A stretch of DNA of 44,827 nucleotides from Myxococcota bacterium. GTDB lineage: Bacteria; Myxococcota_A; UBA9160; UBA4427. Both the position numbers and the translations under genes were made by a program. This document shows, piece after piece, positions 1 through 44,827 of the stretch. The notes under the pieces are model-generated. The model was not told the origin of the DNA, ran no database searches, and worked only from the letters and a program-made list of their open reading frames with translations. Positions within the stretch are counted from its first letter, which is position 1; each line of letters starts with the position of its first letter. The stretch is taken from the NCBI GenBank assembly GCA_029941885.1, contig JAPYTP010000026.1, positions 1-44,827 on the forward strand. The letters are read 5' to 3'.

Positions 1-308
1 GCATCCAGGCGCTCGGGGGGCGGAGGGGCGACCGAAATGACCAAACCCGAGGGCGAAGCCTGTGCGACGCCGATATTGCCAAGTCCTGTCACAATCGGCC
101 TGCTAGGATTCGTGTCGGGCATTCACCGCTGCTCCAACTCCCCGAATGACGAATTCTCGACTGGCCGCATTGAGCGGTTACTAAGAACCCAAGAGACTGC
201 TGCGAAGTCGAATGAGTTTGATTCACGATGTCGCTGGTCGAACGAAACGGCGGCGCCCGAGTGCGAGACGGAGTCGAGTCCCGGATCGAACGAGAGAGAA
301 TACGAAAG
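1..308. other. Left-edge stretch without a confident gene
   Basis: No gene on either strand is convincing here. On the minus strand a frame opens with GTG near base 94, or TTG near base 42, and runs off the left edge without a stop; the last 14 codons are proline-rich and could be the 5' end of a gene outside the window. The stretch otherwise serves as the upstream region of mlaC. Long open frames that cross it are typical high-GC shadow frames. Confidence 0.3.
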
Positions 309-1010
309 ATGTCGAAGTGGAATCGATTGAATGGAATCATGATCGCCCTCGTGGTCGCGCTGGCAACCCAGACGACGGTTGCGCAGGAGGTCGCTGCGAT
401 CGACCTGTCGGGCGAGACGATCGCGACCGATGGAACGGCCCCCGCGGCCGCCGCCGAGGCGAATTCCCCGTCGGACGCGATTGCCGTCTTCCACACGGGC
501 CTGCTCGAGATCATGAAGCAGGCAAAGACCCTTGGCTTCCAGGGTCGAATCGACGCACTCGCGCCGCTGATGGGGCAGGTCTTCGACCTCGACTTCATGG
601 CCAGCAAGACCGTCGGTCGCCATTGGAGGAAGCTCTCTCTCGAGGAGAAGGGCCGATGGGCGGAAACCTTCACGCGTTTCACGGTCGCGAACTACGCCGG
701 CCGCTTCACCGGCTTCACCGGTGAGGAATTCGTCACCCTTGGCGTCGAAGACGCCGCGCGCGGTACACGCGTCGTCCTGACGAAGATCGTCGTTCCAGAC
801 GACGACGACGTCGCGCTGAACTATCGCGTCATCGAGAAGGACGGCGAATGGAAGGTGATCGACGTCTATCTGAACGGCACCGTGAGTGAACTCGCGCTCC
901 GACGTTCAGAGTATTCGTCGGCCCTCAAGCGAGAGGGCTTCGACCAGCTCCTCGCCTCGATCGAAACCAAGATCGCAGATCTCAAGACCAGGGGTCTTGC
1001 GGACGGCTGA
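309..1010 (+). CDS. mlaC: MlaC/Ttg2D family phospholipid-binding protein
   Basis: 233 aa. Periplasmic shuttle of the Mla pathway, which carries mislocalised phospholipids from the outer-membrane MlaA complex to the inner-membrane MlaFEDB transporter. The N-terminus is a Sec signal peptide: positive MSKWNR, a hydrophobic run to about residue 22, and a plausible cleavage at VAQ-EV. The mature part has the family pattern: an FDLDFMA stretch near residue 95, a WAETFTRF helix, then TKIV and YRVIEKDGEWKVIDVY strands before a final helix with SYxxxLxxxGFDxLL-like spacing. The ATG at 309 is preferred because it opens the signal peptide; an upstream GTG-type extension to 228 would put an arginine-rich tract before it. 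It converges on mlaA with a 6-base gap. The ABC parts of the system are not in the window. Confidence 0.88.
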   Translation: MSKWNRLNGIMIALVVALATQTTVAQEVAAIDLSGETIATDGTAPAAAAEANSPSDAIAVFHTGLLEIMKQAKTLGFQGRIDALAPLMGQVFDLDFMASKTVGRHWRKLSLEEKGRWAETFTRFTVANYAGRFTGFTGEEFVTLGVEDAARGTRVVLTKIVVPDDDDVALNYRVIEKDGEWKVIDVYLNGTVSELALRRSEYSSALKREGFDQLLASIETKIADLKTRGLADG

Positions 1011-1016
1011 TCCGGC

Positions 1017-1973
1017 CTACTCGACGAGCTCCGTGTCGCGAGGATCGCCCTCGTTCCGTTCCTCGTCTACGGAAGACGCCCGGTCGAAACCGGCATCCGG
1101 ATCGTCGGTCGCCTTGACAAGGCTGGGCTCGGCGCTCGTACGATGACCGTCGCGGCGCCCCCAGACTTCATCGATCCGACGTTGATAGTAGCCACTGCGC
1201 ATCGCTGCGTAGAAGTCGATGCTGCTGTCTTCGAGCGCCTTGAGCTCGCGGAAGAATTGCTCGCGCGTGCTGATCCCCGAGCTGCCGCTGTAGAGCAGGA
1301 TCTCCGTCGGACCAAGAATCAGGTTGGACGGCCCGAGGATGTAGTAGGTCGGCTGGAAGAAACCATCGATGACCGTGCCGACTCCGTCGCGAAGGTTTGC
1401 CGGCCCCAGGATGGGCAGGAGCAGATAGGGCCCGCTGGGAGTTCCTGCGAGGGCGAGTGTCTGGCCAAAATCCGATTCGTGCCCTGCGAGTCCGATGCGT
1501 TCGGCGACATCGAAGAGACCGATCAATCCCAGGGTCGTATTGATGACCAGCCGCGCCCCCGTGACGCCCGCGTCCTTCCATTCGAGCTGAAGGAAGTCAT
1601 TCACGAGGGTCTTGGTCGAGCCCAGATTCGTGAACATCCGAGACAGCGCGTTTCGAGCCGACTTCGGAACCGCCCACTGATAGGCCTCGGTCACCGGATC
1701 CAGCATCCACTCGTCGACCTGGCGGTTGAAGGCGAAGACGCCTCGATTCGTCGACTCGAGGGGATCCGGATAGCCCACCGGCTCATCATCGAATTCCTCG
1801 TCGAAGAGATCGTCGAAGAGGGGATCGGGTTCCTCATCCACCCCGTTGGCTGCGGTCGTCGGGGAGACGGCGAGCAGGAACATCAGGAAGCCCAGTCCGA
1901 TCGACGTTCGCCACCGCTGAGATCCCCCGAGCGAGCCCTGCGGCCTCATCTGTGCGCGACGCTCCCCCTGCAT
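1017..1973 (-). CDS. mlaA: MlaA (VacJ) outer-membrane phospholipid removal protein, without lipobox
   Basis: 318 aa. MlaA extracts phospholipid from the outer leaflet of the outer membrane and passes it to MlaC. The family core is clear: DPLESTNRGVFAFN near the start of the domain, NLGSTKTLVNDFLQ, RLVINTTLGLIGLFD, a SDFGQTLALAG segment, and GPYLLLPILGPANLRDGVG. The start at 1973 has a good ribosome site (GGGGAG, 5 bases upstream); ATG 1949 is an alternative. The signal peptide ends in a small-residue tract (TTAANG) and contains no cysteine, so the usual lipid anchor of MlaA is missing. Between signal and domain is an acidic segment rich in Asp and Glu. The C-terminus after about residue 270 is a low-complexity polar tail. 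Convergent with mlaC. Confidence 0.92.
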   Translation of the reverse strand: MQGERRAQMRPQGSLGGSQRWRTSIGLGFLMFLLAVSPTTAANGVDEEPDPLFDDLFDEEFDDEPVGYPDPLESTNRGVFAFNRQVDEWMLDPVTEAYQWAVPKSARNALSRMFTNLGSTKTLVNDFLQLEWKDAGVTGARLVINTTLGLIGLFDVAERIGLAGHESDFGQTLALAGTPSGPYLLLPILGPANLRDGVGTVIDGFFQPTYYILGPSNLILGPTEILLYSGSSGISTREQFFRELKALEDSSIDFYAAMRSGYYQRRIDEVWGRRDGHRTSAEPSLVKATDDPDAGFDRASSVDEERNEGDPRDTELVE

Positions 1974-2191
1974 CGATGCTCCCCTACGTTTCCAACGGTC
2001 CCGACGATTTCGCATCGATGCCCCGCGGGCCTACGCGAAGCGCTCTCGATCGAATCCATCGGATCGGGACTACTCTACCCGAACCCGTTCCCAACGAGCA
2101 GCCACTCGATGGGTTCCCGGGAAAAAGCGCCCGGCGCGGTCGTCCATATCAGCGAATGAGTTTTTTTGACCACGCTCTGACCCGAGGTTTG

Positions 2192-2221
2192 GTGACAGTC
2201 CGAGAAGCGGTGAGGTATTCT
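2192..2221 (+). promoter_or_regulatory. Candidate promoter of the alpha-oxoamine synthase gene
   Basis: GTGACA (5 of 6 to the -35 consensus) and TATTCT (4 of 6 to the -10) are separated by 18 bases, on the strand and side expected for the gene starting at 2468. The leader would be about 240 bases. The match is moderate and such pairs occur by chance. Confidence 0.25.
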
Positions 2222-2402
2222 TCCAGTCCGCTCATGGAGCGCCGACGCCCACCCCCCTTTGCCGCATCCCATCGCGACCCGCTCGGACGAGCGCGATTTT
2301 CCGGAGAAACCCGGGTCTTTTCGCGCAGAATGAGATCCGAGATCTGGCAGACAGGAACCGCTGAAACATCAGCATTGCAGCCAACCACTCACCGAATGGC
2401 TG

Positions 2403-2423
2403 AACCCCCCTCACAGGGGGGTT
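2403..2423. repeat. Perfect 9-bp inverted repeat, 3-base loop
   Basis: AACCCCCCT and AGGGGGGTT pair perfectly around CAC. It lies 44 bases upstream of the GTG start of the oxoamine synthase gene. No T tract follows on the plus strand, so it is not a classical terminator for that direction; it could be an RNA hairpin in the leader, or an operator. Confidence 0.6.
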
Positions 2424-2467
2424 GAGAGCAGGACCAAGAGTTCTTGGGCCCACCGGGAGGATCGATC

Positions 2468-3652
2468 GTGGACGTTTTCCAGAAATGCAGGGAGTTCACT
2501 CGTGTCCAGGACGCGCGCGACGCGGGCGTGTATCTGATGTATCGCGAGATCGGCTCGCCCCAGGATCCGGTCGTGACGATTAGTGGCCAGAAGGTCGTCA
2601 TGATGGGGTCGAACAACTACCTCGGACTGACGAGCCATCCCAAGGTCAAGGAGGCCGCGATCGCGGCTACCCGGAAATACGGCACGGGATGCGCGGGATC
2701 CCGCCTGCTGAACGGCACCCTCGACATCCATACCCGGCTCGAGGAGCGGCTCGCGGACTTCATGAATCGCAAGGAGACGATCGTCTTTTCGACCGGTTAC
2801 GGCGTGAACGTCGGCGTGCTCTCCTGCCTGCTGGACCGACACGACGTCGCCTTGCTCGACAAGATGGATCACGCGTCCATCCTGGATGGTGTTCGCCTGA
2901 GCTATGGGAAAGGGATCAAATTTCGCCACAACGATCCGGATGATCTCGAAAAAAAGCTTCAGCACGTGGGCGAAGGCAAGGGCAAACTGATCGTCGTCGA
3001 CGGAGTCTTCTCGATGGAGGGCGACATCGCGCCGCTGCCCGAGATCGTGAAACACAAACGGGCTTATGGGGCCGGACTCTTCGTGGACGAGGCGCATTCG
3101 CTCGGCGTCTTCGGCGACCACGGCCGGGGAGTTGCGGAGCATTTCGGCCTCGAAAATGACGTCGACCTCGTCATGGGCACGTTCTCGAAATCGTTGGCCA
3201 CAGTGGGTGGATTCATCGCTTGCGACGATCCGACCATCATCGATTTCATCAAGCACAACGCCCGGGCACAGGTCTTCACGGCCGCGATCCCGCCTGGTGC
3301 CGCCGCGGCGGTCGAGGCTGCCCTCGACATCCTCGAGGCCGAACCCGAACGACGCGCCCAACTCTGGGACAATACGAACTACATGAGGAATGAGCTCGAG
3401 GGGCTCGGATTCGAGACCTGCGGCTCTCAGTCGCCCATCATCCCTCTCCTCATCGGCGACGACATGGCGACCTACCAGATGGCCAATCGGCTCCAGGAAG
3501 AGGGCGTCTTCGTGAACGCTGTCGTGACACCGGCGGTTCCACCGGACCACGGAGTCATCCGCACGTCCTACATGGCCACACACACCCGCGAGCATCTCGA
3601 TCAGGCACTCGGGGCGATCGCCAAGGTCGGACGCGAGCTCTCAGTCATCTGA
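2468..3652 (+). CDS. Alpha-oxoamine synthase, probable serine palmitoyltransferase
   Basis: 394 aa, PLP-dependent fold-type I. The family condenses an amino acid with an acyl-CoA and releases CO2; members are BioF, Kbl, HemA and bacterial Spt. Seen in order: MGSNNYLGLTSHP (substrate entry), YGTGCAGSRLLNGTLDIH, DKMDHASILDG (PLP-stacking His), FVDEAHSLGVFG (PLP pyridine Asp and His) and GTFSKSLATVGG, whose lysine forms the Schiff base. The N-terminal form (DVFQKCREF) and SNNYLGL context resemble the Spt-like subgroup of Gram-negative bacteria more than BioF, and no biotin genes lie nearby. If so it makes 3-ketodihydrosphingosine, the first step of sphingolipid synthesis. GTG 2468 is chosen because GGGAGGA lies 6 bases upstream; ATG-like starts further up lack this. 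BioF or Kbl activity cannot be ruled out by reading. Confidence 0.85.
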   Translation: MDVFQKCREFTRVQDARDAGVYLMYREIGSPQDPVVTISGQKVVMMGSNNYLGLTSHPKVKEAAIAATRKYGTGCAGSRLLNGTLDIHTRLEERLADFMNRKETIVFSTGYGVNVGVLSCLLDRHDVALLDKMDHASILDGVRLSYGKGIKFRHNDPDDLEKKLQHVGEGKGKLIVVDGVFSMEGDIAPLPEIVKHKRAYGAGLFVDEAHSLGVFGDHGRGVAEHFGLENDVDLVMGTFSKSLATVGGFIACDDPTIIDFIKHNARAQVFTAAIPPGAAAAVEAALDILEAEPERRAQLWDNTNYMRNELEGLGFETCGSQSPIIPLLIGDDMATYQMANRLQEEGVFVNAVVTPAVPPDHGVIRTSYMATHTREHLDQALGAIAKVGRELSVI

Positions 3653-3673
3653 GAACATCCGAGTGTGAATTGC

Positions 3674-4606
3674 CTATCGTGCGCCCGGACTGCCAGGCTT
3701 CGGCATCTCGCCCAGACGGGTCCGCCCGATCCATTCGTTCGCGAACTGCCGCGCAACCCGTCCGGATCGACCACCGCGCTCCAACGAGAAGCGCAGCGCG
3801 GCCTTCCGACCGACCTCGTCGAGCTCCGCGACCCCTGCCTCGTTGAGCCAATGCGTCACGATGGCGAGATAGGTCCGCTGATCGCAGCTGTAGAAGCCCA
3901 GTACGAGGCCGAATCGATCCGATAGCGCGAGCTTCTCTTCGAGCGCCTCACCGAGATGCAGCTCATTGTTCGAATCGACGTACGCCGCACGATTGTCTGC
4001 CATCGTCTCCGGCAGGAGATGCCTGCGATTGCTCGTCGTGACGACGCAGACTCTGGGCGGTCGCGCTTCGATCCCTCCTTCGAGGGCCGCCTTGAGCTCG
4101 CGGAACCCGAGTTCGGTGGAGCTGAAGGAGAGATCGTCACAGAAAACGAGGAATGAATATCGTTCGGGGACGGACGCGGTCCCTTCGCGCAGGGTCACGA
4201 GGAGCTGCGGCAGTTCCGCGAGATCGTTACGGTCGACCTCAACGATACGCAGTCCCTCTTCGGCATAACGAGAGAGCAGGCCCCGCACGGCCGAGGATTT
4301 CCCAGTTCCCCGTTCCCCGTGAAGCAGGACATCGTTGTAGGGCAATCCAGCCAGCAGTTGACGTGTGTTCCGGTCGAGTGCCTCGATCGCTCCCTCCACT
4401 CCGATCAGGCTGTCGAGATCGAATGACGAGACCGCGTCGATCGGCTCGAGTCGGCCGGCCCCGCGCGCCGAACGCCAGCGAAAGGCGTGATGGCGTTCGA
4501 AGGCTTCCGGTCCGGGGGGCGCCCCGACGAACTGGGCGAGCAGGCGATCGATCCGTTCGAGGATGGGGTCGAGGCGAGTCGTCAAACGTTCGAGGAGATC
4601 AGACAT
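3674..4606 (-). CDS. DUF815 family ATP-binding protein (AAA-like)
   Basis: 310 aa. Walker A is HGERGTGKSSAV near residue 98, and Walker B is FLVFCDDLSF near residue 150. The segment DSLIGVEGAIEALDRNTRQLL just before the P-loop and the VVTTSNRRHLLPE sensor-like stretch are hallmarks of DUF815, a widespread family of AAA ATPases without a settled role. The latter part has the DRFGLVLGFYSCDQRTYL segment typical of the family, followed by a lid-like helical end. Cytosolic, no membrane segment. It is transcribed away from the small four-cysteine gene at 4645, so the 38 bases between must hold both promoters or neither. Family assignment is firm; function is not known. Confidence 0.85.
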   Translation of the reverse strand: MSDLLERLTTRLDPILERIDRLLAQFVGAPPGPEAFERHHAFRWRSARGAGRLEPIDAVSSFDLDSLIGVEGAIEALDRNTRQLLAGLPYNDVLLHGERGTGKSSAVRGLLSRYAEEGLRIVEVDRNDLAELPQLLVTLREGTASVPERYSFLVFCDDLSFSSTELGFRELKAALEGGIEARPPRVCVVTTSNRRHLLPETMADNRAAYVDSNNELHLGEALEEKLALSDRFGLVLGFYSCDQRTYLAIVTHWLNEAGVAELDEVGRKAALRFSLERGGRSGRVARQFANEWIGRTRLGEMPKPGSPGAR

Positions 4607-4644
4607 AGCGCACGAGTGTAGTCATCCAGAGGTAGACTGCCCAA

Positions 4645-4869
4645 ATGAACGAACACGAAAATTTCGGCATCGAGGACACGAACTCGATCGGGTTGTGCGC
4701 GAGCTGCCAGCATCTTCTCTCGCAAGGCACGAAGCGGGGTGCGATTTTCTATCGCTGCGGGCGCGCTGACGGCGACGACCGCTTCCTGCGCTACCCGCCC
4801 ATGCCGGTCCTGCATTGCCCGGGACACGAGCGCAACCTAAAAAAAGGGGGCAATGCTCAGTCGGACTGA
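4645..4869 (+). CDS. Small four-cysteine protein, possible zinc ribbon
   Basis: 74 aa. The order CASC (residues 18-21), YRCGRA (Cys 38) and LHCPGHE (Cys 60) gives four cysteines in a pattern that could hold a zinc ion. The middle carries polar residues and FLRYPPMPVLHCPGH resembles a conserved end seen in small uncharacterised proteins of delta-type bacteria, from memory of such proteins only. A short purine tract (AGAGGTAG) lies about 11 bases upstream of the ATG. The 3' end overlaps the convergent Nudix gene by 13 bases. No function is proposed. Confidence 0.6.
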   Translation: MNEHENFGIEDTNSIGLCASCQHLLSQGTKRGAIFYRCGRADGDDRFLRYPPMPVLHCPGHERNLKKGGNAQSD

Positions 4870-5501
4870 GAGTCGCGATCTCTGTCCATGAACTCCGAAA
4901 GATTGCCCCAGGGTGCACGGAAGGGATGGTCGATCACTTCCAGGATCCGCTCGAGGAAGCGAAAGGTCATCCCCCACACGACGTGACGATCGGGATCACC
5001 GACGACGATGCCGGGGAAGCGCACATCCGGCAGCTCCGCGATGACATGCTCGACCTGCCGGGCCTCTTCGTGGAGACCCGCCAACGGGAACCAGAATGCC
5101 TGCTGGACCTCAGCCGGGTCGAGGGCGAACTCCTGATGGGCCTCGATATAGAAGGCGTGGGCCGACACGACGAGGCGCGGACTGACTCGTTGATTTCCCA
5201 CGTGATCGTCGATCTGCCCGAGATACTCGGCACTCGTGAGCTCGACGCCGACTTCTTCGAAGGTCTCGCGAGCGGCGGTGATGCGACTCGAGGAATCCGC
5301 GGCTTCCATCCGACCGCCGGGAAAGGCCATGTGCCCGGACCACGGATCGCCCTCGAAAATGGCACGCTCGATCAGCAGGACCTCGGCGGAGTCGATGCCT
5401 TCACGCAACACGACGGCGACGGCAGCGCGGTCGTGTTCGTCGGAGGCGACGAGCTCCGGCGCGTGCAGCGACAGTTTTCTTCGCACGTGTTCGATATTCA
5501 C
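4857..5501 (-). CDS. Nudix hydrolase, CoA pyrophosphatase type
   Basis: 214 aa from a GTG start. This subfamily (NUDT7/NUDT8, E. coli YeaB/NudL) splits CoA and acyl-CoA into 3',5'-ADP and phosphopantetheine. Seen: VLLIERA (strand and turn), then SGHMAFPGGRMEAAD, the CoA-specific upstream motif, and AARETFEEVGVEL, the catalytic helix with the paired glutamates that bind Mg2+. The C-terminal PGIVVGDPDRHVVWGMTFRFL matches the usual end strand, where VWGMT is common to the subfamily. The start is uncertain: GTG 5501 opens just before the domain but has no ribosome site; ATG 5552 adds 17 residues and lies 20 bases from the divergent DUF6178 gene. Confidence 0.85.
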   Translation of the reverse strand: MNIEHVRRKLSLHAPELVASDEHDRAAVAVVLREGIDSAEVLLIERAIFEGDPWSGHMAFPGGRMEAADSSSRITAARETFEEVGVELTSAEYLGQIDDHVGNQRVSPRLVVSAHAFYIEAHQEFALDPAEVQQAFWFPLAGLHEEARQVEHVIAELPDVRFPGIVVGDPDRHVVWGMTFRFLERILEVIDHPFRAPWGNLSEFMDRDRDSQSD

Positions 5502-5571
5502 CGGGCCGAGCGTAGCGGCCTCGCACGGCCCGCGAGAGCATCGGCTCTGCATTCGGGCTAGGGTGCGCGAA

Positions 5572-6798
5572 ATGGACCTCCCCCGCGCATTCGTCCCCGA
5601 GGCGCGCCGGCTCCTCAAGCTGGCCCGCAACGATCGCAGGGTCGCCGAGAGGGAGCTGGCGGCCCTCGGCCCCGAACTCCAAGCGACCGTGATCTGCGAG
5701 GCATCTCTCTCGATTCGCCGCCAGATGATCGAATTGCTCCCGAATCCCGAGGCCGTAATTCCGCTGATTCCGGAAGCGGAGTTCTGTTATACCTGCCGTT
5801 CTATCGGACTCGCAGACGCGGCCTGGCTGCTCGAGATGGCGACGAACGAGCAGATCGTGGCGTCCTTCGATCTCGACGCGTGGTCGGGAATTCAGATCGA
5901 CCCGAAGCGACTCGACGTCTGGATGACCGCGCTTGCCAGCGTACGAGACGAAGACGTCTTGCGCGCGGCCCAGTCCCTCGATCCGGAACTTCTGGTCATC
6001 TACCTGCGCCAACACATCGATGTGTCTCTCAAGCCGAGCGAACAGGACGACCCGGACTGGTCTCCTCCCGATCGATCCCAGACCCTCGAAGGCCAGTTCT
6101 ACTTCGTCGCGAAGGACGAAAAGGACGACCTCGAGCCGGTCATGCGGCTCCTTCACACGCTCTTCCAGGGAGACTATTGGCTCTACTTCAGAATGATCCA
6201 AGCCGTGTTCGTAGAACTCCCGATGGAAAACGCTGAATGGGCCCTGCGCTGGCGAACGGGTCGTCTCGAGGATCTCGGCTTCCCGTCCTGGGACGCGTCG
6301 ATGCGGATCTACGGATTCTTGCGGCCCGAGCGGATGACGGAGGTTCCGCCGGACGATTCAGCGCTCGACCTCGAAAGGTGGGCGCTCCCGGTCTGGATGT
6401 CGGAACTCCCGGGCGCTCGATCGGACGAACGAGCGCTCTTCCGCGCTACTCGCGAAGTCAGCGCGGAGGAACGCAGCGCTGTCTTCTATGGGCTCATTGC
6501 GTTGGCGAATCGAGTGGCGGTCGCGGATCGAATGGAACTCGGGGATCCCGAGTCCCTGCCCGGCGCGATCGACAAAGCCACGCGCTTCGCGAGCGACGGG
6601 CTTCTGCACATCGCGGAGGAAACCGGATTGTCACTCGAACAAACGCTTCGCCGGGTGCCGATCGAACGCCTCTTTCGAGTGGGAACGAATCTCGACCGTG
6701 AAGCCGCATTGCCTGAATCGATCGCGGATGACCTCGACGAGGACGACAGCGACAGCGACAGCGACAACGGAAACGGCAACGACGACAAGGGTGAGTAG
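5572..6798 (+). CDS. DUF6178 family protein with acidic C-terminal tail
   Basis: 408 aa, cytosolic. I recognise the family from FCYTCRSIGLADAAWLLEMATNEQ and the run that follows (FDLDAWSG, RLDVWMTAL, LRAAQSLDPELLV); DUF6178 is common in deltaproteobacteria-like lineages and has no established function. The protein is mostly helical, with many leucine-rich segments that suggest tandem helical pairs. It ends in a low-complexity tail of about 25 residues of Asp, Ser, Asn, Gly and Glu (from codon about 384), encoded by a short run of repeated gac-agc codons. The ATG at 5572 opens on MDLPRAFVPEA; longer open reading upstream overlaps the divergent Nudix gene and is not credible. A strong hairpin terminator follows at 6905. 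Confidence 0.75.
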   Translation: MDLPRAFVPEARRLLKLARNDRRVAERELAALGPELQATVICEASLSIRRQMIELLPNPEAVIPLIPEAEFCYTCRSIGLADAAWLLEMATNEQIVASFDLDAWSGIQIDPKRLDVWMTALASVRDEDVLRAAQSLDPELLVIYLRQHIDVSLKPSEQDDPDWSPPDRSQTLEGQFYFVAKDEKDDLEPVMRLLHTLFQGDYWLYFRMIQAVFVELPMENAEWALRWRTGRLEDLGFPSWDASMRIYGFLRPERMTEVPPDDSALDLERWALPVWMSELPGARSDERALFRATREVSAEERSAVFYGLIALANRVAVADRMELGDPESLPGAIDKATRFASDGLLHIAEETGLSLEQTLRRVPIERLFRVGTNLDREAALPESIADDLDEDDSDSDSDNGNGNDDKGE

Positions 6799-7156
6799 GA
6801 GGCCCGAGGTCTCTGACCCGGAGCCATGGGCGAGGCCTGGAACGAAATTTCGAGACCACCGGGTCGCCGCGTGAAGAATCGAAACGCCACGAGCCAGTAT
6901 CGAGAGGGCCCGCCAGAACGAATCTGGCGGGCCCTTCCTATCGGCAAACCCTGCAGGACATCGAGCCATCGAGCGGTGACCGGCGGACCCGAAAGTCCCA
7001 CCGAATAGCGGTCAGCGTTCGAAGAACGGCGCCACCATCAACACTCTGCGCCCCTGCCAGATCGTTGGCAAAAGCCGAAGCTCAACAGGTCGTCGAATTC
7101 TCGAGCCCCGATCGTCCGAGAAGCGGAAGCCTCCAGAAGTCAGATGGGCTCGAAAA
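6799..7156. other. Gap with bidirectional terminator
   Basis: Between the convergent DUF6178 and histone-fold genes. It holds the hairpin at 6905-6935, and nothing else I can support. Confidence 0.6.
6905..6935. terminator. 13-bp perfect hairpin, bidirectional terminator
   Basis: AGGGCCCGCCAGA pairs with TCTGGCGGGCCCT around a 5-base loop (ACGAA). It lies 107 bases after the DUF6178 stop and between two convergent genes. The following U-tract is poor on the plus strand (TCCTATC) and on the minus strand it is CTCTCGATA, so termination strength rests on the stem. Confidence 0.75.
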
Positions 7157-7372
7157 CTAGAGATCGACGGCCTTCAGCGTCTTGCGCTTGTTGCCCGTGG
7201 CTCGGCCTTCCGCACCCTTGATCAGTTCGCGGACGACCGCATCGAGCGCACCATAGAACTCACCGCCTACGTTGCACTTCTTGACGGCGTTCTTCACACG
7301 AGCCTTCGAGATGATCAAGTCGGTGGGCTTGCCCTTCTTCTTCGCGGCCTTCTTCTTCTTCTTGGCTGCCAT
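7157..7372 (-). CDS. Bacterial histone-fold DNA-binding protein
   Basis: 71 aa. Residues 1-16 are a basic tail (MAAKKKKKAAKKKGKP). The rest fits one histone fold: helix 1 (IISKARVKNAVKKC), loop, long helix 2 (FYGALDAVVRELIKGAEG), and the RKTLKAVDL segment that corresponds to loop 2 and the short third helix (RKTVKPHD-like in archaeal and bacterial histones). It resembles the single-domain histone of Bdellovibrio (Bd0055) in size, in the lysine-rich start and in the end. It should dimerise and coat or bend DNA. ATG 7372 is preceded by GAGAAGAGGAG; a longer frame to 7438 has no ribosome site. A near-consensus promoter lies upstream (7502-7529), giving a leader of about 120 bases, fitting an abundant nucleoid protein. 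The assignment rests on pattern, not on a profile search. Confidence 0.75.
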   Translation of the reverse strand: MAAKKKKKAAKKKGKPTDLIISKARVKNAVKKCNVGGEFYGALDAVVRELIKGAEGRATGNKRKTLKAVDL

Positions 7373-7858
7373 ATTCTGGCTCCTCTTCTCGCGTTGCATC
7401 GCGCCAGCGAACCGACGTTGCGACCCACTATGAGTCACGGTGTTGCTCGACTGGCCCCCCAGCAGAAATGGTTTTGCAAGGAAACCCTGCTAAACGGCGC
7501 GATCATAAGCGTTTCGCGCACCTTGTCAATCAAAATACGGCTCCATTCGGCTTGTCGGGCCCGGAATCGAGTGTTTAGCCTCAACGGGATCCAAACGCGG
7601 GCCTTCGAGAAACAGCGAACTCTTCGACCCGAACACCCTGTCCAATTCACAACCACCGTTCGGATCCGGCGGAAGCACGCTTCGCACAAGATTGAGTCAT
7701 CTCTCGCGAGTCGCGCCATCCAGTTGGTTCTACAGGGAAATTCCGTATTCTTTCAATCGTCCCAAACCCTCGAAATCGATCGCCAGAGCCGGGCTCCGAC
7801 CGATCTATGCTTGGGACACATCCCCAACGCTCGACTCAGGAACCAGGCTCGATCGACC
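7373..7858. other. Divergent upstream region of histone-fold and hydrolase genes
   Basis: 486 bases, visibly richer in A and T than the flanking genes. It holds the strong minus-strand promoter at 7502-7529. I see no convincing promoter for the plus-strand hydrolase and no coding signal; the open frame leading into the hydrolase lacks the codon bias of a gene. Confidence 0.5.
7502..7529 (-). promoter_or_regulatory. Near-consensus sigma-70 promoter for histone-fold gene
   Basis: Read on the minus strand: TTGACA (7529-7524, 6 of 6), a 16-base spacer, then TATGAT (7507-7502, 5 of 6). The predicted start of transcription is near 7495, about 120 bases upstream of the ATG at 7372. It is the best promoter match I found in the window. 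Confidence 0.75.
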
Positions 7859-8707
7859 ATGCCGCCCAAAACCGACTCGCTTCATCTCACGACCGATGAC
7901 GGCGTGGAATTACACTGTTTGCGCTGGCAGACTCCCGATTCCCCGGCAAACGGGACGAATGCGCCCTTGATCCTGCTGCATGGAGGAGGGGCGAACGCGC
8001 ATTGGTGGGACCACATCGGTCCTCGTCTGTCTGGTGAGAGGCCCGTCTACGCCCTCGATTTCAGGGGGCATGGGGATTCGGACCATCCCACGACGCGAGA
8101 GATCGGCGCCTTCAATATCGATCTCGAGGCCATGGTGGCCTGGCTCGGTCGCGAGGATGTCGACCTCGTCGGCCATTCTCTGGGTGCTGCCGTCGCCCTC
8201 GATCATGCGAGCCGATTCGCCGCGACGCGGTCGATCGCCCTGATCGATCTTTCGCGGGGCAGCACTCGTGGAACCGGGCGCCGAGCCCGACTCGCCCTCT
8301 CGCTCCGACGGACCTATCGCAGTCACGACGACGCGGTCGACCGTTTTCGATTCCTTCCCGAATCGAGCCATGCGAGCGAATCTCTGCGTGTGCACATCGC
8401 GAACCACTCGGTCCGCGTCGAGCCCGACGGACGCTTCGGATACAAATTCGATCCGCGCTGGTTCGGACTTCCGTCCAGACCGCGCCCCGATCCGAGGGAA
8501 GTCGGCTGTCCGACCTTGCTGCTCCGCGGCGGCGACAGCCACCTCCTCTCGCCGGAAGCAGCGCGCGAGTTCGTCGCCCAGCTACCGTGGGGAAAGCTCG
8601 TCGAGGTCGCCAATGCGGGACATCACGTCTTTTTGGATCAGCCGGAGATCGTCGTCGAGCTACTGTCCGAGTTCCTCGAAACCGAGAGTATCTCGAACTC
8701 GGTATGA
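7859..8707 (+). CDS. Alpha/beta hydrolase
   Basis: 282 aa. Typical fold order: LILLHGGGANAHWWDHI (oxyanion-hole HGGG), YALDFRGHGDSDHP (strand 4 and turn), VDLVGHSLGAAVALDHA with the nucleophile elbow GHSLG near residue 109, a long cap region with FKYKFDPRWFG-like context, LLLRGGDSHLLS holding the acid (Asp) and NAGHHVFLDQP holding the catalytic His. The cap is basic and arginine-rich. Most similar in layout to the hydrolases related to haloalkane dehalogenase/epoxide hydrolase/MhpC, but the substrate cannot be read. ATG 7859 gives the domain start MPPKTDSLHLTTDDGVEL; codons upstream are not gene-like. No partner gene adjoins it. Confidence 0.82.
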   Translation: MPPKTDSLHLTTDDGVELHCLRWQTPDSPANGTNAPLILLHGGGANAHWWDHIGPRLSGERPVYALDFRGHGDSDHPTTREIGAFNIDLEAMVAWLGREDVDLVGHSLGAAVALDHASRFAATRSIALIDLSRGSTRGTGRRARLALSLRRTYRSHDDAVDRFRFLPESSHASESLRVHIANHSVRVEPDGRFGYKFDPRWFGLPSRPRPDPREVGCPTLLLRGGDSHLLSPEAAREFVAQLPWGKLVEVANAGHHVFLDQPEIVVELLSEFLETESISNSV

Positions 8708-9320
8708 CGCCTGATCCGAGCCCGGTGGATTCCACCATTACTCGCGTCACTTCCTAAAGGCAAGATCTCCGGCAGGTCGATAGTAGACAGAACGCAACTC
8801 CGTGTTCTCATTTACTTTGAACCCGGTCGAGGATTCCCTTGGAACTGTCTGGCGTCGATCGACTGCTCTCATTGGCTCGTGAACTGGGCGTTCAAGCGAC
8901 TCGCAACAGTGAGGGTCCGCGCGATGCCCGGGCCGCGACCAAAGGGGTCGAGCGCGGGGACGAGGGCGGCGTTCGCGTTTCCCTCTCCGCCGCGGCGAGA
9001 GATGCATCTCACTCCGAGGCCCAGACGGGCGTGACGCGTCCGGAAATGACGGAGCTGCCCACTCCCGCGCATCACGGCGGGAGAATGCGGCCATCAACGC
9101 CTATCTGCGAAATGCGGCCAGCCCGCCGGGCGAGAACTTCCGAACCCGTGCCTAACAAAATATAGGGATTTCTTCCGACTCGTGCATCGGGAAAAATCGG
9201 CATTCCGGCCCAAAAGATCCTAGATCTCTGCTTGCCCCTCCAGCGTGGACCCATCTCTAGCTGATAGTCCCGAGGAAACGACAGATTTCCTTTCCGGTGA
9301 ATACCCAGCGCGGAACCGAG
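8708..9320. other. Gap of about 600 bases before the broken CBS-GGDEF gene
   Basis: No confident gene. A frame from TTG 8839 to 9165 encodes 108 residues with a GVRVSLSAAARDAS stretch that recalls the VSLSxxA motif of FlgM-like or other small proteins; codon bias and start are poor and I treat it as unproven. A weak promoter-like pair (TTCCGA, 17 bases, TATAGG) ends near 9167. Confidence 0.35.
8839..9165 (+). CDS. Doubtful small protein, FlgM-like motif
   Basis: 108 residues from a TTG start. The only feature of note is VSLSAAARDAS near residue 46, similar to the VxLSxxAxxLA segment of anti-sigma-28 factor FlgM. The rest is Arg/Glu/Pro-rich, as random high-GC frames often are. There are no flagellar genes in the window and no clear ribosome site. 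Listed so that it can be tested; more likely not a gene. Confidence 0.15.
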   Translation: MELSGVDRLLSLARELGVQATRNSEGPRDARAATKGVERGDEGGVRVSLSAAARDASHSEAQTGVTRPEMTELPTPAHHGGRMRPSTPICEMRPARRARTSEPVPNKI

Positions 9321-10297
9321 ATGATCGATCAAGAGATCGCCAAGTTCATGAATCGCGAAGTCCTTCAGGGCGAAGCGGACACACCGCTTGGCGAAGTCAT
9401 CACTCAGATGAACGAGAGATCCCAGAGCGCGTATATCGTCTGTGAGGACGGCGCTCCGGTCGGTGTCATCTCGGAACGCGACACGCTCTCGGTGCTCGAC
9501 CGAACCTTTCGCGGAGATCCCCTGGCGACCGCTCGCGCGGCTGACGTGATGGCGAGTCCGGTCCATACATTGCCTGAAAGCTCCACGATGGGTGAAGTCA
9601 TCCGCGTGATGACAGAACGTCGATTTCGGCGGGTCCCTATCGTCGACGACAAGAACCATCTCTCGGGCATCGTCAACCTGACGGACCTGCAAGCCGCGAT
9701 GAATTCGGCTCTGGAGCGCCGCGGGCGTGATCTCGAAGTCGCAGTCATGGATCGAACGGCCGAACTCCAGGCTGCCAACGAAAAGCTCGAACAACTGTCG
9801 ATTCGGGATGGCCTAACAGATCTTCTCAATCGACGAGCGATGTCGGAGAAGCTGTCCGAACTCCATACACTCTCTCGACGATACGGAAACTCATACGGCG
9901 TCATCCTGATCGACATCGACCATTTCAAGAACTACAACGACACGCTGGGGTACGTGCAGGGCGACGAATCTCGACACTTCTCAGGAAGACGATTCGCACC
10001 CCGGATTTCGCCTTCCGGTACGGCGGTGAAGAATTCCTGATCGCGCTACCCGAAACCGGTGAGGAAAGCGCCGCCCTCGCCGCAGAGCGGCTGCGCGGTA
10101 AGGTCGAAGCCGAGGCCATCGCCCATCCCGCGTCGAGTGCGGCAAAAGTGGTCACGCTCTCTCTCGGATATATCGCGATCACCAGGAAGAACGTTTCCGA
10201 CTTCCTCTCCTGGGAGCAAGTCGTCGAACGGGCAGACCGTGCGCTCTACCACGCTAAGCAGAGCGGTCGCAACTGCGCAGCTGGATCGAACGAATGA
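9321..10297 (+). pseudogene. CBS-pair diguanylate cyclase, frameshifted by a small deletion
   Basis: The 5' frame (to about 9967) encodes two CBS motifs, with VGVISERDTLSVLDR and VPIVDDKNHLSGIVNLTDL, a coiled helix (MDRTAELQAANEKLEQL) and the first half of a GGDEF domain: RDGLTDLLNRR, LIDIDHFKNYNDTLG and GDE. It then stops being a GGDEF domain and ends at 10040. The correct continuation is present in another frame: STLLRKTIRTPD, FRYGGEEF with an intact signature at 10022-10036, VTLSLGYIAI and ADRALYHAKQSGRN, ending at TGA 10297. Compared with other GGDEF proteins about four residues and the frame are lost just after GDE, which fits a deletion near 13 bases at about 9967-9970. ATG 9321 is the likely start; GTG 9297 is possible. 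It would have made cyclic di-GMP under nucleotide control by the CBS pair. A true lesion and a sequencing error cannot be told apart here. Confidence 0.8.
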
Positions 10298-10405
10298 CTT
10301 TGACACCGGGTGTTCACCCCATCTGAGCGCCCTACAAACAAAGCCCATTCTATTGCGTTGGCCTCTTGAAGAACGCATCTTCTGTTTCGAGGAGCGACGT
10401 TCTAA

Positions 10406-10930
10406 TTGATCACAGTTGCGCTCTCAGCCACAATTGGCGCCTGCCACGAACGCGTCTGGCATGCTCTCGTCGATCCCACCGAGCGGCAGGTCTGGGACGA
10501 GCGTATCCTTGGGGAAGTCACTCTGTCGCCAGCTGGCCAGGCCGCGACCGATCGCCACCATCGCCACCATCGCCACCATGGCACCCATGGCACCCATGGC
10601 AGGGCCCACCCGCTCCGGACGACGCGATGGCGGTTCAAGCTTGGCGGAGTTCCCCTCGTCTTGCAGGAAGAGATCTTGAACACGGTTCGGCACGACCAAC
10701 TCGTGAGCCGGATCCTGATCGGCTCGATACATTTCGATCAGACCTTCACGCTCCATACCGAAGACGATGAAACGGGTCCACGAACGCGCCTCGGCATGAA
10801 GATCGTCGCCCGCAACTCGATCGCTGTGATCGGCGAAGTCGTGTCGCGTCTCGATGTCCAGAAAATCGTGATCGAGCACGTCGACACGACGCTGCGTCAG
10901 GTCCAGAAGTTCTGCGAAGCGGAGGCCTGA
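10406..10930 (+). CDS. SRPBCC (START-like) protein with histidine-rich repeat insert
   Basis: 174 aa from TTG 10406, with GAGGAG 11 bases upstream. The N-terminus (MITVALSATIGACHERVWHALVDPTERQVWDERI) is the classic opening of polyketide-cyclase/START-like proteins: strand, helix with VWxALxDP, then W. The C-terminal half has three or four strands and the long final helix (HVDTTLRQVQKFCEAE). These proteins bind hydrophobic ligands in a cavity. Between the first helix and the next strands, residues about 48-67 are an insert of His, Arg, Thr and Gly (DRHHRHHRHHGTHGTHGRAH) encoded by short tandem repeats. No partner gene is evident; the broken CBS-GGDEF gene lies just upstream on the same strand. 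Confidence 0.72.
   Translation: MITVALSATIGACHERVWHALVDPTERQVWDERILGEVTLSPAGQAATDRHHRHHRHHGTHGTHGRAHPLRTTRWRFKLGGVPLVLQEEILNTVRHDQLVSRILIGSIHFDQTFTLHTEDDETGPRTRLGMKIVARNSIAVIGEVVSRLDVQKIVIEHVDTTLRQVQKFCEAEA
10551..10604 (+). repeat. 9-bp tandem repeats, two related units
   Basis: Three perfect copies of ATCGCCACC (10551-10577) are followed by two copies of ATGGCACCC (10578-10595) and a degenerate third. All are in the reading frame of the SRPBCC gene, so copy-number change by slippage would alter the length of the histidine-rich insert without a frameshift. Confidence 0.9.
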
Positions 10931-10944
10931 GGGGCCGAGCGGAG

Positions 10945-11985
10945 CTAGAGCACTTCTTCCGCGAGAACGCGTAGCGCGTTCACATCGCCGGTTCCAGCGA
11001 GCAGCGAACCCACATGACGCTTCGCACCCGCTTCCTTCCAGGCCTGCAGGCGATCACGAATTCGATCCGCAGATCCCACGAGCGCGACATCGTCGACGAG
11101 TGAGTCCGGCACCGCCGCCGCGGCCTCGCCTTTCTTTCCCTCTAGATACAGGTTCTGGATCTCGACCGCCGCTTCCTCGTATCCGAGACGCTTCGCGTAG
11201 TCGTTGTAGAAATTCTTGTCGCGCGCACCCATTCCCCCGATATAGAGCGCGAGATTGTGCTTGACCGGAATACGGCATTTCTCCAGGTCGTCACCCATGA
11301 TGACCGTGCAGAAGGGTGCGATCTCGAAATCCGCGAGGGACTTGTCCCCGCCGGCCTTCGAGAATCCCCTCGCGAGAGAATCTTCGAAAAGGTCGTAGCG
11401 CTCCGGATTCATCCAGACCGGGAAGACGCCGTCCGAGACCTCTCCCGCACACTCCATTCCGTTCGGAGAGATCGATGCGGTGTAGATCTGCAGCGCGGGA
11501 TCTCCGTGGAGGATGCTCTTGAGCGGTTTGCCGAGCCCCGAGCTGCCCTCACCGCGGAACGGAATCTGATAGTGATGACCCTCGTGCTGGAGACGCTCCT
11601 TGCGTTCAAGGATCGTGCGGATGATCGAGATGTATTCCTTGGTGCGGGTGAGCGGTCGACCGTAGGCGACACCGTGCCATCCCTCGACGACCTGCGGCCC
11701 CGACGGCCCGAGGCCCAGGACGAATCGTCCGCCGGAGAGGGCGTAGAGCGTCATGGCCGTCATGGCGGTCATCGCAGGCGTGCGTCCGGACATCTGCATG
11801 ATCGCGGTGCCGACGTTGATCTTCTCGGTCTGCGCCAGGATCCAGGCCGCGGGTGAGACGGCATCCGAGCCCCAGGCCTCCGCGGTCCAGACCGAGGTGA
11901 AACCCAGGTGCTCTGCTTCCTGAATCAGATCGATCGGGATACTCATGGTGGCCGGGGAATAGCCGGCGATGATTCCGAGCTTCAT
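10945..11985 (-). CDS. LLM-class flavin-dependent oxidoreductase (F420-type)
   Basis: 346 aa, TIM-barrel of the bacterial luciferase superfamily. Seen: MKLGIIAGYSPA opening strand, AEHLGFTSVWTAEAWGSDA (family motif with the E-W pair), KINVGTAIMQMSGRTPAMTAM and ALSGGRFVLGLGPSGPQVVEGWHG, which is the usual signature of F420-dependent LLM enzymes, and a C-terminal VGSADRIRDRLQAWKEAG. It probably transfers hydride between F420H2 or FMNH2 and an unknown organic substrate. AGGAGA sits 6 bases before the ATG. It is downstream of the histidine kinase on the same strand with a 123-base gap; no F420 biosynthesis gene is in the window. It is not a luciferase: its form is that of the single-subunit F420 group. 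Confidence 0.88.
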   Translation of the reverse strand: MKLGIIAGYSPATMSIPIDLIQEAEHLGFTSVWTAEAWGSDAVSPAAWILAQTEKINVGTAIMQMSGRTPAMTAMTAMTLYALSGGRFVLGLGPSGPQVVEGWHGVAYGRPLTRTKEYISIIRTILERKERLQHEGHHYQIPFRGEGSSGLGKPLKSILHGDPALQIYTASISPNGMECAGEVSDGVFPVWMNPERYDLFEDSLARGFSKAGGDKSLADFEIAPFCTVIMGDDLEKCRIPVKHNLALYIGGMGARDKNFYNDYAKRLGYEEAAVEIQNLYLEGKKGEAAAAVPDSLVDDVALVGSADRIRDRLQAWKEAGAKRHVGSLLAGTGDVNALRVLAEEVL

Positions 11986-12108
11986 TGATCGTCTCCTTGG
12001 GGCACACGCGAATTCGAGTGAGCAAGCGGGTGAATGCCACGACGAACCGGTCGCAGGCCGAACCTAAAAACGTGGGGCGTTGAATTCTAATCCGAGCGGA
12101 TCGGGGCG

Positions 12109-14667
12109 TCACACCGCCTGAATCGGACTCTCGGTTTCCTCGATCGCCGGCGCCTCGAGCGGCAACTCGATCTGGAACGTCGCGCCCTGGCCGGGATCCG
12201 ACACGATCTGGATTCGTCCACCGTGGCGCTCGATGATGCCGTGAGAGAGGGAGAGTCCCAACCCCGTCCCCTTTCCGACCTCTTTTGTCGTGAAGAAGGG
12301 ATCGAAGAGTCGCGTCTGTACCTCCGCGGGAATGCCCGGACCCGAGTCTTCGAACTCGATCTGGACACCGTCGGCGATCGCTCTCGTCCGGATCGTAATC
12401 GTTCCGCCGTCCTCCTCTTCGAGCACGTCACACGCGTTCATCAGCAGGTTGAGAAAGACCTGATTCAGTTGCCCCGGGAAACAGCGCACCTCGGGAAGCG
12501 TCTCGAAATCGCGCTCGATCTCGATCGATCCCTTGAAGCGCGGTTCCATCAGCGCGAGCGTTCGGTCGATCTCGTCGGTCAGCTGCGCCATCTGCAGATC
12601 TGCCTGGTCCATCCGGGAGAAAGTCCGCAAGTCCTGGACGATCTGCTTCACGCGCTCGGTACCCTCGCGGCTCCTGGACAACAACTTCTTGATGGCATCG
12701 CGATACTTCGTGGCGTCGGCTCCGCTCTCCTGTGCCACAACGAGTTTCTCGATGAACTCGTCGAGAAGCTGCAGGTTCGCGTGCACGAAACCGATCGGGT
12801 TGTTGAGTTCGTGAGCCACGCCGGCGACGAGTTGTCCGAGACTCTTCAGCTTCTCGCTTTGCATGAGCTGATTCTGGGTTTCCTGCAGCTCGCGAGTCCG
12901 ATTCTCGACCCGCACTTCCAGGCTCTCGTTCAACTTTGCAATCTCGTCGAAGGCCTTCGCGTTCTCGATGGCAATGGAACTCTGGTTCGCGAGTGTGCGC
13001 AGAAGCTGTCGATCGTCCGTCGCCAGACGCTCGCCCGAGAGCTTCCGACCCACGGCGATCACGCCTAACAGATCGACGCCGAAGAGGATCGGTACCAGCA
13101 GCTCGACCTCGAGGGTGTCGTAGACGTCCCAACAGCTCTCTCGCTTCTCCGAATCGGGATCCTCGTCGAAATCGGAACGCGCCAGTTCTTCGCGCCGCAT
13201 CCACAGATGTTTCCAGAGCGGATGATCCGAGGGAATTTCGGTATCGATGTCGTCCTGGTCCCAATCGCCCCGCCAAGCCGAGGCACGCAGAACGCGATCC
13301 CCTTCGTCGAAGAGGAGCACCATCGCACGACTGACGCCCATCGTATCTGTCAGCGCCGCCAGGATCCGATCACCGATCTCGTTCATCGACAGCATCGAGA
13401 CCATCGCTTCGGAGATCTCACGAACCGCCAGACGATAACGCGAACGGTCGCGATCGAAGAAATTGTCGACCAGCCCCTGCATCCGTTCGCGCAGGGGATT
13501 GAAAGCCAGGATGGCGAGAAAGAGCAGGACGACCTGAACACTTCGGACGTTGACGCCATAGCGCGCAACGAGTTCGTCGGCGAAGGTGATCATGAAGGCG
13601 AAGACGCCGGTGATCGCGAGGGTGGCTGCGCCGTAGGCGGCGGAGGATTTCGCCGCGAGGCGGAACTCGAAGAGCTGGCGCCGCATCATTCCATATCCCA
13701 CCGCAACCGGGAAGAAGCCGACCCAGAGCAGGGCGATATACCAGGGCAAGGCCGTCGGCACGACCCACTCGGCGATCAGCGCGAGCAGCGCCGGCAACAA
13801 GCTCACCAGCCCTGCCACCAGCATCAGATCGGCACGATCCCCTTTTCCCGCTTCCCTTGCCTGTCGACGCCCCAGGGCCAGGATCGCGATCGAGGCAATC
13901 GAGGTTCCGATCCCGAATGCGAAGGCCGTCGTCGCAATCCAGCTCGGCGGAATCCCCATCGCCGACTGGGTGCCGACCGCCACCATGATCGCTGCCGCGA
14001 TCGAGTAGGGGATGAAGCGGATATGTCTGCGTTTTTCGATCCAGTGCGGCTCGATCGGATAGGTCGTAAAGAGGTGAAAGGTCGTCGCGCCGAGAAAGGG
14101 CAGCGTCGCGAGTACGCGAGTCGGGCCCCAGGGAATGATGTCGACGCGAATCGCCGAGGACAGCAATACCGACATCGTCGAGCAATAGAGAAGGAGCGCC
14201 CATGACTCGGCACTCGCCTGGCGCGTCCACCAGACGGTGAGGGCCACCACGAGATAGAGCGAGCTCACGAGCAGTAGACCGAGGTGAAGCAGGACGTCGC
14301 TCGTCTTCTCGACGTCGCCCGCGAGGACCGGCGCGAGCGAAGCGGTCAGGACCGTTCCGTCGGGCTTCAGGAACCGGTAGGTGTCGACGACCCCAAACTC
14401 CAGCGACGGCTCCCAGAGGATCTGGATCGCGTCTACACCGTCGACCGTGAGGAGCTGATCTCCCTCCTCGATTCCCGCGGCGGCCGCTGCGCTGCTCATT
14501 GCGTGGACGATCGAGATGCCGGAAATGATCGAGGTGCGGACGGGCAGCTGGGGCCCTGGAAGGGGCGAAATCAACGAGAATACGGAAAGGCCGATGGCCA
14601 GCAACGCCCACATCGCTGCAGCGCTTCCGGTCAGTTGGCGCATGCGCCTCGTGGTGTCGGGATCCAT
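12109..14667 (-). CDS. Membrane sensor histidine kinase with PDZ-like, 7TM-like and GAF domains
   Basis: 852 aa. Order: one TM helix (about 17-37); a PDZ-like segment (AAAAGIEEGDQLLTVDGVDA, about 60-80) in the periplasm; a bundle of about seven further TM helices to near residue 390; a linker containing FDRDRSRYRLAVREISEAM; a GAF-like domain (about 425-575) with LVPILFGVDLLGVIAVGRK; a coiled linker; then the kinase core: H-box LVAGVAHELNNPIGF with the phosphorylatable His at about 619, N-box FLNLLMNACDVLEEED, G1 DSGPGIPAE, F-box FDPFFTTKEVGKGTGLGLSL, and a final G2 strand. Autophosphorylates and passes phosphate to a response regulator that is not in the window. The HELNNPIG form belongs to the large HisKA group. 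Its partner upstream is a small exported protein (14741). Confidence 0.9.
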   Translation of the reverse strand: MDPDTTRRMRQLTGSAAAMWALLAIGLSVFSLISPLPGPQLPVRTSIISGISIVHAMSSAAAAAGIEEGDQLLTVDGVDAIQILWEPSLEFGVVDTYRFLKPDGTVLTASLAPVLAGDVEKTSDVLLHLGLLLVSSLYLVVALTVWWTRQASAESWALLLYCSTMSVLLSSAIRVDIIPWGPTRVLATLPFLGATTFHLFTTYPIEPHWIEKRRHIRFIPYSIAAAIMVAVGTQSAMGIPPSWIATTAFAFGIGTSIASIAILALGRRQAREAGKGDRADLMLVAGLVSLLPALLALIAEWVVPTALPWYIALLWVGFFPVAVGYGMMRRQLFEFRLAAKSSAAYGAATLAITGVFAFMITFADELVARYGVNVRSVQVVLLFLAILAFNPLRERMQGLVDNFFDRDRSRYRLAVREISEAMVSMLSMNEIGDRILAALTDTMGVSRAMVLLFDEGDRVLRASAWRGDWDQDDIDTEIPSDHPLWKHLWMRREELARSDFDEDPDSEKRESCWDVYDTLEVELLVPILFGVDLLGVIAVGRKLSGERLATDDRQLLRTLANQSSIAIENAKAFDEIAKLNESLEVRVENRTRELQETQNQLMQSEKLKSLGQLVAGVAHELNNPIGFVHANLQLLDEFIEKLVVAQESGADATKYRDAIKKLLSRSREGTERVKQIVQDLRTFSRMDQADLQMAQLTDEIDRTLALMEPRFKGSIEIERDFETLPEVRCFPGQLNQVFLNLLMNACDVLEEEDGGTITIRTRAIADGVQIEFEDSGPGIPAEVQTRLFDPFFTTKEVGKGTGLGLSLSHGIIERHGGRIQIVSDPGQGATFQIELPLEAPAIEETESPIQAV

Positions 14668-14740
14668 CCTGCCGGGGCCTCTCGGGAGCCGAACAATGCT
14701 AGCAGGATGCGAATCGGGAAGGTGAATTCGAGGCGCGGGC

Positions 14741-15112
14741 TCAGGGCGTCGGGCGCGTGGGGGCGCGCTCGTGGCGCATCGCTCCTGGCTCGATCTCGCC
14801 CCGCGGCGGGCCGTAGTTGAAGCCCCGGGTATTCAGCACGATCACACCGGACTGGATCTCGGCAGGGGGAGCGCCAGGCTGGCTCGGAGGCAGCACATTC
14901 GTCGGGAGTGTGGGCGGGGCAGCCGGCTGCGGAGCGGCCGGAGGGGGTCCGAGCTGGGCCTCGAGGAGGGGGTCGATGCTCATCAACGCCTCTTCCCCCG
15001 CGTCGGCACGGACCGTTCGCACGCCGGTGGAAAGCAGGAGAAGGGTCGCGAGAAGGCAGAGCACCCCGCTCGTCGTCGCCAATCGTTCCCACGCCCGCCG
15101 TCGCTCGATCAA
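14741..15112 (-). CDS. Small exported proline-rich protein
   Basis: 123 aa from TTG 15112, with GAGGTGG about 8 bases upstream. The N-terminus is a signal peptide or single TM helix (residues 15-32, GVLCLLATLLLLSTGV, then VRADAG as a plausible cleavage site). The remainder is rich in Pro and Ala (GPPPAAPQPAAPPTLP) and probably unstructured, with one hydrophobic strand IQSGVIVLNTRGFNYG. No family recognised. It lies 73 bases upstream of the histidine kinase on the same strand and may be cotranscribed with it. A role in the sensor's periplasmic part is possible but is a guess. Confidence 0.55.
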   Translation of the reverse strand: MIERRRAWERLATTSGVLCLLATLLLLSTGVRTVRADAGEEALMSIDPLLEAQLGPPPAAPQPAAPPTLPTNVLPPSQPGAPPAEIQSGVIVLNTRGFNYGPPRGEIEPGAMRHERAPTRPTP

Positions 15113-15310
15113 ATCGCCACCTCATCGGGCGCGTCCGGTCCCCGCGAAGGATCGGCCCGACGCCCCTATGAGTCGGCCAACGATGGAAATGCCTTGAGGT
15201 CCCCCGTCACAAGCCGCGCGTTCCTGAGGGGTGCCGGAACGCACGTGTAGGGGCGCATGCGGACAAGTGCTGTTCCGGAAGGTCGGTCAGGGGGGGGGCA
15301 GAGGCCCGGG

Positions 15311-16087
15311 CTAGATGCCGGAGCCGTCCGTCTGGTCCTGGATGTGGAGCCCACATTCCTTGACGTCGTCGTTTTCCCACCACCAGCGGCCCGCTCGCGG
15401 ATCCGCGTCCGCCGCCACTGCGCGTGTGCAGGGCTCGCAGCCGACCGAGGGATAGCCGTGCTGGTGCAGTCGATTCGTGGGAACATTGTGATCCGCCACA
15501 TAGTCGAGAACGCGCTCGCGGGTCCAGTCGACGAGGGGATTGATCTTGACGAGATCACCGTTCACGGAGTCGATCTCGAGCTTTCGAGTGTCGGCCCGAT
15601 TGAGGTTCTGGTCTCGCCGCAATCCGGTCACGTAGGCGTCGAAATTCGCCAGATGACGCCGCATCGGCAGGACCTTGCGAAGCTTGCAGCAGAGCTTGCG
15701 ATTCTCAAGGGACTCGTAGAAGAGGTTCATCCCCTTCTCCTGCACCATCTCCTGGACCTCAGCCGCGTTGGGAAAGATCACCGCTACCCGCTTGTCATAG
15801 CGGTCTCGCACCCGGTCGATCAGGTCGTAGGTCGCGGGATGCAACCGACCTGTGTCGAGCACGAAGACCCTCGTCGTCGGATCGATCGCGTGGAGCAGGT
15901 CGATCAGGACCATGCCCTCCGGCGCGCCGAAGGATGCGGAGACAGTCAGCCGAGGATGAAAATTCTCGACTGCCCAGATCAGTATTTCTCGAGAGTCCAG
16001 AGCCTCCATCCCGTCGCCCTTCACGAGGCTCAAGACGTCGTCTTTAAAGGGCTTTCCATCAAGTGCATCGATTGCGATCAGCGCCAA
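15311..16087 (-). CDS. cysH: Adenylylsulfate (APS) reductase, CysH family
   Basis: 258 aa from TTG 16087. Reduces adenylylsulfate (or PAPS) to sulfite in assimilation, with thioredoxin as donor. Seen: LTVSASFGAPEGMVLIDLLHAIDP (PP-loop nucleotide-binding), VFVLDTGRLHPATYDL, KLCCKLRKVLP, then VTGLRRDQNLNRADTR, VKINPLVDWTRERVLDYV, VGCEPCTR and a final ECGLH. The CC plus CxxC pattern binds a 4Fe-4S cluster and points to APS reductase rather than the cluster-free PAPS enzyme; ECGLH carries the catalytic cysteine. TTG 16087 has TGGAG 6 bases upstream and is close to the usual family length; an alternative TTG at 16201 would add 38 residues of unlike sequence. Its leader contains a dyad (16171-16189). 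Confidence 0.9.
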   Translation of the reverse strand: MALIAIDALDGKPFKDDVLSLVKGDGMEALDSREILIWAVENFHPRLTVSASFGAPEGMVLIDLLHAIDPTTRVFVLDTGRLHPATYDLIDRVRDRYDKRVAVIFPNAAEVQEMVQEKGMNLFYESLENRKLCCKLRKVLPMRRHLANFDAYVTGLRRDQNLNRADTRKLEIDSVNGDLVKINPLVDWTRERVLDYVADHNVPTNRLHQHGYPSVGCEPCTRAVAADADPRAGRWWWENDDVKECGLHIQDQTDGSGI

Positions 16088-16170
16088 GGTGACTCCAGGG
16101 GGGCCTGCACACTCGAAATGGCGGAAAACAGTGCAGGGCGAAACGGCCTTATCGACCGACCGGGCAAAAT

Positions 16171-16189
16171 CCTGATTAGTACAATCGGG
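16171..16189. promoter_or_regulatory. Dyad element in the cysH leader
   Basis: CCTGATT and AATCGGG flank AGTAC and pair at 6 of 7 positions. It lies about 85-100 bases upstream of TTG 16087 in an AT-richer segment, where an operator for a sulfur regulator would be expected. It matches no named operator that I know. Confidence 0.3.
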
Positions 16190-16225
16190 TCGAGGATTCA
16201 AATTTCCTATGTATTTGATATGTAA

Positions 16226-16537
16226 TTAAGGAACGGTTCCCAGTTTGTCCCGAGCGGACTTCACCTTGTCTTCCATCCGCACCCCGGACCGATCTCGGCG
16301 ATCATCGATCTTGATCACCGTCCCGACTCGTTCCGCACCCGCGTCGAAGACCGCCTCCTGCATCGCACGAATCACCTCGAAGAGATCCTCGGGTTCTCCC
16401 TCGAGCGTCGTGAACATCGAATCGAGCTGCCAACGCACGCGATCCTGCTCCTCGAGCACACGCAGCGCGGCCGCCACGTACTCTGAAACTGAGATGCCGA
16501 CACCCAGTGGGGAGATACTAACTGCTGCAATCGCCAT
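16226..16537 (-). CDS. MTH1187-family thiamine-binding-like protein
   Basis: 103 aa, small alpha/beta protein. MAIAAVSISPLGVGISVSEYVAAALRVLEE and the central MFTTLEGEPEDLFEVIRAMQEAVFDAGAERVGTVIKIDDRRD are typical of the DUF77/YqgV (MTH1187) family, for which thiamine or pyrimidine binding has been reported for members. The TTLEG segment and the final IKIDDR are conserved. No clear ribosome site before ATG 16537. It sits between cysH and folK, 28 bases downstream of folK, and the three are probably in one transcription unit. Confidence 0.85.
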   Translation of the reverse strand: MAIAAVSISPLGVGISVSEYVAAALRVLEEQDRVRWQLDSMFTTLEGEPEDLFEVIRAMQEAVFDAGAERVGTVIKIDDRRDRSGVRMEDKVKSARDKLGTVP

Positions 16538-16565
16538 GGAGCGAGTGTACGCCCGCGCGCCGAGA

Positions 16566-17129
16566 TCAGCCTCCCTCCCTCGATTCGCCCACATCCGCTC
16601 GATTGCCCGGCCATCCGGGCGGTCTCGACCAGACCAGCACATCCCCCTTGTCGGGCTGCCTTCGCGCGATCTCGGCAACGGACAGGCCCACCACGGGATG
16701 CCGAAATTTCGGCGCCAGCTGCGCCATCGGCAGCATCACGAAGGCGCGTTCGTGGGCGCGGGGATGGGGGACGACGAGTTCCGGCAGCTCGATGCATTGA
16801 TCCCCGTAGAAGAGGAGGTCGAGGTCGATCCGCCGCGGCCCCCATCGAACGGCATCGGGTCCGCGGTCGCGGCCGAGCCGCGCCTCGATTCTCTGAAGTC
16901 GGTGCAGCAGTTCGAGGGGAGCGAGCCAGGTTCGCAGCTCGATCGCCGCGTTCAGATAGGCGGCCTGTCCTCCGGGCCCAACGGGCGCCGTCTCGTAGAC
17001 GGGGGAGGCCGCCAACAGCAGGAGATCCCTTTCGCTCTCGAAGGACTCGATGACCGCTGCAAAGGTCGCCTCTCGATCCCCGAGATTCGCCCCGACGGCA
17101 ACGTAGACGATCTCTCCACCGACCCTCAT
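16566..17129 (-). CDS. folK: 2-amino-4-hydroxy-6-hydroxymethyldihydropteridine pyrophosphokinase
   Basis: 187 aa. Transfers pyrophosphate from ATP to hydroxymethyldihydropterin, the step before dihydropteroate synthase in folate synthesis. Clear landmarks: VYVAVGANLGDREATF at the N-terminus, SPVYETAPVGPGGQAAYLNAAIEL, LHRLQRIEARLGRDRGPD, the signature RWGPRRIDLDLLFYGD, and PHPRAHERAFVMLPMAQLAP. ATG 17129 is chosen for GTGGGAG directly upstream. The C-terminus extends about 20 residues beyond the core, ending RADVGESREGG. Divergent from the aminotransferase gene, with a 202-base gap. Confidence 0.95.
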   Translation of the reverse strand: MRVGGEIVYVAVGANLGDREATFAAVIESFESERDLLLLAASPVYETAPVGPGGQAAYLNAAIELRTWLAPLELLHRLQRIEARLGRDRGPDAVRWGPRRIDLDLLFYGDQCIELPELVVPHPRAHERAFVMLPMAQLAPKFRHPVVGLSVAEIARRQPDKGDVLVWSRPPGWPGNRADVGESREGG

Positions 17130-17331
17130 CTCCCACTCCCTCGCGCGCGTTTTCCGCCGCGCCCTCGAAGGATAGATCGCGTCGGGTATTCTCCGCGCCC
17201 CCAACGGAGCCGATGATGCCTTCCCATTCCACGAATGACCGCCAGGACGCGCGCAGAGGTCCATGCCCCACCCAGACCCGGGGAGAATGGTGGCCGCATC
17301 GCTCCGCGAAGCGGCGCCCTACAATCACGCC

Positions 17332-18666
17332 ATGACCGCGTCCGAATCCAGGCAGATGACCGCCGACACCCTGGCCCCGGCACTCCGCACAAAAGTCCCC
17401 GGACCCGAGTCGCGCGCTCTTGCCGCACGGCTCGCGAGGGTCGAGAGCCGGAACGTGACCGCCCTCGACCCGGTTCCAATCTTCTGGGAACGAGCCGAGG
17501 GCGCCAATCTCTGGGACGTCGACGGCAATCTCTTCGTCGATCTCACGGCGGCGTTCGGCGTCGCAAACGTCGGCCATGCCCACCCCGATGTAGTCGAAGC
17601 GCTCACGAACCAGGCGGGCACATTGCTCCACGGAATGGGCGACGTCCACCCGCCGCGGGTGAAGGTCGAGCTGCTGGAACGCCTCGCGACTCTCTATCCA
17701 CGCGGCGATGCGGACGAGCCGCCTCGCGTCCGGACTGTCCTGTCCTCTTCTGGATCCGATGCCATCGAGATCGCGATCAAGACCGCCCTGCTCGCAACCG
17801 GACGCGCGGGTCTGCTCGCCTTCGAGGGCGCCTATCACGGACTCTCTCTAGGGGCCCTCGACTGCACCTGGCGTCGCGATTTCCGTGAACCCTTCGAAGC
17901 GAGACTGCCAGGGGCCACCCGTTTCGCGCCCTTCGACGACCTCGACGCGGTCCGCCGGCTCGCTGCGGAATCAGGAGACTCGATCGGCGCCCTGCTGGTC
18001 GAACCGATCCAGGGGCGCGGCGGCGAGCGCGTCCCTTCCGCTGGCTTTCTGCGAGGACTGCGCGAAATCTGTGACGAGACGGGTTGGCTGCTCATCGCCG
18101 ACGAGATCTACACCGGATTCGGTCGCACCGGTGCGATCTTCGCTTGCGATCACGAAGGTGTCATTCCCGACCTCCTGTGCGTCGGTAAGGGACTCGCTTC
18201 GGGAATGCCACTCTCGGCCTGTATCGGTCTCGAAAACGTGTTCGAGGCGTGGCCACGCTCCGAGGGAGAGGCACTTCATACCCAGACATTCCTCGGTCAT
18301 CCAGCAAGCTGCGCTGCGGCCCTCGCTTCTCTCGAAGTCTCCAGGCGGGACGACCTGCCGGAGCGCGCCCGCACCCTCGGCGCCGAGGTCCTCGAAGGGT
18401 TGCGAACACGACTCTCCTCCGTGTCCGCGGTGAGCGACGTCCGCGGCCTCGGTCTGATGATCGGAATCGAATGCACGACCCCGGAGATCTCCCTCGCCAC
18501 CACCGAGCGTCTTTTGGAACGGGGTTACGTACTCCTGCCCTCTGGCGACGGGGGGCGCGTACTCTCGCTCACTCCACCCCTGTCGATCGGCCGTGACGCG
18601 ATCATGAGCGCCTGCGACGCGATCGTCACGGGCCTTGAAGAGGCCGCGAGGGAGGGCCGCGCATGA
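17332..18666 (+). CDS. Class III aminotransferase, first gene of the LuxE-LuxC operon
   Basis: 444 aa, PLP-dependent fold-type I. Seen: FWERAEGANLWDVDGNLFVDLTAAFGVANVGHAHPDV (class III N-terminal), SSSGSDAIEIAIKTAL (phosphate-binding), AYHGLSLGAL, LLVEPIQGRGGERVPSAGF, LLIADEIYTGFGRTG with the Asp that pairs with the PLP nitrogen, and CVGKGLASGMPLSAC with the Schiff-base lysine (about 286). C-terminal HTQTFLGHPASCAAAL is the other class signature. Class III members act on omega-amino groups, for example 4-aminobutyrate, acetylornithine, lysine, diamines. ATG 17332 is used; ATG 17356 has AGG 5 bases ahead and is equally possible. The stop overlaps the LuxE-type start (ATGA at 18663), so translation is coupled. 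Confidence 0.92.
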   Translation: MTASESRQMTADTLAPALRTKVPGPESRALAARLARVESRNVTALDPVPIFWERAEGANLWDVDGNLFVDLTAAFGVANVGHAHPDVVEALTNQAGTLLHGMGDVHPPRVKVELLERLATLYPRGDADEPPRVRTVLSSSGSDAIEIAIKTALLATGRAGLLAFEGAYHGLSLGALDCTWRRDFREPFEARLPGATRFAPFDDLDAVRRLAAESGDSIGALLVEPIQGRGGERVPSAGFLRGLREICDETGWLLIADEIYTGFGRTGAIFACDHEGVIPDLLCVGKGLASGMPLSACIGLENVFEAWPRSEGEALHTQTFLGHPASCAAALASLEVSRRDDLPERARTLGAEVLEGLRTRLSSVSAVSDVRGLGLMIGIECTTPEISLATTERLLERGYVLLPSGDGGRVLSLTPPLSIGRDAIMSACDAIVTGLEEAAREGRA

Positions 18667-19802
18667 AGCGCGCCGAACTCGAAGCCGAGATCCTCACGTG
18701 GATCGCTGAGACGCCCTGGACTCCGGAACCCGCTCGTTTCGAGCGGCTCGCGCTGTCGCTATTCGAGTTCCAGTTCAGCGCCTGCGATCCCTACGCGCGG
18801 TTGTGTCGATCGATGGAGCGAATTCCCGGCACGGTCTCGCGCAGCGAGGACATCCCGGCGGTGCCGACGGGTGCATTCAAGGAGTTCGACCTCCGCTGTT
18901 TCCCAAAAGACGAAACCCTCCTCACGTTCTGCACGAGCGGGACCGCGATCGATCGCCGCGGTCGGCTTCACCTCGACACCCTCGCCCTCTACCAGGCATC
19001 CCTGCTCGCGAGCCTGCGACAGAACTTCCTCACCGATCTCGTGGGCCAGCGGGCAACGATGCGTTTCCTCGCACCCTCGGCGGAAGAAGCCGCCGATTCG
19101 TCGCTTTCGCACATGTTCGAGATTCTTCGGAGAGAGGAGGGCAGCCCCCGAAGCGGCTTCGATCTGTCGGAGGGGCGACTCGATCTCGAGGCCTTCGCAT
19201 CCGCGATCGAGGTCGCGCGGAGTGAGGGGCGCACCCTCGTCGTGGCGGGAACTGCTTTCGCATTCGTCCACCTTCTCGATGCCGTCGCAGCGGGCGAGGC
19301 GGGGGCGCTCGTCGGAGGTTTCGACCTGCCGGCGAATTCTCGGGTCATGGAAACGGGTGGCTTCAAGGGTCGCAGCCGGGAGATCCCGCGTGAGGTCCTT
19401 CGGGCGAAAATCGCACGGCTCTTCGGAATCGCAGAATCCCGCGTCGTGAACCAGTACGGCATGACGGAACTCGGCAGTCAATTCTACGACTCGACCCTCG
19501 TCGATCCGGATGGGCCCCGGCGAAAGCTCATCCCTCCCTGGACTCGCGTCCGTTTCGTCGATCCCGAATCGGGTCGCGACGTCGACGAGGGAGAGGTCGG
19601 AATGATCGTGATCCACGATCTGGCGAATACCGGAAGCATCGCGGCCCTCCAGACCGCGGATCTCGGCCGCGCAATCCTCGGCGCGAAGGGTGAGCGAATC
19701 GGTTTCGACGTGCTGGGTCGCGAGCTCGGCGCGGAGGCCAAGGGCTGCTCGATCGCGACGGACGTCATGCTCGCGGCTTCACGCAGAGGGAACTCGGGAT
19801 GA
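18663..19802 (+). CDS. LuxE-type acyl-protein synthetase
   Basis: 379 aa. LuxE activates a fatty acid with ATP to an acyl-AMP, and in the bacterial luminescence system passes the acyl group to LuxC. Seen: FEFQFSACDPYARLCRSM (typical N-terminal of the family), VPTGAFKEFDLRCFP, LLTFCTSGTAIDRRGRLHLD (P-loop-like segment of adenylate-forming enzymes), GTAFAFVHLLDAV, GGFKGRSREIPREVL, VVNQYGMTELGSQFYDS (the motif containing NxYGxTE), and the end GCSIATDVML, where LuxE has its acyl-carrying cysteine. It starts inside the aminotransferase stop and its own stop overlaps the next start (ATGA at 19799). Distinct from medium- or long-chain acyl-CoA ligases. Substrate chain length is unknown. Confidence 0.87.
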   Translation: MKRAELEAEILTWIAETPWTPEPARFERLALSLFEFQFSACDPYARLCRSMERIPGTVSRSEDIPAVPTGAFKEFDLRCFPKDETLLTFCTSGTAIDRRGRLHLDTLALYQASLLASLRQNFLTDLVGQRATMRFLAPSAEEAADSSLSHMFEILRREEGSPRSGFDLSEGRLDLEAFASAIEVARSEGRTLVVAGTAFAFVHLLDAVAAGEAGALVGGFDLPANSRVMETGGFKGRSREIPREVLRAKIARLFGIAESRVVNQYGMTELGSQFYDSTLVDPDGPRRKLIPPWTRVRFVDPESGRDVDEGEVGMIVIHDLANTGSIAALQTADLGRAILGAKGERIGFDVLGRELGAEAKGCSIATDVMLAASRRGNSG

Positions 19803-21121
19803 GCCGGCTCGAGATCGAATGGCCGGACGAGGGAGCTGAGCGCGTTCGAGCAGCTCGCGGGAGACTCTCCCTGGCGGGCACAGCCCTTCGCGCGATGTCC
19901 CTCGAAGAGCGGCTCACGGCCGTCGCTCGGGTACTCGAAGATTGGACGGCGGCGGATTCGCCCTGGCGCCGCGAGCTTGCAAGCACCCTCTCGGACGCGA
20001 CGCCCTTCGCCGCGGGAACGATCACGGAGGGGCTCGAGAGTGCTCTCCGCGCGTGGCGACCCGAGCGACTGGTCGAGTGCGCCCGTGCCGAGCTGGCCGT
20101 CACCTATCCCAACGGCGGTCGGACCCTGGTTCCCTTCGAGTGGACGACGGTCGTGACAGGAGGGTCGATCCCGATGCCGACGATCCTGTCGGCTCTGCTG
20201 CCGCTCGTCGTCGGCTCGCCCGTTCTGCTGCGCGAGACGTCGAAAGATCCCGTCACCGCGGGACTCCTCGCGCGCTCACTCGAGGCCCGGGATGAACGTC
20301 TCGCTCGCAGCTTCGAGCATCTGTCTTTCCGTGCAACCGATCGGGAGGCCTTCGACGCGGCGCTCGCGGCTCCTTGCATCGTGGCCACCGGATCCGACGA
20401 GACGATCTCCTCGATCTCGAATCGGCTGGGGCCCCTGCAGCGACTCGTCCCCCATGGCCACCGCTTCTCGATCGGCCTCTTGGGAGCCGAGATCGGCAAC
20501 GACCGAGCCGGACTCCAGGAGGCCGCCCGGGGCATCGCGTTGGACGTGGCACGTTGGGATCAGTCGGGCTGCCTGTCTCCCGTGGTCGTGTACCTGCTAG
20601 ACGTCCGAGCGGAGGACGCGGAAGAGATTGGGCGAACGATCGCTGAATCCCTTGCGGCTTTGTCCGCGTCGATGCCAAGAGGTCACGTCGACCCCGAGAC
20701 CCGCGCCCAGATTGCAAGCGAGCGCTCGGAAGCCAGGATGCGATGTGCATCGGGCCAGGCGTTGCTGTTCGAAGGTTCGGATCACACCGTGGTCCTCGAG
20801 AACGATGCCCAACCCCGCCCCGCCCCGCTGCATCGCTTCCTTCGCCTAATGCCCGTCGACTCGCAAGAGGCGCTCGTTGCCGCGCTCACGCCTTTTTCGG
20901 GTCATCTGTCGACCGTTGCGATCGCCGGGGTCCCGAATGGGACCCATACTACTGACTCATTGTTAGTAGATGTCACGGCCGATCTTTCGAGGTTAGACGT
21001 TTCGCGTATCACGCAACCGGGTCGGATGCAGACACCCCCGATCGATTGGCCTCATGACGGGTTGCCGCTGTTCACACCCATCGCGCGCTTCTCGGTATGC
21101 GACAGTTTTGGCCGCATGTAG
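19799..21121 (+). CDS. LuxC-type acyl-CoA reductase
   Basis: 440 aa. LuxC reduces an activated acyl group to the aldehyde with NADPH through an acyl-cysteine. Seen: a helical N-terminal part, VVTGGSIPMPTILSALLPLVVGSPVLLR, TSKDPVTAGLLARSL, then IVATGSDETI, HGHRFSIGLLG and the active-site DQSGCLSPVVVYL with the nucleophilic cysteine at about residue 258. The C-terminal part FLRLMPVDSQEAL and HLSTVAIAGV is usual in the family (pfam LuxC). Coupled to the LuxE-type gene, as LuxC and LuxE are in other bacteria, but the luxAB genes are absent, so luminescence is not indicated. The aldehyde may go to the upstream aminotransferase. Confidence 0.9.
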   Translation: MSRLEIEWPDEGAERVRAARGRLSLAGTALRAMSLEERLTAVARVLEDWTAADSPWRRELASTLSDATPFAAGTITEGLESALRAWRPERLVECARAELAVTYPNGGRTLVPFEWTTVVTGGSIPMPTILSALLPLVVGSPVLLRETSKDPVTAGLLARSLEARDERLARSFEHLSFRATDREAFDAALAAPCIVATGSDETISSISNRLGPLQRLVPHGHRFSIGLLGAEIGNDRAGLQEAARGIALDVARWDQSGCLSPVVVYLLDVRAEDAEEIGRTIAESLAALSASMPRGHVDPETRAQIASERSEARMRCASGQALLFEGSDHTVVLENDAQPRPAPLHRFLRLMPVDSQEALVAALTPFSGHLSTVAIAGVPNGTHTTDSLLVDVTADLSRLDVSRITQPGRMQTPPIDWPHDGLPLFTPIARFSVCDSFGRM

Positions 21122-21139
21122 GATATTTGATCTTACTGC

Positions 21140-21168
21140 TTCTCAGATTTAGACCTCTTTCGTACAAT
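21140..21168 (+). promoter_or_regulatory. Candidate promoter of the XRE regulator
   Basis: TTCTCA (4 of 6) and TACAAT (5 of 6) are spaced by 17 bases, in an AT-rich gap of 170 bases between the LuxC-type and XRE genes. Start of transcription would be near 21175, about 117 bases before the ATG. Confidence 0.4.
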
Positions 21169-21291
21169 CGCTTAGTAAAATTTCGACTATCATGGGCTCC
21201 ACCTGCCTACGATGGCAGACACGGCTAAGTCACGTATCCGGCTCATCCGTCCTATGCCTTTTGCGGGCCTGGGATCGGAGGCTTTCGGTAG

Positions 21292-22101
21292 ATGTTCGAT
21301 ACCAGTCACGCGCTCAACGACATGGCGAAGCAGATTCGCGCCTGCCGCGCAGCGGACGGTCTGACCCTTCAGCAGCTCGCTGCGCGAAGTGGCGTGGCCG
21401 CTAGCACCATCCACAAGGTCGAAGCACGCCAGATGGTCCCAACCGTCTCCGTGCTCCTCAAGATTGCAAAGGGTCTCGGCTGCCGTCCCGAAGAGCTGAT
21501 CCGCGATACGCCGGAAGACTCGGCGGTCGAGCACAACGGCATCGCCGCCACTCCTGACGCCACAATGAATGGCACGCCGGAGCGCGTGGCCGAGCAGGGG
21601 AACGGGACCGTTGCCATGGCCCGACCTTCCGTCGGCGTCTGGCAGATCGATCTCTCCGCGGACAAGTTGTTTCCGCCGCTCGACCTCGATCCGCGCCAGC
21701 GGGCGATCGTGCTCGTGGAACGAGGGGAAGTCGATCTGCAGGCCGGAAGCCAACGAATTCGGATGGCTGCGGGCGACTGCATCGAAATCGAGGGAGGCCG
21801 CATCGAGTCTCTCGAGAGCCAGCCGCAAACAGCGAGCCTGACACTGATCGTCTCGCCGCCAGGCGATCTCGATCGCCGTCTGGATCAGCCTCGACCCTCG
21901 GCCCCGGCCTCATCTAGCCAGATGCCCATCTACGCGCGAAGCCGCGAATCGATCGGGGATCGCGCCGGCGCGCCTTTCGTCGATTTCAGTCTCGAAGATC
22001 AATTCTCCCGATCCTGGAGTCACGGGAGAATTGATTTCCCCTGCGATCCTGGGGATCTATGTCGATCTAGGACCGAATCGATCCCATATTTACAGGACTA
22101 G
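21292..22101 (+). CDS. XRE-family transcriptional regulator with cupin-like C-terminal half
   Basis: 269 aa. Residues 11-67 are an HTH_3 domain: ADGLTLQQLAARSGVAASTIHKVEARQMVPTVSVLLKIAKGLGCRPEEL. After a linker, residues about 118-200 form a cupin-like strand set: RAIVLVERGEVDLQAGSQRIRMAAGDCIEIEGG; the metal-binding histidines of true cupins are missing, so it may sense a small organic ligand. ATG 21292 has GGAGG about 10 bases ahead. The last 34 codons pass through a 13-bp inverted repeat (21998-22035) and overlap the -35 of the next gene, and their residues are not domain-like, so the true C-terminus may be shorter if the frame is disturbed. Same strand as, and 170 bases after, the aminotransferase-LuxE-LuxC operon, which it might control. 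Confidence 0.8.
   Translation: MFDTSHALNDMAKQIRACRAADGLTLQQLAARSGVAASTIHKVEARQMVPTVSVLLKIAKGLGCRPEELIRDTPEDSAVEHNGIAATPDATMNGTPERVAEQGNGTVAMARPSVGVWQIDLSADKLFPPLDLDPRQRAIVLVERGEVDLQAGSQRIRMAAGDCIEIEGGRIESLESQPQTASLTLIVSPPGDLDRRLDQPRPSAPASSSQMPIYARSRESIGDRAGAPFVDFSLEDQFSRSWSHGRIDFPCDPGDLCRSRTESIPYLQD
21998..22035. repeat. 13-bp perfect inverted repeat, terminator or operator
   Basis: ATCAATTCTCCCG and CGGGAGAATTGAT pair perfectly across a 12-base spacer, and TTTCCCC follows. A second small hairpin (GATCC-TGG-GGATC, 22045-22057) lies 10 bases further. The stem is long for a coding region and stands in the last part of the XRE frame, just ahead of the Rrf2-type promoter. It fits a terminator for the XRE gene, or a dyad operator. 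Confidence 0.7.
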
Positions 22102-22117
22102 ATTGGTCCGATATAGT
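22089..22117 (+). promoter_or_regulatory. SUF operon promoter with IscR-like dyad
   Basis: TTTACA (5 of 6) and TATAGT (5 of 6) are separated by 17 bases. The spacer contains GGACTAGATTGGTCC (22095-22109), a dyad whose GACT-N5-GGTC core agrees at 11 of 13 positions with the type 1 IscR site GACTRWWWYAGTC. A regulator bound there would block the promoter, which is the normal arrangement for autoregulated Rrf2-type Fe-S regulators. Confidence 0.7.
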
Positions 22118-22154
22118 TCATGCCCTCCGGCAAGGATCTGTCCGTGGAGGCGTG

Positions 22155-22640
22155 ATGTTCAGGCTCAGCAAAACGACGGATTACGGGATCGTCCTAATGG
22201 CCCAGCTCGCGTCCGATTCGAAGGACGCAGATGCGACGCCCGCGGGAGGCACGCGCGCGCTCCAGAACGCCCGCGAGCTCGCCGAGTCCTGTGACCTCCC
22301 TGTCCCCATGGTCAGCAAGATCCTGAAGGCCCTCGCGAAGGAGGGACTCCTGGTCTCTCAGCGCGGCCCGAAGGGCGGCTACAGCCTCGCGCGCGAGGCA
22401 GAGGACCTGCCGGTCGCCGAGATGATTCGCGTGCTCGAAGGTCCGGTAGCGCTCACGGATTGCGCGATTGGCCCGTTGCTCTGCGAACACGAGACGATGT
22501 GCGCCGTGCGCGCTCCTTGGCAAGAGATCAGTCGGGTCGTCGAACGCGCGCTCGAGAACGTCACGCTCGCGGATCTCGTGAGGGGACATTCCGGAACGAC
22601 GCAAACCTCGACTCCGACACTCCAGATCGAGGGCATCTAG
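22155..22640 (+). CDS. Rrf2-family SUF operon regulator
   Basis: 161 aa. [19 protein letters not shown] is the winged-helix start of Rrf2 proteins; [28 protein letters not shown] and [10 protein letters not shown] are the recognition helix and wing. Three cysteines in the C-terminal part (TDCAIG, LLCEHE, MCAVR) match the cluster-binding set of the IscR/SUF-regulator group, so it probably carries a 2Fe-2S cluster and represses the SUF genes when loaded. The strongest likeness is to the SUF-associated subfamily. ATG 22155 has GGAGG 4 bases ahead; GTG 22152 would leave no room. Promoter with its likely operator lies directly upstream; sufB follows after 94 bases. Confidence 0.9.
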
Positions 22641-22734
22641 TACTGCGGGGGCGGCTCAGTCGTCGCCCGACCGACCAACCCCACATTCCCACGACGAATT
22701 TTCCATCCGACGCGCTGACAAGGACGAAAGAAAG

Positions 22735-24195
22735 ATGGCGAACGCCAATCAAGACCTCGAGCGACTCGCGAAGCAAGACTACAAATACGGCTTCGTGACC
22801 GACATCGAAGAGGACCGCGCCGATCCCGGTCTGACGGAAGAGGTCGTGCGGCTGATCTCGTCGAAGAAGAGCGAGCCCGATTGGCTGCTCGAATATCGCT
22901 TGAAGGCATTCCGACGCTTTCGTGAGATGCTCGACGACGGACAGGCGGAACCCGGTTGGGCCAAGGTTTCTTACCCGAAGATCGATTTCGACAAGATCGT
23001 CTACTACTCCGCTCCGAAACAGCAGGTCAAGCTCGAGAGTCTCGACGATCTCGATCCCGAGCTGCTCGCGACCTACGAAAAGCTCGGGATTTCGCTGCTC
23101 GAGCAGAAGCGTCTGAACGGAATCGCGGTCGACGCCGTATTCGACAGTGTTTCGGTTGCCACGACCTTCAAGGCGGAACTCGAGCAGCAGGGCATCATTT
23201 TCTGCTCCTTTTCCGAGGCGGTCCAGAAGCATCCGGACCTCATCAAGAAATATCTGGGCAGCGTCGTCCCCTATTCCGACAACTTCTACGCCTGTCTGAA
23301 TGCCGCGGTCTTCAGCGACGGGTCCTTCGCCTATATCCCAAAGGGTGTTCGGTGCCCGATGGAGCTTTCGACATACTTCCGGATCAACGCTGCGGGTACA
23401 GGCCAGTTCGAACGCACCTTGCTCGTCGCCGATGAAGGCGCCTACGTCAGCTACCTCGAAGGCTGCACCGCTCCACAGCGCGACGAGAACCAGCTGCACG
23501 CCGCCGTCGTCGAACTCGTCGCCCTCGATCGCGCCGAGATCAAATATTCGACCGTCCAAAATTGGTACCCCGGCAACGAGGAAGGCGTCGGTGGGATCTA
23601 CAATTTCGTGACCAAGCGGGGCGCGTGCCGGGGCTTCCGGTCGAAAATTTCCTGGACCCAGGTCGAAACCGGCTCGGCGATCACGTGGAAATATCCCTCC
23701 TGTCTCTTGATCGGCGACGAGTCGGTTGGTGAGTTCTACTCGGTCGCGATGACGAATCACCGGCAACAGGCGGATACTGGCACGAAGATGATTCATATCG
23801 GCAAGAACACGAAGAGCACGATCATCTCGAAGGGAATCAGCGCCGGCCGGGGACAACAGAGTTATCGGGGTCTCGTTCGCATGGGCCCGAAGGCAGAAGG
23901 AGCGCGCAACTACAGCCAATGCGACTCGCTCCTGATGGGCGATCGGTGCGGCGCGCACACCTTCCCCTACCTCGAGGCGAGCAACCCGACCGCGACCGTC
24001 GAGCATGAAGCGACGACGTCGAAGATCAGCGACGATCAGCTCTTCTTCTGTCGCCAACGCGGAATGTCCGAAGAGGACGCGATCTCGATGATCGTGAACG
24101 GCTTCTGCAAAGACGTGCTTCGGGAGCTGCCCATGGAATTTGCGGTCGAAGCGCAGAATCTACTTTCGGTGAGCCTAGAGGGTGCAGTCGGGTAG
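22735..24195 (+). CDS. sufB: Fe-S cluster assembly protein SufB
   Basis: 486 aa, the usual full length. SufB forms the SufBC2D scaffold on which clusters are built. Landmarks: [19 protein letters not shown] at the start, [23 protein letters not shown]-like region, [50 protein letters not shown] (where the acceptor cysteine GCTAP lies), [26 protein letters not shown] and [33 protein letters not shown]. It begins 94 bases after the Rrf2 gene. A ribosome site (GGACGAAAGAAAG) precedes the ATG. Confidence 0.97.
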
Positions 24196-24290
24196 GCGAT
24201 CCGTTCCCCTCTTCAACGTCTCCCCGAGACGCCCGCAACTCTTGTCAGCGACCCTACGCATCCGTGCGGCGGGGTCACAGGAAAGAACCA

Positions 24291-25082
24291 ATGTCCGAAG
24301 CTCCACTCCTCAGCGTTCGCAATCTTCACGCCACCGCGGGCGAGACTCCAATCCTTCGAGGAATCGATCTCGAACTACGCGCCGGCGAGGTCCACGCAAT
24401 CATGGGACCAAACGGGTCCGGCAAGAGCACGCTTTCGAACGTCCTCGTCGGAAAGCCCGGCTACGAAATCACCGACGGTGAGATTCTCTTCCGCGGTCGG
24501 AACCTGGTCGAGATGGAGCCCGAGACGCGGGCGCGCGAAGGCGTCTTTCTCGCCTTCCAATATCCCGTCGAGATACCGGGCGTCGCAAACAACTATTTCC
24601 TTCGGACCGCGGTCAACGCCGTACGTGAACATCGGGGGCTGGATGAGTTGGACGCGATCGATTTTCTCACGATCCTCAAGGAGAAGATGAAGCTCGTCGA
24701 GATGCCGGAAGACATGATGTCCCGATCGGTCAACGAAGGATTCTCCGGCGGCGAAAAGAAACGCAACGAGATCCTTCAGATGCTGCTCCTCGAGCCCAGC
24801 CTCTGCATTCTCGACGAAACAGACTCGGGTCTCGACATCGATGCCCTGCGAATCATCGCCGCCGGCGTGAATCAGATGCGCTCGAGCGAGCGATCGATGC
24901 TTGTGATCACACACTATCAGCGATTGCTCGACCATATCGTTCCCGACCATGTCCACGTCCTGTCGAATGGGAAGATCGTCCGCTCTGGAGACAAGACTCT
25001 CGCCCTCGAACTCGAAGCGAAGGGCTATGGCTGGATCGAAGAATCGCAGGATAAAGCGACGGCACACGGGGCAGGCTCATGA
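24291..25082 (+). CDS. sufC: SufC ATPase of the SUF system
   Basis: 263 aa ABC-type ATPase, soluble partner of SufB and SufD. Walker [14 protein letters not shown]-loop region [20 protein letters not shown], typical of SufC; signature [13 protein letters not shown]; Walker [19 protein letters not shown]-switch [16 protein letters not shown] 24291 has AGGAAAG 8 bases upstream; the frame extends to 24264 but without a better start. Its last codons overlap the sufD start (ATGA at 25079). Confidence 0.97.
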
Positions 25083-26455
25083 GCGCTGCGCTCGAATCCC
25101 TGAATCGGCTCCGCGAACGAGTCGCTTCGGACGAAACCTTCGGCCTGCCGTCATCGCGACTCGCCGAACGCCTCGAGGCGCTCGCATCGATGGGCTTCGC
25201 GGCATTCGAAGAGCAGGGTTTTCCCACCCGCCGTCTCGAGGAGTGGAAGGGGACGAATCTCGCCCGCCTCGAGGCGATGGATTTTTCGCGGATCGGGCCT
25301 GGCTCGCCTCCCGCCGAGGCGAGGTCAATCGACCCGAGTGACGATCTACTCGCTGATGCGGACCTCGTCTTCGTCGACGGACGCCTGCTCGTCGCCTCGG
25401 CTGCCCGCGCGGACCTCCCGGAAGGCGTGCGTGTGCAGTCTCTCGCGGAGGCAGCGAGCGAGGATCCCGAGATTCCCGAGACCTACCTCGGCCGTCTTCC
25501 GGATCTCAAGAAAGAGAGTCTCGCGGCACTCCAGACCGCGTTCTTCGAAGACGCGGCGATCGTCCATCTCGATTCGGGTGTTCGTGCGACGCGACCGATT
25601 CGCATCCGCTCGATCGCAACAGCCGACGGACCGACGCAAGCCAGCGCATCGTTCCCACGACTACTCGTGGTCGCACGGCGTGATAGCGCAGCGACGATCG
25701 TCTTCGAGAGCGAGTCACGAGGTACGGCTCCCGGTCTGACCGCCTTCGTCGCGGAATATCATCTCGCCGCCGCCGCCCGAATCGAAACGATCCAGATTCA
25801 GTCCGAGGGGGCCGAACGGGTCCACGTAACGAGCAGTCACGCTCGCCTCGAGGGTGATGCGCATTTCGACTCGCACGTATTCAGCCTTGGGGACGGACTC
25901 GTCCGCAGCGAGCTCAAGATCACCCTGGACGCCCCTGGTGCCGAAACCCGCATGCGCGGATTCTTCCTGGGCCGCAACCGTGGACATGTCGACCACTTCA
26001 CGACCGTCGACCACGCCGTCGAAAATTGCTCGAGCGATCAGGAATATCGAGGCGTCCTCGGCGACGAATCCAAGGGCGTGTTCCGCGGTCGGGTCATCAT
26101 TCGACCCGACGCCCAGAAATCCGATGCACGCCAATCCAATGCGAACCTCCTGCTCTCCGATCGGGCCTCGATCGACACGAAGCCCCAGCTCGAAATCTAC
26201 GCAGACAACGTACGCGCAAACCACGGCTCGACGATCGGACAGCTCGACACCGAGGCGCTCTTCTTTCTGCGCGCACGCGGGATCGACGAAGCCGTCGCAC
26301 GGCTCGTGCTGACCCGGGGCTTCGCCCACGCCATCGTCGATGGGATCGCGGATGACGCTGCCCGACATTCCGTCGCGGAACTCGTCGACAACGCGCTCGC
26401 TTCGCTCTATCCCGGCGCCAGGTCCGAGACCGCCCCCGAAAAGGGAGGCGACTGA
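25079..26455 (+). CDS. sufD: SufD scaffold protein
   Basis: 458 aa. Paralogue of SufB within the SufBC2D complex. N-terminal part is helical ([22 protein letters not shown], the usual SufD WKYTNL-like segment). The core is the right-handed beta-helix: [74 protein letters not shown] and [30 protein letters not shown]. The C-terminus is less conserved. Start overlaps the sufC stop, and the stop overlaps the sufS start by one base (TGATG). Confidence 0.95.
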
Positions 26456-27675
26456 TGGGTTTCGACGTCGAGAAGATCCGCGCAGAGTTCCCGATCCTCA
26501 CAACCGAGATGCGAGGGCGAAGACTGACCTATCTCGATAGCGCGGCGAGTGCCCAGAAGCCGCGGGCCGTCATCGACGCGATGTCGGATTTCTATTCCGA
26601 CCACTACGCGAATATTCATCGTGGCGTCTACCAACTCTCCGCGGAAGCGACCGCAGAGTACGAGGCCGTCCGCACGCGGGTGGCGAAGTTCATCGGAGCC
26701 CGTGACCCGCGCGAGATCGTATTCGTTCGCAACGCGACCGAAGCCATCAATCTCGTCGTCCGCACCTGGGGCGAAGAGAATATCGGCAAGGGCGACGAAA
26801 TCGTTCTCACCGTGATGGAACACCACGCGAATATCGTCCCGTGGCAGATGTTGGCCTCACGGCGTGGCGCGACGATCCGCGTCGCCGAAATCAACGACGC
26901 GGGGGTGCTCGACGTGGAGCATCTGACGAGCCTTTTCAGCTCGCGCACGAAGCTGCTCGCCCTGGCCCATGTCTCGAACGCACTCGGCACGATCAACCCC
27001 GTCGCCGAACTCGTATCCCTCGCGCGCGAGCGCGGAATCGTCACCCTCGTCGACGGCGCGCAGGCCATACCCCATCAACCGGTGGACGTCGGCGCCCTCG
27101 ATTGCGATTTCTATGCATTCTCCGGCCACAAGGTCTTCGGGCCCAGCGGCGCGGGCGTGCTCCACGGACGCCTGTCACTGCTCGAAGCGATGCCCCCTTT
27201 CCTGGGTGGGGGCGACATGATCGAAAGCGTCACTTTCGAGGGCACGACGTTCGCCCCGGTCCCGCAGAAATTCGAGGCGGGCACCCCGGACATCGCGTCT
27301 GTGATCGGCCTGGGGGCCGCCATCGACTACCTCGATCAGATTGGAATGGACGAGATCTCGGCCTACGAGCACGAACTGCTGCTCTACGCCACGGATCGCC
27401 TTCAGAAGGTCCCCGGACTTCGAATTCTCGGAATGGCCCCGGAAAAGGCGGCCGTCCTTTCCTTCGTTCTCTCTAGCGCGCATCCCCACGACATCGGTAC
27501 GGTGCTCGACGGCGAGGGAATCGCTGTCCGCGCGGGACACCACTGCGCCCAACCCCTCATGAAGCGGATGGGCGTACCGGCGACCGCACGAGCCTCATTC
27601 GCCTTCTACAACACTCGAGACGAGATTGATCGACTGACCGACGCGCTGATCAAGACTGCGAAACTCTTTGCGTGA
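26455..27675 (+). CDS. sufS: Cysteine desulfurase SufS
   Basis: 406 aa, PLP-dependent, group II. Removes sulfur from cysteine as a persulfide on its own cysteine. Seen: YLDSAASAQKPRAVIDAM, NIHRGVYQLSAEAT, VMEHHANIVPWQ with the stacking His, VSNALGTINPV, LVDGAQAIPHQPVDV (Asp), YAFSGHKVFGPSGAGVL with the Schiff-base lysine, and RAGHHCAQPLMKRMG with the active-site cysteine in the SufS-type context. C-terminal SFAFYNTRDEID is standard. Coupled to sufD and, by a GTGA overlap, perhaps to sufU. Confidence 0.97.
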   Translation: MGFDVEKIRAEFPILTTEMRGRRLTYLDSAASAQKPRAVIDAMSDFYSDHYANIHRGVYQLSAEATAEYEAVRTRVAKFIGARDPREIVFVRNATEAINLVVRTWGEENIGKGDEIVLTVMEHHANIVPWQMLASRRGATIRVAEINDAGVLDVEHLTSLFSSRTKLLALAHVSNALGTINPVAELVSLARERGIVTLVDGAQAIPHQPVDVGALDCDFYAFSGHKVFGPSGAGVLHGRLSLLEAMPPFLGGGDMIESVTFEGTTFAPVPQKFEAGTPDIASVIGLGAAIDYLDQIGMDEISAYEHELLLYATDRLQKVPGLRILGMAPEKAAVLSFVLSSAHPHDIGTVLDGEGIAVRAGHHCAQPLMKRMGVPATARASFAFYNTRDEIDRLTDALIKTAKLFA

Positions 27676-27707
27676 TCGAATCGAGCACGAACGCGGACGG
27701 ATATGCA

Positions 27708-28172
27708 ATGGATGACCTGAGAGAACTCTACCAGGCCACAATTCTGGGACATAACAAGAAGCCTCGAAACTTTCGGGTCATGGAAGATGCGAGCCACGAA
27801 GCCGACGGCCACAATCCACTCTGCGGCGACATCTTCACGCTCTACGCCCGGGTCGATGCAGATGGCAACCTCGAGGAAGTGACATTTCAGGGCTCCGGAT
27901 GTGCGATCTCCAAAGCATCCGCCTCACTGATGACCGATCACGTGAAGGGAAAGGCGCTCGCCGAGGTCGAGGCCGACTTCAACCGCTTCCACCGGCTGGT
28001 GACCACTCCGCCGAACGAGCAGCCCGACACCGAAGGACTCGGCAAGCTCGCCGTATTCGCGGGTGTTCGCGAATATCCGATGCGCGTCAAATGCGCGACG
28101 TTGGCCTGGCACGCACTGCGAGCCGCCCTCGAAGACGGCGGCTCAGAAAGCAAGATCGTCAAGACGGAATAG
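27708..28172 (+). CDS. sufU: SufU zinc-dependent sulfurtransferase
   Basis: 154 aa. Partner of SufS in SUF systems that lack SufE; the protein binds zinc and accepts persulfide sulfur. The N-terminal DLRELYQATILGHNKKPRNFR, HNPLCGDIFTLYARV, FQGSGCAISKASASLM and the C-terminal YPMRVKCATLAWHALRAAL place the three cysteines (about 41, 67, 128) in the SufU pattern, with the Asp after PLCG. The longer middle segment, as in SufU and unlike IscU, is present. Alternative start GTG 27672 overlaps the sufS stop and adds 12 residues; ATG 27708 agrees with family starts. No sufE or sufA gene is near. Confidence 0.93.
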   Translation: MDDLRELYQATILGHNKKPRNFRVMEDASHEADGHNPLCGDIFTLYARVDADGNLEEVTFQGSGCAISKASASLMTDHVKGKALAEVEADFNRFHRLVTTPPNEQPDTEGLGKLAVFAGVREYPMRVKCATLAWHALRAALEDGGSESKIVKTE

Positions 28173-28276
28173 GGCGGGTCGCGATGTTCGAATGGCTCAT
28201 GGGCGGTTTGGCGAACAGACGTCAGCTCCGACAACGAAAACCAATCAGCATGAACGAAGTGCAGGGTGAGGCAACG

Positions 28277-28660
28277 ATGGACGAGAAACAGGACACGACC
28301 GAAACGCACGAAGGCACGTCGGCGAGCGCTGCGCCGGAGTCGGGTCTCAGCCCGGCGATGCAGATTCGCGACCGCATCATCGCGGTCCTCAAGACCGTTT
28401 TCGACCCCGAGATACCGGTCGATATCTACGAGCTCGGCCTCATCTATGGAGTCGAGGTCACCGACGATGGCGAAGCCCACGTCACGATGACCCTGACCAC
28501 ACCGATGTGCCCCGTCGCCGAAACGCTTCCGCCCGAGGTCGAAGACAAGGTTCGAAACGTGCTCGGCGTAAAGGACGTTTCCCTCGACCTGGTGTGGGAT
28601 CCGCCGTGGAGCGTCGACATGATGTCGGATGCGGCCCGCCTCGAACTGAACATGATGTAG
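28277..28660 (+). CDS. sufT: SufT-like (MIP18/DUF59) Fe-S maturation protein
   Basis: 127 aa. DUF59 core: VLKTVFDPEIPVDIYELGLIYGVEV, VTMTLTTPMCPVAETLPPEVEDKV and LDLVWDPPWSVDMMSDAARLEL. In bacteria SufT helps mature Fe-S proteins. The residues before the core are a polar, probably flexible arm (Asp, Thr, Glu, Ala). GGTGAGG stands 6 bases before ATG 28277. ATG 28184 and ATG 28250 are in frame, but third-position GC in that part is low compared with the gene. Last gene of the SUF set, 104 bases after sufU. Confidence 0.9.
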   Translation: MDEKQDTTETHEGTSASAAPESGLSPAMQIRDRIIAVLKTVFDPEIPVDIYELGLIYGVEVTDDGEAHVTMTLTTPMCPVAETLPPEVEDKVRNVLGVKDVSLDLVWDPPWSVDMMSDAARLELNMM

Positions 28661-28683
28661 ACGATCCGTACTTGAGTTCCTCG

Positions 28684-29913
28684 GTGCGCGTCGCGGCCCT
28701 GCATCCGGTCTCCGCCCTGGCGGCCGCATCCTTCATCGCCTTCGGAGCGGTGCTCGTGCTCTATGGCGCGAATAGCACCGAGCTGATCGCGGATCTCGAT
28801 CTTGACTACGCCGATCTGGGTCTGCTCGGATCGATGCTCGCGCTGGGACTCGGTGTCGGCATCGTCATCGCGGGACCGATCTCGGATCGGCTTCCACGCC
28901 GCCCTCTCTACGTCGGTGCATGCCTTGCGGTTCTCGCGGCCACGACCACACTCAGCAGCGATACGGACTACCGAGCGCTCCTGCTCCATACCGTCGCAAT
29001 CGGCTTCGGTGCCGGGTTCTACGAAACCATCCTGAATGCGCTGATCGTCGAGGAATTCGGTAGCCGTGCTCCCCGACGCCTGATCTTCATTCATTCCGCT
29101 GCGACGCTCGCGGCGTGCGTGACTCCGCTTCTATTCGAGCTTGCGCGAACGTTCACCCCACTCGCCTGGCACGATACGTTCCGGATCGTCGGCTTCGTTC
29201 ACGCCCTCTTGATCCTCGCAGTCGTGTTCGTGCCGATGCGCCCCTCGAAGCGCATCGCGGTCATGATCGAGAAAACAGCAGAACCCCGGGCGGACGCACC
29301 GATCGAAACGGTCGGTGGCACGAAGATCTCGACCCCTTCGCCGGACGACCCCCTGGCCCTAGCCGCGATCTGCGTCGCGACCTTCGCGTATGTCGGTGTC
29401 GAATCCGCTCTCACGCTCTTCGTAGCGGATCACGCGGTGAATGATCTCGGCCTCGAGGCCGCGCGCGCGACCCGCACGATCAGCGCCTTCTGGGGCGGTC
29501 TGCTCGCCGGCCGCCTCGCGGTTGGACTCGCCCCCAGCCAGGTCGGAGCCGGCACGACCGCCGCGCTCGCTTCGGTGGCCGCCTTGATCCTCTGCCTCTT
29601 CGGCTTCGGTTGGATCGGGGTCCCCGAGGTCACGATGGCGGCGGTCGGCTTCTGTCTCGGCGGGGTTTTTCCCATCATGATCGGCCTGGCTGGAATCGCG
29701 CTTCCCTCTTCAGCGGGTACCGCGGTCGGACTGGCGGGGGGACTCGGCTCCCTGGGCGGCTTCGTCGTCCCCTGGGCCACGGGGCGAATCGCCACTGAAG
29801 TACCGAAGCATGGACTCTCGTTTGCCCTCGCGACTCTCGGCGCATGGCTCGCTCTGCTTGTACTCGCGTCGATCTTCGTGGGTCGCCGGCGATCGCGGCG
29901 CCGACTGTCGTAG
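28684..29913 (+). CDS. Major facilitator superfamily transporter
   Basis: 409 aa, about 12 TM helices. Seen: signature-like loop GPISDRLPRRPLYVG between helices 2 and 3; a long charged cytoplasmic loop (about 190-225, KRIAVMIEKTAEPRADAPIE) between the halves; and a second-half repeat with GRLAVGLAPSQVGAG. It resembles the fucose/FHS or sugar-type MFS groups in spacing, yet the substrate cannot be told. Start is uncertain: GTG 28684 or TTG 28672; neither has a strong ribosome site. It follows sufT by 23 bases on the same strand and may be cotranscribed, without any obvious link to Fe-S assembly. Confidence 0.85.
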   Translation: MRVAALHPVSALAAASFIAFGAVLVLYGANSTELIADLDLDYADLGLLGSMLALGLGVGIVIAGPISDRLPRRPLYVGACLAVLAATTTLSSDTDYRALLLHTVAIGFGAGFYETILNALIVEEFGSRAPRRLIFIHSAATLAACVTPLLFELARTFTPLAWHDTFRIVGFVHALLILAVVFVPMRPSKRIAVMIEKTAEPRADAPIETVGGTKISTPSPDDPLALAAICVATFAYVGVESALTLFVADHAVNDLGLEAARATRTISAFWGGLLAGRLAVGLAPSQVGAGTTAALASVAALILCLFGFGWIGVPEVTMAAVGFCLGGVFPIMIGLAGIALPSSAGTAVGLAGGLGSLGGFVVPWATGRIATEVPKHGLSFALATLGAWLALLVLASIFVGRRRSRRRLS

Positions 29914-29961
29914 GCGACTTTCGTTTCCGACAGGCCGCAACGAAATCGTTACAGTCTCGTC

Positions 29962-30990
29962 GTGACTCCCTCCCTCGTTCCGCTCCCGGGCTCGATCGTC
30001 GTAACAGGTGCCAACGGCCAGCTCGGTCGGGCGCTCCTCGCGCGACTCGCGGAGCGCGGTCACTCCTCCGTGCGTGCACTCGTTCGATCGGAGCGCGCTC
30101 GCAACACGATCGTCGATCTCGGCCTGATGCCCGCTCCGGAAATTCGTCTCGTCGATTATTCGAGTCCCAAGCAGATGGGGATCGCGATCGACGGTGCCGA
30201 AGCGGTGGTCCATCTCGTCGGCATCATCAAGGAGATGCCCGGAACACGATATGTCGAGGCCCACGAGCAGACCTGCCACGCCCTTGCTGTCGCCGCGAGC
30301 CGTTCCAGCGTCGCACGGATCGTCTATCTCTCGATCCTCGGCAGCACCCCTGATTCCGAAAACGCGTGCCTCTCGTCCAAGGGTCGCGCGGAAACCTTGC
30401 TCCTCGACGACCGGGTTGCGACGACCGTGATCCGGGTACCCATGGTGCTAGGCGGAGACGATCCCGCCACCACATCGCTTCGACGTTCGGCGCAAGCAAG
30501 GAGACTGCGACTGGTCTCCGGAGGCCGGACGCTCCAGCAGCCGATCGATGCGCGTGATCTGGTTCGCGCCGTTCTCGCGGCTTGCAGCGCTGCCCCGGGG
30601 CGGGACCTCGCCCTCGACGCCGGCGGCCCGGTCTGCCTGTCCCATCGCAATCTGGTCCTGCGCGCCGCACGGCTCTGGCAGAATGAACCAAAGATCGGGT
30701 CGATCCCGATCGGCCTCGCTCGATTCGGGGTGGGAATCCTCGATCGTATCCTGCGAGAGCCTCCGGTCACCCGCACGATGTTCGACATTCTCCAGCACGA
30801 TGACCGTGTCGACCCCGAGGCATTCTGCAAGGCACTCGATATCGAACTCACCCCCCTCGACCAGACCCTGTCCGACTACGTCGGACCTTCGGGCGAGCAT
30901 CCCTCGCCGGTCGAGATTCCTTCGGACGATCGGTCGACGGCCAATACCCGGCTCGCCGAGGACCCAGAAGAAAGTCACGACGACCTATGA
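29962..30990 (+). CDS. NAD(P)-binding epimerase-like protein (extended SDR / complex I NDUFA9-like)
   Basis: 342 aa from a GTG start. Rossmann start IVVTGANGQLGRALLARLAERGH (GxxGxxG), VRALVRSE, then DYSSPKQMGIAIDGAEAVVHLVGIIKEM, IVYLSILGS, and a mid-part in which the YxxxK catalytic pair of active SDRs is not obvious (SSKGRAETLLLDD holds a lysine). It is similar to atypical SDRs such as NDUFA9/NmrA-like proteins that bind NAD(P) without proven catalysis. The final 40 residues are polar. Its stop overlaps the next gene (ATGA at 30987), so it is coupled to the membrane protein. Confidence 0.75.
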   Translation: MTPSLVPLPGSIVVTGANGQLGRALLARLAERGHSSVRALVRSERARNTIVDLGLMPAPEIRLVDYSSPKQMGIAIDGAEAVVHLVGIIKEMPGTRYVEAHEQTCHALAVAASRSSVARIVYLSILGSTPDSENACLSSKGRAETLLLDDRVATTVIRVPMVLGGDDPATTSLRRSAQARRLRLVSGGRTLQQPIDARDLVRAVLAACSAAPGRDLALDAGGPVCLSHRNLVLRAARLWQNEPKIGSIPIGLARFGVGILDRILREPPVTRTMFDILQHDDRVDPEAFCKALDIELTPLDQTLSDYVGPSGEHPSPVEIPSDDRSTANTRLAEDPEESHDDL

Positions 30991-32000
30991 CTGCACCCGA
31001 CTCGAACTCACAACAGATCCCCGAAGAAGAAGCAGCAACGCAGGGCCCCGCGCGCTGGCAACAGATGCTCCCGTGGACCATCACGATCGTGTGCTTCGGC
31101 TACCTCTACACTCGATTGTCCGGTGCCGCCGCCCGGGATGGTCTCGGCCTCTTCGAGTATTTCGCTGGCATCTTCGGGCGCGTGCCGTGGGGACAGTGGC
31201 TCGCGTTGATGATCCCCTACTCGGCCTTCTTCTTCCTGGTCGATTCGCTCATCGTCTGGCGCGTCGTGTCCTGGTTCAACACGCCGGTGAAGTATTCGGC
31301 GATCCTCCCGATCCGTGGCAGCTCCTACATCCTTTCAATCCTGAATGAACAGGTCGGCAAGGGCGCGATGGGCCTCTATCTGAATCGTCGCTATGGCGTT
31401 CCCGGCTGGGAAGTCGGATCGAGCATGATTTTCATCATGTTCTGCGAGTTTTTCTATCTACTCGGCTGGGCGACGATCGGCTGGTCGATGCGAAGCGCGG
31501 AGCTACCCGAGGTCTTCGGAGTCATTCCCTGGATCTCATTTTCTGCCGCGATCTTTCTCTGCGCGTGGCTGCTCTTCTTTCGTGGGCCGCTCGGAAACGG
31601 AGTCGATCTTCGGGACAAGCCGCTCTTCAAGAGCTTCCGCGAGGCGGGTCCGCTTCGATACCTGACGATCATCGTGCTGCGCTCCCCCGCGCTGCTCGCC
31701 GCGGTCGTCGTCTACACGTATGCCCTCAATCTGTTCGGCGTCGAAGCGGAGATGGGTCAGATGCTCGGCTATCTGCCTGTGATCTTCTTCGGAGCGGCAA
31801 CGCCTGGGCCCATGAGAACGGTCGCCATCACCCTCTGGGTGATCCTCTTCCCGGGAAACGAAGGCGAAATGGCCGCCTTCGGATTCGTCCAGCACAACTT
31901 CTTCATCTTCTTCAACGCGGCGATCGGTCTGCTCTTCCTGCGTCGCGCGAACCGCGAACTCTTTGGGGGAGAGAGTGGCGAGAAGAGTGACGCCAACTGA
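30987..32000 (+). CDS. Polytopic membrane protein, possibly flippase-like (LPG synthase TM family)
   Basis: 337 aa with about eight TM helices. The pattern ILPIRGSSYILSILNEQVGKGAMGLYLNRRYGVPGWEVGSSMIF recalls the conserved stretch of lysylphosphatidylglycerol-synthase-like flippases (UPF0104), from memory only. The N-terminal 20 residues are polar and cytoplasmic. A hydrophobic core then follows: WTITIVCFGYLYTRL, WLALMIPYSAFFFLVDSLIVW, and more. The C-terminal 89 bases overlap the end of the convergent 1009-residue gene, and a polar tail is encoded there. Function not known; coupling to the SDR-like gene suggests they act together on a lipid or an isoprenoid. Confidence 0.55.
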   Translation: MTAPDSNSQQIPEEEAATQGPARWQQMLPWTITIVCFGYLYTRLSGAAARDGLGLFEYFAGIFGRVPWGQWLALMIPYSAFFFLVDSLIVWRVVSWFNTPVKYSAILPIRGSSYILSILNEQVGKGAMGLYLNRRYGVPGWEVGSSMIFIMFCEFFYLLGWATIGWSMRSAELPEVFGVIPWISFSAAIFLCAWLLFFRGPLGNGVDLRDKPLFKSFREAGPLRYLTIIVLRSPALLAAVVVYTYALNLFGVEAEMGQMLGYLPVIFFGAATPGPMRTVAITLWVILFPGNEGEMAAFGFVQHNFFIFFNAAIGLLFLRRANRELFGGESGEKSDAN

Positions 32001-34941
32001 TTCCGCCAAGCGCCATCAGCCCGACTGCGAGTCCGGTCCCGAGCCCCGGCTCGGGCGTCGGCGTCAGATCGCACGCATCCCCCAGCCCATCCATGTCGGT
32101 GTCGGTCTGCGAGTCGTTCGGGTGACCTGGACAATTATCGAGGCCGTCGAGGACGACGTCGAGATCGCGATTGATCCCGACACGCACGCCAGAGCCCGGA
32201 GCGACGCAGGAATACGTGAGTGGCCCTTCGCTCGTTGCCAGGGCCCGAAGGGCTCCGTCTGACAGAAGTGATGTCTGGCTCGGATCGTCGTCCGCCTGGA
32301 ACATCCCGCCGCCCAGGCGTACCCAGCCCCTTGTCTCGCCACCCACCGTCCCTTTCACGGCGAGTTCGCATTCCGTCGTGATTCCATCGAGCAGAAGAGA
32401 GGTGAAGGCCGCGTTCGCCCGCGCGATCATCAGATCGATGCGCGGACCGACGACGACGCCGTTGGTCGAATCGAGAGTCACCTGTTGCCCGACGATCGGG
32501 GCGAGATCGTTGTCGAACTGGAGCATGAAGGCTTCGCTGTTACGTCGGTCGACTTCGCTCGGGAAGACGAAGCCGTTTGCGCTGACGAAGCGGAAGAGCG
32601 TATCGATGGAACCATTTTTCAGGTATCCGAAACCTCGCACCTGATCGCCGGTCTCCGCCGGCCCGAGGCCGATCCCGGCCAACATGCCGAACATCCCGAC
32701 CTTCGTGTAGGCGTTTCGAAGGTGAGGAACCTTGACGATCTGGGTGCCCCCTTCGAAAGTCGCGAAGGTTCCGCCCCCGAAGAACCCCTGACTCGCATCG
32801 AGGGAGTGGCAATCGTTGCAGGTCAGCAGCCCGTCGACGGGGGTGCCGAGATAGAAGGCGCGCCCGGCCGCCGCACCCGCTGGAAGCTGATTATCGAGGG
32901 GCCGAACGGGATTCGGAGGGAGCGTCAGCGAGAGGGCGAAATCCGCGAAGGTCTGCATATCGGCCTCGGGAAGCAGGGAGGCTCGGCCGAGCAGCCCTTC
33001 GAAGGCGACGATGAAGTTTCGGAAGGCCATATCCTCATCGGCCGCGGCCAAGCCGAAGAAGCCGTTCGAGCGATCGCCGCGCCAATGCATGGCCCCGCCA
33101 TTCTGCATGCCACGAAGCGTCTGCGTCGTCATCGGCCCCTTCATCGGATGAAATACGTCGAGGATCCCCACGCCATTGAGGCCCGGCGGCACGAACAACG
33201 GCGGCGGAAACAGGATCGACATCGGATTCGAAGCCAGGATGTCGTCGGGGTTGCCCAGATCCCAACCGATATGGTCGAGATCCCCGAAGACGTGGCAGGA
33301 GGCGCAGGAGGTCTCTCCATTGGCCGATGAGATCTGTGCGTCGTAGAGAAAGGGTCGGCCGTCGACGACTGTCGCGGGCTCCTGGTTCGCGAAATTCCAA
33401 TGGACGAGCTCGAGGCCCGTGCTCAACCGAATCATGGAGATGCCGTTGTCGAAGCGCGTGTAGACGAAGAGCCGGTCATTGGCTTCGTCGAGCAGCAAGC
33501 CGCCGGGTCCGCCACCGGTCACGTCGATATAGTTGGCGGAAAGTGTCGTCGGATCGAAGGTGTCCGCTTCTAGGCCCGCGGTTGGAAAGACACCGACCTT
33601 GCTCGAGCCGAAGGCGGCCACGTAGAGCGTCGATCCGTCAGCGGACACCACCATTTCGAGGGGGATCGCAAGGCTGTGGTCCTTGGCGGTCGCGTCGAAG
33701 CCGGGATCACCCGCGAGCACGTCGTAATCGATGTGTTTGTTCAGGTGGCGCGGTGAAACCGTGGTGCCGTCGATCACCGTGATCCGTGCTTCCGCGAGAT
33801 GTCCCTGGACGGTCGAGCCGCCGGTCGTTCCGGGGCCTTCGAATTGAGTCAGGTTCTGTGAGTCGGTATTCGAAACGTAGAGATTCCCGTTCACGGGATT
33901 CACGGTCATGTTGAAGATCGAGGTCCCGACACTCGCATGGGCGGCACTCTGGGCAAGGGTGGTGGTATCGATCTCGAAAACGTCGAGGTCCGGCAGGTCG
34001 AATCGGACGTGTGGACCGACTCCGCCCGTGTCCCAGACACGTCCGAGCACGTCACGCCATACATCGTCGCCGCCCTGCTGGACGATCACACCGACCTCGG
34101 GCGCCTGAAAACCCTCGAAATTCTGTGACGGGCCCGGAACGCCGCCGGGGGAATCCACACTGGGAGCAATCGTGCAGCCGATCGTCTGATTGAACCCGTC
34201 GCAGACCAGACCTCTGTTGAGCGCGGTCGTTCGATTCCCCGAATGATGAATCGCGACCCAGACCTTCGTTCCGTCGACCGAACGCGCAAGCGCTCGGGGC
34301 GTGTCTCCGAAGACCGTCACGATACGAATTGGCGTACCGCCTAGCGTTGTGCCGAGACTGGTCGCATCGAACACCCACACATCGGCTCGTCCGATTCCCT
34401 CCGTCGTGAGTTGAGGGTCACCGGCGCCTGGCACGGCAGCGATCGATGGGTCTACCCGGTGTTGACCGCGATGAGCCGTCGTTACGAAGGCGCGAACGTC
34501 GGCGGGACCCGCGAACACGATGTCCCGGGGTTCGTCGCCAACGAGCAGGGTCCGTGTCACCCGTCCGGCTTCGGGATCCACGATGCTCACGCTGTCGGAA
34601 AGATGGTTGACCACCCAGACTTCAGTCGTCGAACGCGCCGCGACAGCCACGGGCTCCTGGCCAACCGGAACCGAATGGGAATAGTTGATGCCCCAACCGT
34701 CGACGAGAAAGACCTCGAGCACGCCGTCCGGCGTGTTGACCGCGTAGAGCCGTGTCCCGTCGGGAGACAACGCCATCGGCCGCACCGGTCCACTCTCGAA
34801 CGCAAGGAACGACGGCGGGGCGGCCCAGACCTCTTCCACCGTGGCCGTGACGAGCGCTCCGATCGCAACACACGCACACATCAGCCGAGCAAGCGAGCTG
34901 CGCACGGTTCCCGAATGATTCCCTATCGACATTCTTCCCAT
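31912..34941 (-). CDS. Exported beta-propeller / di-haem cytochrome with TSP3 repeat and PEP-CTERM tail
   Basis: 1009 aa. Signal peptide residues about 15-41 (LARLMCACVAIGALV, then WAAPP). Residues about 45-500 contain blades with SPDGTRLYAVNTPDG, VNHLSDSVSIVD, VNPVNGNLYVSNTDSQNLT and SADGSTLYVAAFGSSKV, typical of YVTN/lactonase-like propellers. Two haem c motifs follow, CASCH near 546 and CNDCH near 708, within a MauG/cytochrome-peroxidase-like region; KGPMTTQTLRGM and PHLRNAYTKVGMFG fit that family. Near 933-958 is a calcium-binding thrombospondin type 3 repeat (DNCPGHPNDSQTDTDMDGLGDACD pattern), then PEPGLGTGLAVGLMALGG-like PEP-CTERM sorting signal. The final 25 residues beyond that signal are unusual. 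Likely a surface-anchored redox or oxidative enzyme. The end overlaps the convergent membrane gene by 89 bases. Confidence 0.8.
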   Translation of the reverse strand: MGRMSIGNHSGTVRSSLARLMCACVAIGALVTATVEEVWAAPPSFLAFESGPVRPMALSPDGTRLYAVNTPDGVLEVFLVDGWGINYSHSVPVGQEPVAVAARSTTEVWVVNHLSDSVSIVDPEAGRVTRTLLVGDEPRDIVFAGPADVRAFVTTAHRGQHRVDPSIAAVPGAGDPQLTTEGIGRADVWVFDATSLGTTLGGTPIRIVTVFGDTPRALARSVDGTKVWVAIHHSGNRTTALNRGLVCDGFNQTIGCTIAPSVDSPGGVPGPSQNFEGFQAPEVGVIVQQGGDDVWRDVLGRVWDTGGVGPHVRFDLPDLDVFEIDTTTLAQSAAHASVGTSIFNMTVNPVNGNLYVSNTDSQNLTQFEGPGTTGGSTVQGHLAEARITVIDGTTVSPRHLNKHIDYDVLAGDPGFDATAKDHSLAIPLEMVVSADGSTLYVAAFGSSKVGVFPTAGLEADTFDPTTLSANYIDVTGGGPGGLLLDEANDRLFVYTRFDNGISMIRLSTGLELVHWNFANQEPATVVDGRPFLYDAQISSANGETSCASCHVFGDLDHIGWDLGNPDDILASNPMSILFPPPLFVPPGLNGVGILDVFHPMKGPMTTQTLRGMQNGGAMHWRGDRSNGFFGLAAADEDMAFRNFIVAFEGLLGRASLLPEADMQTFADFALSLTLPPNPVRPLDNQLPAGAAAGRAFYLGTPVDGLLTCNDCHSLDASQGFFGGGTFATFEGGTQIVKVPHLRNAYTKVGMFGMLAGIGLGPAETGDQVRGFGYLKNGSIDTLFRFVSANGFVFPSEVDRRNSEAFMLQFDNDLAPIVGQQVTLDSTNGVVVGPRIDLMIARANAAFTSLLLDGITTECELAVKGTVGGETRGWVRLGGGMFQADDDPSQTSLLSDGALRALATSEGPLTYSCVAPGSGVRVGINRDLDVVLDGLDNCPGHPNDSQTDTDMDGLGDACDLTPTPEPGLGTGLAVGLMALGGISWRHSSRHSLPQRVRGSRDAGRADRSPR

Positions 34942-35069
34942 CCTCGCCGGCGCCGTGCTCGAAATGCACCTCGATTGGATCTAGCAGAGGTGAACTATAC
35001 GGCGGGCGGAGAATCGTGCGCATGTCGCCACCCGGAGTCCAATCGCGTGGGATCGAACTGAGCCGCCCA

Positions 35070-35633
35070 TCAGGCGCGACCGGAGCCGCTGCGAAGAACC
35101 CCAACGAGGGTCCACGTCCGATCCGCCATCGAGACCATCGTCGAAAGCCCCAGGGCAACGCCGAGGGCGTATACGACGGAATCCCCTGGCCAGGACAGAT
35201 CCAGAGCATTCCGGGTCGCCACGATACCGAGCGGCACGAAATAGAGGATCCCGTTCCAGCGGCCCAGAAAGCTCGCCCGCAATTCGCGACCCGCGAGACT
35301 CCTTGAATCGAGTACGTACTGCACGAAAGCGAACATCACCAGGAAGGGAAGTGCGACGGGCACCGCGCCCGAAAGGGAGAGCGCGACCAATCCGAGGCAA
35401 ACGAAACTCGCATCGCTGGCGTGGTCGAGCAGCCCACCGAACGCGGTCACCTCGCCCCTCGCCCGAGCGAGCCGACCGTCCGCAACGTCGGTCGCGACCG
35501 CGAACCAGAAGAGTCCGCAAGCGGAAAGGCGATATTCGAAAAGTAGAGAACAAAAAAAGATCGGAGCAGCGAGCAGGCGCAGCACGGTCAGCATGTTCGA
35601 CCAGGTCAGGTGTCGCGAGGCTAATTCTGCCAC
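35070..35633 (-). CDS. CDP-alcohol phosphatidyltransferase
   Basis: 187 aa, about six TM helices. The CDP-OH-P signature is complete: DVADGRLARARGE..., with D, DG, AR, then G eight residues later, and the final D and D (FGGLLDHASD), covering roughly residues 49-75. It binds CDP and Mg2+ and moves a diacylglycerol-phosphate or similar group to an alcohol such as glycerol-phosphate, serine or inositol. It starts within the exonuclease gene (13-base overlap). Which alcohol is used cannot be read from the sequence. Confidence 0.9.
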   Translation of the reverse strand: MAELASRHLTWSNMLTVLRLLAAPIFFCSLLFEYRLSACGLFWFAVATDVADGRLARARGEVTAFGGLLDHASDASFVCLGLVALSLSGAVPVALPFLVMFAFVQYVLDSRSLAGRELRASFLGRWNGILYFVPLGIVATRNALDLSWPGDSVVYALGVALGLSTMVSMADRTWTLVGVLRSGSGRA

Positions 35634-36550
35634 TTCGGAATCCGGTCGAAGATGCGGTTCCAGCCGAGCCTCTCGAAGAGTTCTTCCGTTCGTTCGCGAT
35701 CCGCCCCGCGATAGGCGAGGTCGGAGAGTCCCGGTTTGACCCCCGGTACCTCACGCAGAACGGTCGCCAGATCCTTGGTCTTGAGGGCACGCTCTCGATG
35801 TTCCGCGATTCGCTCGGCCATTCGCTTGGCACCGCGGACGGTGACGCCTGCCCACTCCGAAACCTCATCCGGGACTTCTTCGATCGTCTCGAAGACCTGA
35901 AGAATCGCCGCCGCCGACTTCGCACCAATCCCGGGAACCCCGGGCAGATTGTCGATCGTGTCCCCAACCAGTCCCAGATAGTCGGGAATCTGGCTGGGCG
36001 ACACACCAAACTTCTCACGGACGCCGTCAGCGTCGAAGGTCCTGTCCTTCGCGAGGTCGTACACCACGACCCGACCGTCTTCACGCACGAGTTGGCACAG
36101 ATCCTTGTCCGTCGTGAGTAGGCGCGCGCGACCGCGACGACGAATGACTTCGTCGCTGATCGATCCGAGGAGATCGTCGGCTTCGTAGTCGTCGACCTCG
36201 TAGGTCGCGAAACCGAGCGCAACTGAAATTTCGTGACAGAGATCGAATTGTGGCTCGAGGTCGTCTGGTGGCGCGCCGCGCTGGGCCTTGTACTCGGGCT
36301 CGACTTCGTTCCTGAAGCTCGTCATTGCCGCATCGAAACAGACCCCAACATGCGACGGCTCTTCTTCGACGACGTAGCGAATCAACGTGTTCGCAAACCC
36401 ATAGGCTGCGTTGCAGGGCGCCCCATCCGCCGCAGTCATCGGAGGCAAGGAGTAGTAGGCTCGAAAGATGTAGACGTGACCGTCGAAGAGGTGGACGAGG
36501 GGTCCGCTCTTCTTGATTGACGCTGCCCCGGACTTTTTCTTGGCAGCCAC
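35621..36550 (-). CDS. Stand-alone 5'-3' exonuclease (PolI N-terminal / FEN-like)
   Basis: 309 aa from GTG 36550, with AGGAG 10 bases upstream. It has only the 5' nuclease part of DNA polymerase I: LFDGHVYIFRAYYSLPP with the first catalytic Asp, CFDAAMTSFRNEVEPEYKAQR, EVDDYEADDLLG with clustered metal-binding acidic residues, LLTTDKDLCQLVR, and the helix-hairpin-helix VGDTIDNLPGVPGIGAKSAAAIL. The rest is a winged-helix-like end. Such separate exonucleases (Xni/ExoIX, Thermus-type) remove RNA primers or flap ends. N-terminal 13 residues are basic. The longer frame to 36691 is not gene-like. It lies between proS and the CDP-alcohol gene with short gaps. Confidence 0.88.
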   Translation of the reverse strand: MAAKKKSGAASIKKSGPLVHLFDGHVYIFRAYYSLPPMTAADGAPCNAAYGFANTLIRYVVEEEPSHVGVCFDAAMTSFRNEVEPEYKAQRGAPPDDLEPQFDLCHEISVALGFATYEVDDYEADDLLGSISDEVIRRRGRARLLTTDKDLCQLVREDGRVVVYDLAKDRTFDADGVREKFGVSPSQIPDYLGLVGDTIDNLPGVPGIGAKSAAAILQVFETIEEVPDEVSEWAGVTVRGAKRMAERIAEHRERALKTKDLATVLREVPGVKPGLSDLAYRGADRERTEELFERLGWNRIFDRIPKWQN

Positions 36551-36563
36551 GGGCCGGTGGCTC

Positions 36564-38276
36564 CTATGACCGATCGTCGAGCACGGCCTCGACGATCGTC
36601 CCCGCCGCGTGCTCGATCGGAAGATCTCGCTTCTGACCGTCGCGACGACGCACGAACTCGAAGATGCCCTCGTCCAGACCCTTCGGTCCAACCGTCACGC
36701 GGTAGGGAAAGCCCACTAGATCGGCGTCCTTGAACTTCACCCCCGGCCGCTCGTCTCGATCGTCGATGATCACGTCGATACCCGCCTCGCTGAGCTTTTC
36801 GTATAGCCGCTCGCCCGCCTCGTGGCAGTCCACATCCTTGGGTTTTATGACGGTCACGACCACCTCGTAGGGCGCCACGTTGACAGGCCAGCAGATGCCT
36901 TTCTCGTCGTGATTGGCTTCGACGACCGCTGCCATGTTCCGTTCGAGGCCGATTCCATAGGAGCCCATCACGAGAGGGACCGATACGCCCTTTTCGTCCT
37001 GGACGGACGCCCCCATCGCTTCGCTGTATTTCGTCCCGAGCTTGAAGATATGACCCACCTCGATCGTCTTATGGACCGAAATCGGCTGTTTACACATCGG
37101 ACAGCCCTCTCCGTCGGCCACTTCACGCAGATCCAGCCAACCCTTCACATCGATATCGCGATCGAGATCGACGCCCCGGAGATGGAAACCATCCTCGTTC
37201 GCACCCGTCACCATGTCGCGGCGACCTTGTAGCGCCAGATCCGCGATGACGAACAGATCGCCCCGAGCGACCGCCCCCAAGCTCCCGGGAAGGGCGCCTA
37301 ATAGCTTCTTGATTTCACCCGGTTCCGCCGGACGCATGCCCTTCGCCTCGACCTGATCGATCAACTTCTGCTCCGCCAGCTTATGGTCGCCCCGCAGCAG
37401 GACCAGCACACTCTTGTCGTCGACCTGGTACACGAGAGTCTTGATCTGACGCTCCGCCGCAGTACCGCCTTCCATCAGCGCGAGATCTTCGATCGTTTTC
37501 ACACCGGGGGTCGGAAATTTCTCGGGTTCTGCGGGTCCCTCAGCGTCCTTGACCTCGGCCAGGATGCTCTCCGCTTTCTCCACGTTCGCCGCATAACCAC
37601 ATTGATCGCAAGCCGCGACCCAGTCCTCGCCGGCGTCGCTTTTCAGCATGAATTCGACCGACGTTTTGCCGCCCATCACTCCCGATGAGGCCTCGACCGC
37701 GACGATCTCGAAGCCGAAGCGCTTGAACATCCGCCGATACGCGTCGAAATGTCGATCGAAGGCCGTGTCGAGTCCGCTCGCGTCGAGATCGAAGGAATAC
37801 GAGTCCTTCATCGTGAACTCACGCACCCGAAGCAGCCCACTCTTCGGGCGCGCCTCGTCGCGAAACTTCGATTGGAATTGGAACCAAATCTGCGGCAGCG
37901 ACTTGTAGGAGCGAAGCTCCGTCGAGTGATAGGCGAAGATCTCTTCGTGGGTCATCCCAAGCACCAGGTCCGCTTCCCTGCGGTCCTGCAATCGAAACAT
38001 CTCTTCCCCGACGGAGTCCCAGCGCCCGCTCTTCTCCCAGATCTCACGGGGGTGCATGCAGGGAAGGCGGAACTCCTGACCGCCGATCTTCTCCATCTCC
38101 TCGCGCACGATGGCTTCGAGCTTGCGCAGGGAACGCAGACCGAGGGGCGTCATCGAATAGTGTCCCGCCATCAGCTGACGGATGAATCCGGCGCGCACCA
38201 ACAGTTTGTGGGAAACCGCTTCGGCATCCGCAGGGTCGTCTCGGAGGGTGGGAATAAAGGCGCTCGACCAGCGCAC
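36564..38276 (-). CDS. proS: Prolyl-tRNA synthetase, bacterial type
   Basis: 570 aa from GTG 38276, with AAGGAGAG 7 bases upstream. Charges tRNA-Pro; class II. N-terminal: FIPTLRDDPADAEAVSHKLLVRAGFIRQLMAGHYSMTPLG. Class II motif 2 lies in FRDEARPKSGLLRVREFTMKDSYSFD. The bacterial editing domain (INS, YbaK-like) fills about residues 220-400 with KTLVYQVDDKSVLVLLRGDH. Motif 3 region VPLVMGSYGIGLERNMAAVVE precedes the anticodon-binding domain that ends ... RRDGQKRDLPIEHA. A start at 38402 would add 42 residues of arginine-rich non-homologous sequence. First gene of the proS-exonuclease-CDP-alcohol unit. Confidence 0.96.
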   Translation of the reverse strand: MRWSSAFIPTLRDDPADAEAVSHKLLVRAGFIRQLMAGHYSMTPLGLRSLRKLEAIVREEMEKIGGQEFRLPCMHPREIWEKSGRWDSVGEEMFRLQDRREADLVLGMTHEEIFAYHSTELRSYKSLPQIWFQFQSKFRDEARPKSGLLRVREFTMKDSYSFDLDASGLDTAFDRHFDAYRRMFKRFGFEIVAVEASSGVMGGKTSVEFMLKSDAGEDWVAACDQCGYAANVEKAESILAEVKDAEGPAEPEKFPTPGVKTIEDLALMEGGTAAERQIKTLVYQVDDKSVLVLLRGDHKLAEQKLIDQVEAKGMRPAEPGEIKKLLGALPGSLGAVARGDLFVIADLALQGRRDMVTGANEDGFHLRGVDLDRDIDVKGWLDLREVADGEGCPMCKQPISVHKTIEVGHIFKLGTKYSEAMGASVQDEKGVSVPLVMGSYGIGLERNMAAVVEANHDEKGICWPVNVAPYEVVVTVIKPKDVDCHEAGERLYEKLSEAGIDVIIDDRDERPGVKFKDADLVGFPYRVTVGPKGLDEGIFEFVRRRDGQKRDLPIEHAAGTIVEAVLDDRS

Positions 38277-38452
38277 GGGCTCTCTCCTTGCTCGATGCTC
38301 CCCTGGCGGGAATTCAAGGCTGTCTGTGGGGGCGGGTGCTCTTCGCGTGCGCAGAATGACGGGGCACGCTTCGTAGTGGCGCAAACATAGCGCCTCTCGC
38401 ATGAAGACCTTGCCCGGCGGGACCCCAGGAGGGATCCGCGGCGCTCCTTAGC

Positions 38453-39337
38453 TCAGTCGACGGTCACCGAGAGCTCGATCTGGCGCGTCCGAAAGGCCGC
38501 CTGGATCTCTCGCAGCTTTGGCCGGGCCGCCTGGGAAATCGGCGAACCGTCGAGCGATCCGACCGGAACCAGTCCCGCGCGGGTTCCGCTCAGAAATACG
38601 GCGTCGGCCGCGTAGAGATCGAATCGCCCGAGACTCCGCTCGCTGGCCTCGAAGCCGAGTTCACGACCGATCTCGAGGATGGTCCGCCGGGTCAGGCCTT
38701 CGAGGGCGCCATCCGAAACCGCGGGGGTCTCGAGCCGATCGCCCAGGATTGCGAAGACATTGGTGGCAGAGGCCTCGGCCACCAATCCGAGGGCGTTCAA
38801 GACGAGGGCATCGTCCGCTCCACGCAGATTCGCCTCCCGCTTCGCCAGCACGTTGTTCAGATAATTGAGACTCTTCACTCGCGGATCAAGCACGTCGCCA
38901 GCGGGACGCCGAAGACTCGACGTGATCATGTCGAGGCCCCGCCTGGCCTTGTCGGGGTCGAGTTCAACCGGGCCGGCGGCGATGCACAAAATCGAGGCTT
39001 CCGGGCAGGTGCTCGGATCGATGCCGAGGGCCCCGACTCCGCGGCTCACGATCAATCGCAGATAGCCCTCGCGCGATCCCCATGCCCGAGCCGTCTCGCA
39101 GGCGATCTCGCGAACCCGCGCGATCCCGCCAACGGGCTCGATTCCGACCACGCGAGCCGCTGTCTCGAGGCGCTTCATGTGGTCGTCTAGCCGAAAGATT
39201 CCAGCGGGCGTCACTCGAATCCCCTCGAAAATGCCGTCTCCAAACAGGAAACCGTGATCGAGGATCGGGATCCGCGCCTCCGAGGCGCTCACGATTTCTC
39301 CCTCCACCCAGGCGATCGCCGTATCGTTTCGCGTCAT
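38453..39337 (-). CDS. Class IV (branched-chain-like) aminotransferase
   Basis: 294 aa, PLP fold-type IV (IlvE/DAAT/ADCL). Seen: PILDHGFLFGDGIFEGIRV (N-terminal), RLDDHMKRLETAARVVGI, LRLIVSRGVG, DPRVKSLNYLNNVLAKREANL with the Schiff-base lysine, VAEASATNVFAI, and DLYAADAVFLSGTRAGLVPVGSLDG. Could be a branched-chain aminotransferase, D-amino-acid aminotransferase or aminodeoxychorismate lyase; the size fits all three. Its start overlaps the stop of the IclR regulator gene (ATGA around 39334-39337), so both are in one unit and the regulator probably controls the aminotransferase. Confidence 0.88.
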   Translation of the reverse strand: MTRNDTAIAWVEGEIVSASEARIPILDHGFLFGDGIFEGIRVTPAGIFRLDDHMKRLETAARVVGIEPVGGIARVREIACETARAWGSREGYLRLIVSRGVGALGIDPSTCPEASILCIAAGPVELDPDKARRGLDMITSSLRRPAGDVLDPRVKSLNYLNNVLAKREANLRGADDALVLNALGLVAEASATNVFAILGDRLETPAVSDGALEGLTRRTILEIGRELGFEASERSLGRFDLYAADAVFLSGTRAGLVPVGSLDGSPISQAARPKLREIQAAFRTRQIELSVTVD

Positions 39338-40092
39338 CGTTTTTCCTCCCGAGGCCTGCGCCCACGCAGCCGCCCTGGATCCGTCCCGCCCAGACGGGTC
39401 CCGACGGTCTCCGCCGCAGCGAGCAGACGCGCAGCCACCGTCGCCTCGCCCAACTGATCGAAGCGGGGCGATGCCGCTGCGAGCGCCAATACCGCCACGA
39501 GATCCCGTTGTCCGTGACCGCCCGACTGCCAGATCGGCACGCCGAGAACCGAGAGTCCGTCGATCCAGGCGTCTCGATTGAGGGCGTACCCCTGGCGAGC
39601 GACCTCGGCTCCCTCCTCGCCGGCACGCTCGTGCGAGGCGGGTTCGTGCGAACTCCCAAAGACGGCGTAGAGCTTCCCCGCCGCCGTGACATCCGACGGA
39701 ACGACATCCCCGACAGCCGGGGCGGCTCGCAGGAAGCCCGGCCCCTCGACCTTGTCGAGCACGCGCAGATGACCGTGCCTCCGCCCAACCAGAAAGACCG
39801 TTTCGCCCAGCCGTTCGGCCTCGACTTCGAGGATCGGGCGCGCGGCGGAGACGACGGGCTCACGTCGCTGGGCACCGATTCCGAGGGACAGCAGAGCCAG
39901 CCCGGGCCGATAGCGGCCCGCTTCGTCCCGGTCCACGACCTCACGGGCGACCAGAGACGAAAGCAGGCGGTGACAACTCGACTTCGGCAGGTCGAGCGCG
40001 CGGCCGATCTCGGAGAGACCGAGCGCGCCGCCTGCATCGTGTAGATGGAAGAGGACGTCGAGCGCCTTCTCGACGGTGGCTGCACCGGCCAT
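39334..40092 (-). CDS. IclR-family transcriptional regulator
   Basis: 252 aa from ATG 40092, with AGGAGA 7 bases upstream. N-terminal winged helix: VEKALDVLFHLHDAGGALGLSEIGRALDLPKSSCHRLLSSLVAREVVDRDEAGRYRPG. C-terminal ligand domain contains ILEVEAERLGETVFLVGRR, VTAAGKLYAVFG, and LSVLGVPIWQSGGHGQRDLVAVLALAAAS, the normal IclR effector domain. The last 20 residues are basic. The region just upstream has two palindromes suited to an IclR dimer (40158-40169 and 40235-40249). Coupled to the downstream class IV aminotransferase, which is the likely target. Confidence 0.92.
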   Translation of the reverse strand: MAGAATVEKALDVLFHLHDAGGALGLSEIGRALDLPKSSCHRLLSSLVAREVVDRDEAGRYRPGLALLSLGIGAQRREPVVSAARPILEVEAERLGETVFLVGRRHGHLRVLDKVEGPGFLRAAPAVGDVVPSDVTAAGKLYAVFGSSHEPASHERAGEEGAEVARQGYALNRDAWIDGLSVLGVPIWQSGGHGQRDLVAVLALAAASPRFDQLGEATVAARLLAAAETVGTRLGGTDPGRLRGRRPREEKR

Positions 40093-40157
40093 GGATGTCT
40101 CCTGAAATCGCGATCCCAAGAGCCCCGGCGCCCTCGAGACCCGCAACGATCATTTCA

Positions 40158-40169
40158 CGAACTTGTTCG
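40158..40169. promoter_or_regulatory. Candidate IclR operator 1
   Basis: CGAAC-TT-GTTCG, perfect 5-bp arms, 66 bases upstream of the IclR start codon. Confidence 0.4.
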
Positions 40170-40234
40170 CATTAAAATATCTAGAAGCGGCACAGCCCGC
40201 CGGGACGAACAGTGGTCCATATACTAGATTACTA

Positions 40235-40249
40235 TTCCATTAAATGGAA
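40235..40249. promoter_or_regulatory. Candidate IclR operator 2
   Basis: TTCCATTAAATGGAA is a palindrome with 7-bp arms around one central base, in an AT-rich stretch upstream of the IclR gene. The TGGAA / TTCCA halves resemble the IclR-type consensus (TGGAAATNATTTCCA). A promoter should be near, but no clear -35/-10 pair was found. Confidence 0.55.
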
Positions 40250-40362
40250 CCCCAGTCGATCGAACGTGAGGGAGGTCCCGGGGGGTTTCGAGACGACGGG
40301 AGAGTGGGGTAGCGACCGCGCGGTCCAGATCGAGATGGGATCCCGTGCGAGAGGACTGGGAT

Positions 40363-41580
40363 CTAGAGATCACCGAGTGCGGCCAGCACCGTCGAATGCA
40401 CGAGGACCCGGCAGAGACCCTGGGCGTCGGGATAGAGTTGGAAGGGCCCGAGGGTCCCGAGCGCTGAGCGCTCGCGCGCGGCGTGCGCGACCAGGGCGCT
40501 CTCGAGATCGGCGTCCCCATGGAGTGTCTCGTCCCGAGCACGGCAGGCGAACTGCAACAGAAGTGGGCTCGGCATCAGCGCTCGCACCGCTTCCCGCAGA
40601 GCCTCTCGTGCGCGTTCAGAATCGGGCAGGGCAAACGCGAGATGACCGCCACGACGCAGGACTCCGGGGACCGAAATCGATCCGCGACGTTCGTCGATCC
40701 CGACCACATATCGCTCGACGAATTCACCAGCTCCATCCGCACTCGATTCCACGGCGGGCATTCGATCGGCCGGTTCGCGCTCGGCCGACTCGTCTCGCAG
40801 CCGCACCAGCAGTCGGTCCAGGTGGGGTTCGACGGCGCCTCCTGCGTCGACGTCGAGCTGCCGCCGAACCCAGTCGAGCGCCGGCTCACCCTCGAGCCCA
40901 TCGATCCAGCGTTCACGGCAGGCACTGATCTCGAGCCAGGGGCTCGCAAATCGACTCGCCCCTGCACATCGCACCCGACAGCCGCCCTCAGTGGCTCCAC
41001 CGGGCACCAGAAGGCCCACCGTGGCGGCTGGGTGCTGCTCGCTGCCGAACCACGCCAGCGAGGCCCCTCCGGCCAGCCCAATCGCCGCGGCACCCACCAC
41101 CGACGGCTCCCCGAGTCGGGGCACGAATTCCGCGAGCATTGTCTCGAGACCGCTCGAGGCCAGCGCGTCCGGAAAGAGGAGCAGGAGATCCTGCCCATCG
41201 AAACAGGAAGACCCGGCTTCCTCGAGCAGGTCGTCTGCCAGCTGCTCCGTGGCGACCAGAGAGGGTTCGAATACGAGCGGGATGGGTTCCGCGGGACCGC
41301 GGGACCAGACCAACAGGGCAGCCGCCGGTTCGTCTCGCCACACCTGTCCATCAGCGAGAACGCCCTCGAAGCTCGACCCCATCAGGGTCGCATTGGGCCA
41401 GCGCTCGCCTAGAGATCGTCCGATTTCGAGCGCCGAATGGCCACTCGCCGCGGTCGAAAAGAGAAATCCGCCACCGATCCGGTCAGCACTTCCCATCACC
41501 GACTCGACCCCATCCGCCAACTCGCAGGCGGCCTCTTCGGGGCGGAGCGCATGGGTGAATCTCGTCGAAAATTCGATCAT
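40363..41580 (-). CDS. FIST-domain sensory protein
   Basis: 405 aa, cytosolic. FIST domains (N and C parts) bind small molecules, perhaps amino acids, in signalling proteins. Seen: FLFSTAASGHSALEIGRSL and ERWPNATLMGSSFEGVLADGQVWR, then AALLVWS, EPSVVGAAAIGLAGG, TVGLLVPGGATEGG in the N part, and HLAFALPDSERAREALREAVRALMPSPLLLQFACRARDE in the C part. There is no output domain in this protein and no adjacent kinase. The ATG at 41580 gives the domain start (MIEFSTRFTHAL); nearby ATGs at 41590 and 41610 have no better ribosome site. Confidence 0.72.
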   Translation of the reverse strand: MIEFSTRFTHALRPEEAACELADGVESVMGSADRIGGGFLFSTAASGHSALEIGRSLGERWPNATLMGSSFEGVLADGQVWRDEPAAALLVWSRGPAEPIPLVFEPSLVATEQLADDLLEEAGSSCFDGQDLLLLFPDALASSGLETMLAEFVPRLGEPSVVGAAAIGLAGGASLAWFGSEQHPAATVGLLVPGGATEGGCRVRCAGASRFASPWLEISACRERWIDGLEGEPALDWVRRQLDVDAGGAVEPHLDRLLVRLRDESAEREPADRMPAVESSADGAGEFVERYVVGIDERRGSISVPGVLRRGGHLAFALPDSERAREALREAVRALMPSPLLLQFACRARDETLHGDADLESALVAHAARERSALGTLGPFQLYPDAQGLCRVLVHSTVLAALGDL

Positions 41581-41978
41581 GGACCCCATTCGATACATCG
41601 GAGGCCCCACGCAGCGCCACCCGCCGCCGGCACCTCACCGCGACCGCTCCTGAATCATGGGGAGATCGATCCTCGCGTTCCCGCGGACGACGAATTCCCG
41701 GGTTTCGGGCGGGCTATCCGTCGGCTAGATTGCTCGCGAGCCGCCTACCCTCGGCGAATCAGGCCCCCTGCCGATGAAGACGTGCTGGCTGACCCGCCAG
41801 AGACTGTCCTCTGGTCTTTCTTCCCTCGAAGAAGAGCCGGATTCTGGTCACAGCGCGCGCGAGAGATCGGGCGGGCCGTCGCCCGCACGAGGGGATCTGA
41901 GAGGCGAGACACGACCGATTCCGGTCGCGCATCGCACGGGGGCGCTGGACCTGGTCCGGCCCGTCCAGCGAGAATAAC
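41581..41978. other. Divergent upstream region of FIST and RNase D genes
   Basis: Nearly 400 bases with no supported gene. It contains an imperfect palindrome CCAGAG-actgtc-CTCTGG near 41799-41816. A 67-codon frame at 41774-41977 ends one base before the RNase D TTG start; it has no recognisable features and I do not call it. Confidence 0.35.
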
Positions 41979-43421
41979 TTGGCAGAAGACGTCGAAAACA
42001 AGAACGCCAGAGCAGACAAGAGCGGCGATCGATCCAAGGGCAGCGAACCCACCCCGAGCAGCCCGAAGACCAAGAGTTCCGACGTCGCGATCATCTCGAC
42101 CGTCCCCGAACTCGAGCGGGTCGCGAAGGAATTGCTTCGTGAGGACGTGGTCGCCTTCGACACGGAAGCGGACAGCTTCTACCACTATTTCGACAAGGTC
42201 TGTCTCGTCCAGGTCGCTACCCGGAAAAAGTGCTGGCTGATCGACCCGCTCGCGATCGGTGGCCCGGACAAGCTCGCTCCGCTCGCGTCCGTCTTCGCCT
42301 CCCCGAAAGTCCGCGTGCTCTTTCACGCCGCGGAGTACGACATCTACGTCCTCAAACGAGATTGCGGCTTCGAGTTCACGAACCTCTTCGACACGATGGT
42401 GAGTGCGCAGCTGCTCGGCTACCCGGCGATCGGTCTTGCCGCTCTGGTCGAGAAACATTTCAACGTGTTACTCCCCAAGGACGAGCAGCGATCGGACTGG
42501 TCTCGCCGGCCGCTGCGGGACAAACAGCTCAGCTATGCCGCATCCGATGTGCTCTACCTGATCAAGCTGGCGGAGAAGCTCGAGAAGGAGCTACGCAAGG
42601 CCGGGCGCCTCGACTGGGCGATGGACGAATTCGAGACCTTGTGCGGCCGGCGCTGGCCCGACCGTGATTTCGACAAACTCGGCTACCTGCGAATCAAAGG
42701 CGCTCGCTCCCTCGATCCCGTCGCTCTCGCAATCCTTCGCGAACTCTTCCTTCTACGTGACGAGCGCGCTCGAGAAATCGATCGCCCGCCTTTCAAGGTC
42801 CTCGGCAATCGTACGCTCCTCGACATTTGCCGAGAACAAACGGCGGATCTCGACAGTCTGAGCGAGGTCAAGGGAATCAGCGATCTCATCCTGAAACGCC
42901 TCGGAAAAGATCTCGTGGCTGCGGTCAAGAAGGGCCTCCGTAAGCCGCACGGACCGATTCCCAAGCTCGATACGGGGACTCGCCGGAGGATGGACCGACG
43001 GACCGAGAAGCGGCTCGCCGCGCTCAAGGATTGGCGCGGCCCGCGTGCCCAGGCGCTCAAGCTCGACCCGGGCGTGTTATGTCCCAACGCCGCGCTGGAG
43101 GCGATCGCATGGGCGGAACCGACCAGCGCCAAGGATCTGAAGGGACACCCGGAACTCAAGACATGGCTCGTGCGCGAATTCTCGGACGAGATTCTCGGCG
43201 TACTCGAACGCCACGACTCCGACGCCGCGGCCGAAGCCGCCAAGGTCTCGGACGCCGAACCGGCAGAAAAGTCGAAACGATCGCGCCGCTCTGGGAGGGG
43301 TCGATCCGGAGCCTCGCGGGCAAAGGCGCGGGCAAAGCGAGCTCAGACCTCTCAGCCGTCGAGAGATTCCGGGGCTTCGGAAACACCTTCGAAGAAGTCT
43401 CCGCCTGGCAAGGACTCTTGA
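41979..43421 (+). CDS. rnd: Ribonuclease D with long basic C-terminal tail
   Basis: 480 aa from TTG 41979. DEDDy exonuclease: VVAFDTEADSFYHYFDKVCLVQVAT (motif I, D and E), VRVLFHAAEYDIYVLKRD (motif II), NLFDTMVSAQLLGYPAIGLAALVEKH, and DKQLSYAASDVLYLIKLAEKL (motif III, with Y and D four apart). An HRDC domain follows, with RELFLLRDERAREIDRPPFKVLGNRTLLDI and a second related segment. It trims 3' ends of tRNA precursors. The last 60 residues are rich in Lys, Arg, Ser (KRSRRSGRGRSGASRAKARA) and presumably disordered and RNA-binding. The N-terminal 35 residues are also polar. Weak ribosome site (GCGAGA). A hairpin terminator stands 135 bases after the stop. Confidence 0.92.
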   Translation: MAEDVENKNARADKSGDRSKGSEPTPSSPKTKSSDVAIISTVPELERVAKELLREDVVAFDTEADSFYHYFDKVCLVQVATRKKCWLIDPLAIGGPDKLAPLASVFASPKVRVLFHAAEYDIYVLKRDCGFEFTNLFDTMVSAQLLGYPAIGLAALVEKHFNVLLPKDEQRSDWSRRPLRDKQLSYAASDVLYLIKLAEKLEKELRKAGRLDWAMDEFETLCGRRWPDRDFDKLGYLRIKGARSLDPVALAILRELFLLRDERAREIDRPPFKVLGNRTLLDICREQTADLDSLSEVKGISDLILKRLGKDLVAAVKKGLRKPHGPIPKLDTGTRRRMDRRTEKRLAALKDWRGPRAQALKLDPGVLCPNAALEAIAWAEPTSAKDLKGHPELKTWLVREFSDEILGVLERHDSDAAAEAAKVSDAEPAEKSKRSRRSGRGRSGASRAKARAKRAQTSQPSRDSGASETPSKKSPPGKDS

Positions 43422-43556
43422 ACCCTCGATAACCCGATCATCTCGGGGGCGGTCGCGAGCTCGTCGAGCCGATCCAAGCCGACCGGACGTGCGGGGCGGC
43501 CAGAACACGTAATCGATCGGACGATTCTCGCGCGCGGCAATCCCGACCCGAAACAC

Positions 43557-43599
43557 CGAACGCCCCTCACGGCTCATGGCCGAGAGGGGCGTTCGTTTT
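43557..43599 (+). terminator. Rho-independent terminator downstream of rnd
   Basis: CGAACGCCCCTC pairs with GAGGGGCGTTCG over 12 bp. The 15-base spacer (ACGGCTCATGGCCGA) itself contains CGGC/GCCG, so the whole folds further. TTTTC follows. Best terminator in the window. Confidence 0.88.
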
Positions 43600-43625
43600 C
43601 AAGAGGGGGTTGGCTCCTGATATCC

Positions 43626-43645
43626 GATGGTCTGATGGTCTGATG
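43626..43645 (+). repeat. 8-bp direct repeat in a hairpin loop
   Basis: Two perfect copies of GATGGTCT (43626-43641) and a partial GATG, located in the loop of the 7-bp stem GGCTCCT...AGGAGCC. Confidence 0.85.
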
Positions 43646-43732
43646 CGAAGGAGCCCGTCGGAAAATGTTTGATCGGTGTGGATCACGCGAGGGATGGGGA
43701 GCCTGACTCTTGATCGAGTTCTGTGTTCTCCC

Positions 43733-43769
43733 GTCCCGTGCTCTTCTGTCCCGTGCTCTTCTGTCCCGT
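43733..43769 (+). repeat. 15-bp tandem repeat
   Basis: Two perfect copies of GTCCCGTGCTCTTCT and a 7-base partial third copy (GTCCCGT). In non-coding DNA between rnd and the aminopeptidase gene. Confidence 0.9.
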
Positions 43770-44203
43770 AGTCTCCCCGCCGTCTCCGGATCTACTGGCC
43801 AGCCCAAGCGAACGCGCCCGTGTTTAACCGCCCGGGCCAGCCAGTATTCCAGATCGTTCTGTCTCGGTGTAACAGCACGAAATATGCCAACCCCGAAATA
43901 TTTTTCGATAATCCCATAACTACCGATTATAGAAGGATATTTTTGATCCAGAATCGCTTCCGGTACGAAGAGTCAGACTGCCTCACAATGATGCAGGCGA
44001 TTCGTTAATTTTGTCGGTACATCATCGAAGGTGAATTTTCTTGTTACTTTTCAAATAGTTGGGGTGCACTGCCACATTGGGTTCCTGCCTCCTCGGGCGG
44101 CACCCATTTTCGACTCGTGATTCAGTGAGGAGCCAGGAGATGGTCCCTGGAGGAATTCTCGGGCGGACCGCCCGGCTTTCGCGCGATGGGATAGACTGCC
44201 GCG

Positions 44204-44827
44204 GTGTTCGCAGAACGGCGTCAGCAGTTGCTCGAGGCAATGGGCCACGATGCCGTCGCGGTCTTCGTGGGCGGACGGTTGGCGGTGCGCTCTGCCGACA
44301 CCGAATTTCCATTCCGTCAGGACAGCGACTTCTGGTACCTGACGGGCTTCGATCACCCACAAGCGATCGCCGTTCTGTCCACGCGCGAAGGACCCGACTT
44401 CACGCTCTTCGTCCAGCCCCGCGATCGCTCCGCGGAAACCTGGACCGGGTACCGACCCGGAGTCGACGGTGCCGTTGACGACTACCAGGCGGACGTCGCG
44501 TTCCCCGTCGAGGAGTTCCCCGACAAGCTGCCCGAGATCCTACGCGGGGCCGCACGCATCTATCACACGCTAGGTCGCGACGCCGACATCGACTCCCGGA
44601 TCATCGCGCTCCAGGAAGACATCCGTCGCCAATCCAGAGGCGGCATTCTGCCGGCCAATGAAATCGTCGATCCGCGACTGATCGTTCACGAAATGCGCAT
44701 CGTGAAGACGCCCGACGAAATTGCGTTGATGCAGAGAGCCGCGGAAATTTCTCTCGAAGCCCACCATCGCGCCGCGCGCCTGGCCCAACCCGGCCGCTTC
44801 GAGTACGAACTCGAGGCAGAGCTCGCC
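44204..44827 (+). CDS. pepP: Xaa-Pro aminopeptidase, N-terminal part (runs off window)
   Basis: 208 codons from GTG 44204, cut by the right edge. MFAERRQQLLEAMG, AVAVFVGGRLAVRSADTEFPFRQDSDFWYLTGFDHPQAIAVLS and FVQPRDRSAETWTGYRPGVDGAVDDY are the N-terminal creatinase/PepP domain; the PFRQDSDFWYLTGF stretch is typical of PepP. MRIVKTPDEIALMQRAAEISLEAHHRAA is the linker into the pita-bread catalytic domain, of which the metal ligands are outside. Removes N-terminal residues before proline. A TAG stop lies 12 bases before the GTG in frame, so GTG 44204 is the earliest start. Confidence 0.9.
   Translation, partial: MFAERRQQLLEAMGHDAVAVFVGGRLAVRSADTEFPFRQDSDFWYLTGFDHPQAIAVLSTREGPDFTLFVQPRDRSAETWTGYRPGVDGAVDDYQADVAFPVEEFPDKLPEILRGAARIYHTLGRDADIDSRIIALQEDIRRQSRGGILPANEIVDPRLIVHEMRIVKTPDEIALMQRAAEISLEAHHRAARLAQPGRFEYELEAELA

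Follow-up and report, generated by a model that had tools for sequence, protein, structure and literature searches.

The window, a 44,827-nucleotide contig of a Myxococcota bacterium analyzed over its whole length, contains three intact plus-strand open reading frames that encode a class III aminotransferase (AT), a LuxE-like protein and a LuxC-like protein (Table 1). The genes are joined by ATGA overlaps at 18663 and 19799 and their products belong to the Pfam families named in the initial annotation, confirming that the three-gene unit described there is a real observation. The AT start near 17332 matches the position where the alignments of relatives begin, and an alternative in-frame ATG lies upstream at 17263. 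An operon scan found one promoter-like site (at 21140) where 0.5 was expected and one terminator-like site where 2.5 were expected. Downstream, the labels sufC, sufD and sufS are presumptive, taken from recall and gene order.

Table 1. Features of the AT-LuxE-LuxC unit and its flanking genes
Feature	Position	Strand	Evidence
Class III aminotransferase (AT), distinct subfamily judged from L171/R229/K286/S412	17332..18666	+	Pfam PF00202, 2.2e-95
LuxE-like putative acyl-adenylating/acyl-protein enzyme, C-terminal Cys362	18663..19802	+	Pfam PF04443, 1.5e-12, 47.6 bits
LuxC-like putative acyl-thioester reductase, Cys258	19799..21121	+	Pfam PF05893, 7.1e-40, 137.6 bits
folK (HPPK), divergent neighbor, outside the unit	16566..17264	-	Pfam HPPK, 4.1e-36
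Rrf2 regulator and suf genes, downstream neighbors, outside the unit	22152..27675	+	SUF regulator and SufB equivalogs above cut-off

The same gene order, which the initial annotation had proposed to look for in other genomes, recurs widely. Four sets of LuxE loci, which overlap in part, showed it complete at 29 of 30, 73 of 80, 28 of 28 and 20 of 39 loci, with the window's own locus counted in the first and third; genomes also recur among the locus sets and the rows of the phylum search. In the fourth set, drawn from distant families, the other 19 loci had no detectable neighbor on one or both sides, and in some families the AT and LuxE/LuxC genes lie apart. In relatives, the AT and LuxE genes overlap by precisely 4 bases at 61 of 72 measurable loci; for LuxE and LuxC, with start codons assigned mechanically, the figure is only 22 of 77. 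Clustering of neighbors in the window's own order returned the housekeeping genes folK, cysH and suf. A folK homologue is present at 54, an rrf2 homologue at 40 and a sufB homologue at 39 of 80 loci from relatives, many of which are short. A gene for a thiamine-binding MTH1187 protein adjoins folK. Pyrimidine salvage, an idea prompted by this protein and by the SDR-type relatives described below, gained no further backing.

Among 282 sampled genomes, assigned to the Myxococcota by inference, LuxE was detected in 224 and the AT subfamily in 220. Both were present in 218, LuxE only in 6, the AT only in 2 and neither in 56; these counts, like the distance correlations below, are not phylogenetically independent, and the searches scored four to seven candidates per genome. 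All three genes were present in 204 genomes, and the outcome on which the initial annotation had staked its reading, that the genes are not conserved together elsewhere, clearly fails. A LuxC match was missing in 16 LuxE-positive genomes, and LuxC was found without LuxE in 5. These mismatches may be attributed to limited sensitivity, because the LuxC profile was built from one order.

In a targeted set of 26 genomes, whose results had been seen before the AT presence threshold was fixed, a unit-type AT was present in 13 of 13 LuxE-positive and in 0 of 13 LuxE-negative genomes. In 10 of the positive genomes the AT and LuxE were on separate contigs or over 0.6 Mb apart. The best AT of the negative genomes carried Arg/Glu/Arg at the substrate-recognition positions in 12 cases and Ser/Thr/Val in 1. 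One Gemmatimonadota genome carries LuxE-LuxC with no AT alongside but has an AT elsewhere. No unit-type AT was found in a BRC1 genome, in which LuxE is present with no LuxC beside it, or in the genome of locus L107, whose contig ends in LuxC and whose sister, L110, has such an AT behind LuxC. Against the 204 of 282 genomes with all three genes in the phylum, the AT was detected in 6 of 194 Verrucomicrobiota genomes, among which is the known carrier that served as the center of the sample; for unit-type ATs in five Verrucomicrobiota genomes, no LuxE was found within about 7 kb upstream or within 1.3 to 8 kb downstream. In control genomes, LuxE was detected in 1 of 14, below the cut-off.

Within the unit, protein distances were correlated at 0.70-0.77 (AT-LuxE), 0.70-0.72 (AT-LuxC) and 0.73-0.78 (LuxE-LuxC). 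The values with linked housekeeping genes were 0.44-0.53 for folK, 0.17-0.29 for cysH and -0.09 to 0.07 for sufB (n = 46, 36 and 36 loci). Divergence is thus more tightly coupled among the proteins of the unit than with the housekeeping genes linked to it.

The LuxE-like protein scored 47.6 bits against the LuxE superfamily profile (cut-off, 24.9) and the LuxC-like protein 137.6 bits against the LuxC family profile (cut-off, 21). By profile they aligned with 7xc6_E (2.3e-30, with Gly-Cys-Ser aligned) and 7xc6_A (2.2e-22), respectively. The SG of SGT, YGM-E, Asp333 and Cys362 are invariant in the LuxE-like protein, Cys362 in the 25 and the 26 rows of two alignments, and the nucleophilic Cys258 of the LuxC-like protein is present in 24 of 24 rows. 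Two alignments comprised the window with 24 and with 23 of the 29 other loci, and a third comprised 33 hand-picked rows. Catalytic residues are intact in all three proteins of the unit. The LuxE-like protein is predicted to have a PaaK-type fold: its model (pLDDT, 90.8) has PaaK as the best PDB match, and 2-hydroxyisobutyryl-CoA ligase and a phenazine biosynthesis protein are also among the best.

Both proteins fell short of the equivalogs for bioluminescence, with 55.7 against 550 bits for LuxE (NF052244) and 34.1 against 750 bits for LuxC (NF052251). At 10948-11985 the window encodes a luciferase-like protein that TIGR03559 identifies as an F420-dependent oxidoreductase (380 bits; cut-off, 335). 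It was the only such protein recognized in the window, and the absence of luxAB reported earlier was thus borne out there; the locus does not form a luxCDABE operon, and bioluminescence was rejected on the missed equivalog cut-offs and the F420 type of this protein. The serine palmitoyltransferase from which the initial annotation had argued for lipid chemistry carries little weight, because its gene is about 14 kb away and scored 548.9, below the curated cut-off of 640.

LuxE relatives with 32 to 41% identity were checked on five annotated plasmids. All five are accompanied by LuxC and an SDR partner, with no AT, and the LuxE-LuxC pair is therefore not tied to amination. A transporter gene directly adjoins the three genes at three of the five loci. 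It encodes either a member of the purine/pyrimidine-permease family (above the NF037981 cut-off, below that of PbuX) or an ABC importer, whose binding protein in Priestia is SsuA-like but below cut-off. The plasmid SDR-type relatives form a separate clade (100/99 support) of seven rows labeled as having SDR partners, five of which were checked; the remaining two, L194 and L195, carry no annotation.

The AT scored 320 bits against the class III family profile (cut-off, 30.5). Unit ATs numbered 155; after removal of 4 shorter than 250 residues, the distinct rows came to 100. The Schiff-base lysine, K286, is present in 100 of 100 distinct rows, and the pyridine-binding D257 in 151 of 151 rows. 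Solved GabT structures carry Arg, Glu and Arg at the positions matching 171, 229 and 412 of the AT, the set that marks the GABA-AT/ArgD group (Arg141/Glu211/Arg398 in E. coli GabT numbering). The AT lacks this set. In the 100 distinct rows, position 171 is Leu in 95, Val in 3 and Met in 2, position 229 is always Arg, and position 412 is never Arg. The truncated AT L209 gave no readable residue at position 412. Of the eight other class III genes in the window's genome, three have Arg/Glu/Arg and none has the residue set of the unit. These residues mark the AT as a class III subfamily of its own, with a hydrophobic residue, Arg and a residue that is never Arg in place of Arg/Glu/Arg. Outside the unit, an AT on an Azospirillum plasmid (L248, 236 bits) likewise aligns with Arg at position 229. 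Among PDB entries, the AT best matches GABA and putrescine aminotransferases, and its likeness to the latter would be consistent with making putrescine or a diamine from GABA-like acids. Hopanoid amination, 5-aminolevulinate (ALA) synthesis and biotin, ideas from family resemblance only, were set aside.

The enzyme families support a sequence from acid to aldehyde to amine, and the unit is probably a self-contained pathway from a carboxylate to a primary amine. The LuxE-like protein would adenylate a carboxylic acid with ATP, and the acyl group of the acyl-AMP would move onto Cys362. Cys258 of the LuxC-like protein would then take over the acyl group, which NAD(P)H would reduce to the aldehyde, and the pyridoxal phosphate-dependent AT would turn the aldehyde into a primary amine. 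Arg229 may have taken over binding of the carboxylate of the amino donor. The acid-to-amine reading of the initial annotation thus holds as to a single unit of fitting families. The fatty acid that it named as the substrate is not supported, because LuxE and LuxC score far below the bioluminescent cut-offs and the plasmid relatives are paired with an SDR, in three cases with transporters too.

All three genes occur in almost three quarters of the genomes sampled from the phylum, and no described product or account of the unit was found in open-licence PMC literature as judged from listings. It is quite possible, and tentatively suggested here, that the unit represents a near-core, previously undescribed pathway of the Myxococcota, in which LuxE and LuxC cooperate with an AT that has a remodeled set of carboxylate-binding residues (a hydrophobic residue for Arg141, Arg for Glu211 and no Arg398), possibly for an unusual amino donor, to make an amine typical of the phylum, which could be an amino-lipid of the membrane or for export. 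Identifying the amine would account for a trait characteristic of much of the phylum. Biocatalysis would gain a natural acid-to-amine cascade of three enzymes with no carrier protein in evidence, and the AT would establish a class III subfamily that recognizes its substrates through a new residue set.

The closest parallels are found in several known systems. LuxE and LuxC of luxCDABE (7xc6) share the Pfam families of the unit, and the C-terminal Cys of LuxE and the Cys region of LuxC align; the equivalog scores and the lack of a recognized luciferase in the window set the unit apart. The LuxE-like protein shows 21.9% identity to an E. coli K-12 plasmid record, presumably a lux construct. In D-alanylgriseoluteic acid biosynthesis, EhpF, an adenylating enzyme without a C-terminal domain, acts with the reductase EhpG on a carboxylic acid, but the substrate is an aromatic dicarboxylate and there is no aminotransferase. 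The phenazine biosynthesis structures 3l2k and 3hgv, which we take to be EhpF, are among the PDB matches of the LuxE model.

For tambjamine YP1 of Pseudoalteromonas tunicata, TamA and TamH were assayed converting an acid with ATP through a thioester, reduced with NADH to the aldehyde, to a primary amine (PMC9594044). The logic, including class III transamination, is the same. TamA joins an adenylation domain to an ACP, and TamH joins a transaminase to a reductase akin to cyanobacterial acyl-ACP reductases, whereas the unit has separate open reading frames, with a LuxE-like protein of 379 amino acids, no ACP match, and an unfused AT and LuxC-like protein. Membership in the TamH family was ruled out by profile scores and gene structure. 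Unlike TamA/TamH, the unit spreads over most sampled genomes of a phylum. PigE of prodigiosin biosynthesis is described as a transaminase that also reduces a thioester (PMC8341465); a single protein carries both activities, and a score of 257.7 against 850 bits (NF053554) ruled out membership in its family. Outside bioluminescence, LuxE-LuxC are described from flagellin glycosylation islands of Aeromonas and Enterobacteriaceae, accompanied, unlike the unit, by ACP, FabG and glycosyltransferases; in Aeromonas, a class III AT belongs to group I islands and luxE/luxC to group II (PMC7874193, PMC4875605). By analogy, the unit is best read as a variant of the acid-to-amine chemistry of TamA/TamH that uses different, unfused enzymes.

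For the substrate, a small aliphatic, aromatic or heterocyclic acid yielding a small amine or a cofactor-like metabolite is possible but somewhat doubtful. The SDR partners and adjoining transporters of the plasmid relatives point this way, as do the folds nearest to the LuxE model, and conservation in housekeeping contexts would suit primary metabolism. However, the plasmid relatives, as a separate clade, may use a different substrate, a similar fold does not determine what is bound, and position 171 of the AT holds a hydrophobic residue. A fatty or lipid-like acid, converted to an exported fatty amine or amino-lipid, appears rather unlikely. Bioluminescent LuxE and LuxC act on fatty acids, but the proteins of the unit are far from their equivalogs, and the recurrent neighbors in the window's order are folK, cysH and suf. 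TamH aminates C7-C14 fatty aldehydes, and TamA with TamH converts the C12 acid to the C12 amine (PMC9594044). In family f18 (Bradymonadales-like, by inference), a FabH gene is found no more than 2 kb from the unlinked AT at four of the seven loci read (L228, L230, L231 and L235, Pfam confirmed), but at L228 it is on the opposite strand, and no FabH was seen near the AT at the other three. ABC-2-type transporter genes adjoin LuxE or LuxC at f18 loci L141 and L237 (Pfam confirmed) and L143 and L145 (by likeness), and one follows LuxC at the Gemmatimonadota locus L109. At the UBP4 locus L104, LuxC is followed by a lipid-flippase-like LPG_synthase_TM gene.

The direction from acid to amine would be reversed if the AT deaminated an amine and LuxC and LuxE oxidized the aldehyde to an acid. 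Aminotransferases are reversible, and GABA and putrescine aminotransferases as best matches would agree with such a route, but it would require LuxE to generate ATP from acyl-AMP, a reaction for which we know of no precedent. Ordinary aldehyde dehydrogenases achieve the same oxidation in one step, and no amine importer was recognized beside the unit with gene starts read by eye, making this direction improbable. That the AT is a mere neighbor from a separate pathway is likewise improbable. It is unlinked from LuxE/LuxC in some families, and plasmid LuxE-LuxC pairs occur without it, but the AT and LuxE co-occur even when unlinked, as in the 10 targeted genomes, and the genomes of the phylum that have both outnumber the 8 discordant ones.

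The three open reading frames of the unit were confirmed at the positions given by the initial annotation and, as observed there, are connected by two ATGA overlaps. In searches with the window proteins, the genome contained a single LuxE, a single LuxC and nine additional class III aminotransferase (AT) matches in eight genes, with 29 to 41% identity to the unit AT.

Features of the window and their profile matches
Feature	Positions	Strand	Evidence
AT	17332-18666		Pfam Aminotran_3, 320 bits
LuxE-like	18663-19802		Pfam LuxE, 47.6 bits (cut-off 24.9)
LuxC-like	19799-21121		Pfam LuxC, 137.6 bits (cut-off 21)
Probable serine palmitoyltransferase	2468-3649	+	Top NCBIfam NF047600, 548.9 of 640 bits, under curated cut-off
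F420-dependent luciferase-like oxidoreductase	10948-11985	-	TIGR03559, 380 bits (cut-off 335); homologue in 18/80 related loci
MTH1187-family thiamine-binding protein	16229-16678	-	TIGR00106, above cut-off; adjoins folK; homologue in 23/80 related loci
Protein	30987-31997	+	No Pfam or NCBIfam match

The gene order, which the initial annotation had proposed to look for in other genomes, recurs: it was complete in 29/30, 73/80, 28/28 and 20/39 loci of four sets, the 39 loci being picked from distant families with one wrongly retrieved stretch excluded. The other loci comprised 1, 2, 0 and 0 contig edges and 0, 5, 0 and 19 misses, respectively. LuxE was present in 58/60 nearest-kin genomes (own included; 31/31 of good quality), 86/90 genomes of the class and 224 of the 282 drawn from the phylum. 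The finding is bigger than that of the initial annotation, because the trait marks most sampled genomes of the phylum. Searches of named genomes gave 284 related stretches, the best 80 of which were mostly in records labelled Myxococcota, Myxococcales or Deltaproteobacteria, with a few in Verrucomicrobia, UBP4, BRC1 and Gemmatimonadota. In contrast, the unit-type AT occurred in 6/194 genomes of a Verrucomicrobiota sample (known carrier included). At L262-L265 and L267-L270, loci of small Verrucomicrobiota genomes (2.2-2.5 Mb), it adjoins pyruvate dehydrogenase-like genes, and no LuxE was seen in the retrieved stretch around it. In a single-contig MAG (L093), the LuxE match ends at residue 310 and LuxC was not found downstream of it; either the unit is decaying here or the assembly is faulty.

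In the 282 genomes of the phylum, which are non-independent, as are the pairs in the distance correlations, LuxE and AT were concordant in 274 (both 218, neither 56), with LuxE only in 6 and AT only in 2. LuxE and LuxC were both present in 208, LuxE without LuxC in 16 and LuxC without LuxE in 5; 204 genomes had all three genes and 52 had none. The AT threshold of 1e-115, chosen after seeing the AT results of contrast-picked genomes, falls in the gap between the weakest positive among the matches listed (7.6e-122) and the top AT of the 13 tested LuxE-negative genomes (2.4e-102). In these 26 contrast-picked genomes, the unit-type AT was found in 13/13 LuxE-positive and 0/13 LuxE-negative members. 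It lay on another contig or >0.6 Mb from LuxE in 10 of the 13 positives, eight of them chosen for an AT-less LuxE locus and two as same-family members. Pairwise distances correlated at 0.70-0.78 among AT, LuxE and LuxC, and at 0.44-0.53, 0.17-0.29 and -0.09 to 0.07 between the unit proteins and same-locus folK, cysH and sufB, respectively; over all 74 loci, a control-free comparison, the values within the unit were 0.89-0.93.

The PLP lysine of the AT, Lys286, was kept in 33/33 rows. Relative to solved GABA aminotransferases, the Arg after His-Gly is replaced by a hydrophobic residue and the Glu of QGEGG by Arg, and the Arg before the PPL motif is gone. At positions 171, 229 and 412 (GabT Arg141, Glu211 and Arg398), 100 distinct unit rows had L95 V3 M2, R100, and S66 A11 Q9 T7 G4 V2 C1. 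This residue set is common to unlinked ATs; one Gemmatimonadota AT has Glu at 412. Among the genome's eight additional class III genes, three (L180, L181, L185/L188) carry R/E/R and five carry other residues; none has Arg at 229. Arg229 by itself is not diagnostic, because an Azospirillum plasmid AT outside the unit (L248) also has it. From these residues we infer that acceptors bearing a carboxylate are unlikely, and Arg229 may hold the donor.

In LuxE, the adenylation motifs TSGT (91-94) and YGM-E (265-269), Asp333 and Cys362 were invariant in 25 rows, and Ser92-Gly93, Tyr265-Gly266-Met267, Glu269, Asp333 and Cys362 were all kept in 26 rows of wider sampling. The LuxE profile retrieved the solved LuxE 7xc6_E (2.3e-30), with its Gly-Cys-Ser aligned. 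The predicted LuxE model had a mean pLDDT of 90.8 (<50 at residues 359-362 around the Cys); its top PDB folds were PaaK-type adenylating enzymes (TM ~0.6), and 7xc6_E was not among the 50 matches listed. LuxC Cys258 was invariant in 24 rows, and the LuxC profile retrieved the solved LuxC 7xc6_A (2.2e-22).

The AT label was strongly clustered in a 70-row LuxE tree (45 labelled rows needed 7 changes, against a mean of 20.8 after shuffling), in which seven plasmid relatives formed one clade (support 100/99). All five annotated members of this clade (two Pantoea, Azospirillum, Priestia, Lactiplantibacillus) have LuxC and an SDR, and a transporter gene directly adjoins in three. These modules are on plasmid records (L190, L191, L192, L193, L196) of Gram-negative and Gram-positive hosts; the neighbour in 3/5 is an ABC importer or a purine/pyrimidine-type permease. 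In four Myxococcota loci (L157, L171, L176, L177; partly judged by eye), LuxE-LuxC accompanies a thioredoxin-reductase-like flavoprotein, some with isopropylmalate-synthase- or LeuD-like genes close by, a further undescribed role for the pair within the phylum. Given these varied partners (AT, SDR, flavoprotein), LuxE-LuxC appears to serve generally for acid reduction, as a module whose aldehyde-using partners are interchangeable.

The acid-to-amine pathway of the initial annotation is the best available reading of the unit and probably correct, but its fatty acid is not to be assumed, because LuxE-LuxC partners vary. The unit would convert an acid through a thioester and an aldehyde to an amine, working like TamA/TamH of tambjamine synthesis. 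That nature uses this route has been demonstrated for the TamA/TamH cascade (PMC9594044), and the unit would follow the same chemical logic. In contrast to TamA/TamH, the unit has no fusion and no ACP, and its reductase and adenylating families differ, which rules out membership of that system. A lux operon was also rejected: LuxE and LuxC scored below the bioluminescent equivalog cut-offs, and the luciferase-like protein of the window is F420-dependent. A literature search of open-licence PMC papers found no publication on the AT-LuxE-LuxC unit.

In one Myxococcota family (f18), FabH is near AT in 4/7 loci and ABC-2-type transporters adjoin LuxE or LuxC, a thin hint at a lipid-like product. 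In loci L097, L098, L103 and L178 of the sister order, the unit is followed ~3-4 kb downstream by a homologue of the 30987-31997 protein.
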